A stretch of 64,000 nt of DNA, taken from the NCBI RefSeq assembly GCF_900104625.1, contig NZ_FNVZ01000004.1, positions 434,001 to 498,000 on the forward strand. The letters are read 5' to 3'. The DNA comes from Leptotrichia massiliensis (GTDB lineage Bacteria; Fusobacteriota; Fusobacteriia; Fusobacteriales; Leptotrichiaceae). The notes beneath the pieces were generated by a model. It did no database searches, was not told where the DNA came from, and saw nothing but the letters and a program-made list of their open reading frames with translations. Each line of letters starts with the position of its first letter. Positions within the stretch are counted from its first letter, which is position 1. This document shows positions 1 to 64,000 of this stretch, in pieces. The translations under genes were made by a program, and so were the position numbers.

Positions 1-782
1 ATGCAAAATGTATAAATCTTGATCCAGAGCACGAACCTGATATTTATAATGCAATAAAATTCGGAAGTCTTGTGGAAAATGTTGTAATGAATCCTAAAAC
101 ACGTGAATTTGACTTTTATGATAAAAGTTTGACAGAAAATACAAGGGTTGGTTACCCAATTAATCATATAAAAAATGCACAAATTCCAGGAATTGGTGGA
201 ATTCCTAGTGTTGTAATATTTCTGACGGCAGATGCATTCGGAGTTTTACCTCCTATTTCCAGACTGTCAAAAGATGCTGCAATCTACCACTTTGTAACAG
301 GATTTACATCTAAACTGGCTGGAACAGAACGTGGAATTACAGAGCCACAACCTACATTCTCAACTTGCTTTGGAGAACCATTTATGCCTTTAGATCCATT
401 AGTTTATGCAGAAATGCTAGGTAAAAAAATAGAACTTCACAACACAAGGGTATTTTTGATAAATACAGGATGGTCTGGTGGTCCTTACGGTGTCGGAAAC
501 CGTATGAACTTAAAATACACACGAGCGATGGTTACTGCTGCATTGAACGGTGAATTAGACGAAGTAGAATACAGACATGATGAGATTTTCAATGTGGAAA
601 TTCCACAATATTGTCCAAATGTTCCAAGTGAATTGTTAAACCCTATAGACACTTGGGCAAATAAGGAAGCATATGGTGCAGCAGCAAGAAAACTAGCTAA
701 AATGTTTAGAGAAAATTTTGCCACAAAATATCCAAATATGCCAGAACATATTGTAAATGCAGGACCATTATTTTTTGAATAG
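1..782 (+). CDS. pckA: Phosphoenolpyruvate carboxykinase (ATP), C-terminal part, cut by the window edge
   Basis: ATP-dependent PEP carboxykinase interconverts oxaloacetate + ATP and PEP + CO2 + ADP in the cytoplasm. The reading frame is open from base 3, so the gene began before the window; the apparent GTG at 72 is internal. About 259 residues of a roughly 530-residue family are present. Visible family sequence includes NAIKFGSLVENV, the GITEPQPTFSTCFG stretch and the GGPYGVGNRM segment near the nucleotide-binding region. It ends 36 bp before oadA on the same strand. With the oxaloacetate decarboxylase genes that follow, this suggests a C4 branch point at oxaloacetate, perhaps fixing CO2 from PEP or draining oxaloacetate to pyruvate. 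Direction of flux cannot be read from sequence. Confidence 0.95.
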   Translation, partial: AKCINLDPEHEPDIYNAIKFGSLVENVVMNPKTREFDFYDKSLTENTRVGYPINHIKNAQIPGIGGIPSVVIFLTADAFGVLPPISRLSKDAAIYHFVTGFTSKLAGTERGITEPQPTFSTCFGEPFMPLDPLVYAEMLGKKIELHNTRVFLINTGWSGGPYGVGNRMNLKYTRAMVTAALNGELDEVEYRHDEIFNVEIPQYCPNVPSELLNPIDTWANKEAYGAAARKLAKMFRENFATKYPNMPEHIVNAGPLFFE

Positions 783-818
783 CAATTTTTAAATGTTTAC
801 TAAACAATGGAGGAATTT

Positions 819-2231
819 ATGGGGAAAGTAAAAATAACGGAAACATCACTAAGAGACGGACATCAGTCACTTATGGCAACAAGAATGACTACTGCCGAAA
901 TGCTTCCAATAATAGAAACTATGGATAAAATCGGATATCATGCAATGGAAGTCTGGGGTGGTGCAACGTACGATGCGGCAATCAGATTTTTACATGAAGA
1001 TCCTTGGGAAAGATTGAGAGAAATTAGGAAAAGAGCTAAAAATACAAAATTACAAATGTTATTAAGAGGACAGAATGTACTGGGATATAGACATTATGCA
1101 GATGATATTGTAGATAGATTTGTTGAACTTTCGATAAAAAATGGAATTGATATTATTAGGACATTTGATGCTTTAAATGATACAAGAAATATTAGAAAAG
1201 CTTCGGAAAGTACAAAAAAATACGGTGGACATAGCCAACTTGCAATTTGTTACACAATAAGTCCTGTTCATACGATAGAATATTATAAAAAATTAGCACT
1301 TGAAATGCAGAGTATGGGTGCAGATTCTATTGCAATAAAGGATATGTCAGGAATTTTATTACCAAATGTGGCTTCTATTCTAGTAACCGAATTAAAGAGC
1401 GTTTTAAATATTCCACTTGAATTGCATACACATTCTACAGCAGGACTTGCAGAAATGAGCATAATTGAAGCTATTGATGCAGGAGTAGATATTGTGGATA
1501 CTGCTATTTCTCCATTTGGCGGAGGAACTTCACAGCCATGTACAGAACCACTTGTAAGGACTTTGCAAGGAACAGAATATGACACTGAACTGAATTTAGA
1601 ACTTTTGAAAGAAGTAGCTGAATATTTTAAACCAATAAGAAAAAAATACATTGATAACGGAACATTAAATCCAAAGGCTTTGGGAGTTGAGCCAAATATT
1701 GTAGAATATCAATTACCAGGAGGAATGCTTTCAAACTTATTGTCGCAACTAAAATCTCAAGGGGCGGAAGATAAATATGAAGATGTTCTCCGTGAAATTC
1801 CAAAAGTTCGAAAGGATTTAGGTTACCCACCACTTGTAACTCCAATGAGCCAAATGGTTGGAACACAATCTGTTATGAATATTTTAACTGGAAAAAAATA
1901 TCATATGATTCCTAAGGAAATAAAAGATTATGTGAAAGGAATGTATGGAAAATCACCTGTCCCAATTGATGAAAACATTAAAAAAACTATAGTTGGAGAT
2001 GAAGAGGTATTTACTGGACGACCTGCTGATTTACTAAAGGATGAATATGATACGATGAAATCTGAAATTGGAGATTTGGCGAAATCTGATGAAGATGTAT
2101 TGACTTATGCGTGTTTTCCACAAATTGCCAAAGGTTATTTAAAAGAAAAATATTCTGAAAAAAAAGATAAAGAGACTAGAATAGATAATAAAGAGGAGGT
2201 GAAAATTCAAAATATTAATGTAATTTTTTAA
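819..2231 (+). CDS. oadA: Oxaloacetate decarboxylase alpha subunit (carboxyltransferase), lacking a biotin domain
   Basis: Carboxyltransferase subunit that moves CO2 from oxaloacetate to biotin. The start is placed at 819 because TGGAGGA (808-814) is a well-spaced ribosome site for it; an ATG at 807 overlaps that site. Family motifs: TSLRDGHQS at the N terminus, EVWGGATYDAAIRFL, LLRGQN, the IAIKDMSG segment with the family's carboxylated lysine (about residue 173) and the metal-binding HTHSTAG (about residue 202). At 470 residues it stops where many alpha subunits continue into a biotin-carrier domain; that domain is encoded separately at 3174. Pyruvate carboxylase subunit B and related decarboxylases share this domain, but the adjacent oadG and oadB genes favour the Na+-pumping decarboxylase. 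Confidence 0.93.
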   Translation: MGKVKITETSLRDGHQSLMATRMTTAEMLPIIETMDKIGYHAMEVWGGATYDAAIRFLHEDPWERLREIRKRAKNTKLQMLLRGQNVLGYRHYADDIVDRFVELSIKNGIDIIRTFDALNDTRNIRKASESTKKYGGHSQLAICYTISPVHTIEYYKKLALEMQSMGADSIAIKDMSGILLPNVASILVTELKSVLNIPLELHTHSTAGLAEMSIIEAIDAGVDIVDTAISPFGGGTSQPCTEPLVRTLQGTEYDTELNLELLKEVAEYFKPIRKKYIDNGTLNPKALGVEPNIVEYQLPGGMLSNLLSQLKSQGAEDKYEDVLREIPKVRKDLGYPPLVTPMSQMVGTQSVMNILTGKKYHMIPKEIKDYVKGMYGKSPVPIDENIKKTIVGDEEVFTGRPADLLKDEYDTMKSEIGDLAKSDEDVLTYACFPQIAKGYLKEKYSEKKDKETRIDNKEEVKIQNINVIF

Positions 2232-2310
2232 GACATTTTGGGGTACAGTAAATTTTTTGTTAGTTGTTTATTGAGATAGCAAAAACTAAAGTATTGGTTT
2301 AGGCTATGTA

Positions 2311-2331
2311 GCTCAAATCTGGTGTTTGAGC
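2311..2331. repeat. Short hairpin, TCAAA/TTTGA family, in the oad operon
   Basis: GCTCAAA (2311-2317) pairs perfectly with TTTGAGC (2325-2331) around a 7-nt loop, in the 122-bp gap between oadA and the 88-residue ORF. No T-run follows, so it is not an obvious terminator; mRNA processing or stability is possible. Similar arms recur at 2627, 5044 and 56236. Confidence 0.5.
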
Positions 2332-2353
2332 CGTTATAAAGAGAGGTGAAACG

Positions 2354-2620
2354 ATGAATTTAGATATAGATTATTTCAAAAATAAATTAAAGGAAATATC
2401 AGAATGGTACGAAAATACCAGATGGAACAAAAAAGCTTTACTTGAAAAAATATCAGAACTGGACATAGAAATTAATAAGACACGTGATGAAGAACATTTA
2501 ATAGACTGGGATAAATTAACACATATAGAGGAAAAAATCATATCTGATATGGTTCATTTAAGAAACAAGATGAAAATTTCCCACAAGGAAAGATTTGACA
2601 GTTATTATAAAATAAAATGA
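2354..2620 (+). CDS. Unrecognised 88-residue protein inside the oxaloacetate decarboxylase operon
   Basis: I do not recognise a family. The product is small, charged and predicted to be largely helical (many K/E/I/L, coiled-coil-like spacing around residues 20-75), with no signal peptide and no membrane segment. AGAGAGGTG just before the ATG is a good ribosome site, and the gene lies between oadA and oadG on the same strand, flanked on both sides by hairpins of the same TCAAA/TTTGA type. Position suggests co-expression with the decarboxylase. An accessory or assembly role would be pure inference. Codon use looks like that of the neighbours. Confidence 0.75.
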   Translation: MNLDIDYFKNKLKEISEWYENTRWNKKALLEKISELDIEINKTRDEEHLIDWDKLTHIEEKIISDMVHLRNKMKISHKERFDSYYKIK

Positions 2621-2626
2621 ATAATG

Positions 2627-2677
2627 CTCAAACTCTGTAAAATTTAACTTATAAATTCATACAGCTCAGAGTTTGAG
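2627..2677. repeat. Inverted repeat, TCAAA/TTTGA family, upstream of oadG
   Basis: CTCAAACTCT (2627-2636) is perfectly complementary to AGAGTTTGAG (2668-2677) with a 31-nt loop. It begins 7 bp after the 88-residue ORF and precedes oadG by about 100 bp. No strong T-run follows, so a processing or stability role is as likely as termination. Confidence 0.55.
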
Positions 2678-2779
2678 TAAAATATTTAAAACTTTTACAT
2701 TTGATTTTAGAATAATTTTATTAAAAATTTAGAAAAATTGTAAAATTAATTTTAAAAATTTGAAAGGAAAAATTAAAAT

Positions 2780-3145
2780 ATGAAAAGTATTTTATTTGGA
2801 AATTCAGCTGTGTCAATTGGGGATGCCATTTACATTACCATTATAAGTATGAGTATTGTTTTTTTTATATTATTTTTGATTTCATTTGTATTATCATTTT
2901 TTAAATATTTTTCAAATTCTGAAGAATTGAAACAGGATATTATAAATAAAAAAAGAAATGATAATCAAATTGTACAAAACTCAAAGAAATCTGATTTAAA
3001 AACCATTGATAATGAAAAAAAATTTAGTATGGAAAAAATAAAGGACGAAACTATGATGGCAGCGATGATGGCAGCTCTAATTGAAGCGGCTGGAGATAAT
3101 GAAAACTGCTACATAAGAGTAAAAAATATAAGAGAGATCAAGTAA
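2780..3145 (+). CDS. oadG: Oxaloacetate decarboxylase gamma subunit (OadG family)
   Basis: Small membrane-anchored subunit that holds the decarboxylase complex together. The 121-residue protein has one hydrophobic segment near residues 12-42 (rich in I, S and F), then a charged linker and a C-terminal end containing MMAAMMAALIEAAGD, a composition typical of OadG/GcdC-type small subunits. A ribosome site AAAGGAA lies 12 bases before the ATG. It sits between the 88-residue ORF and the biotin-carrier gene. OadG sequences are poorly conserved, so the assignment rests on size, topology and position. Confidence 0.8.
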   Translation: MKSILFGNSAVSIGDAIYITIISMSIVFFILFLISFVLSFFKYFSNSEELKQDIINKKRNDNQIVQNSKKSDLKTIDNEKKFSMEKIKDETMMAAMMAALIEAAGDNENCYIRVKNIREIK

Positions 3146-3173
3146 ACTTTAATAAATGAGGAGTATGACAAAT

Positions 3174-3560
3174 ATGATTAAATTGTACAAAATTAGAATT
3201 GGAGAAAAAGTTTATGAAGTAGAAGTTGAAGCTGTTTCAGAAAAAGAAGGCTCTATTAATACTTCAAACAACATAAATAATGAACCAAGAGAAAAAAAAA
3301 TCGAAGATAATTCACCTCTAAATGAAGTTAGTAATTCCATTGAAAACGGTGAAATGATAAATGCACCTATGCAGGGTCTTATTGTTGATGTAAAAGTAGA
3401 AACTGGACAAAAGGTAAAAGCTGGAGATGAAGTCGTGATACTAGAAGCTATGAAAATGGAAAATCCTATTGTTGCACCAAAAGACGGAACTATTCTTGAA
3501 ATTAAAGTATCAAAAGGAAGTACTGTAAACACTGGCGATACTTTAGTAATATTATCATAA
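3174..3560 (+). CDS. Biotin carboxyl carrier protein of the decarboxylase
   Basis: Carries carboxybiotin between the alpha and beta subunits. The C-terminal part (residues about 60-129) is a biotinyl-lipoyl domain with the EAMKMENP motif; Lys94 is the expected biotinylation site. A segment of about 35 residues rich in N, S, E and K precedes it, replaced in many carriers by a Pro/Ala linker. The start is set at 3174 because GAGGAG (3158-3163) is 10 bases upstream; ATGs at 3156 and 3165 overlap or crowd that site. It follows oadG by 28 bp. The birA gene at 29.5 kb encodes a plausible ligase for it. Confidence 0.9.
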
Positions 3561-3694
3561 AAATATTTTTAAAATTTATTCTTTGATATACTCAATAAAA
3601 ATCAATTTTATAGTATATCTATCTATCTTAAAATTAGACATAGAAATGTGATACCGTATCACTATAAAACCTTATGGAAAGGAATGGTTTTGAA

Positions 3695-4813
3695 ATGGAA
3701 CTACTAAAAATTCTTTACGGAACAACAGGATTATCAATGATAACTGTAAAACAGATTATTATGATAATAATAGCTTTAAGTTTATTATATCTAGCAATAA
3801 AAAAGCAATATGAACCATATTTACTACTTCCAATTTCTTTTGGAATGCTATTGGCAAACCTGCCTGCTGTAGCAAATGAGGGACTTATGGAAAAAGGCGG
3901 ACTTTTGTACTATCTTTATCAAGGAGTAAAATTAGGTATTTATCCACCGTTGATATTTTTAGCAATTGGAGCAAGTACAGACTTTGGACCACTTATTGCA
4001 AATCCAAAAAGTTTATTACTAGGAGCTGCTGCACAATTTGGAATTTTTGTAACATTTATAGGAGCAATTTTACTTGGATTTACAGGAAAAGAAGCTGGCT
4101 CAATTGGAATTATCGGTGGAGCTGACGGACCAACCGCAATTTATACCACAACCAAATTAGCCCCACATTTACTAGGTTCAATTGCTATTGCAGCCTATTC
4201 CTACATGGCTTTGGTTCCTGTTATTCAGCCACCAATTATAAAACTTTTGACAACAAAAAAAGAAAGAATGGTAGAAATGACACAACTAAGATTTGTAAGC
4301 CAACGTGAAAAAATTATTTTCCCAATAGCAGTAACAATTATCGTGATTCTTTTAGTTCCATCATCAGCACCGTTAATTGGAATGTTAATGCTTGGAAATC
4401 TTATAAAAGAAGCTGGAATTGTCTCAAATTTAGTTGAACACGTACGAGGGGCACTGCTTTACTGTATTACTATTGTATTAGGAATGACAGTTGGAGCAAC
4501 AGCCAATGCAGAAACTTTTTTAAGTTTTAAGACAATAAATATTATTATTTTAGGGTTAATCGCATTTTCGTTTGGAACAGTTGGTGGTGTAATATTTGGA
4601 AAAATAATGTATAAACTCTCAAACGGAAAAGTAAATCCAATGATTGGATCAGCAGGAGTTTCTGCAGTACCAATGGCAGCAAGAGTTGTACAAAAACTCG
4701 GACAAGAAGAAAATCCCAAAAATTTTCTGTTAATGCACGCCATGGGACCAAATATCGCTGGAGTAATTGGATCAGCAGTTGCTGCAGGAGTTCTTTTAAT
4801 CATATTCAAATAA
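3695..4813 (+). CDS. oadB: Oxaloacetate decarboxylase beta subunit (Na+-translocating)
   Basis: Integral membrane subunit that decarboxylates carboxybiotin and exports Na+. It is highly hydrophobic, with about nine or more membrane segments, and carries the conserved region IIGGADGPTAIY and, near the C terminus, MIGSAGVSAVPMAARV and LLMHAMGPNIAGVIGSA, both typical of the OadB/GcdB/MmdB family. The start is placed at 3695, 11 bases after AAAGGA (3678-3683); an in-frame ATG at 3674 overlaps that site. The family also serves methylmalonyl-CoA and glutaconyl-CoA decarboxylases, but the pyruvate-carboxylase-like alpha subunit makes oxaloacetate the likely substrate. A terminator follows the gene. 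Confidence 0.93.
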   Translation: MELLKILYGTTGLSMITVKQIIMIIIALSLLYLAIKKQYEPYLLLPISFGMLLANLPAVANEGLMEKGGLLYYLYQGVKLGIYPPLIFLAIGASTDFGPLIANPKSLLLGAAAQFGIFVTFIGAILLGFTGKEAGSIGIIGGADGPTAIYTTTKLAPHLLGSIAIAAYSYMALVPVIQPPIIKLLTTKKERMVEMTQLRFVSQREKIIFPIAVTIIVILLVPSSAPLIGMLMLGNLIKEAGIVSNLVEHVRGALLYCITIVLGMTVGATANAETFLSFKTINIIILGLIAFSFGTVGGVIFGKIMYKLSNGKVNPMIGSAGVSAVPMAARVVQKLGQEENPKNFLLMHAMGPNIAGVIGSAVAAGVLLIIFK

Positions 4814-4822
4814 AAAATTATT

Positions 4823-4888
4823 ACTCTCATTTATTAGTATAATTAGAATAACTAAAAATTATTTAATTATATTTAATGAGAGTTTTTT
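4823..4888 (+). terminator. Intrinsic terminator of the oad operon
   Basis: ACTCTCATT (4823-4831) pairs with AATGAGAGT (4875-4883), followed by a T-run, directly downstream of oadB. The loop is long (43 nt) and AT-rich. Confidence 0.7.
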
Positions 4889-4997
4889 ATTTTTATTTAA
4901 TTTTTATATATCTTTTTTAAATAAAGTTTTTCCCATAATAAATAAACGATAAAAAACATATTTTTTTAAAAATTATGATATAAAATTATTTAAAATA

Positions 4998-5006
4998 TGA
5001 TATAAT
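4998..5006 (+). promoter_or_regulatory. Candidate extended -10 promoter for the LPS cluster
   Basis: TGATATAAT is an extended -10 element (TGnTATAAT) about 165 bp upstream of the first glycosyltransferase gene and downstream of the oad terminator. No convincing -35 is seen. The resulting leader would include the hairpin at 5044-5102. Confidence 0.45.
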
Positions 5007-5043
5007 AACTCTGTATATAGAAATTCAAAAATTATAACTATTC

Positions 5044-5102
5044 TTACTCAAATCTTAAATATATTGATTCGTTGACAATCTATCTTTTGAGAATTTGAGT
5101 AA
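5044..5102. repeat. Inverted repeat, TCAAA/TTTGA family, in the LPS cluster leader
   Basis: TTACTCAAAT (5044-5053) pairs with ATTTGAGTAA (5093-5102), a perfect 10-bp stem with a 39-nt loop, 70 bp before the first cluster gene. No T-run follows. Arms resemble those at 2311, 2627 and 56236. Confidence 0.55.
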
Positions 5103-5172
5103 TTTGTGTATAAAAAATCCTTTCTTATGAGGAGTTTTGTAAATAAATTGGTACTTATAAAAGGGAGAATAA

Positions 5173-6189
5173 ATGAAAATATTGATAATACATACTGCAT
5201 TTATAGGGGACATTGTACTATCGACACCTTTGATACAAAGATTAAAGGACATGTATCCTGAATCAGAAATTGATTATTTAACATTGCCGACAAATCAGAG
5301 CGTGCTAAGCAATAATCCTAACTTACACGAAATCTTGCTTTATGATAAAAAGGGAAAAGATAAAGGAATAAAAGGTTTTTTGAGAGTATTAAAAATATTG
5401 AAACAAAAAAAATATGATTATGCTGTGATACCACATAGATTTATAAAATCTATATTGCTTGCAAAATTAGCAAAAATTCCCGATATTGTTGGATTTGATG
5501 TAGCAACAGGCTCATTTCTTCTAAATAAGAAGGTTCATTATGATATGAAAAAACATGAAGTGGAAAGATTGCTTGATTTGGTTGAATACAAAGGGGAAAA
5601 AATTCCAATTAGAATTTATCCTTCAAAAGAAAATTTTGTTAAAATTGATAAAATTTTGAAAAATCATGGATATTTTGAAAATCAAGAACAAAAATTAATA
5701 TTAATTGCACCAGGAAGTCAAAGACCTGAAAAAATATGGCCGATAGAAAAATATCGTGAAGTTATTGAAAAATTGAAAAAAAATAAAAATTATTTTATTG
5801 GGATAACTGGATCAAAATCTGAAAAAGAGTTGCTTTTAGATTTTCCAAACGATAAAAATGTTATTGATTTTCGTGGCGAAATTAATCTTGTGGAATTTGG
5901 AGCATTGATTTCAAAAGCTGATATTGTTGTAGGAAATGACAGCTCTCCAGTTCATATTGCCAGCGGATTTGAAAAGCCATTTGTAATTGGGATTTTTGGA
6001 CCAGGAAAACGAGCTTTAGGATTTTTTCCTTGGACTGAAAAAAGCAATGTTATTGAAGACAATGAATTTTATGAAAATAATATTGTAATAATTCCTAAAA
6101 ATCAGCATAAATATAAAAAAGACTATTATAAAGGGATTCCTTTAATTAGTGTAGATAGAGTTTATAATGAAATTATAAAACGAATTTAA
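5173..6189 (+). CDS. Lipopolysaccharide heptosyltransferase-like protein (GT9)
   Basis: GT9 enzymes such as WaaF/WaaC transfer heptose from ADP-heptose to the LPS inner core on the cytoplasmic face of the membrane. The 338-residue length fits. Motifs: N-terminal MKILIIHTAFIGDIVLSTPL (GT-B fold start), APGSQRPEKIWP near residue 180, and the ADP-sugar-binding GNDSSPVHIASG near residue 254, followed by FGP. A ribosome site AAAGGGAG precedes the ATG. It opens the glycan cluster and is followed 30 bp later by a ligase-like gene. Closest by motif to WaaF, but the acceptor cannot be told from sequence. Confidence 0.88.
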   Translation: MKILIIHTAFIGDIVLSTPLIQRLKDMYPESEIDYLTLPTNQSVLSNNPNLHEILLYDKKGKDKGIKGFLRVLKILKQKKYDYAVIPHRFIKSILLAKLAKIPDIVGFDVATGSFLLNKKVHYDMKKHEVERLLDLVEYKGEKIPIRIYPSKENFVKIDKILKNHGYFENQEQKLILIAPGSQRPEKIWPIEKYREVIEKLKKNKNYFIGITGSKSEKELLLDFPNDKNVIDFRGEINLVEFGALISKADIVVGNDSSPVHIASGFEKPFVIGIFGPGKRALGFFPWTEKSNVIEDNEFYENNIVIIPKNQHKYKKDYYKGIPLISVDRVYNEIIKRI

Positions 6190-6219
6190 AAAATATAAAA
6201 AGGATGAAAATAATTAAAT

Positions 6220-7509
6220 ATGAAAAATAAATTTAACGTAACTATAAATATAATAGGATATATCTTGAGTTTATTAGTTGGAATATCTCTGTTTTTATCA
6301 GAAAAATTTGAAAATAATGTTTTAATTCCTTCGTTGCTAGTAGTATTTATTATTAGTATGTTTCTAAAAGAAAATAGAAAAAAACTTTTGGAAAATATAG
6401 ATATAAAATTTTCAATAATATTATTATTATTTGTGTTCATGCCATTTGTAATAGCACATTTTGATGGTGGAATCAACACTCGATTGGATAATTATATTTT
6501 AAGATTTTTATTATTTTTTCCATTTGCTTATTTTTTAAGCAGCACCAAAAAAGTTTTGAATCTTTTGAAGGCATGTTTATTTGGTGGAACAATAATTTCA
6601 ATTTTAGCTACCATTAATTTTATAAAAAACTATGATGAATGGGCTCACCCAGTAGGATTTTCTTATCCAAGAGTTACTGCTATTTTAACTGTTCAGGATT
6701 TTGCTAACATTATGTGTTTGGTACTTTTATTTTTGCTTTCATTCTTATTTTTTTATAAAAACAATGATAATAAGAAGAATATAATAATTAAAATTTCCCT
6801 AGGTATTTTATCAGTACTGTTGCTATTTTTGGTTATTGTAAATAGATCTAAAATGGTTTATATTTGCCTAATACCAACAATTTTTTACATTTTGTACAAA
6901 ATAAGAAAAAGATATATTTTAATAGGAATTTTAATATGTTTTGGAGGTTATTTTGTATTACCAAGTTCAATCTCAAACAGATTACAATACATAGTAAACT
7001 ATAAAAATGATCCATCCAGTAATTTAAGAGTCATTTTTTGGAAGACTGGAGCAGAAGCATTTAAGCAAAAACCCATATTTGGCTGGCAAGCAGAAGATAG
7101 AAAAGTATTTAACCTTGAATATTATGAAAAAATAGGTGTTAAAGATTATGTGTATAAAAATTTTCTTGATAATTTAAGTGAATGGGAAATTTATTATGTT
7201 CATACCCATAGTACATATTTACAATTCATTTTAGATTTTGGAATTATAGGATTTACTTTTTTAGTAATCTTCTTTATAAGTATACTTATAAAAGCAATCG
7301 GCATAAGTTTTTCAAAAGATAGTGAAAATTACGATTCTAGACTAATTGCACTTGAAATTGGAACAAAAACTGCCTTAGCAGCTTGGGCAATACAAGGAAT
7401 TACTGATATTAACCTGAATAACAAATATATGGTTATTACTGCAGCGATATTGATATTTGTACTAAATCATTTATGGATGAAAAAAATAAGACTAGAAAAA
7501 GATATTTAG
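6220..7509 (+). CDS. O-antigen ligase/polymerase family membrane protein
   Basis: Wzy_C-family proteins ligate O-antigen to lipid A-core or polymerise glycan repeats on the outer face of the inner membrane. The 429-residue product has about ten or more hydrophobic segments and a large external loop in the second half, with GWQAEDR and VHTHSTYLQFILDFGIIG; the H-x-H-S-x-x-L-Q-x-x-x-D-x-G pattern is characteristic of WaaL-like proteins. It lies between a GT9 and a Caps_synth-like gene in one run of plus-strand genes. Ligase and polymerase functions cannot be separated by eye. Confidence 0.82.
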   Translation: MKNKFNVTINIIGYILSLLVGISLFLSEKFENNVLIPSLLVVFIISMFLKENRKKLLENIDIKFSIILLLFVFMPFVIAHFDGGINTRLDNYILRFLLFFPFAYFLSSTKKVLNLLKACLFGGTIISILATINFIKNYDEWAHPVGFSYPRVTAILTVQDFANIMCLVLLFLLSFLFFYKNNDNKKNIIIKISLGILSVLLLFLVIVNRSKMVYICLIPTIFYILYKIRKRYILIGILICFGGYFVLPSSISNRLQYIVNYKNDPSSNLRVIFWKTGAEAFKQKPIFGWQAEDRKVFNLEYYEKIGVKDYVYKNFLDNLSEWEIYYVHTHSTYLQFILDFGIIGFTFLVIFFISILIKAIGISFSKDSENYDSRLIALEIGTKTALAAWAIQGITDINLNNKYMVITAAILIFVLNHLWMKKIRLEKDI

Positions 7510-7525
7510 AAAAGGAAAATAGAAG

Positions 7526-8536
7526 ATGAATAATTATAAATTTAATATTTCAAAACTTGATAGACTTAACAAAAAATTAAGGCAAAAACCATATAAATAT
7601 ATATACAAGGAAATAATGCCAAAAAAATTATTTAATAAAATCCAAAACAGAGTTTACTTTATAACTCAAAAAATGGTTGGAGAAGACTGGAATGAGCTTT
7701 TAAATGAATATTTTACAAAAGGTATCAAAGCAGAGCAAATTAAGCCTAAAAAATCATTTGAGAATGAAAAAATTATATGGCAGTTCTGGGGACAAGGATG
7801 GGATTTTGAAAAATTGCCTGATGTAGTGAAGATAAGCTATAAATCTGTACAAAAATATAAAAAGGACTACACAGTAATACACTTGGATATGAATAATATA
7901 AACGATTATCTTGAAATACCAGAATATATTTTACAAAAGCTAGAAGCTAAAAAAATAAATTTTGCACATTTTACAGATATAATAAGACTGGCTTTACTAA
8001 TTAACTATGGTGGTGTATGGATTGATGCGACAATTTTGCTTACAGACTATTTGCCGCAGGAATATTTTGAAATGGACTATTTTATGTTCCAAAGAGATGA
8101 CAGCCTTAGTTTAGAAGAGAAAAAAGACTGGGAAGAATATGATGATTTTTATTTTTCGTGGAATGATGAAATGAAAGTCAGAGTATTAAATAGCGTAATT
8201 TTTGCAAAGAAAAATAATGAAGTGCTGAAGGTGTTACTAGATATGCTTCTAATCTTTTGGAAATATAACGATTTAGCTCCAAACTACTTTTTCTTTCAAG
8301 TGCTGTATACTGAGTTAATTGAAAATTATTACAAGGATAAAAAATGTAAAGTTGTTTCAGATACATTGACACACGAAATGATAAGGGTCTGGTTTGATAA
8401 ATTTTCACAGCAAAAGCTGGATGAAATAACTAAAAGAATCAATATTCACAAACTTACATATAAAATTGACGCTGGAAAACGGGATACAGCAGGAAGTTTT
8501 CTAGAACATTTTAAAAAAATGTATGAAATAGACTAA
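7526..8536 (+). CDS. Capsular polysaccharide synthesis-type glycosyltransferase (GT32/Caps_synth-like)
   Basis: Probably a sugar transferase for surface glycan. The middle of the protein carries IIWQFWGQGWD followed by HFTDIIRLALLINYGGVWID; the D-x-x-R...YGGVW-x-D pattern is the DXD-type nucleotide-sugar/metal site of GT32 and Caps_synth proteins. The 336-residue product has no signal peptide or membrane segment. AAAAGGAAAA precedes the ATG, 16 bp after the ligase-like gene. The donor sugar is unknown. Confidence 0.82.
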   Translation: MNNYKFNISKLDRLNKKLRQKPYKYIYKEIMPKKLFNKIQNRVYFITQKMVGEDWNELLNEYFTKGIKAEQIKPKKSFENEKIIWQFWGQGWDFEKLPDVVKISYKSVQKYKKDYTVIHLDMNNINDYLEIPEYILQKLEAKKINFAHFTDIIRLALLINYGGVWIDATILLTDYLPQEYFEMDYFMFQRDDSLSLEEKKDWEEYDDFYFSWNDEMKVRVLNSVIFAKKNNEVLKVLLDMLLIFWKYNDLAPNYFFFQVLYTELIENYYKDKKCKVVSDTLTHEMIRVWFDKFSQQKLDEITKRINIHKLTYKIDAGKRDTAGSFLEHFKKMYEID

Positions 8537-8679
8537 AATAGCTGTATAAAGTGATTAAAATAATGTTTTTTACAATATTTCTTTTGAAAAATTTATAATA
8601 ATATAAATTTTAAATTTTTAGAGTATTGTAGATTAATATAAAAAAGAAGATTTTTATAGTAATTAAGAATGGGGAAAAA

Positions 8680-9816
8680 ATGAAAGTATTGGTATTGCAC
8701 GGACATCTTAGTATGGGTGGCGAAGAAAGAGTTTTACTTAGCGTTTTAAAAAATCTGGTGGAACTGAATTACGATGTTGATTTACTTATAACTTGGAATC
8801 ATGGGGAAAATAACTTATTTGAAAATGAAATTCCTGAAAAGGTAAATTATAAATTCTTATTTGATAACTATAATGGTAAAAATAAACTTATTAAAGAAAT
8901 TTATCGAATAAGGGCAAAGGCAACTTATTTGAAAAAGGTCGAAAAAATAATAAAAGAAAAAAAATATGATATTGTTATAGATTATTCTTCAAATTTACTG
9001 AAATATAATAATCTTGATATAAAAGTGCCTGTATTTGCCTGGATTCATTTCTCACTTACTTTTGGAGAGAAACTAAGTGCAGACAAAATAGAAAAATATA
9101 GAAAACAATATAAAAAATATGATAAGATACTGGCAATCTGTGATACAATGAGAGATGAATTTGTAGAAATTTTAGGAATGGAAAAAAATAAAGTAGAACT
9201 TGTCTACAATCCAATAGATTTAGAAGCTATTCGTAAAAAAGCTGAAACTATTGATAAAAAGTATGAAAATTATTTAAAGCAGGACTATTTCTTGCAAGTT
9301 TCACGTCTGACAGAACAAAAGCAGCCTGAACATCTTGTTGACATTTATTATAAGTTAAAGCAGCAAGGCATAAAAGAAAAACTTTATTTCATTGGAAATG
9401 GCGAAAAAATCGAATTAATTAAACAAAAAATTAGAGAATATCATTTAGAAAATGATGTTGTATTATTGGGACAAATTGAAAATCCATATCCTTTTTTTAA
9501 AAACGCAAAATTATTTGTTCATACTGCAAAATATGAAGGTTTGCCAACTGTACTGCTGGAAAGCCTTACTTTGGGAACACCTGTTGTGGCGTATGACTGC
9601 CCTACAGGACCAAAGGATATATTGGGACAAAATAGTGAATATGGAAAATTGATTCCATTAAACGATAAAGATACATTCGTGAAAGAGGTTTACGAATTAA
9701 TGAAAAATGATGAAAAATATGAAAATTATAGAAAAATATCATTAGTTAGAGCTGATGACTTTTCATTACAGAATAACAAAGCAAAATTACAAGCATTAAT
9801 AGAAAATATTAAATAA
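8680..9816 (+). CDS. Glycosyltransferase family 4
   Basis: A GT-B fold retaining glycosyltransferase. The N terminus MKVLVLHGHLSMGGEERVL is a typical GT4 start. The C-terminal donor domain has QVSRLTEQKQPEHLVD, FIGNG, LLGQIENPYPFFKNA and the catalytic-site signature AKYEGLPTVLLESLTLGTP, where the EGLPTVLLE segment supplies the E-x7-E type motif. Cytoplasmic, 378 residues. It is separated from its neighbours by about 140 bp and 94 bp with no terminator seen, so it is probably co-transcribed. Substrate not predictable. Confidence 0.9.
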   Translation: MKVLVLHGHLSMGGEERVLLSVLKNLVELNYDVDLLITWNHGENNLFENEIPEKVNYKFLFDNYNGKNKLIKEIYRIRAKATYLKKVEKIIKEKKYDIVIDYSSNLLKYNNLDIKVPVFAWIHFSLTFGEKLSADKIEKYRKQYKKYDKILAICDTMRDEFVEILGMEKNKVELVYNPIDLEAIRKKAETIDKKYENYLKQDYFLQVSRLTEQKQPEHLVDIYYKLKQQGIKEKLYFIGNGEKIELIKQKIREYHLENDVVLLGQIENPYPFFKNAKLFVHTAKYEGLPTVLLESLTLGTPVVAYDCPTGPKDILGQNSEYGKLIPLNDKDTFVKEVYELMKNDEKYENYRKISLVRADDFSLQNNKAKLQALIENIK

Positions 9817-9910
9817 AACTTTTAATATTCTACAATTTAAATGGCACAGTTAAAATGCTTTAAAAAATTAAAATTTAAGTGATTGATTCTAATATAAGGA
9901 AAGGTTATAT

Positions 9911-11011
9911 ATGGATATAGTAAACAGTATAAAATCTAAAATAATAATATGGCTGTTTGGTACGAAAAAAAAGTATAAAGATATTGATTTAAAGAATATA
10001 AATACGATATTACTTAATCCAAAGGATTCCATTGGAGATACTTTAATGTCTTTTTCTTATGCAAGGCAATTGAAAAAAATGTATCCTAATGCAAAATTAG
10101 GAATGGTAGTGACCGATAGGAATATGGAATTTACAAAATTATGCAATGAAAATGAAAAAATAATAGACAGGATTGTAAAACGTAAAGATGTAATTAAAAA
10201 TCGTAAGAAGTGGGATCTGTTCTTGGATTTTTTGAGTAAGGAAAATACCAAGCGGATGATTTGGAAAAAGATGTTAAGTCCTAAAATTACAATGATTTTT
10301 GGAGAAAGTGACGAAGGACATTATTATAACAGAAAAAATGTAAAAAATTATGATTTTGACTGTACTCCGCCTGTTGAAACACATATTATAGATTATTTGA
10401 TAAATTCTGAATTTTCTAAATATTTTGAAATAGAAAAACAAAAACCGCATATTAAACTTTTGGAAAAATATATTGTAAAAATGGAAAAATTTTGGAAATA
10501 TGATTCTCAAAAAGTTGAAGATAATAATAAAAAAGTAAAAATTTTATTGGTACCGCAAGGAAGCGACAGAGAAATGAAGCCAGAAGAAATTGCTGAGCTA
10601 TTAAATAATATTGAAAATGATAAAATAAAAAATGTGAAAATTATTATGGGTAAAACTGATGGAAGCAAAGAATATTATAAAAAACTAATCAGTTATATAA
10701 ATAAAGATTTGGACATTTCCTTATCCAACAAATTTAACATTAAAGAATATGTTTTGTTTATGGCGACAGCTGACTTAGTAATCGGAGTCGATGGAGGGGC
10801 AGTTCACATAGCTTCTTCACTAAATAAACCTCTTTTGAGCTTTTACGCAAACAATAAATACAATTTATGCAGATGGTCTCCTAAAACAACGACTGATAGC
10901 CTACAAGTAATCTCAAAAACCAGTGGAAACCACAATCAGACATATAATTTTTCACTGTCTGAACCAATAAAATGGTTAAATAATAAAATAGAAGAAATAT
11001 TAAAAAACTAA
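9911..11011 (+). CDS. Heptosyltransferase-like glycosyltransferase (GT9)
   Basis: Second GT9-type protein of the cluster, 366 residues. The N-terminal domain has TILLNPKDSIGDTLMSFSYARQLKKMYP, written here as NPKDSIGDTLMSFSYARQL, the GT9 start motif. The donor domain has LVPQGSDREMKPEEIAELL and GVDGGAVHIASSLNKPLL, where G-x-D-G-G-x-V-H-I-A-S replaces the usual G-N-D-S-x-x-x-H-x-A. A charged insertion (residues about 190-215) separates the domains. Likely adds a core sugar. It is more diverged from WaaF than the gene at 5173, so heptose is not assured. Confidence 0.82.
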   Translation: MDIVNSIKSKIIIWLFGTKKKYKDIDLKNINTILLNPKDSIGDTLMSFSYARQLKKMYPNAKLGMVVTDRNMEFTKLCNENEKIIDRIVKRKDVIKNRKKWDLFLDFLSKENTKRMIWKKMLSPKITMIFGESDEGHYYNRKNVKNYDFDCTPPVETHIIDYLINSEFSKYFEIEKQKPHIKLLEKYIVKMEKFWKYDSQKVEDNNKKVKILLVPQGSDREMKPEEIAELLNNIENDKIKNVKIIMGKTDGSKEYYKKLISYINKDLDISLSNKFNIKEYVLFMATADLVIGVDGGAVHIASSLNKPLLSFYANNKYNLCRWSPKTTTDSLQVISKTSGNHNQTYNFSLSEPIKWLNNKIEEILKN

Positions 11012-11083
11012 CTATAACAAAGGATTATACGTTATCCTCAAACTAACGTAAATAAACGTATCAATACAAGGAATAATAATATA

Positions 11084-12178
11084 ATGAAAAAAATAAACTG
11101 GAAATTTTATAGGCCTTATAGAGATAAACTGATTGATAAAAAAAATGAAATGTTAAGTCATATATTTGATAAAAACAAAAAAGATATCAATTTAGTGCCT
11201 GAAAAAATAAATCGAATTTTATTTTTAAGAACAGATGGAAAAATTGGTGATTATATAATAAGTTCGTTTATTTTTAGAGAATTTAAAAAGCAGTATCCTA
11301 ATATAAAAATTGATGTTGTTGCTGATAAATCTTTGGAAAATTTGTTGAAATTAAGTAAAAATATAGACAAATATTACATTCTTGATAGAAAAAAAATGCA
11401 CGAATGGAGAGATGTTGTAAAAATATTAAGAAAAAACAAATATGATGTTCTATTTGATTCAACAGAGGGACTTAAATATAAGCAAGTTTATCTTTTGAAT
11501 AGGGTAAACGCAACTGTTAATGTCGGGTACAATAAGAATGGCTATAAAATATACAACAAAAACATAAAGCAAAACAATACTTTAAAAATGATAGAAATCT
11601 ATAAACAAATGGTAAAAAGTATAAATATTGAGATAAAAAATACAAACTATGATATACCGATTTCTGAAGAATCTGAAAAAAATGTCGAAACCTTTTTAAA
11701 AGAAAATGATTCAAAGGAAAAATTAATTGCTTTAAACTTTTTTGGAGCTTCAAGAGGCAGAAAAATAAACGCTGAAAATGCTCTCATTATAATAAAAAGA
11801 TTAACTGAAATGTACAAAGGGTATAAAATTATAATACTCGACTCTCCAAACGACAGAGAAACAATTTATAATATACTTGCAAGAACTGATAATAAAAATG
11901 TATTATTTTTTGAAAAATCAAAAACAATTCTTGACTCAATATCAATAATAAAAAAATGTGATTGGGTAGTTTCACTAGATACTTCAATTTTACATATTGC
12001 TGAAGGGCTAGATAAAAAAATAATGGCTTTTTACGGACCTAAAATCAATAAAAATAAATGGCGTATAAAAGAAGAAAATAATGTATTAATTGATTATCCT
12101 GAAAATCGAATTAATGATGTGAATTTTGAAAAACTGTTTGATGATTTATATAATCAGATTAGCTTGCCTGTTATTTAA
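11084..12178 (+). CDS. GT9-like glycosyltransferase
   Basis: Third GT9-type protein, 364 residues. After about 45 residues the GT9 start appears as ILFLRTDGKIGDYIISSFIF, followed by the acceptor-side domain. The donor domain shows LIALNFFGASRGRKI and WVVSLDTSILHIAEGLDKK, a degenerate form of the family's H-x-A motif. The longer basic N-terminal extension (FYRPYRDKL) may associate with membrane lipid. It precedes the double GT2 gene by 32 bp. Diverged enough that the sugar is unknown. Confidence 0.8.
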   Translation: MKKINWKFYRPYRDKLIDKKNEMLSHIFDKNKKDINLVPEKINRILFLRTDGKIGDYIISSFIFREFKKQYPNIKIDVVADKSLENLLKLSKNIDKYYILDRKKMHEWRDVVKILRKNKYDVLFDSTEGLKYKQVYLLNRVNATVNVGYNKNGYKIYNKNIKQNNTLKMIEIYKQMVKSINIEIKNTNYDIPISEESEKNVETFLKENDSKEKLIALNFFGASRGRKINAENALIIIKRLTEMYKGYKIIILDSPNDRETIYNILARTDNKNVLFFEKSKTILDSISIIKKCDWVVSLDTSILHIAEGLDKKIMAFYGPKINKNKWRIKEENNVLIDYPENRINDVNFEKLFDDLYNQISLPVI

Positions 12179-12210
12179 AGAATAAAAAATACGAAATAGG
12201 AGAAATGCTG

Positions 12211-13767
12211 ATGAAATTATCGGTAGGAATAATAACTTTTAATGAAGAAAATAGAATTGGAAAAACTCTAGATTCGGTAAGGGAAATAGCTGATGAAATA
12301 ATAGTTGTTGATAGTGAAAGTACTGATAAAACCGTAGAAATTGCTCTTTCAAAAGGTGCGAAAGTATTTTCTGAAAAATGGAAAGGTTACGGATCTCAAA
12401 AAAATTCTGTACTTGAAAAATGTAAAGGCGAATGGATTTTGTTAATAGACGCTGATGAAGTAATTTCGCAACAATTAAAAGAAAAAATAAAATCTATTAT
12501 AAATAGTGACAATCCATCAAATGAAGTTTACAAAATAAAATTACGAAACATTGCATTCAAGAAAGAAATAAGATTTGGAGGTTGGGATGATTATGTAATC
12601 AGGTTGTGGAAAAATGGTAAAGTTAAAATAAGTGATAGAGAAGTTCATGAACAGTACCAAACTGACAGTAAAGTAGGAAAAATACACGAAATGATAATAC
12701 ATTATACATACGACAGCATCGAAGAATTTTTGGAAAAATTGAACCGGTATACTTCACAAAGTGCAAAAGAATATATAAAAAAAGGAAAAAATCCAAGTTT
12801 TATAAAAATATATTCTAAAATGCTCTTTAGATTTATAAAGATGTATATTTTACAACTGGGCTTTCTAGATGGTTATGAAGGGTATTTACTCGCTAAATAC
12901 AGTTCGATTTATACAATGACAAAATATACTAAATTACGCGAAGAATATTATAATCATTTAGGAAATGACACATCCCTTGTTATTACTACATACAACTGGC
13001 CAAAGGCTCTAGAAATGTGCCTAAACAGTGCATTAAACCAAACTGTTTCTCCGAAAGAAATAATCATTGCCGATGATGGTTCAAAACAGGAAACTATCGA
13101 TTTGGTAAAAAGATTTCAGCAAAGCTATCCGAAAAATAATATTATTCATTCTTGGCAAGAAGATAGGGGATTCCGAGCTGGAATGTCAAGAAATAGAGCA
13201 ATAAACAAGGCAACAGGAAATTATATAATAATAATAGATGGAGACTTGGTATTGAATAGACATTTTGTTGAAGATCATATAAAAAATATGCAAAAAGAAT
13301 GCTTTATTCAAGGTTCAAGAGTTATAACTTCGCCAACTGTTGCAAAACAAATGATGGAAGGCAAAAAAATAAACCTTTTTACTAAAGGTCTAAAAAACAA
13401 TATGAATATGGTGAGAAGCAAATTTCTTTCTAAAATTTTTACAAAGGTAGATAATAACTTACGAGGAATCCGTTCTTGCAATATGTCTTTCTTTAAAGAA
13501 GACTTAATTCGAGTAAATGGCTTTGAAGAAGAAATCGAAGGATGGGGAAGAGAGGATAGTGAACTTGCTGTAAGGCTATTTAATATAGGATGTAAAAAGA
13601 AAAAGCTAAAATTTGAGGCTTTGACTTGCCATTTATATCATAATGAAAATGATAGAAGTAGACTCAAAAAAAATGACGAATACTTGGCAAATGCAATAGA
13701 AAGTAAAAAAACGAAAGCTAAGAAAGGGCTTGATAGATATGAAGGAAGTAACGCTGGTAATAACTAG
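12211..13767 (+). CDS. Two-domain GT2 glycosyltransferase (LPS-core type GT2 fused to a second GT2)
   Basis: Two GT2 modules sit in one 518-residue chain. Residues about 1-245 resemble WaaE/KdtX-type core glucosyltransferases (GIITFNEENRIGKTLDSV, DSESTDKT, DADEVIS). Residues about 250-518 begin a second GT2 (LVITTYNWPKALEMCLNSAL, IADDGSKQET, IDGDLVLN, then GWGREDSELAVRL, an ED catalytic motif of galactosyltransferase-like GT2 proteins). The start is 12211, 7 bases after AGGAGA (12198-12203); the ATG at 12205 overlaps that spacing. The 3' end overlaps the next gene by 29 bp. The fusion suggests two consecutive sugars added by one protein. Confidence 0.86.
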   Translation: MKLSVGIITFNEENRIGKTLDSVREIADEIIVVDSESTDKTVEIALSKGAKVFSEKWKGYGSQKNSVLEKCKGEWILLIDADEVISQQLKEKIKSIINSDNPSNEVYKIKLRNIAFKKEIRFGGWDDYVIRLWKNGKVKISDREVHEQYQTDSKVGKIHEMIIHYTYDSIEEFLEKLNRYTSQSAKEYIKKGKNPSFIKIYSKMLFRFIKMYILQLGFLDGYEGYLLAKYSSIYTMTKYTKLREEYYNHLGNDTSLVITTYNWPKALEMCLNSALNQTVSPKEIIIADDGSKQETIDLVKRFQQSYPKNNIIHSWQEDRGFRAGMSRNRAINKATGNYIIIIDGDLVLNRHFVEDHIKNMQKECFIQGSRVITSPTVAKQMMEGKKINLFTKGLKNNMNMVRSKFLSKIFTKVDNNLRGIRSCNMSFFKEDLIRVNGFEEEIEGWGREDSELAVRLFNIGCKKKKLKFEALTCHLYHNENDRSRLKKNDEYLANAIESKKTKAKKGLDRYEGSNAGNN

Positions 13768-14473
13768 CTGCGGAAGATTCGACTTGCTGGAGGAAACACT
13801 TGATAGTTTTTTTGAATACAATACTTATCCAATCAAAAAAATTATAATAACTGAGGACAGCACAGAAGGTAAAAAGCTAGAAAAGCTAATTTCCAAATAC
13901 AATAATAAAAATCAAAATTTTAAGTTAATAGTAAATGAAGCACGACTAGGACAGTTAAAGTCCATTGACAAAGCTTACCGTGAAATTGATACTGAATACA
14001 TCTTTCACTGTGAAGATGACTGGAGATTCTTAAAAAAGGGATTTATTGAAAAATCAATCGATCTTTTGGAAGAAGATGAAAAAATTTTAGTTATAGGATT
14101 ACGGGATAAAGCAGATTTCGCAAAGGATTTTTTCTATGATGAAGATTATATTTCAAAAACTGGTGAAACATATTACAATGTAAAAGGAGAAATTTTTACT
14201 TATAATCCAGCTTTGAGAAGAAAAAAAGATATGGATTTATTTGGACTACATGAAAAATTAGAAAACCAGAGATACGAAGAAGTTTTATCAAATTTTTATA
14301 AGGAGCATGGATTTAAGGCAATATTTTTTAAAGAGCCATATGTAACTCATATTGGAAATAAAAGACATGTCCATTTTAGTAAAAATAGAAAAAATACTGT
14401 ACTTAGCTTTAAAATTGATAGGCTAATAAAAAAAATACGAGCTAAAATTTTGAAATTCAAAGGAAAAATTTAA
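13739..14473 (+). CDS. GT2-like glycosyltransferase
   Basis: A 244-residue cytoplasmic protein with a GT2 start (VTLVITSCGRFDLLEETLDS), a nucleotide-binding ITED segment, then IFHCEDDWRF, which carries the DXD-like acidic cluster, and a C-terminal basic tail (KIDRLIKKIRAKILKFKGK) that could touch the membrane. The start is put at ATG 13739 with AAAGGG upstream, giving a 29-bp overlap with the previous gene; a TTG at 13730 is the alternative. The overlap argues for translational coupling with the double GT2. Sugar unknown. Confidence 0.82.
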   Translation: MKEVTLVITSCGRFDLLEETLDSFFEYNTYPIKKIIITEDSTEGKKLEKLISKYNNKNQNFKLIVNEARLGQLKSIDKAYREIDTEYIFHCEDDWRFLKKGFIEKSIDLLEEDEKILVIGLRDKADFAKDFFYDEDYISKTGETYYNVKGEIFTYNPALRRKKDMDLFGLHEKLENQRYEEVLSNFYKEHGFKAIFFKEPYVTHIGNKRHVHFSKNRKNTVLSFKIDRLIKKIRAKILKFKGKI

Positions 14474-14725
14474 TCATTTTTCAACAAATATTTTTTCAAT
14501 TTTTAGTTGTTATTTTTTTATATTTCGTATAAAATATAGGTGAAAAAAATTGTAATAAATTAAATATAAAGTTAAGATTATTTTATTTAAACTTCTAACA
14601 TTTTAGTTTTATTTATAATTTAATTTTTATAATGGTTAAATCAAATGGTTTTTTTATAATTTTTGTTAAATCAAGATAATTTTTAGTAAAATAATCATAA
14701 TTCCTAATAGAAAAGGAAGGAAAAA

Positions 14726-15802
14726 ATGTTATATATATATTTATTTTTAATAATAGGTCTAATATTTTTAGTATTTATTATTTACAACAAAACTAGAAAA
14801 AATTTCGTTTTGTGCCTTATGTATCACAGTGTTGACAGTGAAAAAGGGAAAGGTGGAATTTTTTTAGATGAATTTCAAGAACATATAAAATGGATAAAAG
14901 ATAAAAAAACTTTTAAAATGGAAGAATTAAAGAATTTAAATTATACATTGCCACAAAATTCAATATTGATAACTTTTGATGATGGCTATAAAAATAATTA
15001 TACTTTGGCTTTTCCAATTTTAAAAAAATACAATATGAAAGCAACAATATTTTTGAATACAAAATTTATTGGAGAAGATGAGGCTTATCTCAATTGGGAC
15101 GAGATTAAGGAAATGTATCAAAGCGGATTGATTGATTTTCAGCTTCATACACATTCGCATCAATTAACAATAAAGGATATTGAAGTACTTGCTTTTTACA
15201 GCAATGAAAGTTCACCATATTTTAAAAGAGAAAGTCATAGTTTATTTTTTGAAGGAAATTATGATCAAAAAAAAGATATGGAAAAGTTAAATGGACTTCC
15301 TGTATTCAAATTAAGAAGTAAAATTTCAATTCCTGGATACAGACCAAAGAAGGATTTTGTACAAAAATATCGAAATATTGCACAACTTCAGGAAAATAAT
15401 AAATCTGAAAACGAAAAAAAGGAATTTTTGAATAAATTGTTTAAAGAAAAGCAAAATGAATTTTTTGACAAAATTAGTGAAGAAGAATTTAGAAAAAATG
15501 TAGAATTTGAAATTCTGGAAAATAAAAGGATTATTCAAGAAAAACTTGGAAAAACTCCAGATTGTTTGGCTTATCCTTGGGGACACCGATACAAAGGAAA
15601 CCGTGAAGATATAAGAAAACTAGGTGTCGATGTGTTTATTACTACTAGAAAAGGCGTAAATTCCTTAAAACTTAATAAAAATTGGATTTACCGTGTAAGC
15701 GGAGATGACTTTGAGAGTTTTGATGAGTTTAAAAGGGAATTGACTGATGGTAGCGGTGCATATTACAGAAAATTACGAAATATTTTTGTAAAAAAACATT
15801 AA
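14726..15802 (+). CDS. Membrane-anchored polysaccharide deacetylase family protein
   Basis: NodB-fold enzymes remove N-acetyl (or other acyl) groups from glycans. One N-terminal membrane segment (residues about 2-20) anchors the protein. The catalytic core shows LITFDDGYKNN (metal-binding TFDDG), later the metal-binding HTHSH, and near the C terminus CLAYPWGHRYKG. Between HTHSH and that motif lies a charged insertion of about 100 residues, longer than usual. About 250 bp of AT-rich DNA separates it from the GT2 gene. It probably trims the surface glycan made by this cluster; the substrate is not shown. Confidence 0.85.
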   Translation: MLYIYLFLIIGLIFLVFIIYNKTRKNFVLCLMYHSVDSEKGKGGIFLDEFQEHIKWIKDKKTFKMEELKNLNYTLPQNSILITFDDGYKNNYTLAFPILKKYNMKATIFLNTKFIGEDEAYLNWDEIKEMYQSGLIDFQLHTHSHQLTIKDIEVLAFYSNESSPYFKRESHSLFFEGNYDQKKDMEKLNGLPVFKLRSKISIPGYRPKKDFVQKYRNIAQLQENNKSENEKKEFLNKLFKEKQNEFFDKISEEEFRKNVEFEILENKRIIQEKLGKTPDCLAYPWGHRYKGNREDIRKLGVDVFITTRKGVNSLKLNKNWIYRVSGDDFESFDEFKRELTDGSGAYYRKLRNIFVKKH

Positions 15803-15955
15803 TCTGAAAATAAATAAAAAATGATTTAAAATTTATTCAAGTCTAAAAAGATTGAACTAACTTAAAGAATAATAAATCATAGCTTGACGTAAAATGTAAG
15901 TTCACTTTTAAAATAATTTTACATACAAGTAAAGAACGAAAGGCAAATTAAACAT

Positions 15956-17713
15956 ATGAAAAATATAAAATTAGATTTTGGAGGAATTCAAAAACTGAAA
16001 AAATATATAAAAAAATACTATATATTAATTATACTGAATATTCTGTTGGCAACAATGTCATCTCTTGTTTCATCCGCTCCAATAATGCTTATACAAAGGC
16101 TGTTTGACAAGGGGATTGCAGGAAAAAATGAAAAGGATATTCTTTATGCGGCTGGAGCAATGATAATGCTCGCTATAATTGGTGCGATACTGATGTACTG
16201 GAATACTATTTTCTCAACGGTAATATCGTCATCTATTTATAAAGATATTGTTACTGATATTTACAATAAAATACAAACTTTGGATATGGAATATTTTGCA
16301 GGGAAAAAAATAGGGGATATGATGACACGGGTAATGACAGATCCCAGTAATATAAATTCCATTATACTGGAAGTTTTCAATATGATACCCGAAGTTATAA
16401 AAGTAATAGTCTGTATGGGTATAGCATTTTACGTAGATTTTGACTTGACACTTGGGGTAATGATTGTAACTCCCATTTTAATAGTAACCGTCAGAAGATA
16501 TGCAAAAAAACTGAAACGTTCCGGTAAGGACAGACAGGAAGCAATCGACAGCTTAAATTCAAAATTACAGGAAACATTGGCTGGAATACGGATTATAAGG
16601 GCATTTGCAACAGAAAAGTCTGAAATAAAGGATTTTAACAAAAAAAATATAAATCTAAAGAGAATTGCTATCAGAACTGCCCGATATAATGCAAAAGCCA
16701 ATTCAATAATGGAAGCCTTGAATTATATAATTGTAGCATTGCTGTTATTATTTGGAGGTTATCGTGTTTTAAGGGCTCATAACTTTACTGCAGGAGATTT
16801 TATCACAATAGTAGGTGCAATTTCATCAATGTACACACCTGCAAGACGTGCTATAACTCGATTTAACGCAATAAGCGTAAACTTGTCTTCAATTACAAGA
16901 GTTTCAGAAATTCTTGAAGAAATGCCATCTATTGTAAATAATCCAAATTGCGTAAAATTTGAAAATTTTTCAAATGATATAAATTTTGAAAATGTTGATT
17001 TTAAATATAAAGACAATCCTGAAAAAATATTAAAGGATATCAACTTAACCGTCAAGAAAGGTGAAACTGTTGCATTTGTGGGAAATTCCGGTGGCGGAAA
17101 ATCTACACTCGTAAATTTGATTCCAAGATTTTTTGATGTATCTCGTGGTTCTTTGAAAATTGATGGGACTGATATTAGAGACTATGATGTTAAAAGTTTA
17201 CGAAAGGCAATAGGAATTGTACCACAGGAAACATTTTTATTTTCAGGAACAATACTTAGTAATATAAAATACAGCCGTCAGGATGCTACTTTAGAGGAAG
17301 TTGTGGAGGCTGCTAAACAAGCCAATGCACATGAATTTATTCAAAATCTCTCTGAGGGATATGATACCGAAATTGGGGAACGTGGTGTCAAATTATCTGG
17401 TGGACAAAAACAAAGAATTGCAATTGCACGTGCAATTTTAGAAAATCCTCAAATCTTAATTTTAGATGAAGCTACATCAGCGCTTGATAATGAATCTGAA
17501 AAGCTTGTTCAGGACGCACTCGAAAAACTTATGAAAGGAAAAACTACATTTGTTATAGCTCATAGGTTGACAACAATCGAAAATAGTAATAAAATAGTAG
17601 TGATACAGAAAGGTGAAATAAAAGAAATAGGAAACCATAATGAATTATTAAGCAAAAACGGAATTTACAAAGCATTATATAATAAAAATTTTGATATATC
17701 TAAAAAAAATTAA
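15956..17713 (+). CDS. msbA: MsbA-type lipid/LPS ABC exporter (fused permease-ATPase)
   Basis: A half-transporter of 585 residues that would flip lipid A-core or a related glycolipid as a homodimer. Residues about 20-310 form the six-helix permease domain. The ATPase has Walker A GNSGGGKST near residue 376, a Q-loop VPQETFLFSGT, signature LSGGQKQRIAIARAI near 480 and Walker B ILILDEATSALD near 500, plus the switch His in VIAHRLTT. Its place at the end of the LPS cluster supports a lipid A role, although generic multidrug exporters of the same family look alike. Confidence 0.85.
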   Translation: MKNIKLDFGGIQKLKKYIKKYYILIILNILLATMSSLVSSAPIMLIQRLFDKGIAGKNEKDILYAAGAMIMLAIIGAILMYWNTIFSTVISSSIYKDIVTDIYNKIQTLDMEYFAGKKIGDMMTRVMTDPSNINSIILEVFNMIPEVIKVIVCMGIAFYVDFDLTLGVMIVTPILIVTVRRYAKKLKRSGKDRQEAIDSLNSKLQETLAGIRIIRAFATEKSEIKDFNKKNINLKRIAIRTARYNAKANSIMEALNYIIVALLLLFGGYRVLRAHNFTAGDFITIVGAISSMYTPARRAITRFNAISVNLSSITRVSEILEEMPSIVNNPNCVKFENFSNDINFENVDFKYKDNPEKILKDINLTVKKGETVAFVGNSGGGKSTLVNLIPRFFDVSRGSLKIDGTDIRDYDVKSLRKAIGIVPQETFLFSGTILSNIKYSRQDATLEEVVEAAKQANAHEFIQNLSEGYDTEIGERGVKLSGGQKQRIAIARAILENPQILILDEATSALDNESEKLVQDALEKLMKGKTTFVIAHRLTTIENSNKIVVIQKGEIKEIGNHNELLSKNGIYKALYNKNFDISKKN

Positions 17714-17781
17714 TAAAAATTGGTTATTATTAGATTTAAAATTATATTTTGCTAAAAAAATTAAAAAGAAGGAGAAGAAAA

Positions 17782-18378
17782 ATGAAACAGATAAAAGGAA
17801 TTATTTTATTTTTAATGTCAATAGTATTAGTAGCATTTGGAAGCCAAGATTCAAAAAATTCTAAAAATTTGGTAAAACAGCTTGAAGACGAAACAAAAAA
17901 AGTTGGCGATAGAATAAAAGACATAAAAGAAGAAAAAACTGCAAAAATTGAAACTAAAAAGAGTGAACAAAAACAAGCAGTACAGCAACCAACTTCACAA
18001 CAACCACCAGTTGCAGCAAATCCGACTCAAACTCAGCCAACTGTTGTACAACCTACACCTAATACACCAACACAACCTACACAAGTAGCTTCTTCGGATA
18101 CAACAAATCCAGCATTTGCACTTAATGATGGTGGTAAAGAAAATGGTAAAAAAGAAAATAGAAAAAACAGAAGAAATAACAAAAATATAGCTAAAGCACC
18201 AAAACACAGCCGTCTAAAAGATACTTCTTCTTCATCTGCTGGACAAGAAAAAACATCTAAATCTCAAGATTCTGCTCCAAAATCATCAGGAAGTGGAAGT
18301 TCTAATGGAAGTAGTAGTGGAAGCAGCAGTTCAGGATCATCTTCGTCAGGTGGAGGAGATTCAAGTTCATCGGAATAA
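17782..18378 (+). CDS. Exported low-complexity protein (Gln/Pro/Thr then Ser/Gly-rich)
   Basis: Function not recognised. The 198-residue product has an N-terminal signal-like segment (residues 1-20, basic start, hydrophobic core ending VAFGS), with no lipobox cysteine. A charged helical stretch follows (residues about 22-65), then a Q/P/T-rich stretch, a lysine/asparagine-rich stretch with KKENRKNRRNNKN, and a C-terminal run of Ser and Gly ending SSSSE. The start at 17782 has AAGGAGA upstream; an open frame extends back to 17749 without a ribosome site. It begins 68 bp after msbA. A surface-exposed or wall-spanning role is only a guess. Confidence 0.7.
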   Translation: MKQIKGIILFLMSIVLVAFGSQDSKNSKNLVKQLEDETKKVGDRIKDIKEEKTAKIETKKSEQKQAVQQPTSQQPPVAANPTQTQPTVVQPTPNTPTQPTQVASSDTTNPAFALNDGGKENGKKENRKNRRNNKNIAKAPKHSRLKDTSSSSAGQEKTSKSQDSAPKSSGSGSSNGSSSGSSSSGSSSSGGGDSSSSE

Positions 18379-18485
18379 GTATCTCAATATAATTTGAATT
18401 AATAATTAATCTAAAAAGTTAAGTATACATTTACAAAACTAGGTAAAACATATAATACAGATAAGAAAGGTAGTGAAAATTTAAT

Positions 18486-19523
18486 ATGTTTAGAAGTAAG
18501 AAAAAAGAGTTACAAGAAAATATGACAAAAATAAATATAGATATTTTAATATCTCTAATTCCAATGTTACTTGTAGCATTTTTTGTCTATGAAATAACCC
18601 CTATTTTAGTGATTTTATCATCTGTGATTACAGCTGAACTAGCAGAAATAATATTTTCATTTTTCATACAAAAAAATAGAGATTCTTTGAAAGAACTTTC
18701 TGGAATTACAATAGGAGCCTTGACAGGGTTTGTGCTTGCACCATTTACACCACTTTATGTGGCAGCATTTGCAGGAGCAATGGCAACAATATTTGGAAAA
18801 ATTATATATAGAGGAACTGATAAAAAGATTTTTAATCCGGTGATTTTAGGAAAATTATTTGTATTTACATTCTTTCCAGCTGTTCTTGCACCAAATTCCC
18901 CAGCCTGGACTGATGCAGAAGGTATGAGAATCGCCAGCGATAATGTTTCAGGATTAGCTTCATTAGTATTGATAAATAGAGGAATAATAGGAGAACTTTC
19001 AATAGCTGCAATGGTTATTGGAGCTATTTATTTAATCTATCGAACAAAAATGACTTGGCATATACCAGTATCGTTTTTTGTTACTATTTTCTTTGGATAT
19101 TATATTACTTCAAGCAATAATGTTAATGTTGTAACTACTTTGGGAGAAATTATCTTTATGGGTATTTTCGTTCTGACAGATACTTTCACTACTCCTAGAC
19201 ATGGACTTGGAAAAGTATTTTTTGGATTTTTAGCTGGGCTTTCTACAATCATATTCTGGTTTTTAGGAATTCAAACTGAAGCAATTATTTATTCCGTATT
19301 AATTTTAAATCCTTTCACAAGACCAATAAACACGATATTTAAACCAAATGTTTTTGGTGATGAAGCAGTTTCGTTTGCAGAAATTATACAGGGGCTTGGT
19401 TTTGCGATTATTATAGTTTTACTTGCTTTCGCTGTTTCATATTTACATAAGTTTGGATTTGTGCCATATATTGTTTATATTTATGTAGTTTATGGAATAT
19501 GGCGATTGTACAACAACAGATAA
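18486..19523 (+). CDS. Orphan RnfD/NqrB-like membrane protein
   Basis: Resembles RnfD/NqrB (electron transport complex subunit D), a Na+/H+-linked redox pump component. The 345-residue product has about nine hydrophobic segments with family patterns KELSGITIGALTGFVLAPF, FNPVILGKLFVFTFFPA and TDTFTTPRHGLGKVFFG. The expected flavinylation motif (S-G-A-T) reads S-G-L-A (residues 155-158), so the FMN-accepting threonine appears to be absent. No other rnf or nqr genes are near; the next gene is mfd, 18 bp on. A non-flavinylated homologue with another role, or a part of a complex encoded elsewhere, are both possible. Confidence 0.78.
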   Translation: MFRSKKKELQENMTKINIDILISLIPMLLVAFFVYEITPILVILSSVITAELAEIIFSFFIQKNRDSLKELSGITIGALTGFVLAPFTPLYVAAFAGAMATIFGKIIYRGTDKKIFNPVILGKLFVFTFFPAVLAPNSPAWTDAEGMRIASDNVSGLASLVLINRGIIGELSIAAMVIGAIYLIYRTKMTWHIPVSFFVTIFFGYYITSSNNVNVVTTLGEIIFMGIFVLTDTFTTPRHGLGKVFFGFLAGLSTIIFWFLGIQTEAIIYSVLILNPFTRPINTIFKPNVFGDEAVSFAEIIQGLGFAIIIVLLAFAVSYLHKFGFVPYIVYIYVVYGIWRLYNNR

Positions 19524-19541
19524 AAATAGGAAAGGCTTTTT

Positions 19542-22500
19542 ATGAACTTTAATTTAAGTTTTTTAAATAAAATAGAAAAATTAAAAAATAAAAAAATGGA
19601 TATTTTACAATCTGAAAATAATTTTTACCGCGGTGCAATTCCGTGGTTTTTATTATGTTCGGAAAAGAAAAAAATAATTTATATTTCCACATCCAACAGA
19701 AATTTGGAAAATTATCATGCAATGCTTGAAAATTATTATGAAATGTCAGAAAAACAACAAGATATTTTAATGAAAAAATCTAAAACTGGTAAAAAAAATA
19801 TTAAAGAAAGTAAAAAGAAACTGGAAGATGAAAAAATAATTGATATTTTTGAAAATATCTCACAAAACAAGGAAGATATTACAGGAATAAATATAAGACT
19901 GCTGGATATTTTAAAAAATCAGGAAAAATTTATTTTATTTGTAAATTTACAGATTACTTTGGATATATTTTTTGAAAAAGTTAAGTTTTTTTCTTTTGAA
20001 ATTGGGAAAGAATATATTTTTTCAAAAATTGTGGAATTTCTTGTGGAAAATGGATATGAAAATTCATATTTGATTCAGAAAAAGGGGCAGTACAGCAGAC
20101 GTGGAGATATTCTTGATATTTTCCCACCAGACTTGGAACATCCTGTTAGACTCGAGTTTTTTGGTGATGAACTGGAAAGTATAAGAGTTTTTGATATTGA
20201 TAGCCAGATTTCTGTGGAAAAGATGGAAGAAATAAAGATTTTTGGAAATTTGCTTTCTGGAAATAATTATGAATTGATTGAGTTTATCGATGAATTGAGG
20301 GCGGAAGATGTAACGATTGTTATTGAAAATGAAGAATTGCTGGACTATAAAATGGAAGAGTTTATTTTGCTTGACAGAAGCCGTGAGGAAACTTATCGAA
20401 AAAGGTATGAAAATCTGAAGAAAAAAAGCATTTTTGTTCAGACTAAAAATTTCTCACAGGAGCAGATTGAGACTTTTAGGGATAAAAATAGGCTTGAAAA
20501 ATTGTCAAAAATTGAAGATATTTATATTTTTACGAATAACTATGAGAAGAAAATGGCTGAATTTGGACAAATTCTGACTGAAAAAGAAAACAATCTGGAA
20601 ATTGAAAAATATGAGCTGTTTGAAGGATTTATCTTTAATGATAATTCAGAAAATCCAGATAATAAAAATAGAAAAAATAATTTTATTGTGCTTACAGACA
20701 GGGAGCTTGACGGATATATTTACGAGCGAAAGAAAAAAACGGCAAAAGCTATAAAATATAAAAAGGTTAATCAGATAATCGAAGGCGATTATGTAATTCA
20801 TGTTCAATATGGTGTTGGAATTTATAAAGGTATTCAGACAATGGAAGAGCAGGATTATTTGAAAATCAAGTATGCTGATGAGGACATTTTGTATATTCCT
20901 GTGGAAAAACTGGATAGATTGGAAAAATATGTGTCAAATGATACAGAACCGCAGTTATTTAGGCTGGGAACACGTGGATTTAAACGAAAAAGGAAAAAAC
21001 TCGAAGAAGATATTCAGAAATTTGCGGCGGAACTTATCAAAATACAGGCACGACGACAAAGCCAGAATGGTTTTGTGTATCAAAAGGATACTGTGTGGCA
21101 GGAGGAATTTGAGGCGAATTTTCCATTTGAAGAAACAGAAGATCAGAGAAATGCCATAAATGATGTGAAAAAGGATATGGAAAGTCCTCAAATAATGGAC
21201 AGAATTGTGTGTGGAGATGTTGGATATGGGAAAACGGAAGTCGCGATGAGAGCGGCATTCAAAGCGATTGACAATGGGAAGCAGGTTGTTATGGTGGCTC
21301 CGACTACGGTGCTTGCGGAACAGCATTTTGAACGGTTTAAAAGAAGATTTGAAAATTATCCGATTACGATTGAGAATTTATCACGGCTTACGAAAAGTAA
21401 ATCCAAGGACATTTTAAAAAATCTAAAAAACGGAATTATTGACTTAGTTATTGGAACTCACAGGCTTCTAAGCGATGACGTGCAGTTTAAGAACCTAGGG
21501 CTTTTAATTATTGATGAGGAGCAAAAATTTGGCGTTAAGGCTAAAGAAAAGTTAAAATCTCAAAGGGAAAAACTGGATGTGCTGACATTAACTGCGACTC
21601 CGATTCCACGTACATTAAATCTTGCGATGCTTGGAATCAGAGAGATTTCCATAATTGATACACCTCCAACAAACAGGCTTCCCATTATAACAGAAATTCT
21701 CGATTGGGATGAAGAAACAATAAAAATGGCGATACTGCGTGAACTGTCACGTGATGGGCAAGTTTTCTATATTTATAACGATGTAAAAAATATGAAGGAA
21801 AAATTGAAGGAACTGAAGGAAATGCTTCCAGACTTTGTAAAAATCGAATTTATAAATGGACAGCTTCCGCCAAAGGAAATTAAAGATAAGTTATTGCGTT
21901 TTGAAAATGGGCAGTTTGACATTCTGATTGCTTCAACAATTATTGAAAATGGAATTGATGTGGGAAATGCCAATACCATTTTGATTGAAAACTTTACTGG
22001 TCTAGGATTATCTCAGGTGTACCAGCTGAAAGGACGTGTAGGGCGTAGCAACAGGCAAGGTTACTGTTATTTATTAAAAACGAGAAATATTACAAAGCAG
22101 GGGAAGCAAAAGGAAGAAAGCATGCTAAAAGTGGAAGGGATAAAATCAGGAGGTTTTCAAATTTCGATGGAAGACTTGAAAATACGTGGTGCTGGGGAAA
22201 TTTTGGGAGATAAGCAGCACGGAACAATTGAAACTTTTGGATATGATTTATATATAAAAATGCTAAATGAGGAAATTCGCAAGCAAAAGGGCGAGTTTGT
22301 CGAAAAAATTGAAAATGTGGAAATTATTCTGGATGAAAGAGGATTTATTCCAGAAACATATATTCAAAAAGACGAAAGGCTAAATATCTATAAACGTTTT
22401 GCAATGCTGGAAACAGACAGCGAATTAACTGATTTGCTTGATGAAATTAGAGATAGGTTTGGAAAAATTCCAGAGCAGATGAAAAAATTTATTTTAAGCA

Positions 22501-22751
22501 TTAAATTAAAATTATTTGCTGAAAAATATAAAATTCAGAGAATTCTCGAAACAAGAAATCATTTTGAACTGTATTTTTTAGAAAATGCACAAGCAGAGCA
22601 AAATGAATTAAATGAAAGAATTGAAATGAAAAAAGTAGTAAGAACTATTGATACAGTAAGTCCGAAAGGGAAAAATAACGAGAAAGATACTGCTGATAAT
22701 CTTGTTGTAATGAAAGTAAACAAGAAAGATTTTTTAAATATTGTGAAATAG
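19542..22751 (+). CDS. mfd: Transcription-repair coupling factor Mfd
   Basis: An ATP-driven DNA translocase that removes stalled RNA polymerase and recruits UvrA. At 1069 residues it is a little shorter than typical Mfd (about 1150). Domains in order: UvrB-like N-terminal region with QYSRRGDILDIFPP near residue 182, the RNA polymerase-interacting domain (GDYVIHVQYGVGIYKG, near residue 413), RecG-like helicase with Walker A GDVGYGKTEVAMRA near residue 557, Walker B LIIDEEQKFG near 655, TATPIPRTL, and QLKGRVGRSNRQGYCYLL, followed by the TRCF C-terminal domain. GGAAAGG precedes the ATG. It follows the RnfD-like gene by 18 bp. Confidence 0.97.
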   Translation: MNFNLSFLNKIEKLKNKKMDILQSENNFYRGAIPWFLLCSEKKKIIYISTSNRNLENYHAMLENYYEMSEKQQDILMKKSKTGKKNIKESKKKLEDEKIIDIFENISQNKEDITGINIRLLDILKNQEKFILFVNLQITLDIFFEKVKFFSFEIGKEYIFSKIVEFLVENGYENSYLIQKKGQYSRRGDILDIFPPDLEHPVRLEFFGDELESIRVFDIDSQISVEKMEEIKIFGNLLSGNNYELIEFIDELRAEDVTIVIENEELLDYKMEEFILLDRSREETYRKRYENLKKKSIFVQTKNFSQEQIETFRDKNRLEKLSKIEDIYIFTNNYEKKMAEFGQILTEKENNLEIEKYELFEGFIFNDNSENPDNKNRKNNFIVLTDRELDGYIYERKKKTAKAIKYKKVNQIIEGDYVIHVQYGVGIYKGIQTMEEQDYLKIKYADEDILYIPVEKLDRLEKYVSNDTEPQLFRLGTRGFKRKRKKLEEDIQKFAAELIKIQARRQSQNGFVYQKDTVWQEEFEANFPFEETEDQRNAINDVKKDMESPQIMDRIVCGDVGYGKTEVAMRAAFKAIDNGKQVVMVAPTTVLAEQHFERFKRRFENYPITIENLSRLTKSKSKDILKNLKNGIIDLVIGTHRLLSDDVQFKNLGLLIIDEEQKFGVKAKEKLKSQREKLDVLTLTATPIPRTLNLAMLGIREISIIDTPPTNRLPIITEILDWDEETIKMAILRELSRDGQVFYIYNDVKNMKEKLKELKEMLPDFVKIEFINGQLPPKEIKDKLLRFENGQFDILIASTIIENGIDVGNANTILIENFTGLGLSQVYQLKGRVGRSNRQGYCYLLKTRNITKQGKQKEESMLKVEGIKSGGFQISMEDLKIRGAGEILGDKQHGTIETFGYDLYIKMLNEEIRKQKGEFVEKIENVEIILDERGFIPETYIQKDERLNIYKRFAMLETDSELTDLLDEIRDRFGKIPEQMKKFILSIKLKLFAEKYKIQRILETRNHFELYFLENAQAEQNELNERIEMKKVVRTIDTVSPKGKNNEKDTADNLVVMKVNKKDFLNIVK

Positions 22752-22871
22752 CATTATTTAAAAAGCAACATTTCGGACAGTAGAAAAATACAAAAAAGTG
22801 TGGTAAAATTTATAAAAGGTTTTAATTTTTAAGCAGCATAAAATAATAAAAAACAGAAAAGGAGAGTATCT

Positions 22872-24170
22872 ATGAAAAGAATATTATTATTTTTGACAAT
22901 ATTTGGGATGTTACTATCTATGGTGAGCTTTTCGGCAGAAACTACAACATTTAAAATGGAAAAAATAAAATATCCTAAAGGTATTAGAAATGTAACATCT
23001 GTAACAGAAGTATTTGGAACAGGACAACAAGTTACACATATTATTGTGGAATTTAACGAAAAAGTTGTAAATTCTCAATTGACTAAAAATACTTTTACAG
23101 TAGCTGGACGAAATGTGGAAAATGTATATTCAAACACACGTCCTGAAAGAACTAATATCGTAAAAGACGGAAAATATGTAATTATTGAATTAAATCCTAA
23201 GGATGCAGGAGCTTCTCTTCGTATTGAAGGAGGACCAGGAACTGGGTTTCAAATGAAAAAAGCTACATCGAGTATTACACAAAAGGAAGATATTTTATTT
23301 ACAAATAGTAAAAAATTGGAAAAAAGCATTGCAATACTTGAAAATAATAAAACAAAAAATTTAGTTGTCGAAAATTTTAAACAATTTGAATATAAAGATC
23401 CAAAAACAGGAACATTAGTAAAATATAATTTGTACATTCCAAAAAATTATGACAAAAATAAAAAATATCCACTTGTACTGTTTATGCATGATATGGGTGT
23501 TCTAAGTGAAGATACAAAAGCTACTTTATTACAGGGAAATGGTGCTATTTCATTTGCTACTCCTGAGGAACAAGCAAAACACGAGGCATTTGTACTGGCT
23601 CCACAATATTCAAGACAAGTTGTAAATGATAATGGCGATATTACAAGCGATTTAGACGCAACTGTAAATCTTGTAAAAGATCACTTGCTTTCAAAATATA
23701 GTATTGATGAAAAAAAATTATACGCAACAGGGCAATCAATGGGTGGAATGATGGCAATTGTTATGAACTTTAAATACCCTGATCTATTTGCTGCTTCATA
23801 TTTAGTAGCTTGCCAATGGAATGAAAAGGAAGTAACTCCTATGGCAAAAAATAATCTTTGGATAATGATTTCAACTGGAGATGAAAAAGCTTATCCAGGT
23901 ATGAATACTATTACAAGTGAACTTATTAAAAGAGGAGCAACTGTGACAAGAGATACTTGGAAAGCCGACTACACAAATGAACAATTTTTAGAAGGTACAA
24001 GAAAAGTTATAGCTCAAAAATCAAATATCAAATATACAACACTTGAAAAAGGAACAAACCCATATTTGTCAAAAGATGCTAATTCTGGATCAGAACATTC
24101 AGGAACTTGGAAAATTGCTTACAGTATTTCTGGGATAAAAGACTGGATATTTTCACAAGCAAAGCAATAA
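22872..24170 (+). CDS. Exported alpha/beta-hydrolase esterase with N-terminal accessory domain
   Basis: A secreted or periplasmic esterase. A signal peptide covers residues 1 to about 22 (hydrophobic core, ending FSAET). An N-terminal beta-rich domain (residues about 25-130) precedes the hydrolase, as in some bacterial carboxylesterases with an Ig-like domain. The hydrolase has YNLYIPKNYDKNKKYPLVLF, the oxyanion-side HDMG, the nucleophile elbow GQSMGG near residue 287 and a late histidine in SGSEHSGTW. GGAGAG sits before the ATG. The gene is flanked by about 120 and 170 bp gaps, so is probably monocistronic. Substrate unknown. Confidence 0.85.
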   Translation: MKRILLFLTIFGMLLSMVSFSAETTTFKMEKIKYPKGIRNVTSVTEVFGTGQQVTHIIVEFNEKVVNSQLTKNTFTVAGRNVENVYSNTRPERTNIVKDGKYVIIELNPKDAGASLRIEGGPGTGFQMKKATSSITQKEDILFTNSKKLEKSIAILENNKTKNLVVENFKQFEYKDPKTGTLVKYNLYIPKNYDKNKKYPLVLFMHDMGVLSEDTKATLLQGNGAISFATPEEQAKHEAFVLAPQYSRQVVNDNGDITSDLDATVNLVKDHLLSKYSIDEKKLYATGQSMGGMMAIVMNFKYPDLFAASYLVACQWNEKEVTPMAKNNLWIMISTGDEKAYPGMNTITSELIKRGATVTRDTWKADYTNEQFLEGTRKVIAQKSNIKYTTLEKGTNPYLSKDANSGSEHSGTWKIAYSISGIKDWIFSQAKQ

Positions 24171-24338
24171 TCAACATTACAAGGTTTTAAATAAAACTTT
24201 GAACGTAGGAAATAAAAAGTGAACTAGTTAAGAGATATATTAAAAAATAACTAATTTTATTAACCTAATAATTGGTAAAGGCACTTACATAGTTAAGTTT
24301 AGTTAAAAAATCATTATAAAAATAGAAATGAGGTTAAA

Positions 24339-25085
24339 ATGAAAGAAATAAATGAATCATTAAAAAATAAAGATTTAACGCAAAAAGATTATTATATTAA
24401 ATCTTTTGAAGTTTTTAAGAAATTGTTAAGTACAGATAAAAAATATCTACCTTCAATTATAGCATTATTTACACTTAACGGTTATATAATGCATAATTCA
24501 TTTGTTACTACGATAAAAGCTGTACATACTCAACAAGTTCCAAAATTACCAACAATGGAGGTGTTGATGAACCTTTTAATTCTAATAATAATAGAATATG
24601 CTTTGAATTTATTCCAAAATGACGTTATTAATAGAATTGACAAAAAAAATGAATTGACAAGAAAGGATATATTACTAAGGTCTATAATTTTAGCTATAGC
24701 AATGACATTTATAGGTAATCTTACAAAATCTTTAGGACCGATAGGTATAGCAGTTATATTTTTAATTGCATACTTTGCAGCATTTTTTAGACAAATATAT
24801 TTATCAAGAAATATAAACCTGACAACTGCATTTGAAAGAAATCTAAAACTGCTAGAAAACAATAGAGTTAGTATTATTCTTCCTTTATTTTTAATAAATA
24901 TAATTTCAGCTATCATATCATCTTTTTTGATGGCATCTGCTTCAGTAACTGTATTAAAATCACCAAATGCAACTATGACAGTAATAATTATTCTTATTAT
25001 CTCTAGAATTTTAGTTGGAATATTTGAAATTTATAAAAAAATTCTGGCAAGTATAATTTTCTTAAATGTAGAAAATAACCAATAA
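24339..25085 (+). CDS. Integral membrane protein of unknown function
   Basis: I do not recognise a family. The 248-residue protein begins with a polar N terminus (about 40 residues), then has about five or six hydrophobic segments with charged loops, without a cleavable signal. The layout resembles integral membrane proteins of the DUF975/YciC kind, but no specific motif is visible. GAGG lies before the ATG. The next gene, also a membrane protein, starts 37 bp later with its own ribosome site, so the two may be an operon. Confidence 0.7.
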   Translation: MKEINESLKNKDLTQKDYYIKSFEVFKKLLSTDKKYLPSIIALFTLNGYIMHNSFVTTIKAVHTQQVPKLPTMEVLMNLLILIIIEYALNLFQNDVINRIDKKNELTRKDILLRSIILAIAMTFIGNLTKSLGPIGIAVIFLIAYFAAFFRQIYLSRNINLTTAFERNLKLLENNRVSIILPLFLINIISAIISSFLMASASVTVLKSPNATMTVIIILIISRILVGIFEIYKKILASIIFLNVENNQ

Positions 25086-25122
25086 TTAATTTCACAAATG
25101 GAAATTTAGAAAGGAGAAACTT

Positions 25123-25794
25123 TTGACTTTTAGTTATTTTAGCCCTATTCATATAGAAACTTTTATTGTGTCTATTTTATTTTGTATATTTTTATTTTAC
25201 ATTCCTAAATTTTTCAAAAATTTGGATATAAATAAGTACTCAACTTTTTTAGGATATTTCTTATTAATATTTAAGTTAGTTGACTCGATTTACAGGTTAA
25301 TATATCAAAATGAGCCGATAACTAATGTAACACCTGTACATCTTTGTAATTTTGCAGCAATTTTTGCAGGGCTATATTTGATTTTTAAAACAAAATTTTT
25401 GTATAATGCCGTATACTATTTAACTTTTGGACCAATATTAGCATTAATTTTACCAGGAATAATATACTATCACGATAATTATTATGTTTATCTTTTTATG
25501 ATAATGCACGCTCTTATTGTTTTTACAGCTTTTTTTGGTTATAGATATCTAAATGATAAGCCTACAAAAAAAGGATTTTTTCAGTCAGTAATTACACTGC
25601 TGCTAATATTCCTTTACGCATTCATTTATAACTGGATATTTAAAGAGATAAATGCAATGTTTTTAAAAAGCCACATTATCCCACAAGTAAAGTTTATAAA
25701 TCCAATTTGGCTATATGATATTGTTCTTATTCTTACAATGATATTTTTACAATTTTTGCTGTATTTGCCAGTTATGCAAAGAAATAAAAGATAA
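25123..25794 (+). CDS. YwaF/TIGR02206-like integral membrane protein
   Basis: A 223-residue protein with about six or seven membrane segments. The TPVHLCNFAAIFAGLYLIFKT region, shown here as VHLCNFAAIFAGLYLIF, and FGPILALILPG match the TIGR02206 (B. subtilis YwaF) family, whose function is unknown. The start is a TTG (25123) preceded by AAAGGAGAAAC at good spacing; no ATG fits better. It follows the previous membrane protein gene closely and ends before a strong bidirectional terminator shared with convergent spoVG. Confidence 0.75.
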   Translation: MTFSYFSPIHIETFIVSILFCIFLFYIPKFFKNLDINKYSTFLGYFLLIFKLVDSIYRLIYQNEPITNVTPVHLCNFAAIFAGLYLIFKTKFLYNAVYYLTFGPILALILPGIIYYHDNYYVYLFMIMHALIVFTAFFGYRYLNDKPTKKGFFQSVITLLLIFLYAFIYNWIFKEINAMFLKSHIIPQVKFINPIWLYDIVLILTMIFLQFLLYLPVMQRNKR

Positions 25795-25850
25795 AATTGC
25801 GGTAGAAATGTTAAATAATAGAATCGTTTTAAAAAAATAAATAGACAAGA

Positions 25851-25915
25851 AAAAAGTACACCACTGATATTAGTATTAATGTATATATAATTTTAGTATT
25901 TTTAGGTGTACTTTT
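25851..25915. terminator. Bidirectional terminator between the YwaF-like gene and spoVG
   Basis: AAAAAGTACACC (25851-25862) pairs with GGTGTACTTTT (25905-25915) with A/T runs on the outer sides, so it can stop both converging transcripts. The loop is 42 nt. Confidence 0.75.
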
Positions 25916-25930
25916 AATTTTTTCAATTTT

Positions 25931-26215
25931 TTATTCTGCGTCAGGTTGAGCAGCACTTTCCTCTTCAAATTTTTCTAAAATAACTTGTGTTATTTCGGCT
26001 CTTAATTCAGGTTTTATAGGATGAACAATATCCTTAAATTCTCCATTTGGCATTCTTCTTGAAGGCATTGCTACAAAAAGCCCATTTTGACCTTCAATTA
26101 TCTTTAATCCATGAATGACAAAACTTTCATCAAATGTGATGTCAGCATACGCCCGTAACCTTTCATTGTTTTCCGTTTGTTTTCCAATTCTAATACGAAT
26201 ATCAGTAACTTTCAT
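25931..26215 (-). CDS. spoVG: SpoVG family nucleic-acid-binding regulator
   Basis: SpoVG is a small site-specific DNA/RNA-binding regulator conserved well beyond spore formers. The 94-residue product starts MKVTDIRIRIG and has the diagnostic LRAYADITFDESFVIHGLKI and GLFVAMPSRRMPNGEFKDI segments; it ends in an acidic tail. AAGGAGAAG precedes the ATG. It is transcribed alone, away from the S4-protein gene, with a TATAAT-containing AT-rich region about 40-60 bp upstream and the bidirectional terminator downstream. Its targets here are not evident. Confidence 0.96.
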   Translation of the reverse strand: MKVTDIRIRIGKQTENNERLRAYADITFDESFVIHGLKIIEGQNGLFVAMPSRRMPNGEFKDIVHPIKPELRAEITQVILEKFEEESAAQPDAE

Positions 26216-26304
26216 AAGTCTTCTCCTTGTTTTGTAATTTATATTTTATATTTTCCATTATAATTATACCTCATTTGTTAAAAAAAACAAGTGAAAACCT
26301 CAAT

Positions 26305-26330
26305 AAAAATACAATATTTACTGTATTTTT
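26305..26330 (-). terminator. Terminator for the PhnD-like/S4 transcript
   Basis: AAAAATACA (26305-26313) and TGTATTTTT (26322-26330) form a perfect 9-bp stem with an 8-nt loop and a U-rich 3' side in the minus direction. It lies about 145 bp past the S4-protein stop. The remaining bases between the S4 stop and spoVG are AT-rich, with no gene seen. Confidence 0.6.
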
Positions 26331-26474
26331 ATGTAGCTTATAAAGCTAATTCATAATCAAACTTTTTGACAATAAAATTGTTTAAAATTTAAGTAAAATA
26401 ATTAAAATCTTTAAGTTTAATTTAAATATCTAATGCAAAAATTACTATTATTTTATTCCAAACAAGAAAAATAA

Positions 26475-26720
26475 TTAGTCAATTATTTGGATATATTCAT
26501 CAATAAATTCCTTTTTTAGGCTTTCAGGCGGTAGATCCAGTACTTTTACCTTTATATTCTTGTTAAAATACTTTATGTCAAAAATATCGCCTTTTTTTAC
26601 ATCATAAGAAGATTTTTTCTGCTCTCCGTTTACAGCAATGTTTCCATTATCTGCCAATTCTTTTGCCACTGTTCTTCTTTTTATAATTCTTGTTACTTTT
26701 AAAAATTTATCTAAACGCAT
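26475..26720 (-). CDS. S4-domain RNA-binding protein, RqcP/YabO type
   Basis: An 81-residue single S4 domain, starting [20 protein letters not shown] and containing [19 protein letters not shown], the arrangement of RqcP (YabO), which acts with RqcH in C-terminal alanine tailing during ribosome rescue; Hsp15 (HslR) is the related alternative. It starts 18 bp downstream of the PhnD-like lipoprotein gene on the same strand, so is likely co-transcribed from the promoter at 27766-27794. It also overlaps no other convincing ORF. Confidence 0.85.
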
Positions 26721-26738
26721 TTTTTCCCTCGATTTTTA

Positions 26739-27731
26739 TTATTTTATATCTTTCATTCCTTCATACCAAGCTGTATTTGTTTCCACAAATCCAACATTTG
26801 GGTTTTCTTTTAAGAAAAGTCCTCTTATTTTACTTTTCTTATCACTGAAAATGTGTGGATTGTCAGTTGTTGATTTAGCTAAAAGTGCCTTTTTGATTTT
26901 TTCCTGATCTTCTTTTGCTAAAGTTTTTGTATTAAATACGATTGGCCCATTGTAAACAGGTATTGATTTTATAACTGTAAAGCTTTTTCCAGCATAATCC
27001 CCAAATGGTGCAACTGCTCCTTTTTTCACTTTATATGTAGCTCCTGAATTAAAGTCTTTTCCAGCAGTTAGCTCATAAATTGTAAATGATTTTGGAATAG
27101 CAAATGTTGCAACGTCAACATCTCCTTTAAATAATAAAACTTGTGCTCCTGGATGTGAATTTCCAAACATAACTTTTGAAAATACTTTATTTCCAAGCAC
27201 TTCATCTGTATTTTTTAGCCCAAACTCTTTTACAATGTAATTAGCAGGTATTTTAAATCCTGATGTAGAGCTGTTTGTAACAAATCCCATAGATTTACCT
27301 TTTAATTTTTTCAAGTCAAATCCATCTCCAGAACGGTATTGATTAGCATCTTCTTCTCTTACTGCAATAAAGCTGTAATAACGTGCATCTTCCAATGTTC
27401 CACTTTCTCCTGCATTTGTAAGCACTGCCTCAATATCCTTAGTTCTCTGTCTAGCATTCAAATACGCTTCAGCTCCAATATAAGCTATTTGTGACTGACC
27501 AGAAATAATATTTTCAACCGTAATATTGTAATCTGTAGTTGTTACAATTTCAACCTTTTTCCCAGTCGCTTCTTGTACAACCCGTGCAAATTCTTCTCTT
27601 GACTTTTTCAACGAATCATTAGTTTCATTAGGTAAAAATACAATTTTAATTGTATCATTCTTTTTACCACAACTAATTGCAAATAACAAAATTGCCAGCA
27701 ATAACAAACTTCTTAAAATATTTTTTCTCAT
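26739..27731 (-). CDS. PhnD-like phosphate/phosphonate-type ABC substrate-binding lipoprotein
   Basis: Periplasmic-binding-protein-like lipoprotein (330 residues) of the PhnD/PtxB family, which bind phosphonate, phosphite or other oxyanions for ABC import. The signal ends in the lipobox FAISC, with Cys21 as the lipidated residue. Family patterns include IKIVFLPNETND, IAYIGAEAYLNA and VTNSSTSGFKIP. The start is placed at 27731, preceded by TAGGAGGT; the longer open frame to 27794 runs through the promoter. No permease or ATPase gene is adjacent, so the ligand and the partner transporter are not evident. Confidence 0.88.
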   Translation of the reverse strand: MRKNILRSLLLLAILLFAISCGKKNDTIKIVFLPNETNDSLKKSREEFARVVQEATGKKVEIVTTTDYNITVENIISGQSQIAYIGAEAYLNARQRTKDIEAVLTNAGESGTLEDARYYSFIAVREEDANQYRSGDGFDLKKLKGKSMGFVTNSSTSGFKIPANYIVKEFGLKNTDEVLGNKVFSKVMFGNSHPGAQVLLFKGDVDVATFAIPKSFTIYELTAGKDFNSGATYKVKKGAVAPFGDYAGKSFTVIKSIPVYNGPIVFNTKTLAKEDQEKIKKALLAKSTTDNPHIFSDKKSKIRGLFLKENPNVGFVETNTAWYEGMKDIK

Positions 27732-27765
27732 AATACCTCCTAAATAATATAAATAAATCTGCCTT

Positions 27766-27794
27766 ATTATAGCATTTGTTATTTGCATAGTCAA
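27766..27794 (-). promoter_or_regulatory. Sigma70-type promoter of the PhnD-like gene
   Basis: On the minus strand TTGACT (27794-27789), a 17-bp spacer and TATAAT (27771-27766), 35 bp upstream of the start at 27731. It supports the shorter start. On the plus strand TATACT about 60 bp before the VWA gene may serve the divergent transcript. Confidence 0.75.
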
Positions 27795-27873
27795 TTCTAT
27801 ATTTTTTGTGGTATACTTATATTAGATAAATTAAAAAAACTAAATAAAGAACTACAATTTTTAGGAGGTTTTC

Positions 27874-29412
27874 ATGAAAAAAAATAAATGGAAAAAATTA
27901 TTAATTTTAAGTATTGCACTTTTAGTCTTGACAGCCTGCTTCAATAAAAAAGAAGATATAGACAAAAAGGAAGACAAGAAAAAAGAATCAGAAAAACAGC
28001 TTTCAGAAGAGGAACTCCAAAAAGGGAAAGGCGTTAACGGGGATTTGCCTGATATTGTGTACACATATGAGGGAATAGTAGATGCGGCACCTGGAATCTA
28101 CCAGTTTCCTGATACTTATGAAGAAAATATAGTAAAAAAATCAGATATCTGGAGAGAAAATGTTCAGAATGAACTGAAAAAAATTAAACCTGCCTTAGGT
28201 GAAGATGCTTCTGATGAAGAAGTTGAACGTCTCTTCAAGAAATTTTTATACATAGCAGGCTATGATTATGAGCCGATTGAAACTCTTGACAGATTTTCAT
28301 ATGTAATCTTCAAGGACGACATGGTAAATCCTTTTACAAAACAAAAAATTGAAGAAAATATGAATGTCAATCTAGAAATCATTTTAGATGCCAGCGGTTC
28401 AATGAAACAGAAAATAGGAGATAAAACAATGATGGAAATCGCAAAGGAATCTATAGAGAAAGTTATTTCTGAAATGCCCGCAAACACAAAAGTAGGACTG
28501 AGGGTTTTCGGCCATAAGGGCGACAATACGGCAAGTAAAAAACAGGAATCATGTTCCGCCAACGAACTGATTTCACCGATTGAAACTTTAAATAAGGATA
28601 AGCTAAAAAGCTCTTTAGCTCTAATTCAGCCTACAGGATGGACTTCCATAGCAAAATCGATTGAAAACGGAGCAAATGACTTAAAAGCATTAAAAGGTGA
28701 AAAAACATTGAATATCCTGTATATCATTACGGACGGTATCGAAACATGCGACGGTAATCCTGTTGAAACAGCGAAAAAATTTAAAAATGAAAATACAGAT
28801 ATAGTTTTAGGAATAATAGGGTTTAATGTGGATGCCAATCAGAATAAAGTGCTGAAAGAAATTGCAAATGCCGCAAATAGTTATTATTCTTCAGCAAATG
28901 ATGCCGCTAAATTGACAGAAGAACTGCAGAGAATACATGAAATAGCTTTCTCTGACTATAAATGGGAACCTTTAAATGATTCTATGATAAATAGAATAAT
29001 AGCATCTCATAATTTGACACTGACAATGAACAAATTTCTTATAGAAAGATCTCTGGGAGAAAAAAATAATATGAGCTCTCTTATAATGTATGGGTCAAAA
29101 AGTTATTCAAATGATTCTAAATTTGCAGGATTATATGAATTTAACGGAAAAATATCTAAAAAACTTAAAGCGCTCAGCGAAGAGAGAAGAGAGAAAATAA
29201 AGGCACTGTATAAAACTGAATTTGAAAAAATTGAAAAACAGTCGCAAGACTATATAGCACAGATTAAAGCTAGAAAAGGAGCAACAGTGGCATATATTCC
29301 AACAACAAGCAGAAAAAATCCTATGAGCAAATATTGGAACGGACATGGTGGAAAAGGCGGTACGATTAAAGATGCTAAAAAAGATAATGAAGAGTTAAGA
29401 AAAAAACAATAA
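27874..29412 (+). CDS. VWA-domain lipoprotein
   Basis: A 512-residue exported lipoprotein: basic N terminus, hydrophobic core and lipobox LVLTAC (Cys22), followed by a K/E-rich linker. A von Willebrand factor A domain spans about residues 165-355, with the metal-ion site residues D-A-S-G-S near 172, the threonine in PTGWTS and an aspartate in IITDGIETCD. The last third is charged and helical and ends in a Lys/Asn-rich tail with a GHGGKGG stretch. TAGGAGG precedes the ATG. VWA lipoproteins mediate protein-protein contacts or adhesion; the partner is unknown. A clear terminator follows. Confidence 0.85.
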   Translation: MKKNKWKKLLILSIALLVLTACFNKKEDIDKKEDKKKESEKQLSEEELQKGKGVNGDLPDIVYTYEGIVDAAPGIYQFPDTYEENIVKKSDIWRENVQNELKKIKPALGEDASDEEVERLFKKFLYIAGYDYEPIETLDRFSYVIFKDDMVNPFTKQKIEENMNVNLEIILDASGSMKQKIGDKTMMEIAKESIEKVISEMPANTKVGLRVFGHKGDNTASKKQESCSANELISPIETLNKDKLKSSLALIQPTGWTSIAKSIENGANDLKALKGEKTLNILYIITDGIETCDGNPVETAKKFKNENTDIVLGIIGFNVDANQNKVLKEIANAANSYYSSANDAAKLTEELQRIHEIAFSDYKWEPLNDSMINRIIASHNLTLTMNKFLIERSLGEKNNMSSLIMYGSKSYSNDSKFAGLYEFNGKISKKLKALSEERREKIKALYKTEFEKIEKQSQDYIAQIKARKGATVAYIPTTSRKNPMSKYWNGHGGKGGTIKDAKKDNEELRKKQ

Positions 29413-29413
29413 T

Positions 29414-29437
29414 AAAAGAGGCCTATGCCTCTTTTTT
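29414..29437 (+). terminator. Intrinsic terminator of the VWA lipoprotein gene
   Basis: AAAAGAGGC (29414-29422), a 4-nt loop and GCCTCTTTT (29427-29435) with further Ts, starting right after the stop codon; compact and GC-rich for this genome. It could also serve the opposite strand, where birA ends nearby. Confidence 0.9.
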
Positions 29438-29517
29438 AATTTACTAAATATCCCAAAATTTAGACTACTTTTAAACTATATTGATTTTACAATTTTTTAA
29501 CAAAAATCTAAAAAAAA

Positions 29518-30282
29518 TTATGAAGAATAAACTATCTTTTCAAAAACTTCCCCAACTGAAAAACTCCTAACTTCAGGATTTCGATTATCTGTTTTTTCAA
29601 TCAAAATCTGAAGCTCCCCATTTTCATCAATATTCTGAGCAACTCCTGAAATAACTTCATTGCCAAATTTTAATTCAATTTTTTTACCTTTCAAATAATT
29701 TATCTGATTAATTTCCTTTAAAATATCCTTCCAGAATCCATTTTCTAAATTTTCACACAATGTTTGAAATTCTAAAACAATATTTTTTATAACTTCATCA
29801 ATTTCATATTTTTTATTTCTTATTTGAGTCAATGAAATGGCTTTACTTTTTAAGTTTTCTGGCAACATATTATTTACATTTATCCCAATTCCCGTAATAT
29901 AAACATCTTCAGTTTTTTCTATTAGAATACCACATAATTTCATATTTTCCACATAAACATCATTAGTCCATTTGAATTTATATTCTAAATTTTCAATTTT
30001 TCTAAGTCCCTTTATAACTGCAATTCCAGCAATCAATGGCAATTTCAAATAATCCTCAATTTCCCAGTTATCTCTTTCCTTTAAAAAGAAACTAAAAAGT
30101 GCCATCCCATCCAACGAAATCCAGTCATTCTGCCTACGTGCCTTTCCATGCGTCTGAACTCTAGCAGAAATAACATCAAATTCCTCATAGCTTTTATGAT
30201 TTTTTCGCAAATATTCATTCGTTGAATCAATTTCGTTAAATTTATATAATTTTATATTTTTCTTCATTTTAGTTTTCTCCAT
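29518..30282 (-). CDS. birA: Biotin--protein ligase, without a DNA-binding domain
   Basis: Joins biotin to the lysine of carrier proteins through biotinyl-AMP. The 254-residue protein begins directly at the catalytic domain (FNEIDSTNEYLR), lacking the N-terminal HTH of repressor-type BirA. It has HGKARRQNDWIS (a variant of the G-R-G-R-x-x-R-x-W loop), FKWTNDVYVE and CGILIEKTEDVYITGIGINV. A second in-frame ATG five codons in has a better-spaced GGAGA, so the true start may be 30267. The biotin carrier at 3174 is a likely substrate. It is transcribed alone, toward the VWA gene. Confidence 0.93.
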   Translation of the reverse strand: MEKTKMKKNIKLYKFNEIDSTNEYLRKNHKSYEEFDVISARVQTHGKARRQNDWISLDGMALFSFFLKERDNWEIEDYLKLPLIAGIAVIKGLRKIENLEYKFKWTNDVYVENMKLCGILIEKTEDVYITGIGINVNNMLPENLKSKAISLTQIRNKKYEIDEVIKNIVLEFQTLCENLENGFWKDILKEINQINYLKGKKIELKFGNEVISGVAQNIDENGELQILIEKTDNRNPEVRSFSVGEVFEKIVYSS

Positions 30283-30436
30283 TCTTATCCCTTTATTTTA
30301 ATATTTTACGCCTATTAAGTGTAAAAAGTCAATAGATTTTGGATAGAATTTTTTTTACTCTGCTGCTTTAATTTTTATTTATTGAAATAAAAAATAGAAT
30401 ATGTTAAAATTTAACAAGAATGAAAATAAAGGAAAA

Positions 30437-31117
30437 ATGATAAAAATGCAAGAAAATAAAAATTTGAATATAGATAAAGAAAAAAAACTTTTTTATAAAA
30501 CTTATGAATATCGAAATTTGAAAGCACTAAAAATATTTTTGGGGTTTACAAGGGAAAAGGGAAAAAATTCTTTTGAGATTGCGAAACATCTGGAAAAAGA
30601 TTTTCCAGAACTAAATTTCATGAAAATTATAGAATACAAGGTTATAAAATATACTCCTTTTCATATAAAAATAGAAACTGTTTCAGAAAATATAAACCAA
30701 ACATTTACTGGAAATTTTATATCATATTATAATTATTTAGTTGAAAAAAATGATTTCGAGCTTACTTATAAAACAGTTCATTTGTGGCTTGATTTTGAAA
30801 CAAAATTTTTTGAAAAAGAATATTATCATATGGATTTCAGTCTTGGAAACTTTTTTATAGATAAAAATAGTGAAAAAATTGCTTTTATTGATTTTGATGA
30901 CATTGTAAGAAAACCTCCTTTTTTTAGAAAACGTCTTTTTTTAACAAAATCTATCAGAAGTTTTGAGGGGTCAATGAAATTCTTTTTATCGGTAAAAAAC
31001 TTTTCAAAGGAAGAAAATCAAAAGGTTATTGATAGATTAGAAGAAATTAAGAAAAAATACGGCGTTATTTCAAGAGAAAAAGATTTAAGACAGACTGAAA
31101 AAATTTTAAACAGATAA
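30437..31117 (+). CDS. LPS core kinase-like protein (WaaY/RfaP fold)
   Basis: A small protein-kinase-fold enzyme likely to phosphorylate an LPS core sugar. The C-terminal half has the catalytic-loop pattern HMDFSLGNFFID followed by AFIDFDD, the H-x-D...N and D-x-D residues of WaaY/Kdo kinase families. The start is ambiguous: the frame opens at an ATG at 30401, but AAAGGA (30428-30433) favours 30437 or 30446. Flanked by unrelated genes and a terminator. The N-terminal ATP-binding side is poorly conserved, so the family call is moderate. Confidence 0.72.
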   Translation: MIKMQENKNLNIDKEKKLFYKTYEYRNLKALKIFLGFTREKGKNSFEIAKHLEKDFPELNFMKIIEYKVIKYTPFHIKIETVSENINQTFTGNFISYYNYLVEKNDFELTYKTVHLWLDFETKFFEKEYYHMDFSLGNFFIDKNSEKIAFIDFDDIVRKPPFFRKRLFLTKSIRSFEGSMKFFLSVKNFSKEENQKVIDRLEEIKKKYGVISREKDLRQTEKILNR

Positions 31118-31144
31118 TTTCTGAGTACACTATAAAAAATAGAA

Positions 31145-31189
31145 AAAACTCTAAATTGAACTACACATTAGTTTTCTTTAGAGTTTTAT
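31145..31189. terminator. Bidirectional terminator between converging genes
   Basis: AAAACTCTAAA (31145-31155) pairs with TTTAGAGTTTT (31177-31187), an 11-bp perfect stem with A/T runs outside, between the LPS-kinase-like gene and the converging ABC permease gene. Confidence 0.8.
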
Positions 31190-31232
31190 TTTAAATTTGT
31201 TGCATTTTATTATAAAATCTATCTTAATTAAA

Positions 31233-32075
31233 TTATTCCAAATTCAATTTATTTTTTAATAAATAATTTACTACAAAAAATATTATAACCGAAAATATTA
31301 TACTTGTAAAAAGTAGTCCCAAATTGGTATTAAAAAGGTACTCAAATGTTTTCAAGGCTTCCACATCTGAATCATTATAGCTATTACTGTAATTCTTAAA
31401 GTCCAAAAAATACGTCATAGTTAATATAAACCTTTTTATCAAGTTTATAACTGCCCCAAGAATCATATATGTACCGACTCCAGTCAAAACTCTGTAAGAT
31501 TTTACCATATTTGCAATACTTATGCACAAAAATAAAAATAATATTTTTTCAATCGTCATAACTAACATAGAAATAATACTGATTATTAAAGTAGTACTTA
31601 TAGAATGCCGTAAAAATATCTCTATTTCACGAAAAACTTCAGGTCTAAATATATTTGCTTTAATTACTTCTTCCAAAGGAATAACAAACCAAAAAGTAAA
31701 AAATACTATAATCCCATTTACAACAAACCAGCCAAAAAATGTTATTAATTTTGCTAAAATTATTTCATATGTTTCAATAGGCAAAGTATTTGTCAAATAT
31801 CCCTCATTCGCATAAATAGAACGATAATAACGGATTATTACCGCATAATAAGTCATCAAAATTAGTCCAATAATTGCGATTACATAACCAAAATACGACA
31901 TAAACTGAAAAATACCCGTAGAAATTCTTACACTTTCGTCAAGTTTTTCATTTAATAAAACAAACCAGAATAATCTTATTACGATTCCCATTACTCCCAT
32001 TCCAATATAAAATGGAAGCATCAATTTACTTACATCCATAAAATCATATTTAATTAATTTCCCTAAATTTTTCAA
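31233..32075 (-). CDS. ABC transporter permease (ABC-2 like)
   Basis: A 280-residue integral membrane protein with about six hydrophobic segments. It starts within the end of the ATPase gene (4-bp overlap), so the two are translationally coupled and form one transporter. The N terminus (MKNLGKLIKYDFMDVSKLMLP) is typical of ABC-2 permeases that face the cytosol first. The substrate is unknown; such pairs often export peptides, antibiotics or lipids. Confidence 0.8.
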   Translation of the reverse strand: MKNLGKLIKYDFMDVSKLMLPFYIGMGVMGIVIRLFWFVLLNEKLDESVRISTGIFQFMSYFGYVIAIIGLILMTYYAVIIRYYRSIYANEGYLTNTLPIETYEIILAKLITFFGWFVVNGIIVFFTFWFVIPLEEVIKANIFRPEVFREIEIFLRHSISTTLIISIISMLVMTIEKILFLFLCISIANMVKSYRVLTGVGTYMILGAVINLIKRFILTMTYFLDFKNYSNSYNDSDVEALKTFEYLFNTNLGLLFTSIIFSVIIFFVVNYLLKNKLNLE

Positions 32076-32773
32076 TATTTAAACACCTCCCTAAAGTATT
32101 CATCAACTGTTTTATTATTTTCATTTATTATACTTTTCACATCCTGATAAAGTAAAATTTCACCTTTACTTATGAAAATTGCCTCATCCAGCACCTTTTC
32201 CACATCCGCTATTAAATGTGTAGAAATTATAACTGTTGCTTCTCTGTTATAATTTTTTATAACAGTATTTAAAATATAATCTCTTGCGGCAGGATCAACT
32301 CCTGCTATCGGCTCGTCCAACAAATATAACTTAGCACGTCTGCACATAACAAGTATTAATTGAACTTTTTCCTTCATTCCCTTTGAAAGCAGCTTAAATC
32401 TTCTTGTTGTATCAATTCCCAAATCCTTTAACATATTTTGTGCTTTTTCACGGTCAAAATCATCATAAAAATCAGCAAATAATTGCAAAATTGCGTTTAC
32501 AGTCTTAGAATTATCCAAATAATTCTTATCAGGCAAATATGAGACAATTTTTTTTGTTTCAACACCTGGATTTTGTCCATTTATAAGAATTTCACCTTCT
32601 GTTGGCTTTAATAGTCCATTTAACAGCTTTATAAAAGTTGTTTTCCCACTTCCATTTGGTCCTAATAATCCAATAATTTTACCAGTTTCTATTGATAAAT
32701 TTACATTATTTAATGCATTATCAAAATCATAAGTTTTGGATAGATTAGTACATTTTAAAATAACGTTACCCAT
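32072..32773 (-). CDS. ABC transporter ATP-binding protein
   Basis: ATPase of the pair with the permease at 31233. Walker A GPNGSGKTT (residues 38-46), signature LSKGMKEKVQL, Walker B LYLLDEPIAGVD and the switch His in ISTHLIADVE are all present; 233 residues. The LSKGM form of the signature is common in ABC-2 ATPases of the CcmA/YtrB kind. The start is set at 32773, eight bases after AAAGGA; a longer frame begins at 32791 inside that region. It lies just downstream of pth. Confidence 0.92.
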   Translation of the reverse strand: MGNVILKCTNLSKTYDFDNALNNVNLSIETGKIIGLLGPNGSGKTTFIKLLNGLLKPTEGEILINGQNPGVETKKIVSYLPDKNYLDNSKTVNAILQLFADFYDDFDREKAQNMLKDLGIDTTRRFKLLSKGMKEKVQLILVMCRRAKLYLLDEPIAGVDPAARDYILNTVIKNYNREATVIISTHLIADVEKVLDEAIFISKGEILLYQDVKSIINENNKTVDEYFREVFKY

Positions 32774-32793
32774 TAAACCATTCCTTTCCATTT

Positions 32794-33360
32794 TTATTTA
32801 GTGTTATATTTATTCATTAATTTTGAAATCGTCATATCGTCTTTTATATCGTCAATCAAGTTAAATATTTTCTCTCTTGAATCTTTCACAACTTCCTTTT
32901 CCTCAGGCGAAAATTTTCCTAATACAAATCCCAATGTCTCTTCCTTCGTCTTTGGTTTTCCAATTCCAAATTTTATTCGCACAAATTCATTTCCAATATG
33001 GGAAATAATGGATTTTATTCCATTGTGTCCGCCTGCACTTCCATTTTGCTTAATTTTCAGCTTTCCAAACTGCATATCCATATCGTCGTAAATTACAAAA
33101 AGTTCCGTTTTCGGATCAATCTTAAAAAATCTGACAGCTTCTCCAATTGCTTCTCCACTCAAATTCATAAACGTAGTTGGCTTCTGATAAAAAACCTTGT
33201 CCCCATTGTAAGTAGTCTGTACAAACAATGACTTAAACTTTTCTCTTACATCATTTATATTATTTTCCTTCAAATATTCGTCAATAAATATAAAACCGAT
33301 ATTATGCCTTGTCAATTTATACTGTTCTCCAGGATTTCCCAGTCCCACTATTAATTTCAT
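32794..33360 (-). CDS. pth: Peptidyl-tRNA hydrolase
   Basis: Frees tRNA from peptidyl-tRNA that drops off ribosomes. The 188-residue protein begins MKLIVGLGNPG, with Asn9 and catalytic His19 (TRHNIG), the KPTTFMNLSGEA motif, DDMDMQFGK and GSAGGHNGIKSI, all diagnostic for bacterial Pth. AAGGAG precedes the ATG at 33360; the open frame extends 14 codons further without a ribosome site. It follows the MATE gene by 28 bp and precedes the ABC pair. Confidence 0.96.
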   Translation of the reverse strand: MKLIVGLGNPGEQYKLTRHNIGFIFIDEYLKENNINDVREKFKSLFVQTTYNGDKVFYQKPTTFMNLSGEAIGEAVRFFKIDPKTELFVIYDDMDMQFGKLKIKQNGSAGGHNGIKSIISHIGNEFVRIKFGIGKPKTKEETLGFVLGKFSPEEKEVVKDSREKIFNLIDDIKDDMTISKLMNKYNTK

Positions 33361-33388
33361 TAAATTTTTTCTCCTTTTTTCAATCTTT

Positions 33389-34792
33389 TTAATTGTCTTC
33401 ATCCAATTTAGGAATTTTTTTCATTTCCTTTTTCAAAATGATTACCGATACAATAAATGCTACCAGATCCGCTATTGGAAAAGCGAACATAATTCCATCA
33501 ACTCCCATAAAGTACGGTAAAATTATAAGTAGCGGCAATAATGATATAATCTGTCTTACAAGCGATAGAACAGCCCCTTGGAATGCCCTTCCAATTGATG
33601 TTAAGAACAATGTAATTGCACCTTGAATACCATTTAAAAATATGAAAAATAAAAATATTCTCATATATTTTGTTCCGTATTTAAAGTAAAGTTCGCTTCC
33701 ACTTCCAAATACAGAAATTATCTGTACCGGGAAAATTTGGAATATTGCAAATGCTACTATTGAAATAACAAAAGCGGCTTTTAATGTCAATTTTAATATT
33801 TCACGGACTCTCGTATATTTCCTTGCTCCATAGTTGTATCCTGCAATAGGCTGTGCCCCCTGTGTCAGTCCCAATACAATCGCTATAAATATAACATTTA
33901 TTTTCATAACAATTCCAGCAACAGCAATTGGAATTTCACTTCCATAAATGGATTTTGCCCCGTATATCTTTAGCAGATTATTTGTTACAATTTGTATAAT
34001 TAAAGCAGAACATTGAAAAATAAAAGGCGATGTTCCAAATGCAAATAAAATCCCTATTTCTCGTATTCTTATCTTAAAATCCCTTAACTCAAATTTCACG
34101 CTTTTAAACCTGAAAAAATACAAAGCTAGCATAACTGCTGATACAAACTGCCCAATTACAGTTGCCCAAGCCGCTCCATCCATTCCCATATCAAATCCAA
34201 ACATAAATAACGGATCTAATATAGTATTTACAAGTGATCCAACAACTATCGCAAGCATCGAATAAAACGCATTTCCATCAGCTCTTACCAAAGGGTTTGC
34301 CCCTATTGAAAATAATAAAAATGGTATCCCTAAAGATGTAATCCGAGTATATTCAATAGCATAGTCAAAAATCTGATTTGTCGCACCGAATGCTGTTAAC
34401 ATAGGCTTTAAAAATATATTAATCAATATGCATAATATAATTCCACCTAAAAGAAGCATCGTTACTGCCGTTCCAGCCACACTTTTTGCTCTTTTTGGAC
34501 GCTTTCTACCTAATTCCAGATTAAAGTTCGTCGCAGCCCCCACTCCCGTCATAAGTCCAATCGCAAGACAAATTGTCGTAAGTGGAAAAGCCACATTCGT
34601 AGCTGCATTTCCTAGAAATCCAATTTTCTGTCCAATAAAAATCTGATCCACAATATTATAAAGTGCATTTACAAGATTAGCAATAATTGCTGGTACTGCA
34701 AGTGAAACTAGCAATTTTGGAATTGATTCTGTGCCAAATCTCATTTTTTTGTTATCTACCAAGCTGTTTTTTATCTTTATACTTTCTTCCAT
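33389..34792 (-). CDS. MATE family efflux transporter
   Basis: A 467-residue membrane protein with about twelve hydrophobic segments. The N-terminal region (IPKLLVSLAVPAIIANLVNA, NIVDQIFIG) and the start of the second half (GLTQGAQPIAGYNYGARKY) match MATE antiporters of the DinF/NorM/MepA kind, which export cationic compounds using Na+ or H+ gradients. GGAAAAAG is near the ATG. It lies between mnmG and pth on the same strand. Substrate unknown. Confidence 0.92.
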   Translation of the reverse strand: MEESIKIKNSLVDNKKMRFGTESIPKLLVSLAVPAIIANLVNALYNIVDQIFIGQKIGFLGNAATNVAFPLTTICLAIGLMTGVGAATNFNLELGRKRPKRAKSVAGTAVTMLLLGGIILCILINIFLKPMLTAFGATNQIFDYAIEYTRITSLGIPFLLFSIGANPLVRADGNAFYSMLAIVVGSLVNTILDPLFMFGFDMGMDGAAWATVIGQFVSAVMLALYFFRFKSVKFELRDFKIRIREIGILFAFGTSPFIFQCSALIIQIVTNNLLKIYGAKSIYGSEIPIAVAGIVMKINVIFIAIVLGLTQGAQPIAGYNYGARKYTRVREILKLTLKAAFVISIVAFAIFQIFPVQIISVFGSGSELYFKYGTKYMRIFLFFIFLNGIQGAITLFLTSIGRAFQGAVLSLVRQIISLLPLLIILPYFMGVDGIMFAFPIADLVAFIVSVIILKKEMKKIPKLDEDN

Positions 34793-34894
34793 TCTTTTTC
34801 CTTCCTAAATTTTCAAACATTTCAATAAAATTTATTAAAACTGAACTCAAAAACTATAACTACACTTTCTAGACTCCAGTATTATTTAATTTTA

Positions 34895-36787
34895 TCAATT
34901 CTTCAAAATCGCAATTAAAAGCGAAATATCATTATAAGTAACTCCACTAATTCTGCTAGCCTGCCCAATCGTTTCAGGCTGTCCATACATAAGCCCAGAA
35001 ATAGCGATATTGCTAAGCCCTTTTACGCTTTCATAGTCAAATCCTTTTGGAATTACCATTTTTTCAAGTTTCTTAAACTTCTCAATCTGTGCCTTTTCTC
35101 TTTCAATAAATACATTATATTTCGCATTTATTTCCACTTGCTCCTTCGCTAAATCCGACAATTTCACAGTTTCCACAAATTCACTTAAATTATCATAGTT
35201 AATTTCTTTTCTCGCAAGAAATTCAAAAGCTGAAACAGGGCTGTTCATGCTATTTTTAATAGTTTTTTCAATTTCCGCACTTTCAGATTGATTTTGTTTT
35301 TCTACAATTTTAAGTAATTTTTCATTATTTTCCTTAGTCGGATAAACCGTAATTCCTTTCAATCTTTCAACTTCATTTTCAATTTCCTGACACGTATTTT
35401 CAAGTTCGGCTAATTTTTCAGCATTTAATAACCCAATTTCCTTCGATTTTTCCAAAAGTCTTATAAAAATGTTGTCTTGACGCAAAGTCAGTCTGTATTC
35501 AGCTCTTGAAGGCAGTACACGATAAGGCTCTGGCGTTTTTTTATTTATTATATCGTCTATCAAAACCCCAATATATCCTTCACTTCTGTCAATCACAATT
35601 TCCTTTTTCCCTAAAATTTTTCTCGCAGCATTCACTCCCGCCATAAATCCTTGACAGGCTGCTTCTTCATATCCACTCGTTCCATTAATCGTTCCCGCTG
35701 TGTAAAGTCCATCTATAACTTTTGTTTCAAGAGTCAATTTTAACTGATAAGCAGGTACAAAGTTATATTCCACAGCATAACCGTAACGTACAATTTTAGC
35801 ATTTTCTAGCCCACTAATCGTTTTTAACATTGCTTCCTGTGCAAATGGAGGCATTGCTGTAGTAAATCCGTTTATGTAGATTTCATCTGATTCTACAGAT
35901 TCCTGCTCCAGAAATATCTGATGATTTGTCTTTTCTGGAAAATTCATAATCTTTCTGTCAAGAGAAGGGCAATGCCGTGGACCTTTTGTACTTACAATTC
36001 CTGTAACAATTGGCGAATATTTTAACATTTCCTGTCCCACTCGTATTGTTTCAGGTGTTGTGAATGTAAGCCAAGTTGGTAAAGTTGAATTATATTCTTT
36101 TTTTGTTTCGTAAGAAAAATATCGTGGCTTATCTTCTCCCTTTAATTCTTCCATTTTAGAAAAATCAATTGAAGATTTAGCAATTCTCGGAGGAGTCGCA
36201 GTCTGGTATCTATCCAGCTCAAAGCCATATTCCACTAGTTTATCAGGCAAATCTACACTTGCAGGCTCTCCTTGCCGTCCTGACGAATATTTTACATCCC
36301 CCATAACATATTCTCCACCTAAGAACGTTCCTGTACATAAAACAACAGCCTTTGCCCCATATTTTATTCCAAGATTGTCTTCAACTCCCATAACTTTCTT
36401 ATTTTCCACAATCAAATCTACAACAATTCCCTGCACCAAATCCAGATTTTCCTGCTTTTCGATAATTTCCCTCATTTTAACCCTGTACCAGTATTTATCA
36501 GCTTGAGCCCGTGTAATCCGAGAGGCTAGTCCCTTTGTATGATTCAAGTTCTTTAACTGCAAATTGTAATTGTCAATATGCCTTGCCATTTCTCCGCCAA
36601 GCATTCCAAGTTCCGACACCAGATGGCTTTTTCCAGGACCTCCAACCGACGGATTGCACGACATCATTGCAATATTGTCAAGATATATCGTAAACAACGC
36701 TGTTTTTAGTCCATGTCTTGCCACCGCAAGAGCAGATTCCACCCCAGCATGTCCCGCTCCAACAACAATTATGTCATAATTTTTCAT
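34895..36787 (-). CDS. mnmG: tRNA uridine 5-carboxymethylaminomethyl modification enzyme MnmG (GidA)
   Basis: FAD protein that with MnmE modifies U34 of certain tRNAs. At 630 residues it is full length. The dinucleotide-binding GAGHAGVESA is at residues 8-17; CNPSVGGPGKSHLVSELGML, GTFLGGEY and GTSGYEEAACQGFMAG are diagnostic. AAAGGAAAA is upstream of the ATG. The partner gene mnmE lies across the origin at 48.8 kb. Often gidA sits near oriC, as here. Upstream is a 700-bp gap holding repeat copy A. Confidence 0.97.
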   Translation of the reverse strand: MKNYDIIVVGAGHAGVESALAVARHGLKTALFTIYLDNIAMMSCNPSVGGPGKSHLVSELGMLGGEMARHIDNYNLQLKNLNHTKGLASRITRAQADKYWYRVKMREIIEKQENLDLVQGIVVDLIVENKKVMGVEDNLGIKYGAKAVVLCTGTFLGGEYVMGDVKYSSGRQGEPASVDLPDKLVEYGFELDRYQTATPPRIAKSSIDFSKMEELKGEDKPRYFSYETKKEYNSTLPTWLTFTTPETIRVGQEMLKYSPIVTGIVSTKGPRHCPSLDRKIMNFPEKTNHQIFLEQESVESDEIYINGFTTAMPPFAQEAMLKTISGLENAKIVRYGYAVEYNFVPAYQLKLTLETKVIDGLYTAGTINGTSGYEEAACQGFMAGVNAARKILGKKEIVIDRSEGYIGVLIDDIINKKTPEPYRVLPSRAEYRLTLRQDNIFIRLLEKSKEIGLLNAEKLAELENTCQEIENEVERLKGITVYPTKENNEKLLKIVEKQNQSESAEIEKTIKNSMNSPVSAFEFLARKEINYDNLSEFVETVKLSDLAKEQVEINAKYNVFIEREKAQIEKFKKLEKMVIPKGFDYESVKGLSNIAISGLMYGQPETIGQASRISGVTYNDISLLIAILKN

Positions 36788-36905
36788 TTTTTAAATTTTC
36801 CTTTCAACTTATTATTTTTTTTTTACTATTCTTATTTGATAACCTTATCAAAAAATTTAATTTTAACTCTAAATATTTATCTTAATAATTGTATTTTTTT
36901 AACGT

Positions 36906-37368
36906 AAAGAGGATCAGTCGCCATCCCCTTTTATTTCGCAATATTAGTTATTTCAATTTCTTCAAATTATAACATCTGAAGATTTTGGCGAAAGTGCTAC
37001 GCACTAATCCCCGCTTGTCTAAGTATTTTTTTGAAATAAAATTGAAACTCGCTTTTTAAAAAAAGTTATTGTCAACTCTTTAAACTAATCAAAATTTAAA
37101 AAGTCTGAAAAAACTCAAACAGTCAATTTCATTCCAAAAAAATCACGACAATTTTAATTTAATTAATAATAAATTATTTAACAAAAACAAATATTAAGCA
37201 AAATTTCGTTAAAGAAAAAATAACTGTTTGAGATTTTGAAGTAAATTTTAAACTATATTCAATTATTTGTTTTGAAATAACCTTAATTCAAAATCGAGTT
37301 TTATTTTTTCTTTATAAGAAAGTTTTGCGTAAGCGGGGTTGTAAGGGCATGGCGTCTGATGCCCTTAC
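36906..37368 (-). repeat. Long structured intergenic element, copy A
   Basis: On the minus strand the element starts with a hairpin (37368-37341: stem 10 bp, loop CAGACGCC) and ends with another (36931-36906: 9-bp stem with one G-U pair, loop GGCGACTG). Between them are blocks shared with copy B at 52301: CCCGCTT, ACGCAAAACTTTCTTATAAA, TAACGAAATTTTG, AAAATTGTCGTGATTTTTT, CTGTTTGAG, GCGAGTTT and a CTTAGA block. In this copy CCCCGCTT near one end matches AAGCGGGG near the other as inverted repeats. No ORF is apparent. It fills most of the gap between mnmG and the Kdo-kinase-like gene; outside it (36788-36905, 37369-37496) I see only AT-rich sequence. Confidence 0.85.
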
Positions 37369-37496
37369 GTTACAAAAAAATAAATAAAAAAAGAATAAAA
37401 AAACTATTATTAGTCATTATTAAATTAATAAAAATTAACTCATAAAAAATTTTCAAAAGAGATATTTTAGATAAATTTTAAAATTATTAAACAAAT

Positions 37497-38411
37497 TTAC
37501 TTCTTCTTTTTAAAAACATTCCTTACTGGACGAGTAATATCCTTAAAATACACATAACTTTTGTGTTTTCTAATATAATACCTCAAATATCTAAAAACCA
37601 ATTCTTCCCTCTGTTTGCAGTACTTCGCATATTCATTAGCAAAAATTCTCGCTAGTTTTTCATCTTCCATCATTCTTGAAACATTTTTCATTCTTTTATC
37701 CAGATTCAATTTCACTCCGAATTTCATTCTATTTAAATCAACCAGATAAAATTCATAATTCCCGCTTTTGTCCTTAATCAACACATTACCCGGCGAATAA
37801 TCTTCAAATTCTACACCACTTTCGTGCAAGTCAAAAGAAAATTTTGCAAACTGTCTTATGATTTTTTCACGATTTTTTTCTACTTTTGCAAGCATTCTTT
37901 CCGTTTCTTCACTTATCTTGTAATTTTCCCCCTGTTCAGCCTTGTCCCGCTCGATATCCTCAGGCCAGAAAACTTCCCGGCAGGTAAAATCATATTTTAA
38001 TTCTTCGCTTATATAATAACTGTTTTTTTTATTATTTTCGTTTACAAAATCATCAAAATATGCAATTGGTTCTGGAGTTTTTATTTTACATTCCAGCAAT
38101 TTTTTTGCATATTCATAAGAACGTTTTGCTTTTGAGCCTTTAAATTTATAGAAAAAGTTTGTAATGAAATCTTTTTGTTTAAATTTTTTTATATTTACCA
38201 TTTTTTTTCTTTCAGTATTTTCAATGTTATTATTTTTTTTCTTTTTTTCATTCCCTTTTTTCAAATTATTTTCAATATATATCTCAAACTTTTTTATTTC
38301 ATTTCTTCCCGGTTCTACAACATATTCTCCAGTTTTATCAAAATTTTTCAGTACATTTATCAATATTTTTTCATCATATTTCTTATTAACTTCATAATTT
38401 TTTTCTTTCAT
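37497..38411 (-). CDS. Kdo/WaaP-type lipopolysaccharide kinase-like protein
   Basis: Kinase-fold protein probably phosphorylating Kdo or core heptose. Residues about 95-240 carry the fold: KGSKAKRSYEYAKKLLE (nucleotide-binding side), then the catalytic loop as HESGVEFEDYSPGNVLI (the usual H-x-D is shifted to an E-D-Y-S-P-G-N form) and FYLVDLNRMKFG (metal-binding D). The first 75 residues are very basic with a run of K and N. GAGGATTTTAA precedes the ATG. It is downstream of the TPR gene (27 bp) on the same strand. A second kinase-like gene is at 30437. Confidence 0.75.
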   Translation of the reverse strand: MKEKNYEVNKKYDEKILINVLKNFDKTGEYVVEPGRNEIKKFEIYIENNLKKGNEKKKKNNNIENTERKKMVNIKKFKQKDFITNFFYKFKGSKAKRSYEYAKKLLECKIKTPEPIAYFDDFVNENNKKNSYYISEELKYDFTCREVFWPEDIERDKAEQGENYKISEETERMLAKVEKNREKIIRQFAKFSFDLHESGVEFEDYSPGNVLIKDKSGNYEFYLVDLNRMKFGVKLNLDKRMKNVSRMMEDEKLARIFANEYAKYCKQREELVFRYLRYYIRKHKSYVYFKDITRPVRNVFKKKK

Positions 38412-38438
38412 TTAAAATCCTCATAATTTCTAAATTTT

Positions 38439-39476
38439 TTACTTTTCTTTATTTTCTAAACTTTTTTCATTTTCCTTTTCAAATTTTCTCTTATTTTTTC
38501 TCAATCTCTTTTTCAGTTCCTTCAAAAAATCCTTATCTTCTGTAAATTTAGCCATTTTAGCCACATATTCAAGCGCTTTGTCATATTTATGCTGTAATTC
38601 CAGCACGTATACCAAATTCACATAATGGCGAATATTTTCAGGTTCTAAAATAATCATTTTATCGCAAACCTTCTGTGCATTTTCATAATCTTTGGTTTTC
38701 ACAAAAAACCTTCCTTGCAAATTCAACATTTTTATTCTCGAAAGTCTTTTATTCTCATTCGTTGCATTTTCATAATTTAAAAGCAGAAGTTTTATTTCCT
38801 CAAACTCCTCTGCTCTGAACAATATTTCAAAATAATCCTCAAATACATAATCTTCCACATTTTCACAATTTATGGCGATATTATAATATTTCACAACTTC
38901 TTTTATATTGCTTGAATAAGCCATTGTATCGCCCATCCGTGCGTAAAGTGAAAATTCCTCCACCTCGTTAAATTTTGCATTTAAAAGTCTTGTATATTCA
39001 CAAATTGCCTCATCATATTTCCCCATCATTGTAAGGCAATCGCCTTTCTCAACATACGCTTCTGAACTTTCAGGTTCCATCTCTATCGCCTTGTCAATAT
39101 TTTCTATCGCCTTTCTATAATACTTTAACAAAGCATAAGACATTCCCATATTCAAATATACAAAATAATTTTTTTCCATTTCCAAAAATTTTTTATAAAG
39201 CGAAATGGCCTTTTTCAATCTTCCAAGCGACTGATAGACAAATCCCAATGTAAAAAGCGTATCCTTGCTGTCAGGATACTTTTTCTGCAATTTTTCTGCA
39301 TATTCCTTCGCTTGTTCAAACATTCCAAAGTCTGAATAAATCTTAGAAAGTGTCATAAGTGCCGAATAATTGTTCTCATCGATTTCAAGTACTGACTTCA
39401 AATACACAAGTGCATCCTCGTACTTGTAATTTTCCATTGATTTATCCGCTTCTTTTAATAATTCTTCTATATACAT
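38439..39476 (-). CDS. Tetratricopeptide-repeat protein
   Basis: A 345-residue soluble protein made of about eight TPR units, for example residues 1-34 (NYKYEDALVYLKSVLEIDEN), 36-69 and 105-137 (YYRKAIENIDKAIEMEPES). No signal peptide. TPRs form scaffolds for protein partners. The C terminus is a strongly charged K/E tail. GGAGAAAAG directly precedes the ATG. It is the gene before the Kdo-kinase-like gene. The 233-bp gap upstream (39477-39709) shows only AT-rich DNA. Confidence 0.88.
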   Translation of the reverse strand: MYIEELLKEADKSMENYKYEDALVYLKSVLEIDENNYSALMTLSKIYSDFGMFEQAKEYAEKLQKKYPDSKDTLFTLGFVYQSLGRLKKAISLYKKFLEMEKNYFVYLNMGMSYALLKYYRKAIENIDKAIEMEPESSEAYVEKGDCLTMMGKYDEAICEYTRLLNAKFNEVEEFSLYARMGDTMAYSSNIKEVVKYYNIAINCENVEDYVFEDYFEILFRAEEFEEIKLLLLNYENATNENKRLSRIKMLNLQGRFFVKTKDYENAQKVCDKMIILEPENIRHYVNLVYVLELQHKYDKALEYVAKMAKFTEDKDFLKELKKRLRKNKRKFEKENEKSLENKEK

Positions 39477-39709
39477 CTTTTCTCCATTTATATTCCAACT
39501 CTTTTTAAATCAACTCATAAAACTATCAAAATTTTTAATCTAAATAAAATAATTATACTTTTTAAGTTTAAATTATTTACAAAATTACTATATATTAGAG
39601 ATATTTGAAGTTTATCTCAAATTTTATAAATATTATTTTACCATATTTTGAACCAAAACCATAAATAAAATTTTTTACTTAAAATTATGAGATATAAACT
39701 CTGCTACTT

Positions 39710-40753
39710 TCAATATCTCCTATTATTCTCAAGCCTAAATTTCATATCCTTTCTTAACCTTCTCAAAGCCCACTTTCTCTCAACCTTAAAAACCTCTTCA
39801 TTATCGCTTCCAATTTTATAATCCACATAATTTTTTATAAATTTTTCCACATCTTCCCTTGACTCACTCCGAATTTCAAATTCATAATCTTCATTTAAAG
39901 AAATTTCTCTAGTTTTTTCAAGACAATAATAAAGCATATCGTTGTAAGTCTGCTGTGCTAAAATGTCCCGTGCTTTGTAATAGGTAGCTTTGTCAGTATT
40001 CGTTATTCTAACTGCTTGTTTTTCAGATATATACGGCTTATTCCTTATCAAATCAGTCATTTTCTGAAATTTCCGATTTTTTTCATTCATTCTGCATTCA
40101 AAGCACATTTTCTCGTTACTTTCCTGCAAGAATAAAATTTTACAGTTTTCACATTCAATATATCCATTATTTTTTAAGTATTTTTCCCTCTTTTTCAGCT
40201 TTATCGCAATTTTTTCCAGCCTTCTGGCAATATCTTCATACTTTTTATCAATTTTATCAATATTCTCGTGAATTTCTTTAATTTCTTCCGTAGAAAGTAC
40301 AATATCCTTCACTTTTTCTGTGATTTTATTTTCAGACTCAACATCTATCCTACTTTCCCTAACATTTCCTCTAGGAATTTCCCCAACCCGAATTGTCCCT
40401 CTCTTTTCCTCATTTTCAATAAGTTCATCCAGCAAATCACGCTTTATTTTATAATTTACCTTTACAAATTCAATACTTTCCAAAAAATTACCATTCAAAA
40501 ATGTATTTATTTTATCCTTTATATTTTCCGCATACATTATCGTCGTATGATAAATAATTCCATCATTAATCACTACAACTAGATTTCCGTTAAACAAGCT
40601 CTTTGGATAAGTTTTTTCGCCAATAGGACCGTTCACAATCTGTGTCCAGTTTTTCTTAATTTTCCACAAGATATATTTTTCATTCTTTAAAAGTGAGCTT
40701 CTTTTCTCAATCGCTTTTAGTGCCAAGTTTTTTAAATCCTTAATTCCGTCCAT
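39710..40753 (-). CDS. DciA-like (DUF721) domain protein with zinc ribbon
   Basis: Residues about 1-100 look like the DUF721/DciA domain (KIKKNWTQIVNGPIGEKTYP, LVVVINDGIIYHTTIMY), found in proteins that help load the replicative helicase in bacteria lacking DnaC/DnaI. A coiled-coil-like charged segment (about 140-195) follows, then a zinc ribbon with Cys201, 204, 217 and 220, then a helix-turn-helix-like region (SEKQAVRITNTDKATYYKAR). It directly follows recF (14 bp) in the dnaA-recF region. At 347 residues it is far longer than classical DciA (about 100-180). Function by homology is inferred. Confidence 0.75.
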   Translation of the reverse strand: MDGIKDLKNLALKAIEKRSSLLKNEKYILWKIKKNWTQIVNGPIGEKTYPKSLFNGNLVVVINDGIIYHTTIMYAENIKDKINTFLNGNFLESIEFVKVNYKIKRDLLDELIENEEKRGTIRVGEIPRGNVRESRIDVESENKITEKVKDIVLSTEEIKEIHENIDKIDKKYEDIARRLEKIAIKLKKREKYLKNNGYIECENCKILFLQESNEKMCFECRMNEKNRKFQKMTDLIRNKPYISEKQAVRITNTDKATYYKARDILAQQTYNDMLYYCLEKTREISLNEDYEFEIRSESREDVEKFIKNYVDYKIGSDNEEVFKVERKWALRRLRKDMKFRLENNRRY

Positions 40754-40767
40754 TTTTCAACCCCTTT

Positions 40768-41856
40768 TTACTCATTAATAATCTTCCCCTTTTCCACAAT
40801 AAATTTTTTCCCTTCTATACCTAAATCTTCTGTCGAAGTTATAAAACATTGGATTTTTTTATTTACAAAATAGCTTAAAATGCTTTTTTTTCTGACTTCA
40901 TCAAAATACGAAGCGATGTCGTCCATTATAAATATTGGATACTCCTTTTTTTCCTTTATTAAAATATCAATTTCTGAAATTTTTAGCGAAAATATTATAG
41001 ATTTTTTCTCCCCTTGTGAAGAATACGCCTTTGCATTTTTCCCATTCAACTCAAAGACAAAATCGTCTTTTTGAGGGCCAAGCAGGCTGTATCCAAGAAA
41101 CTTTTCCCTCTCGCTTTTCCTTTTGCATAACATTTCAAATTTCCCCTTCAGTTCTTCCCTAGTCTTCTTTTCCACATCCCCAAGAAAACAGTCATATTTT
41201 AATTTCAGCTCCGAATTTTCATCAAATAATTTACGATAATTCAAGTTTAGAAGAATTGAAAGTTTTTTTATAAATTCCCGCCTGTTTAAAACGATATTCA
41301 GGCCTTCTTCAATAAATTTTTCATTATAGATTTTATAAATTTCCTCGCCAGTCTTTTTTTCCTTTATAAGTTTGTTCCGCACCTTCAATATTTTCTCAAA
41401 ATTCACAATCGACTGTAAATACTCCTTTTTTGCCTGCGAAATCTCATAATTAAAAAAATTTCTCCTAACGCCAGGATTCCCAATAATCAGCTCAATATCC
41501 TCAGGAATAAATGAAATAATGTTAAGTAGCCCCACATAATTTATATATTTATTCTTTTCCCTGTCAATATAAAAGTCCTTCTTATCCTCATTAACATCAA
41601 TAGCAATAGTATTTTCCGACAAATCCTTATGTCTGTACTTCCCAAACACAATCAGCCTGTTCAAGTTATATTTGCGAATCTCTTTCACTTTCTTAGTCCT
41701 AAAACTCTTCCCCGTAGCCAAAAAATGGACAGCCTCAATAAGTGATGTTTTTCCCTGTCCATTCTTCCCATATATTAAATTAAAATACCTATCAAACTTC
41801 AACTTCCCATCCACAAGACACCGAAAGTTATTAAAACTAATCTGATCCAAATACAT
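40768..41856 (-). CDS. recF: DNA replication and repair protein RecF
   Basis: SMC-like ATPase that acts in RecFOR loading of RecA at gaps. The 362-residue protein has Walker A YGKNGQGKTSLIEAVHF (residues 29-45), the conserved SFNNFRCL start, an IISFIPEDIELIIGNPGVRR segment near residue 115, shown here as FIPEDIELIIGNPGVRR, the SQGEKKSI signature and Walker B PIFIMDDIASYFDE. It lies between a small possible ORF and the DciA-like gene in the usual dnaA-recF neighbourhood. Confidence 0.96.
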   Translation of the reverse strand: MYLDQISFNNFRCLVDGKLKFDRYFNLIYGKNGQGKTSLIEAVHFLATGKSFRTKKVKEIRKYNLNRLIVFGKYRHKDLSENTIAIDVNEDKKDFYIDREKNKYINYVGLLNIISFIPEDIELIIGNPGVRRNFFNYEISQAKKEYLQSIVNFEKILKVRNKLIKEKKTGEEIYKIYNEKFIEEGLNIVLNRREFIKKLSILLNLNYRKLFDENSELKLKYDCFLGDVEKKTREELKGKFEMLCKRKSEREKFLGYSLLGPQKDDFVFELNGKNAKAYSSQGEKKSIIFSLKISEIDILIKEKKEYPIFIMDDIASYFDEVRKKSILSYFVNKKIQCFITSTEDLGIEGKKFIVEKGKIINE

Positions 41857-41893
41857 CGCTATTTCTTCCCTTTCACACTGTAACTATCTGTAA

Positions 41894-42070
41894 CTAACTT
41901 TTACCACTTTCCCCAAAATTTACATCAATAAATTTCTTCCTAAAAAACTCCCTTACCTCCCTATTAGACCGTCTCAAGGAATACACATCCTCATAATCTT
42001 CCCCAATTTTTTCATCAATAGTTAAATATCCACGAAATAAAAGAAGTTCCAAAATTTCCTCTTGCCCCAA
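41894..42070 (-). CDS. Possible small ORF between yaaA and recF (58 residues, TTG start)
   Basis: A frame open after a TAG just past the yaaA stop reads TTG GGG CAA GAG and encodes a charged helical peptide (EEILELLLFRGYLTIDEK, EDVYSLRRSNREVREFF) with amino-acid usage much like a real protein. The only plausible start is TTG at 42070; no clear ribosome site precedes it, and there is no ATG. It could be coupled to yaaA translation (25 bp gap), be a degraded gene, or be a chance ORF. I recognise no family. Confidence 0.45.
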   Translation of the reverse strand: MGQEEILELLLFRGYLTIDEKIGEDYEDVYSLRRSNREVREFFRKKFIDVNFGESGKS

Positions 42071-42095
42071 TAAACTGAATAAATCAGCAAACTAT

Positions 42096-42332
42096 TTAAT
42101 GCGTTACCCTCACAACAACTTTTTCTCCAGCAAACTCCACAACATCCCCATCATAAATTTTTTTTCCACGTCTAGTTTCCACAGCATCATTTACTTTCAC
42201 TTCTCCATTCAAAATAAACATTTTCGCTTCCACTCCAGAACCTGTAAAATTTGCCCACTTCAAAAGCTGATCCAATTTTATAAATTCAGTATTTATAACA
42301 ACTTCTTCAATTTCATTATTTATATTTTTCAT
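42096..42332 (-). CDS. yaaA: S4-domain RNA-binding protein YaaA
   Basis: Small S4 protein commonly found between dnaA/dnaN and recF; likely binds RNA (ribosome related). The 78-residue product has FIKLDQLLKWANFTGSGVEA and LNGEVKVNDAVETRRGKKI followed by GDVVEF, as in YaaA. GGAGGGAAATTA precedes the ATG. It is upstream of recF here, as in Firmicutes, but dnaN is missing between dnaA and this gene. Confidence 0.9.
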   Translation of the reverse strand: MKNINNEIEEVVINTEFIKLDQLLKWANFTGSGVEAKMFILNGEVKVNDAVETRRGKKIYDGDVVEFAGEKVVVRVTH

Positions 42333-42356
42333 TAATTTCCCTCCGTAACTTATTTT

Positions 42357-43310
42357 TTACCAAACATATTTTTTATCATAGCCATTACCATTATCTACCC
42401 AATAGTAAAACAAAATTGTGAAATCTTTTTGATTATAATATGGCTTTATTTCATCTCTGATTTTTTCAATTTTTTCTTTTGAAAAATAACCTACATAAAT
42501 TGTTATAATAGGATGAATATTATTAAATTTCATAAACTCATACCAGTCTATCTCCTCAAAATTTCTAGGCTTTGAAAAATATTCCTCTAATTTTTTGCCA
42601 TACATTTTCAGCCTTTCTACTTTCCCTTCGACTATTTGGTTTCCACATTCTTCATCTATTACTGTTAGTACTGTATTTTTACTTATTAAATTTTTTTCAA
42701 AACTTTCATCATTTGATTCTTTGAGCATTGTGCCGCATACCCATGTTCTTCTAGGAACTCCAACTGGTATTTTTTCATCATATTTTATTCCATGTTTTTT
42801 TAATATTTTTTCTATCTTTTCAAAATCATTTCCTTTGGATTTATCGTATATGAGACTGCTCCATAAATACGGCCTTACTCCATAGTAATCAATAATTTCA
42901 ATTAATAATCTTGATTTTGTTGTTTTATTAAAAAATGGAATATCTTTTAAAGCTTCGTATTCAAGAGGCCATATTAATCTATCTCCGTCTTCAAACGGAG
43001 ATTTTGTTGGAGGATATTCTACATGTATTACATCTCTGTTATAAAAGAATTCTGATTTATACCTAGGAATGTTATAGCTGTACAGGACATAGGAGTACGG
43101 ATTATGTATCAGATTTCCAGCTACAAGCTGTTCTTCTTTCACATAATATGCTCCCTTGTTCATTCTCAAGTTAAATTCTTTTTTGAGCATTTCCATATAG
43201 TCATCTAGCATTTTTTCTTCATTTATAGCCGTTACTTCTTCAGAGTCTCTGCAGGAATGAAGACATAACATAGAAAGTATAATTAATAACATCATCATCA
43301 TTTTTTTCAT
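42357..43310 (-). CDS. Unknown exported protein, possible lipoprotein
   Basis: I do not recognise the family. The 317-residue product starts with a Met-rich hydrophobic segment (MKKMMMMLLIILSML) and a possible lipobox ending CLHSC (Cys20, with an unusual His at -2). The rest is soluble, with many charged and aromatic residues (NPYSYVLYSYNIPRY, FYNRDVIHVEYPP), and four further cysteines including a WVCGTM segment. It starts in the DnaA-box-rich region next to the Cys-rich gene. A location between dnaA and yaaA is unusual for such a gene. Confidence 0.75.
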   Translation of the reverse strand: MKKMMMMLLIILSMLCLHSCRDSEEVTAINEEKMLDDYMEMLKKEFNLRMNKGAYYVKEEQLVAGNLIHNPYSYVLYSYNIPRYKSEFFYNRDVIHVEYPPTKSPFEDGDRLIWPLEYEALKDIPFFNKTTKSRLLIEIIDYYGVRPYLWSSLIYDKSKGNDFEKIEKILKKHGIKYDEKIPVGVPRRTWVCGTMLKESNDESFEKNLISKNTVLTVIDEECGNQIVEGKVERLKMYGKKLEEYFSKPRNFEEIDWYEFMKFNNIHPIITIYVGYFSKEKIEKIRDEIKPYYNQKDFTILFYYWVDNGNGYDKKYVW

Positions 43311-43402
43311 CTTACTTCAACACCTTCATACCTAATATTATTATAGCTTAAAATCTATCTATTACTAATTCAACCATTAACCAAATTAATGTTTAATTTT
43401 AT

Positions 43403-43944
43403 TGTGGAAAATTCCATTTATCCGTGTAAAACTTTTCCCACAAATATTCCCACATCTTTTCCACAATTTCAATATATTCCTATTTTTAGCAATTTTTTTG
43501 TAAATTTTTTTCCACATTGAATTGTGGAGTTAATTTTTAATTATGTGGAGAAAATTTATATGTTTTTATTTTTATTATTTTATCACAGTTATTCTTTAAT
43601 TTAAAATTAAAAATTTTTGAGTTATCAATAAATGTGGAAAATTTTGTTTATGTTTGTGGATATTATGATTTTAATTTTCCACATTAATATTTTATTTTTC
43701 CACAAAATTTCTTTTAATACAATATTTTTAATTATTTTTTTCCACAATTTTTGTGGAGAAATTTTCAACATATAGTGGAAATTAAGTTTTATTTTTCCAC
43801 ATTAATATTTTCTAATTTATTTTATTAAACAAAATTTAATTATTTTATTAAAATTTTTTTATGAAAATTAATTATGTAGAAAACTTTTTCCACTGTGGAT
43901 AACTTTTAAAGCGACTCCTTTATTTTTCCACAAAATTTTCCACA
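43403..43944. other. DnaA-box cluster downstream of dnaA (part of the origin)
   Basis: Eleven exact copies of TTTTCCACA or TTATCCACA (either strand) occur here: 43403(-), 43457, 43508, 43633(-), 43675, 43696, 43738, 43793, 43894(-, TGTGGATAA), 43924 and 43936, with more near matches. The gap 43311-43967 carries no gene. Such clustering next to dnaA marks the initiation region. Most copies point the same way, and several are spaced at about 20-50 bp. The second cluster is at 45899-46232. Confidence 0.85.
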
Positions 43945-43967
43945 TCTTTTCAACACTTTCCATAATC

Positions 43968-44327
43968 CTAAAAATTTACATTTTTTTCAAAATAACTTCC
44001 GTATTTTCCCCATATCAGACTATCTATTTTTTCCCTATTAATATTTTCTATCTTTTTATAAACTGGCTCTCCTCTTATACAAATACCAAAAAAGTAATAA
44101 TTTTTACACTTTAAACATTTCAGATATGTGCAAATAGTATAATGTTCTTCTTTTTCCACAGTTTCCATTATTTTTTCTATCGGACAATCAGCGGCATATA
44201 TTTCCATTTCATTTTGTTCTATTTTCGACACAATGAGTTTACAAACTTCCTTAATCATATTTCCATATTCTTTTTTTGCTTTATATTTTTCAAAAACTAG
44301 AATTATTTCTGAACATTTATCACACAC
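43968..44327 (-). CDS. Unknown Cys-rich small protein
   Basis: No family recognised. The 119-residue product has CDKC at residues 2-5 and a CTYLKCLKCKNYYFFGICIR segment near the C-terminal half, a probable zinc-binding arrangement of CxxC pairs. The remaining part is charged. The start is GTG with AGGAAG nine bases upstream; an ATG is lacking. It sits between dnaA and the DnaA-box cluster, transcribed away from dnaA's 3' end in the same direction (50 bp), so may be co-expressed with dnaA. Confidence 0.7.
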   Translation of the reverse strand: MCDKCSEIILVFEKYKAKKEYGNMIKEVCKLIVSKIEQNEMEIYAADCPIEKIMETVEKEEHYTICTYLKCLKCKNYYFFGICIRGEPVYKKIENINREKIDSLIWGKYGSYFEKNVNF

Positions 44328-44377
44328 TTAATTTCACTTCCTAAAATTAAAATAAGAGTTTTTGTTTAAAAAAACAT

Positions 44378-45733
44378 CTAAGCTCTAAAAATCTTCTTGT
44401 TCAAAGCTTCAATTTCTTTTTTGAACACAACATCTTCCTTCGTCTTCTTATCAATTTTTCTGATACTGCTTATAACTGTACTGTGATCTTTTCCGCCAAA
44501 AAGTCCTCCAATTGCTGTTAGGCTTAGATCCAGCTCATCATTATTCTTTAACAAATACATAGCGATTTGTCTTGTTTCTACTATTTTTTTCTGACGTTTT
44601 TTGGATTTCATGTCAGTTACGCTGATACCATATTGTGTAGAAATCATTTCTATTACTTTTTTGGCTGTTACTTTAGACTGTTCACGTTTTACATTGTGCA
44701 TAAGCATTTCCTGTACCAACTGCATTGTTATTTGTTCGTTTAAAAGTTTTGCACGTGCGTTTAAGTTTGTTAATGTTCCTTCCAATTCCCTTACATTTGT
44801 ATCAAGAGAATCTGATATGTATTCAAGAATGCTGTCATCTATTTCAATCCCTTGTGTCTTTGCCATATTTTTCAAAATCATCATACGAGTTTCGTAGCCT
44901 GGGCTTTGAATTTCCACCGTTAAGCCTGACAAGAATCTTGATTCCAGACGTTTTGACAGATTTTTTATTTCCTTTGGCGATTTGTCACTTATCATTATTA
45001 TCTGTTTCCCCAGTTCCTGAAGTTTATTGAATGTGTGAAAAAACTCTTCTTCCACAGTTCCTTCACCACGTCCAAACACCTTCTCAAAAAACTGTATATC
45101 ATCTAAAAGAAGCACATCCAAAGCACGGAAAGTATCACGAAAATTCTGAATACGTCCGCTGTTTAAAACTTTAAAAAATTCATTTGCGAATTCTTCTGAA
45201 GTTGAGTAATATACACGCTTGCTTGGATTATTTTCCAATATTGCATTTCCCACAGCTTGCATCAAATGGGTTTTACCAAGTCCTGAACTTCCATAGATAA
45301 AAAGCGGGTTATAAACTGGCGTTGGATTGTTGACAACTGCAAGACAGGCGTTATATGCAAGTTTACTATTTTCCCCTACAACAAAGTTGTCTAGTCTATG
45401 TTTCGGGTTTAAACCTGTGTGGAAAACTTGGATTTTTTCCTTTGTATCTTTTGAAAAACTATGTGTTTCAGGCTTATATGTCATTACATCCTGCTGTTTT
45501 ACTTCAAAGTTTATAGTAACTTCCTCATCTGTTACAATTTCCACAATATCTTCCATCTGGCTTTTATGCTTTTCCATATTCTGCTGTATCAGCTTTGAAT
45601 TGCATACAAGTGTAAGTTTTCCATCTTCCAGCTTTCCTACTTCCACATTGTTAAAAAATGCCTCAAATTCTGCCTCGTTTACCCTTTTTTTCATTATTTT
45701 TTTTATTTTTTCCCACAATTTCTCAATATCCAT
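44378..45733 (-). CDS. dnaA: Chromosomal replication initiator DnaA
   Basis: Binds DnaA boxes and melts the origin. Full length at 451 residues. Domain I (about 1-80), a linker, domain III with Walker A GSSGLGKTH (residues 148-156), Walker B LLLDDIQF, and domain IV ending in the DNA-binding signature GGLFGGKDHSTVISSIRKI. AGGAGAG precedes the ATG and a sigma70-like promoter lies at 45855-45883. It is flanked on both sides by DnaA-box clusters, so transcription could be autoregulated. dnaN does not follow. Confidence 0.98.
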   Translation of the reverse strand: MDIEKLWEKIKKIMKKRVNEAEFEAFFNNVEVGKLEDGKLTLVCNSKLIQQNMEKHKSQMEDIVEIVTDEEVTINFEVKQQDVMTYKPETHSFSKDTKEKIQVFHTGLNPKHRLDNFVVGENSKLAYNACLAVVNNPTPVYNPLFIYGSSGLGKTHLMQAVGNAILENNPSKRVYYSTSEEFANEFFKVLNSGRIQNFRDTFRALDVLLLDDIQFFEKVFGRGEGTVEEEFFHTFNKLQELGKQIIMISDKSPKEIKNLSKRLESRFLSGLTVEIQSPGYETRMMILKNMAKTQGIEIDDSILEYISDSLDTNVRELEGTLTNLNARAKLLNEQITMQLVQEMLMHNVKREQSKVTAKKVIEMISTQYGISVTDMKSKKRQKKIVETRQIAMYLLKNNDELDLSLTAIGGLFGGKDHSTVISSIRKIDKKTKEDVVFKKEIEALNKKIFRA

Positions 45734-45854
45734 TTACTTTTCTCTCCTTTTTAGTTAATTTTAATTATGAATAAAAATTTTTAATTTTCTCGCATTTTGC
45801 CTAGTAAACTCGTTTATTAATTTTCCCTTTAAATTTGTACTTTTATTTAATTTT

Positions 45855-45883
45855 ACTATAACATAAATAAAATAAATAATCAA
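45855..45883 (-). promoter_or_regulatory. Promoter of dnaA
   Basis: Minus-strand TTGATT (45883-45878), 17-bp spacer and TATAGT (45860-45855) with TG just upstream of the -10. DnaA boxes at 45899 and 45911 sit immediately upstream, a typical arrangement for DnaA autoregulation. The leader to the start codon is about 115 nt. Confidence 0.65.
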
Positions 45884-45898
45884 GATTTTAAACAAAAG

Positions 45899-46232
45899 TT
45901 TTCCACAGACTTTTCCACATAAAAAATATAATATTTTTCTGCTGTTTATCAAAAAATTTTACTTTTTAAATTTTTATCCACAAAAATTAATTACATCCAT
46001 TTTCAGTATCTTTCCACACATTATCCACATACTTTTAATTTATCCACAAATTCTGTTGGTAATTATGTTTACAATTTTGTTGATAATATTTTTCCACAAA
46101 TTTAGCAAAAGTTTTCCACAGACTTTTATCTGTCAATCCCTTTATTTATCAATGTTCCCATATTTCCACAATGTATAATAATAATATATTTAATTATATA
46201 TATACTATTATATATTATAGAGTTGTGGATAA
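45899..46232. other. DnaA-box cluster and AT-rich unwinding region (origin) upstream of dnaA
   Basis: Eight exact boxes: 45899, 45911, 45974, 46021, 46040, 46090, 46112 and 46224(-), four of them the strict TTATCCACA type. A direct repeat of 22 nt (45893 and 46106, core AAAAGTTTTCCACAGAC) is present. From 46170 to 46220 the sequence is almost purely A/T (AATAATAATATATTTAATTA and similar), a likely DNA-unwinding element, bounded by the box at 46224. The 45734-46378 gap holds no gene, and genes diverge on either side. Confidence 0.9.
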
Positions 46233-46300
46233 AAAATTCTGTATAAAATTTTATAACAAATAAATTAAATAAAATTTACTTTTTGAATAAAGCATTGAAC

Positions 46301-46329
46301 TTGACTTTTTTTTGAATATTGTATATAAT
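46301..46329 (+). promoter_or_regulatory. Promoter of rpmH
   Basis: TTGACT (46301-46306), a 17-bp spacer and TATAAT (46324-46329), 50 bp upstream of rpmH. It is one of the best promoter matches in the window. Confidence 0.85.
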
Positions 46330-46378
46330 GTCTACAAAAGACAATAATTTTTTAAAACTAAGATAGAAAGGAAAAAGA

Positions 46379-46516
46379 ATGACAAAAAGAACATATCAAC
46401 CAAATAAAAGAAAAAGAAAAAAAGATCATGGATTTAGAAAAAGAATGCAAAATAAAAGCGGAAGAAATGTTTTGAAAAGAAGAAGAGCTAAAGGAAGAGC
46501 TAAATTATCAGCATAA
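46379..46516 (+). CDS. rpmH: 50S ribosomal protein L34
   Basis: A 45-residue, very basic protein that begins [19 protein letters not shown] and ends KGRAKLSA, an unmistakable L34. It is too short for many ORF cut-offs. AAAGGA precedes the ATG, with a strong promoter 50 bp upstream and an intrinsic terminator right after the stop. The rpmH-rnpA-yidD-yidC-khpB-mnmE order next to the origin is conserved in many bacteria. Confidence 0.98.
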
Positions 46517-46546
46517 CCCGGTGTTAAATTCAACACTGGGTTTTTA
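46515..46546 (+). terminator. Terminator after rpmH
   Basis: AACCCGGTGTT (46515-46525) pairs with AACACTGGGTT (46532-46542) with one G-U pair and a 6-nt loop, followed by Ts. It overlaps the rpmH stop codon, so downstream rnpA may need read-through or its own promoter. Confidence 0.85.
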
Positions 46547-46568
46547 AAAGCATTAATCTAAATATTAA

Positions 46569-46689
46569 GAGAGCTTTCTTATACCTAAAACCTCTTTAAA
46601 ACTGGACACAAAAGTTAAAACTATCCATAAATACATGTTTAGTTGATTTTTTTGTCTAATTTTAAAGAAGTTTAATATATTAAGCTCTC
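46569..46689. repeat. 121-nt imperfect inverted repeat upstream of rnpA
   Basis: GAGAGCTT (46569-46576) pairs with AAGCTCTC (46682-46689), and inside it TCTTTAAAACTGGACA (46593-46608) pairs with TGTCTAATTTTAAAGA (46653-46668) with one mismatch and one wobble. It could be an RNA stem-loop in the rnpA leader or a small MITE-like remnant. No ORF. Confidence 0.6.
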
Positions 46690-46716
46690 ACTCATTTTAA
46701 CAAAAAGAAGAGAAAT

Positions 46717-47043
46717 ATGTCTATTAACAAAATAAAAAAATCAAAGGATTTTTCATTAATATATAACAAATCACAAAAAATGCATACAAAGTATGCTATT
46801 ATTTTTATAAAGGAAAATGTAAATAACGAACAACGATTTGGCTTTGTAGCAAGTAAAAAAACTGGAAATGCAGTTCAAAGAAATAGAATCAAAAGAATAT
46901 TTAAAGAATTTGTAAAAATACATAAAGATAAATTTAAAAAAAATACAGATTATATATTTGTAGGCAAATCTGTCTTAAAAGAAAAAATAAAAAAATTAAA
47001 ATATAAAGATATTGAAAAAGATATAAACAAGGTAATAAAATAA
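46717..47043 (+). CDS. rnpA: Ribonuclease P protein component
   Basis: Protein subunit assisting the RNA catalyst of tRNA 5' maturation. The 108-residue basic protein starts [15 protein letters not shown] and has the RNR-type signature as [18 protein letters not shown] (residues about 48-65), preceded by RFGFVASKK. The stop overlaps the ATG of yidD (47043). It is separated from rpmH by about 200 bp with a terminator and an inverted repeat between. The full promoter is not obvious. Confidence 0.95.
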
Positions 47044-47252
47044 TGAAAAAAATATTATTATTTTTAATAAAAATTTATCAAAAGGGTATTTCTCCATATT
47101 TAGGAAGACGATGCAGATTTTACCCAACATGCTCAGAATACTCAAAACAGGCAATAATAAAATATGGAGCAGTAAAAGGGAGTTATCTGGCAATCAAAAG
47201 AATATTAAAATGTCATCCTTTTCATAAGGGAGGATATGATCCGTTAAAATAA
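47043..47252 (+). CDS. yidD: Membrane protein insertion efficiency factor YidD
   Basis: Small peripheral protein that helps YidC-dependent membrane protein insertion. The 69-residue product carries the diagnostic [15 protein letters not shown] (two cysteines with the PTCS core) and ends [13 protein letters not shown]. The ATG overlaps the rnpA stop by 1 base, so translation is coupled. yidC follows after 20 bp with its own ribosome site (GGAGG). Confidence 0.97.
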
Positions 47253-47272
47253 AAAAGTGGAGGAAATAATAT

Positions 47273-47959
47273 ATGTTTAAAATACAGGCACTTGTTGATT
47301 TTGTCGTACATGTACTAAACGCAATATATGGTGTTGTAGGAAATTATGGTGTAGCAATAATTATTGTTACAATTTTAATGAGAATAATTGTGTTTCCATT
47401 GACATTAAAGCAAGAAAAGTCAATGAAAAAAATGAGAGATTTACAACCAGAACTTGATAAAATAAAAGAAAAATACAAAGATAGTCCACAAGAATATCAA
47501 CAAAAAACGGCTGAACTGTACAGAGAAAATGGGGTAAATCCATTAGGAGGATGTTTGCCACTATTAATTCAAATGCCAATATTTGTGGCACTATATTGGG
47601 CTTTTAGCGGAAATGCAATTCCAGCAGATGCTAAATTTTTATGGTTTACACTAAAACAGCCTGACAGATTATTTATGATGGGAAATTTCGCATTTAATTT
47701 ACTACCTATTTTAAATGTGGGAGTTACATATATTCAGCAAAAAATCATGGCAAGTGCAACTAGTGGACAAGAAAGTAATCAGCAGATGCAGACGATGTTA
47801 TACATGATGCCAATTATGATGTTATTCATATTTTACAATATGCCATCTGGGGTAACATTGTATTACTTAGTTTCAGGAGCTTTGTCACTGGTTCAGCAGT
47901 ATTTCATTTTGAAAGGAAGAAGTGATGATGGAAAAGATAGTATTAAAGGCACAAAATGA
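47273..47959 (+). CDS. yidC: Membrane protein insertase YidC (short form)
   Basis: Inserts membrane proteins, alone or with Sec. The 228-residue product has the conserved 60KD_IMP core starting with an N-terminal helix, GVAIIIVTILMRIIVFPLTL with the conserved arginine in the groove, NPLGGCLPLLIQMPIFVALYW (20 of them shown as NPLGGCLPLLIQMPIFVALY), and a terminal helix pair. It lacks the large periplasmic domain of proteobacterial YidC, resembling Gram-positive/YidC2 size. GTGGAGGA precedes the ATG. It overlaps the 5' end of khpB by 35 bp. Confidence 0.95.
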   Translation: MFKIQALVDFVVHVLNAIYGVVGNYGVAIIIVTILMRIIVFPLTLKQEKSMKKMRDLQPELDKIKEKYKDSPQEYQQKTAELYRENGVNPLGGCLPLLIQMPIFVALYWAFSGNAIPADAKFLWFTLKQPDRLFMMGNFAFNLLPILNVGVTYIQQKIMASATSGQESNQQMQTMLYMMPIMMLFIFYNMPSGVTLYYLVSGALSLVQQYFILKGRSDDGKDSIKGTK

Positions 47960-48722
47960 GGAAGAACTTAAGAATATGGTAAGCCGTTCCTTGACACTAA
48001 AGGAAGATGAGACTTATCAGGTAAAAGTTTTAAAACATCCAAAAAAAATATTGTTTATCAATATAAAAGGGGAATATGAAGTTAAGATTATTAAAAAATC
48101 AGAACTAAAAACCAATGAAAATAAAACAAAAACACAAAGTGAAAATAATAATGTAAAAAAAGAGACAAAAAAAGAAAATGGAAATAATTATCCAAAAAAT
48201 AACAATAAAAAAAATTACAAAAACGAAAATTCAGAAAGTAAAGAAAAATCTGTTACAAATCAACCTGATACAAATATAGACAAAATCAGGGCATTTTTTA
48301 AAGAGTTTATCGTAAATATAAAAATGGATATACGAATTTTTAATATAAAAAAAGAAAACAACAACAAATACTTGGTTATTCTTGATGGAAAAGATATGAG
48401 ATTTTTAATTGGCGAAAAAGGAAACACATTAAACAGCTTTGAATACTTGTTAAGCACAACAAGACAGTTTAAAAATATAAAAATAGTTGTGGATTCTAAT
48501 AACTATAAGGAAAAACGTGAAAAATCATTAAGAGATTTGGCAAGAAAAAAAGGAAAAACAGTTCTTTCAACAGGAAACGCCATAAAATTAAATCCAATGT
48601 CAGCACGTGAACGTAAAATCATTCATGAGGAAGTTTCCTTTATGAAGGGATTACAAACTGAAAGTGTTGGGGAAGAGCCAAAAAGATATTTGGTTATTAA
48701 AAAATTAGATGAAAAATTTTAA
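47925..48722 (+). CDS. khpB: RNA-binding protein KhpB (Jag/SpoIIIJ-associated)
   Basis: Jag_N domain (residues 1 to about 50), a low-complexity N/K/E linker (about 55-110), a KH domain with the LDGKDMRFLIGEKGNTLNSF segment near residue 150, and an R3H domain with LNPMSARERKIIHEE (about residue 225). KhpB acts with KhpA on small RNAs and cell-envelope control in several bacteria. The start is put at 47925, seven bases after AAGGA, overlapping yidC by 35 bp. The order yidC-khpB is conserved, so coupled expression is likely. Confidence 0.93.
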   Translation: MMEKIVLKAQNEEELKNMVSRSLTLKEDETYQVKVLKHPKKILFINIKGEYEVKIIKKSELKTNENKTKTQSENNNVKKETKKENGNNYPKNNNKKNYKNENSESKEKSVTNQPDTNIDKIRAFFKEFIVNIKMDIRIFNIKKENNNKYLVILDGKDMRFLIGEKGNTLNSFEYLLSTTRQFKNIKIVVDSNNYKEKREKSLRDLARKKGKTVLSTGNAIKLNPMSARERKIIHEEVSFMKGLQTESVGEEPKRYLVIKKLDEKF

Positions 48723-48816
48723 AAAATTGAGTTAGATTGTTTGAAAAAAGATTTTTTAAACAGTTTAGTGTAATATAAAATAAAAATAAAATGATTTTAG
48801 AAAATAGAGGGATAAA

Positions 48817-50184
48817 ATGTTGTTTGATACAATTGCGGCGATTTCCACTCCAAAAGGTGAAGGCGGGATTGCCATAATAAGAATATCCGGCGATAAATCA
48901 TTTGAAATACTGGACAAAATATTTATTAAAAAAAACCCAAATGCTGATTTGGGTTTTTATAAATTAAATTATGGATTTATCAAGGATGGAGAAAAAATAG
49001 TAGATGAAGTAATGGCTGTAAGGCTAAAAGCTCCCAAAAGCTATACTTGTGAAGATATTGTGGAAATAAATTGCCACGGTGGAACGCTTGTTTCGGAAAA
49101 AGTGCTTGAACTTGTGTTAAGAAATGGAGCAAGACATGCTGAAAGTGGTGAATTTACAAAGCGAGCATTTATGAATGGACGTATAGACTTGTCACAGGCT
49201 GAGGCGGTTATGGATATTATTCAGGGAAAAACAGAAAAGAGCGTATCACTGTCGCTCGATCAGTTAAGAGGGGACTTGCGTGATAAAGTTAATGAATTTA
49301 AGAAGGCTTTGCTAGATATTACAGCACATGTAAATGTAGTGCTGGATTATCCTGAAGAAGGAATTGACGATCCGTTGCCAGTAGAACTTAGAGATAATCT
49401 GGAAAAAGTATATGAAGAAGCAAATCGGTTAATTGACTCGTATGACACAGGAAAAAAAATAAAAGAGGGAATAAAGACTGTTATTGTGGGAAAACCAAAT
49501 GTCGGAAAATCTACATTGCTAAATGCTTTGCTTCGTGAAGAACGTGCTATTGTAACGCATATTGCTGGAACTACAAGAGATGTTATTGAGGAAATAATCA
49601 ATATAAAAGGAATTCCATTAGTTCTGGTGGATACAGCAGGAATTAGAAAAACTGATGACATTGTTGAAAATATTGGTGTGGAAAAATCTAAACAGTTTAT
49701 TGAAAAGGCTGATTTGGTGCTTCTTGTACTGGATGCTTCAAAGGAGCTGGAAAATGAGGATATAGAAGTTATAAATCAGATAAAAGAAAATAAAAAGAAA
49801 ATTATAGTATTATTAAATAAGATTGATTTAAATAAAAAAATTAATCTTGAAGGGCATAACTTGGAAAATATTGTTGAAATTTCTGCAAAAGACAATATTG
49901 GAATTGAAGATATGCAGGAAAAAATCTATTCATACATTGTGGAAGAAGATGTGGAAAACTCATCAGAAAAACTAATAATTACAAATATTCGTCACAAAAC
50001 AGCACTTGAAAAAACAAAAGACGCAATAAGAAATATTTTTGAAACAATAGATATGGGTCTTCCGATGGACTTGATTTCTGTGGATTTGAAAGAAGCGTTA
50101 GACTCGCTTTCGGAAATTACTGGGGAAATATCGTCTGAGGATATTTTAGATCATGTATTTGGGAATTTTTGTGTTGGAAAATAG
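48817..50184 (+). CDS. mnmE: tRNA modification GTPase MnmE (TrmE)
   Basis: Works with MnmG to modify U34. Full length (455 residues): N-terminal formyl-THF-binding domain ([17 protein letters not shown]), helical middle part, the G domain with [11 protein letters not shown] near residue 225, [10 protein letters not shown] and NKID, and the C-terminal C-x-G-K motif (CVGK) that ends the protein. GAGG precedes the ATG. It is the last gene of the rnpA-yidC segment and precedes gyrB by 59 bp. The partner mnmG lies on the other arm. Confidence 0.97.
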
Positions 50185-50243
50185 ATTTTATCATATTTTA
50201 TAAAAAATATGAAAAGTTTTGGATAAAATGGAGGAAATAAATA

Positions 50244-52226
50244 ATGGATAATAATTATGGAGCAGAGGCGATTACTGTTCTGGAAGGGCTGGAAGCAGTT
50301 AGAAAACGTCCAGGAATGTATATTGGATCAACTTCAGCACGTGGGCTTCACCATCTAGTATGGGAAATTGTAGATAACAGTGTGGATGAGGCACTTGCTG
50401 GAATTTGTGATAAAATTACTGTAAAGATACTTGAAGGAAATATTATCGAAGTATCTGATAATGGACGTGGAATCCCTGTAGGAATGCACAAAACTGGAAA
50501 ATCAACTTTAGAAGTTGTACTTACTGTACTTCACGCCGGAGGGAAATTTGACAATGATAATTATAAAGTGTCAGGTGGACTTCACGGAGTTGGGGTATCT
50601 GTCGTAAATGCTTTGTCAGAATGGCTTGAGGCAACTGTAACACGTGATGGAAAGATTTTTAGACAGACATATCAGCGTGGTGTTCCAACTTCGCCTGTGG
50701 AGGAAATTGGCGTGGCAGACGATGGTGCACATGGGACTGTAGTAAGATTTAAAGCTGATGATGAAATATTTGAAACAACAGTTTACGATTATTCTGTATT
50801 GGAATCACGTCTAAAAGAATTGGCATATTTGAATAAAGGCTTAAAAATTGAACTGGCTGATGAAAGAAATGCTGAAAATGTAAAAGCTGAAGAATTTTTA
50901 TTTGAGGGTGGAATAAAGGATTTTTTAAATGAAATTATAGATGAGGAAAAAATAATTGATGATGTAATTTATATGGCTGATACGATGCAAATTGAGGAAG
51001 CGAAGGAAGTGGAAGCTGAGGATGAAAACGGAAACCCAGTGATAAAACAGCGAAGTGCAAAATTTGTGGAAGTGGAAATTGCGATGAACTACACGACTTC
51101 ACAAAGAGAAACTGTTTATTCGTTTGTAAATAATATAAATACTCATGAAGGTGGAACTCATGTCAGCGGATTTAGAACTGCACTTACAAGAACAATTAAT
51201 GATATTGCAAAACAGATGAACTTAATCAAGGATAAAAATGGGACATTTCAGGGAACAGATGTAAGAGAAGGGCTTGTCTGTGTAATAAGTGTAAAGATAC
51301 CTGAGCCTCAATTTGAAGGGCAGACAAAAACAAAACTTGGAAACAGTGAAGTTACAGGAATTGTCTCAAATATTGTTGGAAGCAACCTGAAATTTTATTT
51401 GGAAGATCATCCCAAAGATGCTGAAAGAGTTATTGAGAAAATGGCAATGTCAAAAAGGGCAAGAGAAGCTGCGAAAAAAGCAAGAGAACTTGTACTTAGA
51501 AAAAATACGTTGGAAGTAGGATCATTGCCTGGAAAGTTGGCAGACTGCTCTTCAAAAGATCCAGCTGAATCAGAAATTTTCATAGTCGAAGGAAACTCAG
51601 CAGGAGGTTCTGCAAAACAAGGAAGAGATAGAAGATTTCAGGCAATATTGCCTCTTCGTGGAAAAATCTTGAATGTAGAAAAATCAGGAGTGCACAAGGC
51701 TCTTGAAAATGCAGAAATTAGAGCAATGATTACAGCCTTTGGAGCTGGATTTGGCGAAGAAATGGACTTAAAAAAACTAAGATACCATAAAATCGTAATT
51801 ATGACAGATGCTGATGTTGACGGAGCTCACATCAGAACATTAATGCTAACTTTCTTCTACAGACATCTAAGAGAATTAATAAATGAAGGCTACATCTATA
51901 TCGCACAGCCGCCTTTATATAAAATTCAGGCTGGAAAAGCAATCAGATACGCCTATTCAGACGATCAGATGAAACAAGTGACAAGAGTACTGGAAGGAGA
52001 AGGACGAAAATATACAATCCAGCGTTACAAAGGGCTTGGAGAAATGAACCCAGAACAGCTTTGGGAAACAACGCTTGACCCAGAAGTAAGAACATTGTTA
52101 AAAGTATCAATGGAAGACGCTTCCTATGCCGATAAGATGTTTAATATTCTGATGGGGGATAAGGTTGAGCCGAGAAGGAAGTTTATTGAGGATAATGCAA
52201 ACTACGTAAGAAATCTGGATATATAA
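50244..52226 (+). CDS. gyrB: DNA gyrase subunit B
   Basis: ATPase subunit of gyrase, introducing negative supercoils. The 660-residue product has VRKRPGMYIGSTSARGLHHL (20 residues of the GHKL start), the DNGRGIPV nucleotide loop, GGLHGVGVSVVNALSE, and the TOPRIM part with EGNSAGGSAKQGRDR and MTDADVDGAHIRTL. Length and the C-terminal YIYIAQPPLYK segment fit GyrB rather than ParE. GGAGGAAAT is before the ATG. It is separated from gyrA by 600 bp that holds repeat copy B. Confidence 0.97.
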   Translation: MDNNYGAEAITVLEGLEAVRKRPGMYIGSTSARGLHHLVWEIVDNSVDEALAGICDKITVKILEGNIIEVSDNGRGIPVGMHKTGKSTLEVVLTVLHAGGKFDNDNYKVSGGLHGVGVSVVNALSEWLEATVTRDGKIFRQTYQRGVPTSPVEEIGVADDGAHGTVVRFKADDEIFETTVYDYSVLESRLKELAYLNKGLKIELADERNAENVKAEEFLFEGGIKDFLNEIIDEEKIIDDVIYMADTMQIEEAKEVEAEDENGNPVIKQRSAKFVEVEIAMNYTTSQRETVYSFVNNINTHEGGTHVSGFRTALTRTINDIAKQMNLIKDKNGTFQGTDVREGLVCVISVKIPEPQFEGQTKTKLGNSEVTGIVSNIVGSNLKFYLEDHPKDAERVIEKMAMSKRAREAAKKARELVLRKNTLEVGSLPGKLADCSSKDPAESEIFIVEGNSAGGSAKQGRDRRFQAILPLRGKILNVEKSGVHKALENAEIRAMITAFGAGFGEEMDLKKLRYHKIVIMTDADVDGAHIRTLMLTFFYRHLRELINEGYIYIAQPPLYKIQAGKAIRYAYSDDQMKQVTRVLEGEGRKYTIQRYKGLGEMNPEQLWETTLDPEVRTLLKVSMEDASYADKMFNILMGDKVEPRRKFIEDNANYVRNLDI

Positions 52227-52300
52227 TTTATTTTTTATTTTAAGATATTTTGGTTAATGATTATTTTTTCTTATTTTATTTATATTAATTTTTTTAACAC

Positions 52301-52675
52301 AGAGGTATCAGACGCCATACCTCTGCACACCCGCTTGACGCAAAACTTTCTTATAAAAGAAAAATAGAAGTTACTTAACTCATAAATAGATTCCAAAAGC
52401 TCACTTTCACAATAAAAAGTTAAAATGATTCAAATAAATGGTATTTAATGTAAAAATTATGGTGAAAGAAACACATTCGTGTTTAGCTATTTTTCTTCTA
52501 ACGAAATTTTGTTTGATTTTGATTTAGTTAAATCAACTGTTGTAATTAGATTAAAATTGTCGTGATTTTTTGGAAATAAAAATTTCTGTTTGAGCAAAGC
52601 GAGTTTAATTTTTATTTTCAAAAAATGCTTAGATGAGCCAGGGATGCAAGGGAAATGGCGATTGATTTCCCTTGC
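52301..52675 (+). repeat. Long structured intergenic element, copy B
   Basis: Plus-strand copy of the element at 36906. It opens with the hairpin CAGAGGTAT/ATACCTCTG around CAGACGCC (52301-52326) and closes with an 11-bp stem (52646-52656 with 52665-52675) around GGCGATTG. Shared blocks in the same order: CCCGCTTGACGCAAAACTTT, CTTATAAA, TAACGAAATTTTG, AAAATTGTCGTGATTTTTTG, CTGTTTGAG, GCGAGTTT and AAAAAATGCTTAGA. It differs from copy A in a central segment. No ORF. It lies between gyrB and gyrA; the rest of that gap shows no feature except a ribosome site AGAGGTG before gyrA. Confidence 0.85.
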
Positions 52676-52828
52676 TTAAAAAAAGAAGAAGATATAGAAA
52701 TTATAGGAATAACATTTGTTAGCAAAAATTTATTTTATAAAAGATGTTTAATAGATAAATATACAAGTTAGGTTGTGGAATTTTGAGAAGGTGGATTATA
52801 AAGTAAAAGAAAAGAAAAGAGGTGCAGG

Positions 52829-55393
52829 ATGTCAGACGATTTTAGAGATGACGATGAAAGAGAAGAAGAGATAACGGAAATGGATGAGAACGATGATAGG
52901 GAAATCATTGTGGAAGGATTGCCTAAGGCTACGGATTTATCAAATGAATCTAATGTTTATATTGAGGATGAGATAAAGGCGGCTTATTTGGATTATTCGA
53001 TGAGTGTAATTGTTAGCCGTGCGTTGCCTGATGTACGTGATGGATTAAAGCCTGTGCATAGAAGAATTTTGTTTTCCATGAGTGAAATGGGAATGAGCCA
53101 TAAAACTCCATTTAAAAAATCGGCAAGAATTGTCGGGGATGTATTGGGGAAATACCATCCACACGGGGATTCATCAGTTTATGGTGCAATGGTTAGAATG
53201 GCACAGGACTTTAATATGAGATATGAACTTATCGACGGACATGGAAACTTTGGTTCGATTGATGGGGATGAAGCGGCGGCAATGCGGTATACAGAAGCTA
53301 GAATGGCTAAAATTACTGAAGAATTACTTGCGGATATTGGAAAAGATACGATTGATTACAGAAAGAACTTTGATGAAAGTTTGGATGAGCCGGTTGTATT
53401 GCCTGCTAAACTTCCAAATTTATTGCTAAATGGAGCAAACGGTATTGCCGTTGGAATGGCTACAAATATTCCGCCACATAATCTAGGGGAAGTAGTTGAT
53501 GGAATTATTGCGTTGATTGATAATCCTGAAATTTCGATTGATGAACTGATTACGTATATAAAAGGTCCAGATTTTCCAACTGGAGGTATAATTAACGGAA
53601 AACAAGGAATTTATGATGCATATAGAACTGGACGTGGAAAGCTAAGAGTTGCAGGACGTGTGGAAGTTGAAACTTCAAAAACTGGGAAAGAGTCGATTAT
53701 TGTTACAGAATTACCATATCAGGTAAATAAAGCCAGACTTATTGAAAAAATTGCTGATTTGGTAAGACAGAAGAAAATTACTGGAATATCTGACTTGCGG
53801 GATGAAACTGACAGGGATGGTATCAGAATTGTAATTGAGCTGAAAAAAGGTGAAGAAAGTGAATTGATTCTGAACAGCCTTTATAAATTTACTGATTTAC
53901 AAAATACATTTGGTGTAATTATGCTTGCACTTGTGGATAATGCACCAAGAGTGTTGAATTTAAAGCAGGTTCTTCAGAAATATCTGGAACATAGGTTTGA
54001 AGTAATTACAAGAAGAACTGAATTTGAGCTGAAAAAGGCTAAAAATAGGGCTCATATTTTGGAAGGATTCAAAATTGCACTTGATAATATTGAGGAAGTA
54101 ATTAGAATTATACGTGCTTCAAAGGATGCAAATGTTGCACGAACTGAATTAATTGCAAAATTTGGATTCTCAGAAATTCAAGCAAAAGCTATTCTGGATA
54201 TGAGATTACAAAGGCTTACTGGACTTGAAAGAGATAAAATTAATCAGGAATATAACGAACTTATGCTATTAATTGAAGAATTAACTGGAATTTTATCTGA
54301 CGATTCAAAAATATATGGTATAATTAAAGAGGAGGTACTTAAGTTAAAAGAAGATTTTGGTGATGAACGTAGAACTGAAATCAGAAATGCAAGAGCCGAA
54401 ATTAGTATAGAAGACTTAATTAAGGACGAAGAAGTTGTTGTAACACTTACAGAAAAAGGTTACGTAAAACGTGTAACAATCGACACTTACCGTTCTCAAA
54501 AACGTGGTGGAATCGGTGTAAATGCTACAAATACAATAGAAGACGATGTAGTAAAAGATATGTACATAGCAAAAACTCTTGATACATTACTTATTTTCAC
54601 AACAAAAGGAAAAGTATTCAGCATAAAAGTGTACGAAATCCCTGAAACTGGAAAACAAGCACGTGGAAAACTGATTGGAAACATTATAAATCTAGATACT
54701 GATGAAAAAGTTAGCACAATAATAAGAGTTCGGGAATTTGAAAAAAATAAAAACTTATTCTTTGTAACACGAAACGGAGTTGTTAAAAAATCTGAACTGA
54801 CATTGTTTGACAACATTAAAAAAGCTGGAAAACGTGCAATTAAGTTAAATGATGATGATGAAGTTATGTATATTGGGCTTACAAGCGGAACTGGTGAGGA
54901 CGAAGTATTTGCCGCTACAAGAAACGGTATTGCGATTAGATTCTCTGAAAAAGATGTAAGAAGCATGGGAACTGGAGCAGCAGGAGTAAAAGGTATAACT
55001 CTTAGGGATAAGGACAAAATTGTAGGAGCCGCAATTATTAATTCAGAAATGAATAATGATGAAATGAGAATTCTTACAATTACTGAGGAAGGATATGGAA
55101 AACGTACTAAGTTATCAGAATATAGACTTACATCTAGAGGCGGAAAAGGAATTATCAATGCAAAACTTAATGATAAAACTGGGAAAATCGTAGATGTAAA
55201 AATTGTTACAGAAAATGATGAAATTATGCTTATTACGTCAGAAGGAACATTGATTAGAACGAGCGTTAATAACGTGTCGGTAATAGGGCGTTCGGCATCT
55301 GGTGTACGAATAATGAAAGTTAGAAATAATGAAAAAATTGCTTCAGTGGTAAAAATTACAGAAGAGCCTGAATTGATTGAAGATGAACAATAA
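52829..55393 (+). CDS. gyrA: DNA gyrase subunit A
   Basis: Cleavage-rejoining subunit. The 854-residue protein starts with an acidic extension of about 35 residues, then [40 protein letters not shown], the catalytic tyrosine Tyr154 in MRYTEARM, and a C-terminal beta-propeller region. The GyrA box is plausible in [10 protein letters not shown] near residue 555, distinguishing it from ParC. AGAGGTG precedes the ATG. The 600-bp gap to gyrB is unusual for this operon and contains repeat copy B. Confidence 0.96.
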
Positions 55394-55434
55394 ATAGGAT
55401 AAAAAAAATTATCATATAGAAGGAAGTGGTTAAA

Positions 55435-56196
55435 ATGTTACAAAAAAAAGCATTATTTTTAGTTACGGCGGAAAACGAAATACAGCCATTGGTTAATTTT
55501 GCAAAAGTTTTCAAGCAAAAATATAACGCTGATGTTGACGTTATTTACATTAAGGATGTCCTGAAATATGAGGTATTTCCTGTTAGCATAGAAGGAATGG
55601 GACTAAATATTGGAGCAAATTACGCTTTTAAGGAATACAGGGAACTTGAGGAAAAAACTGTAAAAAAATTAAAAGAAAAAATGACTTCTGATATTTCAAA
55701 TTTTTATACAAAAGATGGTGAGACATCTGAAATTGTACTGGAAGAGTTAAAAAAATATGATTTGCTCGTTCTTGTAAAAAATGAAAAAGTAACTTCAGTG
55801 CTAAAGGAAATTTTAAGAAGTATTTTCAAACCACTAATTATTTTACCAAATGTGGAAGATTTCAAATTGGACAATTTAATGCTGCTTGATGATGGAGCTT
55901 ATAATGCAAATAAAACATTATTTACTTTCTTCCATATATTTGGAGAGCAAAAAGTGGATGTATTACGTGTAAATGTGGAGGAAGAAGATGAAAATAGCCT
56001 AGTTGAACGTTTTGGGGACAATTATAATCTTATTCACAAAAAAGGAGATACATTCAAGACAATTATGAATGAAGCTCAAAACTATGACCTAGTCTTAATG
56101 GGTGATTTGAGATACACAGTAATGGTGGAAAGAATTACTGGTAAGCTAGGAGTTAGAATACTAGAAAATCTTCAAAAACCGATTTTTATAGTATAG
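55435..56196 (+). CDS. Universal stress protein-like protein
   Basis: Cytoplasmic, 253 residues, with a Usp-type N-terminal strand and loop (KALFLVTAENEIQPLVNFAK, ADVDVIYIKDV) and a C-terminal segment MGDLRYTVMVERITGKLGVR, close to the Usp ATP-binding loop pattern (G-x2-G...G-S) but without the strict glycines. This suggests a degenerate or non-ATP-binding Usp protein. The start at 55435 has GAAGGAAG 8 bases before; a GTG at 55426 is the alternative. It begins 41 bp after gyrA. A hairpin lies just downstream. Confidence 0.65.
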   Translation: MLQKKALFLVTAENEIQPLVNFAKVFKQKYNADVDVIYIKDVLKYEVFPVSIEGMGLNIGANYAFKEYRELEEKTVKKLKEKMTSDISNFYTKDGETSEIVLEELKKYDLLVLVKNEKVTSVLKEILRSIFKPLIILPNVEDFKLDNLMLLDDGAYNANKTLFTFFHIFGEQKVDVLRVNVEEEDENSLVERFGDNYNLIHKKGDTFKTIMNEAQNYDLVLMGDLRYTVMVERITGKLGVRILENLQKPIFIV

Positions 56197-56235
56197 TAAA
56201 ACCATTTTAGACCCAAACTCAAAGTTATGATTATA

Positions 56236-56283
56236 TTACTCAAACAGTTTTTATAAATACAAATATAATTTCTGTTTGAGTAA
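56236..56283. repeat. Inverted repeat, TCAAA/TTTGA family
   Basis: TTACTCAAACAG (56236-56247) pairs with CTGTTTGAGTAA (56272-56283), a perfect 12-bp stem with a 24-nt loop, 40 bp after the Usp-like gene. It shares the sequence AATTTCTGTTTGAG with repeat copy B. It may end the gyrA-usp transcript, although the T-run is weak. The rest of the 56197-57043 gap is AT-rich with no ORF I would call a gene. Confidence 0.6.
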
Positions 56284-56794
56284 ATATATATTAGTTATAC
56301 TAATATATTTTTGTGATTTTCTTTGTAAAGCATTTGTTTTTGCAATTTTTTTTTAAAAAACTATACCAAAAACATCATAACTTATTTTTTAATTATAAAA
56401 ATATAGTTAGAATATATAAAAAGCTATATTGGTTAAAAATTTTGGGATAAAAAATCATATAAAAAAAATATTTGAGTATATTATTTTTTTAAACAAAAAA
56501 TTTTCTATAATCATTTCATTTTTAGAACAAAATAAGTTGTAATTTAAAATAGTTATAAAATTAATATAATTAATTGTGCTATATTTCACAAGCAAAACAC
56601 GCCTAAATAAAAGGTAAAATAGTATTTTTATGTAGTAATTATAATTTAGATTTTTTAGAAATTCTTAAAAATAAAGAAAATTATAATAAAAATAATATAC
56701 TTTATAAAATCTTTTGGATTATAATAGAACTGGCATTAACGTAAATGTTGTTTCTTATATATAATATAGAAAATTAGGAATAAATTAAAAAGTG

Positions 56795-56803
56795 TGTTAT
56801 AAT
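56795..56803 (+). promoter_or_regulatory. Candidate extended -10 promoter of the phosphodiesterase gene
   Basis: TGTTATAAT matches the TGnTATAAT extended -10, about 240 bp upstream of the YfcE-type gene. The identical string occurs at 57635 before the PTS operon. A weak hairpin (GGAGTTT 56833-56839 with AAACTCC 56868-56874) lies in the leader. Confidence 0.4.
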
Positions 56804-57043
56804 AAATAATAAATTAATTACTAAAAATATTTGGAGTTTAGGATATTTTGCTAAATTTGTATACTAAAAACTCCTTTAAATTAGACTAAAGATGAATAAA
56901 CTTTAGGACAAAAATGTAATGTTAAAATATTTATATTATCGTTTTAGAGTATGTTTATCGAAGTTTGATTTTAAAATTAAGTATGTAAAAGTTTTTTTCA
57001 ATGGAGAAATAAACAAAAAAGGAATATGGAGAGAGGAGATTTA

Positions 57044-57496
57044 ATGAAAGTATTGATTTGTTCCGATAGTCACGGAAGGCTTGATTATTTTCAACAAGTA
57101 ATCGATCTGGAGCAACCAGAAATTGTAATTTTTGGAGGAGATCACAGTACAGATGCAATTGATATGTCGTTGGTCTACAGAGATGTACTTTTTGCCATTG
57201 TAAAAGGTAATACTGATATGGATGATTATGAGTCTAGAGAAACTAAAATATTTGATTTGATGGGAAAAAAGGTGCTATTAACACACGGACATCTATACAG
57301 TGTAAAAACGACACTTGAAGAATTAGAAAAAAAAGCTCATTTAGAAAAAGCTGAGATTTGCGTTTTTGGACATACACATAAAGAATTTATGGCAGAAAAA
57401 GGTGGAATAATATTTGTAAATCCAGGAGCATTACAAGATAAAAAATATATGGTTTATTATGGTGGTAAAAAGTTTGAGCAAAAAATATTAAAATAA
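57044..57496 (+). CDS. YfcE/MJ0936-type metallophosphoesterase
   Basis: A small two-metal phosphodiesterase acting in the cytoplasm. The 150-residue product has all motifs: VLICSDSHGR (D-x-H), FGGDH, GNTDMDD, LTHGH and FGHTHKE, the order of YfcE/MJ0936 proteins. The start at 57044 is placed after AGGAG; an ATG at 57026 lies within that site. The natural substrate of the family is not well defined. A good terminator follows. It is unlinked to its neighbours by function. Confidence 0.92.
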   Translation: MKVLICSDSHGRLDYFQQVIDLEQPEIVIFGGDHSTDAIDMSLVYRDVLFAIVKGNTDMDDYESRETKIFDLMGKKVLLTHGHLYSVKTTLEELEKKAHLEKAEICVFGHTHKEFMAEKGGIIFVNPGALQDKKYMVYYGGKKFEQKILK

Positions 57497-57527
57497 TACG
57501 AGTTGTTATTGGCTTTAAATGGAATGC

Positions 57528-57576
57528 AAAAAAGACATAATTATTGATTAAAAATCAACGTTATGTCTTTTTTTGT
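57528..57576 (+). terminator. Intrinsic terminator of the phosphodiesterase gene
   Basis: AAAAAAGACATAA (57528-57540) pairs with TTATGTCTTTTTT (57561-57573), with an inner TTGATT/AATCAA stem. The T-run completes a textbook terminator. Confidence 0.9.
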
Positions 57577-57634
57577 TTATAAAAAAATCTAATGGAATTT
57601 AATCTAATTTTTTAATTAAATAATACTAATATTA

Positions 57635-57643
57635 TGTTATAAT
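57635..57643 (+). promoter_or_regulatory. Candidate extended -10 promoter of the PTS operon
   Basis: TGTTATAAT, 57 bp before the IIA start at 57700, downstream of the terminator at 57528. A -35 match is weak, as allowed for extended -10 promoters. No catabolite (cre-like) site was recognised. Confidence 0.55.
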
Positions 57644-57699
57644 AAAGTATACTCGAAATATAAGGTATAAAATTTATAAACTTGAAAGGAGAAGCGGGA

Positions 57700-58143
57700 A
57701 TGATTAATTTAATCGTTGCAACACATGGAAAAATGTCAGAAGAAACCGTTAACTTGACAAAAATGGTTTTAGGTGAAAGTGAACTGCTTGATTTTGTAAC
57801 ATTTGTACCAGGAGAAGGACCTGAAGATTTGATTGAGAAATATAATAATATTATCTCAAAATATGATAGTGAAGGTACTTTGTTTTTAGTAGATTTATTT
57901 GGTGGAAGTCCTTATAATGCAGCTTGCAGAGTAGTTGCTGAAACAAAAAACACAGATGTAATAACAGGTGTTAATGTACCGATGTTATTGGAAGTTTTAG
58001 ATGCAAGAGAAGAAATCAGCGATGTTTCTGAATTAGTTCAAGTGGCAAAAAATTCAGGAATTAACGGGATTAAAATTTTTAGTGAATTATTTAGTGCAGA
58101 GTTTGTTGATGACAATGATGATTTAGATGAGCTAGATTTATAG
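57700..58143 (+). CDS. Mannose-family PTS IIA component
   Basis: Phosphocarrier accepting phosphate from HPr. The 147-residue protein begins MINLIVATHGKMSEE; His9 in the ATHG motif is the phosphorylated residue. LFLVDLFGGSPYNAACR and ITGVNVPMLLEVLDAREE are diagnostic for the EIIA-man fold. AAAGGAGAAG precedes the ATG at 57700 (a longer frame opens at 57682). An acidic tail (DDNDDLDELDL) ends it. First gene of a IIA-IIB-IIC-IID operon; sugar (mannose, fructose, sorbose, GalNAc and others) cannot be read from sequence. Confidence 0.93.
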   Translation: MINLIVATHGKMSEETVNLTKMVLGESELLDFVTFVPGEGPEDLIEKYNNIISKYDSEGTLFLVDLFGGSPYNAACRVVAETKNTDVITGVNVPMLLEVLDAREEISDVSELVQVAKNSGINGIKIFSELFSAEFVDDNDDLDELDL

Positions 58144-58181
58144 AATATAGTAGAAAATCTAAAAAACAAAAAATAAAATCG

Positions 58182-58263
58182 AAAGGAGAGTTACTGAAAA
58201 GTTCTTTATGTTTAATATTATATACAAACTTACTTACAATATTTTCAGTAACAAAATAAAATT
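58182..58263 (+). promoter_or_regulatory. Unusual ribosome-site hairpin before PTS IIB
   Basis: AAAGGAG (58182-58188) is a strong Shine-Dalgarno sequence 75 nt upstream of the IIB start. It is followed at once by GTTACTGAAAA (58190-58200), which pairs perfectly with TTTTCAGTAAC (58242-58252) across a 41-nt loop. Looping this out leaves about 12 nt between the Shine-Dalgarno and the ATG at 58264. The 11 nt before the ATG (AAAATAAAATT) have no Shine-Dalgarno of their own. Alternatives: a leader peptide starting at the CTG (58194) or ATG (58208) in the loop region, or an initiation without a site. Confidence 0.55.
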
Positions 58264-58755
58264 ATGGAATTAGTTTTAACAAGAATAGATTCAAGATTAA
58301 TACACGGACAAGTTGCGACTTCATGGGTAAAAGCGACTAAACCAGAAGCAATTTTTGCTGTTAATGATGATGTAGCAGAGGATAAGATAAGAAAATCTCT
58401 TTTATTACAAGTGGCACCAGAGGGAGTAAAATCATTTGTAATACCTGTTGAAAAAGCAATAGCTGTTTATAAAAACCCAAAATATGATAAAACAAAAGTA
58501 ATGTTACTTGTTACTTGTCCTAGAGATGTTGTTAGATTAATTGAAGGTGGAGTAGATATTAAAACTGTGAACGTTGGAGGAATGACTTTTAAAGAAGGGG
58601 ACAAATTAATTTCAAAAGCGGTTGCGATTAATAAAGAGGATTTAGAAGCATTTAACAAATTAAGAGCCATGGGTGTGGAGCTTGATATGAGACAATTAGT
58701 AACTTCTGCAAAAGAAGATATTAACTCTAAATTAGATTCTATATCATTTGACTAA
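58264..58755 (+). CDS. Mannose-family PTS IIB component
   Basis: Takes phosphate from IIA and passes it to the sugar carried by IIC/IID. The 163-residue product has the phosphorylated histidine His14 in TRIDSRLIHGQVATSWVK and the VNVGGMTFKEGDK segment, typical of EIIB-man. It is separated from IIA by 120 bp with an unusual ribosome site and hairpin (58182-58263), and from IIC by 44 bp with AGGAGGA as ribosome site. Confidence 0.93.
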   Translation: MELVLTRIDSRLIHGQVATSWVKATKPEAIFAVNDDVAEDKIRKSLLLQVAPEGVKSFVIPVEKAIAVYKNPKYDKTKVMLLVTCPRDVVRLIEGGVDIKTVNVGGMTFKEGDKLISKAVAINKEDLEAFNKLRAMGVELDMRQLVTSAKEDINSKLDSISFD

Positions 58756-58799
58756 AAAATAAAAACATAGAACAATTAAATATTTAGGAGGACAGAAGT

Positions 58800-59612
58800 A
58801 TGAATGTTATTCAGTTAATTTTGTTAGCACTTGTGGCAGCTATAGCTGGTATGGGAAGCGTACTTGATGAAAGACAGACTCATAGACCATTGGTGGCATG
58901 TACTTTGGTAGGATTTGTATTAGGAGATTTAAAAACGGGAATTATATTGGGTGGTTCACTTGAGATGATTGCCCTTGGGTGGATGAATGTTGGAGCTGCA
59001 ATGGCACCAGATGCAGCGTTAGCAAGTGTAATTTCAGCAATTTTAGTAATTGTAGGTAAACAGTCAATTGCAGAAGGAATAGCAGTTGCAGTACCAATTG
59101 CAGCAGCAGGACAAGTTCTTACAATTTTCGTTAGAACAATTACAGTGTTCTTTCAGCATAAAGCAGATGAGTATGCAGAACAAGCTAATTTTAGAGGTAT
59201 TGAAATGTGTCACTTAGCAGGATTGGCTTTACAAGCATTAAGAGTAGCAATTCCAGCTGTATTAGTAGGTATGATTGCGGGAACAAGTGCTGTAGAAGGA
59301 GCTTTGAATGCAATTCCTGAAGTAATTACAAGAGGACTTCAAATTGCTGGAGGATTTATAGTAGTTGTTGGATATGCGATGGTAATAAATATGATGGAAG
59401 CCAAAGCATTGATGCCATTCTTCTTTCTAGGATTTGTAATAGCCGCGTTTACAGAATTTAACTTGGTTGGTTTAGGAATATTAGGATTATGTCTTGCAAT
59501 ACTGTATATTCAATTAAATCCCAAATATCACGCATCTATTGCTTTACCAAGTGGTGGAAATGGTGGAGCCACGGTTATAGAAGAAGCGGATGATGAACTG
59601 GAAGGACTATAG
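58800..59612 (+). CDS. Mannose-family PTS IIC component
   Basis: Membrane channel subunit. The 270-residue hydrophobic protein starts NVIQLILLALVAAIAGMGSV and has LGGSLEMIALGWMNVGAAMA followed by a conserved PDAALASV stretch; about eight membrane segments, as in EIIC-man. The C-terminal 20 residues are polar. TTAGGAGGA precedes the ATG. It pairs with IID, which starts 12 bp after its stop with its own ribosome site. Confidence 0.93.
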   Translation: MNVIQLILLALVAAIAGMGSVLDERQTHRPLVACTLVGFVLGDLKTGIILGGSLEMIALGWMNVGAAMAPDAALASVISAILVIVGKQSIAEGIAVAVPIAAAGQVLTIFVRTITVFFQHKADEYAEQANFRGIEMCHLAGLALQALRVAIPAVLVGMIAGTSAVEGALNAIPEVITRGLQIAGGFIVVVGYAMVINMMEAKALMPFFFLGFVIAAFTEFNLVGLGILGLCLAILYIQLNPKYHASIALPSGGNGGATVIEEADDELEGL

Positions 59613-59624
59613 GAGGTAGGAAAA

Positions 59625-60461
59625 ATGGCAGAAAATATAGAAAAAAAATTAACTGATAAAGATTTGAAAAGCATGTACTGGAGATCTACAACTTTACTAG
59701 GGTCTTTCAACTTTGAAAGAATGCAGTCAATGGGATTCTGCGTAACAATGATTCCTGCAATAAAAAGGCTTTATTCTAAAAAGGAAGATCAAGCAGCAGC
59801 TCTTAAAAGACATTTAGAATTTTTTAATACTCAACCATGGATAGGTTCAACTATAATGGGAGTTACAGCTGCGATGGAACAAGAAAAAGCAAATGGTGTA
59901 GATATTGACGATGCAACTATAAGTGGAATAAAAGTAGGACTTATGGGACCACTTGCAGGAGTAGGAGATCCTATTTTCTGGGGAACTTTACGTCCAGTAT
60001 TAGCAGCGCTTGGAGCTTCACTTGCAATAGCTGGAGGAAATCTATTAGGACCATTTATTTTCTTTTTTGGAATAAATTTGGCAAGAGTGCTTACTAGATG
60101 GTATGGTTTAAAATATGGATACGAAAAAGGAACTGAAATAGTTGGAGATATGGAAGGTGGAGTAATTCAAAAATTAACTCAGGGAGCTTCTATATTAGGG
60201 CTCTTTGTAATGGGAGCATTAGTTTCGAAATGGACTTCAATAAACGTACCATTAGTATTATCTAAATATACTGATCAAACAGGAAAAGAAGTCGTAACTA
60301 CAGTTCAAAGTATACTAGATTCACTGTTACCTGGATTATTAGCTTTATTGCTTACATTTGCATGTATGCACTTATTAAAGAGAAAAGTAAATGCAATCTG
60401 GATAATTTTTGGATTCTTTGTAATAGGAATATTAGGATACTGGTTAGGAATTTTGGCATAG
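59625..60461 (+). CDS. Mannose-family PTS IID component
   Basis: Membrane partner of IIC. The 278-residue protein starts with a cytosolic helix region (LTDKDLKSMYWRSTTLLGSF, NFERMQSMGFCVTMIPAIKR) and has AGVGDPIFWGTLRPVLAALG, the EIID signature, followed by membrane helices; the C terminus ends in the membrane. GGAGGTAGG is upstream. Its stop is directly followed by the ATG of the next small gene. Confidence 0.93.
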   Translation: MAENIEKKLTDKDLKSMYWRSTTLLGSFNFERMQSMGFCVTMIPAIKRLYSKKEDQAAALKRHLEFFNTQPWIGSTIMGVTAAMEQEKANGVDIDDATISGIKVGLMGPLAGVGDPIFWGTLRPVLAALGASLAIAGGNLLGPFIFFFGINLARVLTRWYGLKYGYEKGTEIVGDMEGGVIQKLTQGASILGLFVMGALVSKWTSINVPLVLSKYTDQTGKEVVTTVQSILDSLLPGLLALLLTFACMHLLKRKVNAIWIIFGFFVIGILGYWLGILA

Positions 60462-60851
60462 ATGTTTAAAAAAATGATTGAAAAAATGGAAAAATATGTG
60501 AAAGTTCCACCAAAAGAAGGGTATATAAAAAACAGTTCTATTTTAGTTACAGCACTTATGATTATTGGAATGATTTTATATCCACTTACTAAAGGATACG
60601 GAACGATAATAGCATTGTCAGCGGCATTAATAGTTATGGTCGGGCAAAAACTATTAATAAAACAAGCTAAAAATGATTTTAAGGATATGTATTATGCCAA
60701 GGAAATGTATTTAAAGACTAAAAATACAGAATATCTGCATTTTATTATGGCACGTTCAAAACAGATGATTAACGATGTAAAAGTTCTATCTGATAGAGCA
60801 AAAAGGGAAATAGCTGAACTTCAGCAGTTTGCTGAAAATTATAAAAAATAA
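60462..60851 (+). CDS. Small membrane protein of the PTS operon, unknown
   Basis: I recognise no family. The 129-residue product has a basic N terminus, two hydrophobic segments (about residues 27-45 and 50-62) and a long C-terminal helical part rich in K and E. The ATG follows the IID stop without a gap, with AGGAATTTTGGC upstream, so it is translated with IID. A role in the transporter or its control is an inference from position alone. A terminator follows. Confidence 0.75.
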   Translation: MFKKMIEKMEKYVKVPPKEGYIKNSSILVTALMIIGMILYPLTKGYGTIIALSAALIVMVGQKLLIKQAKNDFKDMYYAKEMYLKTKNTEYLHFIMARSKQMINDVKVLSDRAKREIAELQQFAENYKK

Positions 60852-60890
60852 ATTTTATAGTTTTTTGTAATATAAATAATTAAAATATGA

Positions 60891-60924
60891 AAAGAACACC
60901 TAAAATTAAGGGTATTCTTTTTTG
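60891..60924 (+). terminator. Terminator of the PTS operon
   Basis: AAAGAACACC (60891-60900) pairs with GGTATTCTTT (60911-60920) with one mismatch, with a T-run after. It ends the PTS transcript before the microcompartment leader. Confidence 0.75.
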
Positions 60925-61029
60925 TTTATAATTTTATTTTGCAATGTCTTAACCTTGTATTAAAAGCCTTTTTTAAATATGCTTATATAAACTTAAATAT
61001 AATTTTAAATTTTTTTTTGTTATAAAGTA

Positions 61030-61057
61030 TTGACAAAATGAAAAATCATAGTATACT
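61030..61057 (+). promoter_or_regulatory. Promoter of the microcompartment operon
   Basis: TTGACA (61030-61035), a 16-bp spacer and TATACT (61052-61057). Transcription would start near 61064, just before the first leader hairpin. The leader to the first gene is about 240 nt. Confidence 0.8.
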
Positions 61058-61068
61058 CAATATAGAGC

Positions 61069-61207
61069 TTATATTACAACGAAGTAATATAAACAAAATA
61101 GTAACAATAACAAAATTGCAATTATAAATTAAAATATGGAGTACAATAATATTTTGGAGCAAAGGAGCTTGAAAAATTATTTGATTTTTTAGTTCCTTTT
61201 TTATTTT
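61069..61207 (+). promoter_or_regulatory. Probable ANTAR (EutV-type) antitermination leader of the microcompartment operon
   Basis: Hairpin 1: TTATATTAC (61069-61077) / GTAATATAA (61084-61092) with hexaloop AACGAA. Hairpin 2: TTTTGGAGC (61152-61160) / GCTTGAAAA (61167-61175), one G-G mismatch and one wobble, hexaloop AAAGGA. Both loops have A at position 1 and G at position 4, the known ANTAR RNA requirement. Hairpin 2 overlaps the 5' arm of an intrinsic terminator (AAAGGAGCT 61161-61169 with AGTTCCTTT 61191-61199, then Ts to 61207), so the two structures exclude each other. In eut operons of Firmicutes EutV binding to such pairs prevents termination. Confidence 0.75.
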
Positions 61208-61302
61208 TGCTAATTTAATAATTTATTATATAATTTTAGAGAAGGAGGTGAAATCAAAATTAAATTATTTGTCAAATAAAAAATAATTTTAGGAGGAAAG
61301 AT

Positions 61303-61587
61303 ATGGCAACATTAAATGCATTAGGAATGATAGAAACAAAAGGATTAGTAGCTGCAATAGAAGCTGCAGATGCAATGGTAAAAGCAGCAAATGTTACATT
61401 GATCGGTAAAGAGCATGTAGGTGGAGGATTAGTGACAGTGCTTGTAAGAGGAGATGTAGGAGCTGTTAAGGCTGCTACAGATGCAGGAGCTGCTGCTGCA
61501 GAGAGAGTTGGAGAATTGATTTCAATTCATGTAATTCCACGTCCACATGCGGAAGTAGAAACTATTTTGCCAAAAGGAAGAGAATAG
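61303..61587 (+). CDS. Microcompartment hexameric shell protein (PduA/EutM type), copy 1
   Basis: Single BMC domain, 94 residues, from [20 protein letters not shown] to the [19 protein letters not shown] end. The pore-loop and edge residues follow the family ([21 protein letters not shown], first 20 residues of it). Hexamers tile the facets of a microcompartment. AGGAGG (61291-61296) precedes the ATG; a second strong site (GAAGGAGGTG at 61241-61250) lies further upstream with a hairpin between. Nearly identical proteins are encoded at 61647 and 63523. Confidence 0.95.
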
Positions 61588-61646
61588 TATAAATAATTTT
61601 ATAAAAAAATAAAACTATTTATAAAAAAATTTAGGAGGTAATAACT

Positions 61647-61922
61647 ATGGCAACATTAAATGCACTAGGAATGATAGAAACAAAAGGATTAGTGGCTGCG
61701 ATAGAAGCTGCGGATGCAATGGTAAAAGCAGCAAACGTAACATTAATTGGTAAAGAACATGTAGGTGGAGGATTAGTAACAGTTCTTGTAAGAGGAGATG
61801 TGGGAGCTGTTAAGGCTGCGACAGATGCAGGAGCTGCTGCTGCAGAAAGAGTTGGAGAATTGATTTCAATTCATGTAATTCCACGTCCACATGGGGAAGT
61901 AGAAACTATTTTGCCTAGATAA
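61647..61922 (+). CDS. Microcompartment hexameric shell protein (PduA/EutM type), copy 2
   Basis: 91 residues; identical to copy 1 for the first 83 residues by eye, then [10 protein letters not shown] replaces [13 protein letters not shown]. The genes differ at many third codon positions (for example GTA/GTG, GAT/GAC), so the duplication is not very recent and the protein is held constant. TTAGGAGGT precedes the ATG. It sits 59 bp after copy 1. Shell protein dosage or subtle edge differences could explain several copies. Confidence 0.95.
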
Positions 61923-61948
61923 AATAAGTTTTAGAAAGGATTTGTTAA

Positions 61949-62299
61949 ATGGAAGAAGAAAAAAAACAGAGAATGATACAGGAATATGTGCCTGGTAGGC
62001 AACTAACATTGGCTCATATAATTGCAAATCCCCAAAGAGATTTATCAAAAAAAATAGGACTTCATGAAAACAAGGTAAATGCTATCGGAATTTTGACAAT
62101 AACTCCAGGAGAAGCAGCAATAATTGCCGCAGATCTAGCTACGAAAAGTGCTGGAGTTGAAATAGGATTTGTTGACAGATTTACAGGATCCGTTGTAATA
62201 AGCGGAGATGTAGGTAGCGTAGATGCTGCTGTAAATGAGGTAGTTTCCTACTTTGCAAATATATTAAAATTTAGCATAACTCAAATAACGAGGTCATAA
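61949..62299 (+). CDS. eutS: Microcompartment shell protein of EutS/PduU type
   Basis: Circularly permuted BMC domain, 116 residues. The N-terminal beta-barrel part ([20 protein letters not shown]) and [20 protein letters not shown] are diagnostic of EutS/PduU, whose hexamer has a plug at its pore. AGAAAGGA precedes the ATG, and it follows the shell copies by 26 bp. The following GTPase gene starts 2 bp after the stop, so translation is likely coupled. Confidence 0.93.
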
Positions 62300-62301
62300 A
62301 A

Positions 62302-62733
62302 TTGAAAAGAATACTTTTAATAGGGAAATCCATGTGCGGTAAAACAACATTAACTCAGAGAATACATGGACTGGATATAAAATATGAAAAAACACAGATG
62401 TTAACGTATTCTAACGACATACTTGACACTCCAGGCGAATATATGGAAAATAGAATGCTTTACAAAGCACTAATTGTAAGCTCGTATGATTGTGATGTTA
62501 TAGGGATGGTACAAGCGTGTGACGAAGAGCATAATGTGTTTCCGCCAGGATTTTCAACAGCTTTTACAAAGCCTGTAATTGGAATTGTAACTAAATCTGA
62601 TTTGGGCGGAGATGTGAAAAAGGCTTGTGAAATATTGGAAAATGCAGGAGCTGAACAAGTTTTTGTTGTAAGTTCTTATGAAAACGAAGGAATTGAGGAG
62701 CTTGTAAAATATTTGGAAGATGCTTCCGAGTAG
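62302..62733 (+). CDS. eutP: EutP/PduV-type small GTPase-like protein
   Basis: Product of 143 residues with Walker A LIGKSMCGKTTLTQ, switch II-like ILDTPGEYMEN and GIVTKSDLGGD. EutP/PduV proteins are associated with ethanolamine or propanediol microcompartments; some have acetate kinase activity. The start is TTG (62302) with GAGG eight bases upstream; no ATG is available nearby. It lies between EutS-like and the tailed BMC gene in the operon. Confidence 0.9.
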   Translation: MKRILLIGKSMCGKTTLTQRIHGLDIKYEKTQMLTYSNDILDTPGEYMENRMLYKALIVSSYDCDVIGMVQACDEEHNVFPPGFSTAFTKPVIGIVTKSDLGGDVKKACEILENAGAEQVFVVSSYENEGIEELVKYLEDASE

Positions 62734-62752
62734 ACAAGAAGGTGATAGATAG

Positions 62753-63520
62753 ATGGATTCATACGGATATGTGGAGACACGGGGGCTTGTAACGGCAATA
62801 GAAGCTGCAGATGCCGCCTTGAAGGCAGCTAATGTAACACTTACAAACTGCTATTATGTAAAAGGTGGAATTGTAACCATTGAGGTTATGGGAGATGTAG
62901 CTGCTGTAAATGCCGCTGTGGATGCCGCAAGTGAAAGTGCCAAAAGGCTTGGAAATTTCCTGAGCAGTAACGTTATTGCAAGAGTGGCTTCTGAAACAAA
63001 GAAAATTCTGATAAGTGATATTGGGAAAAAATCTGATAAACAAACTGAAACTGTGCAAAATGATGAAAAAATTATTGAAGAATTAGACAATGAAAATGAA
63101 AAAATCGAAGTTGAAATAGTTCCAGAAGAAGTGGTTGAGCAGGCAGTAGATGAAAATTCAGATATTCAAAATGAAAATCAAGTGACTGAAGAGCAATCTG
63201 AAGATATTACGGAAAAAATTGAAACAGAAGAAAAACCAGAAGAAGTAATTCAGGAAATAACAGAAAATGAAGAAGCCCAACAACAAAACGATATTATTCA
63301 GGAAAATGAAGAAGTTTCAGTAACAGAAACTTTAAAAAAAAAAGATGAAGAAACAAAAGAAGAGATAAAAAAGGCAAAAAAACATTATCAGGACATGAAG
63401 GTGGCAGATTTAAAGACAAAAGTAAACAGTCTTAAACTTGGGTACACTTGGAACCAGATAAAGACAATGCCAAAGAAAAAATTAATAGAAATTTTGATAA
63501 AAAATAATCAGGAGGAATAG
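62753..63520 (+). CDS. BMC shell protein with long acidic linker and SAP/Rho-N-like tail
   Basis: Residues 1 to about 88 form a BMC domain ([40 protein letters not shown]). Residues about 90-205 are acidic and low in complexity (E, N, Q, V, I). Residues 213-252 are basic with [20 protein letters not shown] followed by a [14 protein letters not shown] helix, similar to the SAP or Rho-N (HeH) fold that binds nucleic acid. EutK has a winged-helix tail after its BMC domain, so the plan is similar but the tail appears different. AAGGTGATAG precedes the ATG. The last shell gene follows 2 bp later. Confidence 0.85.
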
Positions 63521-63522
63521 AG

Positions 63523-63819
63523 ATGGCAACATTAAATGCATTAGGAATGATTGAAACTAAAGGATTAGTAGCGGCAGTAGAAGCTGCAGATGCAATGGTA
63601 AAAGCTGCAAATGTTACATTAATTGGAAAAGAACACGTAGGTGGAGGATTAGTAACAGTATTGGTAAGAGGAGATGTAGGAGCTGTTAAGGCTGCAACAG
63701 ATGCAGGAGCTGCAGCAGCAGAAAGAGTTGGAGAATTAATTTCAATTCATGTGATCCCACGTCCTCATACTGAAATTGAGGCTATATTGCCAAAAGCAAG
63801 AATAGTTGAGGGTGAATAA
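63523..63819 (+). CDS. Microcompartment hexameric shell protein (PduA/EutM type), copy 3
   Basis: 98 residues. It matches copies 1 and 2 except for a valine in [10 protein letters not shown] and the tail [17 protein letters not shown], so the variation is confined to the C-terminal end. CAGGAGGAATAG, spanning the end of the previous gene, serves as ribosome site. Coding DNA differs from the other copies at many silent sites. It is placed just before the aldehyde dehydrogenase, separating it from copies 1 and 2 by three genes. Confidence 0.95.
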
Positions 63820-63870
63820 GAGAACTTAAAGTAATCAGACAACAGTGATTATTTATAGAAAGGACAAACT

Positions 63871-64000
63871 ATGGACAAAGATTTACAATCAATACAGGAA
63901 GTAAGAGATTTATTAAATAGTGCAAGTAAAGCATTTGAAGAATACAGTCAGTTCTCACAAGCTCAAATTGATGAAATAGTAAAGGAAATAGCTGAAGAAG
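63871..64000 (+). CDS. Start of an acylating aldehyde dehydrogenase (EutE/PduP-like), cut by the window edge
   Basis: Only 43 residues are present, starting MDKDLQSIQEVRDLLNSASK and continuing with a SQFSQAQIDEIVKEIAEE helix. This fits the N-terminal helix pair of CoA-acylating aldehyde dehydrogenases of microcompartments (EutE, PduP), which convert acetaldehyde or propionaldehyde to acyl-CoA. AAAGGACAAACT precedes the ATG. The core NAD-binding and Cys motifs lie outside the window, so the call rests on the N terminus and the operon context. Confidence 0.6.
   Translation, partial: MDKDLQSIQEVRDLLNSASKAFEEYSQFSQAQIDEIVKEIAEE

Follow-up and report, generated by a model that had tools for sequence, protein, structure and literature searches.

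Two intergenic stretches of Leptotrichia massiliensis DNA, here called copies A and B, carry terminal hairpins with the same loops on different stems. Both lie in a window of 64,000 nucleotides, the whole stretch of DNA that was analysed. A previous interpretation of this DNA (the sequence-only reading) took such an arrangement to mark either a structured non-coding RNA or a mobile, MITE-like element of the lineage. Which of the two is it? We find that copies A and B are the cores of old, gene-less mobile DNA, the tips of which have been degraded or lost. The family to which they belong is probably a mosaic MITE family, limited to Leptotrichia, that a DDE-type transposase mobilised in trans; copies would since have recombined with one another, so that their halves became shuffled and flipped.

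Architecture of the elements in the window

An element consists of two inverted half-units of roughly 200-300 bp, each with an AT-rich outer arm and its tip, a hairpin of 10-11 bp (HP1) and a long hairpin (HP2). The outermost tip, TACTAAAYCCCRTTTAAA, is present at both ends of tip-bounded elements. Read inward, the HP1 loop is CARACGCC at the left-type end and CARTCGCC at the right-type end, i.e. position 4 is A in the former and T in the latter. The inner pair of longer hairpins is in inverted orientation with the apical-loop motif CTGTTTGAG...GCGAGTTT, and some copies contain inserted optional modules.

Copy A (36824-37470, minus strand, left-type end at the high coordinate) is flanked by mnmG (34895-36787, minus) and a Kdo/WaaP-like kinase gene (37497-38411, minus); its low-coordinate tip is TACTATTCTTATTTGATAACC at 36824, and its high-coordinate tip is degraded. 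The core on the minus strand, to which the element had been confined before (36906-37368), begins with the left-type hairpin HP1-L (37341-37368; stem GTAAGGGCAT/ATGCCCTTAC, loop CAGACGCC at 37351-37358), followed by HP2-L (37198-37328; a long AT-rich stem with the apical loop AACTCGA...CTCAAACAG) and HP2-R (37017-37149; a long stem closed by GTC/GAC, in which the motif halves CTGTTTGAG and GCGAGTTT are 61 nt apart). An optional module of ~75 bp with a TTTCGC...GCGAAA hairpin (36932-37005), which copy B and many other copies do not have, precedes the right-type hairpin HP1-R (36906-36931; stem AAAGGGGAT/ATCCTCTTT, loop GGCGACTG at 36915-36922).

Copy B lies on the plus strand between gyrB (50244-52226) and gyrA (52829-55393). 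It is homologous to other copies over positions 52236-52742, its tips are unrecognisable, and it includes HP1-L (52300-52325; stem CAGAGGTAT/ATACCTCTG, loop CAGACGCC at 52309-52316), HP2-R (52559-52634; GTCGTGATTTTTTGG...CTGTTTGAGCAAAGCGAGTTT...TGCTTAGATG) and HP1-R (52646-52675; stem GCAAGGGAAAT/ATTTCCCTTGC, loop GGCGATTG at 52657-52664).

All four terminal loops are where the sequence-only reading had placed them, the internal blocks are conserved in order (20 and 19 nt, exact in both copies), and neither core contains an ORF, leaving no coding capacity. Two of its descriptions need amendment. The stems, said to differ and yet be fully paired, largely keep their pairing, but the right stem of copy A has one G-T pair and the left stem of copy B ends in an A-C mismatch. 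Similarly, the hairpins do delimit the cores, but not the elements: conservation extends ~60-190 nt beyond them, and the long outer arms are common to both ends. The window contains CAGACGCC two times, against an expectation of 0.19, and the conserved 20-mer block has three matches at ≤ 3 mismatches (0.04 expected). Elsewhere in the window, positions 56239-56282 hold a short inverted pair, CTCAAACAG/CTGTTTGAG, that resembles the apical motif; the remainder of the element is absent there.

Copy number, range and gene context

BLAST and loop-pattern searches revealed ~47 distinct interspersed loci in the 2.54 Mb source genome, and the further copies expected in related genomes were present in all 13 Leptotrichia genomes searched. 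None of 47 genomes of relatives outside the genus gave a match. Hairpin-pattern matches in another genus of the same family (n = 2) were both within ORFs, and one of them (L410), read base by base, has no hairpin. Among 84,980 species represented by one genome each, a set from which records of the source genome or near-identical genomes may be missing, the exact 20-nt block was found only in Leptotrichia hongkongensis and Leptotrichia sp. oral taxon 879. Phage and plasmid records yielded no copies. Pattern matches in a viral collection have no hairpins and appear to be due to chance, and a query of viral contigs with mnmG returned no match and was of little use.

The hairpins are intergenic, in 42 tandem, seven convergent and three divergent gene contexts, which closely resembles the window background of 20, three and two respectively. 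The sole hairpin match inside an ORF is due to chance, element sequence being absent from it, and no orientation rule was seen.

Recent copies, empty sites and target duplication

Within two recent subfamilies, copies at non-orthologous sites share 93-96% identity, and three of these loci are empty in sister species. In two of these three, the insertion starts just past the intrinsic terminator of the upstream gene; placement of recent insertions after terminator T-runs suggests a target preference. The gyrB-gyrA gap, the site of copy B, is empty in five species, is occupied in opposite orientations in others, and contains a different core in two.

Identical trinucleotides flank 23 of the 45 tip-bounded elements (TTA 12, TAA 10, TCA 1), as compared with 0-3 at shifted positions and a mean of 13.4 upon permutation. 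The maximum in 2000 permutations was also 23; the observed count does no better than about the best of these because TTA and TAA make up nearly all of the flanks. Among the few tip-bounded copies of the long core-1 elements there is one exact flank match, and most copies are too degraded. The flanking sequences support, without proving, a putative 3-bp TNA target duplication. In the IS5 family, the IS1031 group is known to make TNA duplications, which we take as a lead only.

Thus, the mobile half of the sequence-only interpretation was well founded: the copies are dispersed within Leptotrichia only, end in tips that are inverted repeats, have matching TNA flanks in excess and empty sites in sister species, and, as described below, undergo replacement of halves and stems as well as inversion of the core.

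Two further observations concern insertion sites. In comparisons of L195 and L197 with L326-L329 and L335-L337, recent insertions abut the T-run of the upstream intrinsic terminator. At L329 (G000:C5:517700-518400), only a short palindrome of apparent element ends is present where genomes G006 and G008 have the full element; this palindrome may be a deletion remnant.

Orthologous sites exchange halves and stem alleles

Most copies occupy sites that are shared between Leptotrichia species, and the contents of these sites vary, with other stem alleles, other halves, the opposite orientation or a type-2 half. At the site of copy A, four genomes (G001, G008, G009 and G010) have one half in common with the source genome and a type-2 half in place of the other, while in G006 the two ends are reversed. 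Swapped or flipped halves predominate in the unfiltered listing of orthologues. The family can serve as a set of intergenic markers in Leptotrichia, the empty, filled, flipped and recombined states of which are readable across species.

Where the inner half is conserved, the stems are mostly unchanged, and double changes are swaps of three or more pairs. In a second comparison, of 233 orthologous pairs, in which the reference hairpin was required to be intact and its orthologue was allowed to be broken, 174 hairpins were unchanged, 37 had one-sided changes, 14 were whole swaps and eight had one or two compensated pairs. Divergence between orthologues, calculated from pairs that are not independent of each other, was 2.2-3.2% in the stems, 2.9% in the adjacent core, 6.0% in the loops and 6.3% in the outer flank. 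An earlier global alignment had given 5.6% for stems, 7.2% for core, 7.5% for loops and 5.2% for outer flank; the two core estimates (7.2% versus 2.9%) differ because the filtering differs. Judged from these alignments, the hairpins appear to be under no clear constraint beyond that of the neighbouring core. Stem pairing is better than free decay alone predicts, in a comparison that had selected intact hairpins.

Stem covariation probably arises mainly from swapped pieces

The existence of ~47 copies in the genome made covariation testable. Across 36 distinct hairpins, 93.1% of the cells are paired, compared with 73.8% after shuffling; eight of the 10 stem pairs show double-sided changes, and the covariation score is 0.549 as opposed to 0.189 for shuffled stems, with none of 500 shuffles reaching the observed score. 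The covariation first proposed for copies A and B is therefore real as a statistic, but it mainly reflects the swapping of whole alleles rather than pair-by-pair compensation. The stems fall into ~10 discrete, perfectly palindromic alleles with few intermediates. Most of the covariation is probably due to copies having exchanged or inverted whole pieces, and not to RNA structure. More generally, this is a warning case, in that dispersed repeats can beat every shuffle for covariation through palindromic allele swaps, without selection on an RNA.

A structured RNA of several hundred nucleotides, transcribed from many loci and with loops that are recognised by a protein or kiss each other, would fit the strong pairing and double changes, the three hairpins whose loops stay fixed while their stems vary, and the folding of the copy A minus strand, which is far better than that of shuffles (z = -9.4). 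However, good folding is likewise seen for the opposite strand (z = -7.1). G-U mismatches are no more frequent than A-C mismatches (22 each), and so neither strand resembles an RNA strand. Moreover, orientation relative to the neighbouring genes flips between species, with cores inverted at orthologous sites, the stems change by whole-allele swaps, loop divergence matches that of the flanks, and Rfam contains no match at the gathering threshold and no credible family at relaxed thresholds. The proposed kissing contact fares no better. The loops of one copy are indeed nearly complementary, but this is a direct consequence of the ends being inverted repeats, and a loop-loop pairing would have a near-constant A-A mismatch at position 4; the evidence lends no support to a kissing contact as a feature in its own right. 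Collectively, the structured non-coding RNA reading lacks support, and we consider it unlikely.

It is likewise improbable that the hairpins are sites of a recombinase that reads the 8-nt loop, with position 4 distinguishing left from right, and tolerates any stem; such an enzyme would exchange or invert half-units as cassettes, the arms being kept perfect by hairpin-templated copying.

We favour instead the mosaic MITE family outlined above. A DDE-type transposase, probably now lost or diverged, would have mobilised its copies in trans and generated a 3-bp TNA duplication. Once inserted, copies would recombine, both with one another and internally from arm to arm, resulting in swapped and flipped half-units, and this shuffling would yield most of the apparent covariation. 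Each stem allele would have arisen while its element lineage was still spreading, and any function for the host would be a side effect.

Search for a mobilising enzyme

DDE_Tnp_1 transposases (PF01609) are absent from the source genome. Two delimited groups in sister species were rejected as helpers, as their ends are TTAGGGCGTGTCTGAAAA and AGACCTGTTCGACAAC, not TACTAAA. Long convergent tip pairs were considered as autonomous copies and discarded, since host genes lie between the tips in the cases inspected. Among the PF01609 and PF01797 elements of the genus that were examined, none was an autonomous element with matching tips. Such an element is a supporting rather than a required criterion for a MITE, because the helper may be lost.

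The subterminal inverted hairpins, mosaic composition and intergenic placement are reminiscent of BIMEs and REPINs, and could point to REP/BIME- or REPIN-like palindromes that are spread by a hairpin-recognising Y1 (RAYT) single-strand transposase. This origin is very unlikely: Y1 transposases (PF01797) are absent from the source genome, G008 and G010 despite the abundance of copies, the motifs are missing from the Y1 elements of sister species, and the signs of TNA duplication together with conventional inverted tips fit a DDE enzyme better.

As a separate observation, genome G001 carries six IS5-like insertion sequences of ~950 bp that are 97-100% identical, have the ends TTAGGGCGTGTCTGAAAACTC (L373, L381, L387, L391, L395 and L398), and were probably active recently.

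Cores invert in place

Three pairs of loci exhibit inversion of the core between collinear flanks. In L206 and L185, the flanks are collinear on both sides and the core is 97.8% identical on the opposite strand; the inverted cores of L184/L068 and L169/L065 are 94.6% and 90.4% identical respectively. Overlapping alignments place the inversion breakpoints within arms of > 100 bp, which could be substrates for ordinary homologous recombination. Invertible switches, in which a site-specific recombinase flips the core between the hairpin ends to control neighbouring genes, would also produce these three clear inversions between species and the many opposite orientations at orthologous sites, but are highly improbable given breakpoints inside arms that are open to ordinary homology and window copies that both lack an ORF.

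Relation to known intergenic repeats

By analogy of behaviour, the family is of a known kind, comparable to BOX, RUP, Correia and BIME/REPIN elements. The pneumococcal BOX, RUP and SPRITE repeats are gene-less and intergenic and number from tens to > 100 copies; inverted tips and target duplications occur in both RUP and BOX, the latter being a modular repeat of 67-637 bp with stable hairpins, and IS630-Spn1 and ISSpn2 are candidate helpers for RUP and BOX (PMC3049150). Copies of these repeats were reported to insert into one another (PMC10969869). The Leptotrichia family behaves similarly in being intergenic, gene-less and multicopy, with inverted tips and modular hairpins. It differs in that it has as modules two inverted half-units that end in the same tip, its stems are interchangeable alleles, and no helper was found.

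Correia repeat enclosed elements of Neisseria are small inverted-repeat elements for which in-place inversion was described (Elbeyioglu et al., 2017, cited in the review PMC10969869). The Leptotrichia element inverts in place as well. Correia ends are ~26 bp with a TA target, whereas in Leptotrichia the arms are longer than 100 bp and the flanks show a TNA signal. In REP/BIME and REPIN sequences, alternating palindromic units form intergenic mosaics (PMC2817692, PMC3116915), and these elements, the REP units of which measure 20-40 bp, are associated with Y1 (RAYT) transposases (PMC3733652). The palindromic units in Leptotrichia also alternate and build intergenic mosaics; in contrast, they do so in a source genome without Y1, and as half-units roughly 200-300 bp long. 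A GC-IGR survey that covers Leptotrichia buccalis gives the name MRSC (mobile/repeat sequence candidate) to repeated, covarying motifs that may be mobile elements (PMC11109978). The element studied here is possibly already among the L. buccalis motifs of that survey; as far as the available part describes it, MRSC-65-2, with one long stem and UYCCGG repeats, is different.

The tip TACTAAAYCCCRTTTAAA also bounds smaller hairpin elements of ~115-440 bp in Leptotrichia, some of which have a second hairpin type, GTAGGATTTGCTCATTGCCGCAAATCCTAC or a close variant. A second family of ~300-440 bp with the same tips has the hairpin GTAGGATTGCTCATTGCCGCAAATCCTAC (L343, L344, L350, L369 and others, in the source genome e.g. 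at C4:553852-554168); in the long hairpin of this family, the loop AAACTCGCTATGCTCAAACAG is retained and the stem is unrelated. Four loci of the source genome (L345, L342, L346 and L352) are only ~115-120 bp long, with the same tips and little between them; in L342 and L346, a AAGGGGTCTTGACCCCTT palindrome lies between the tips instead.
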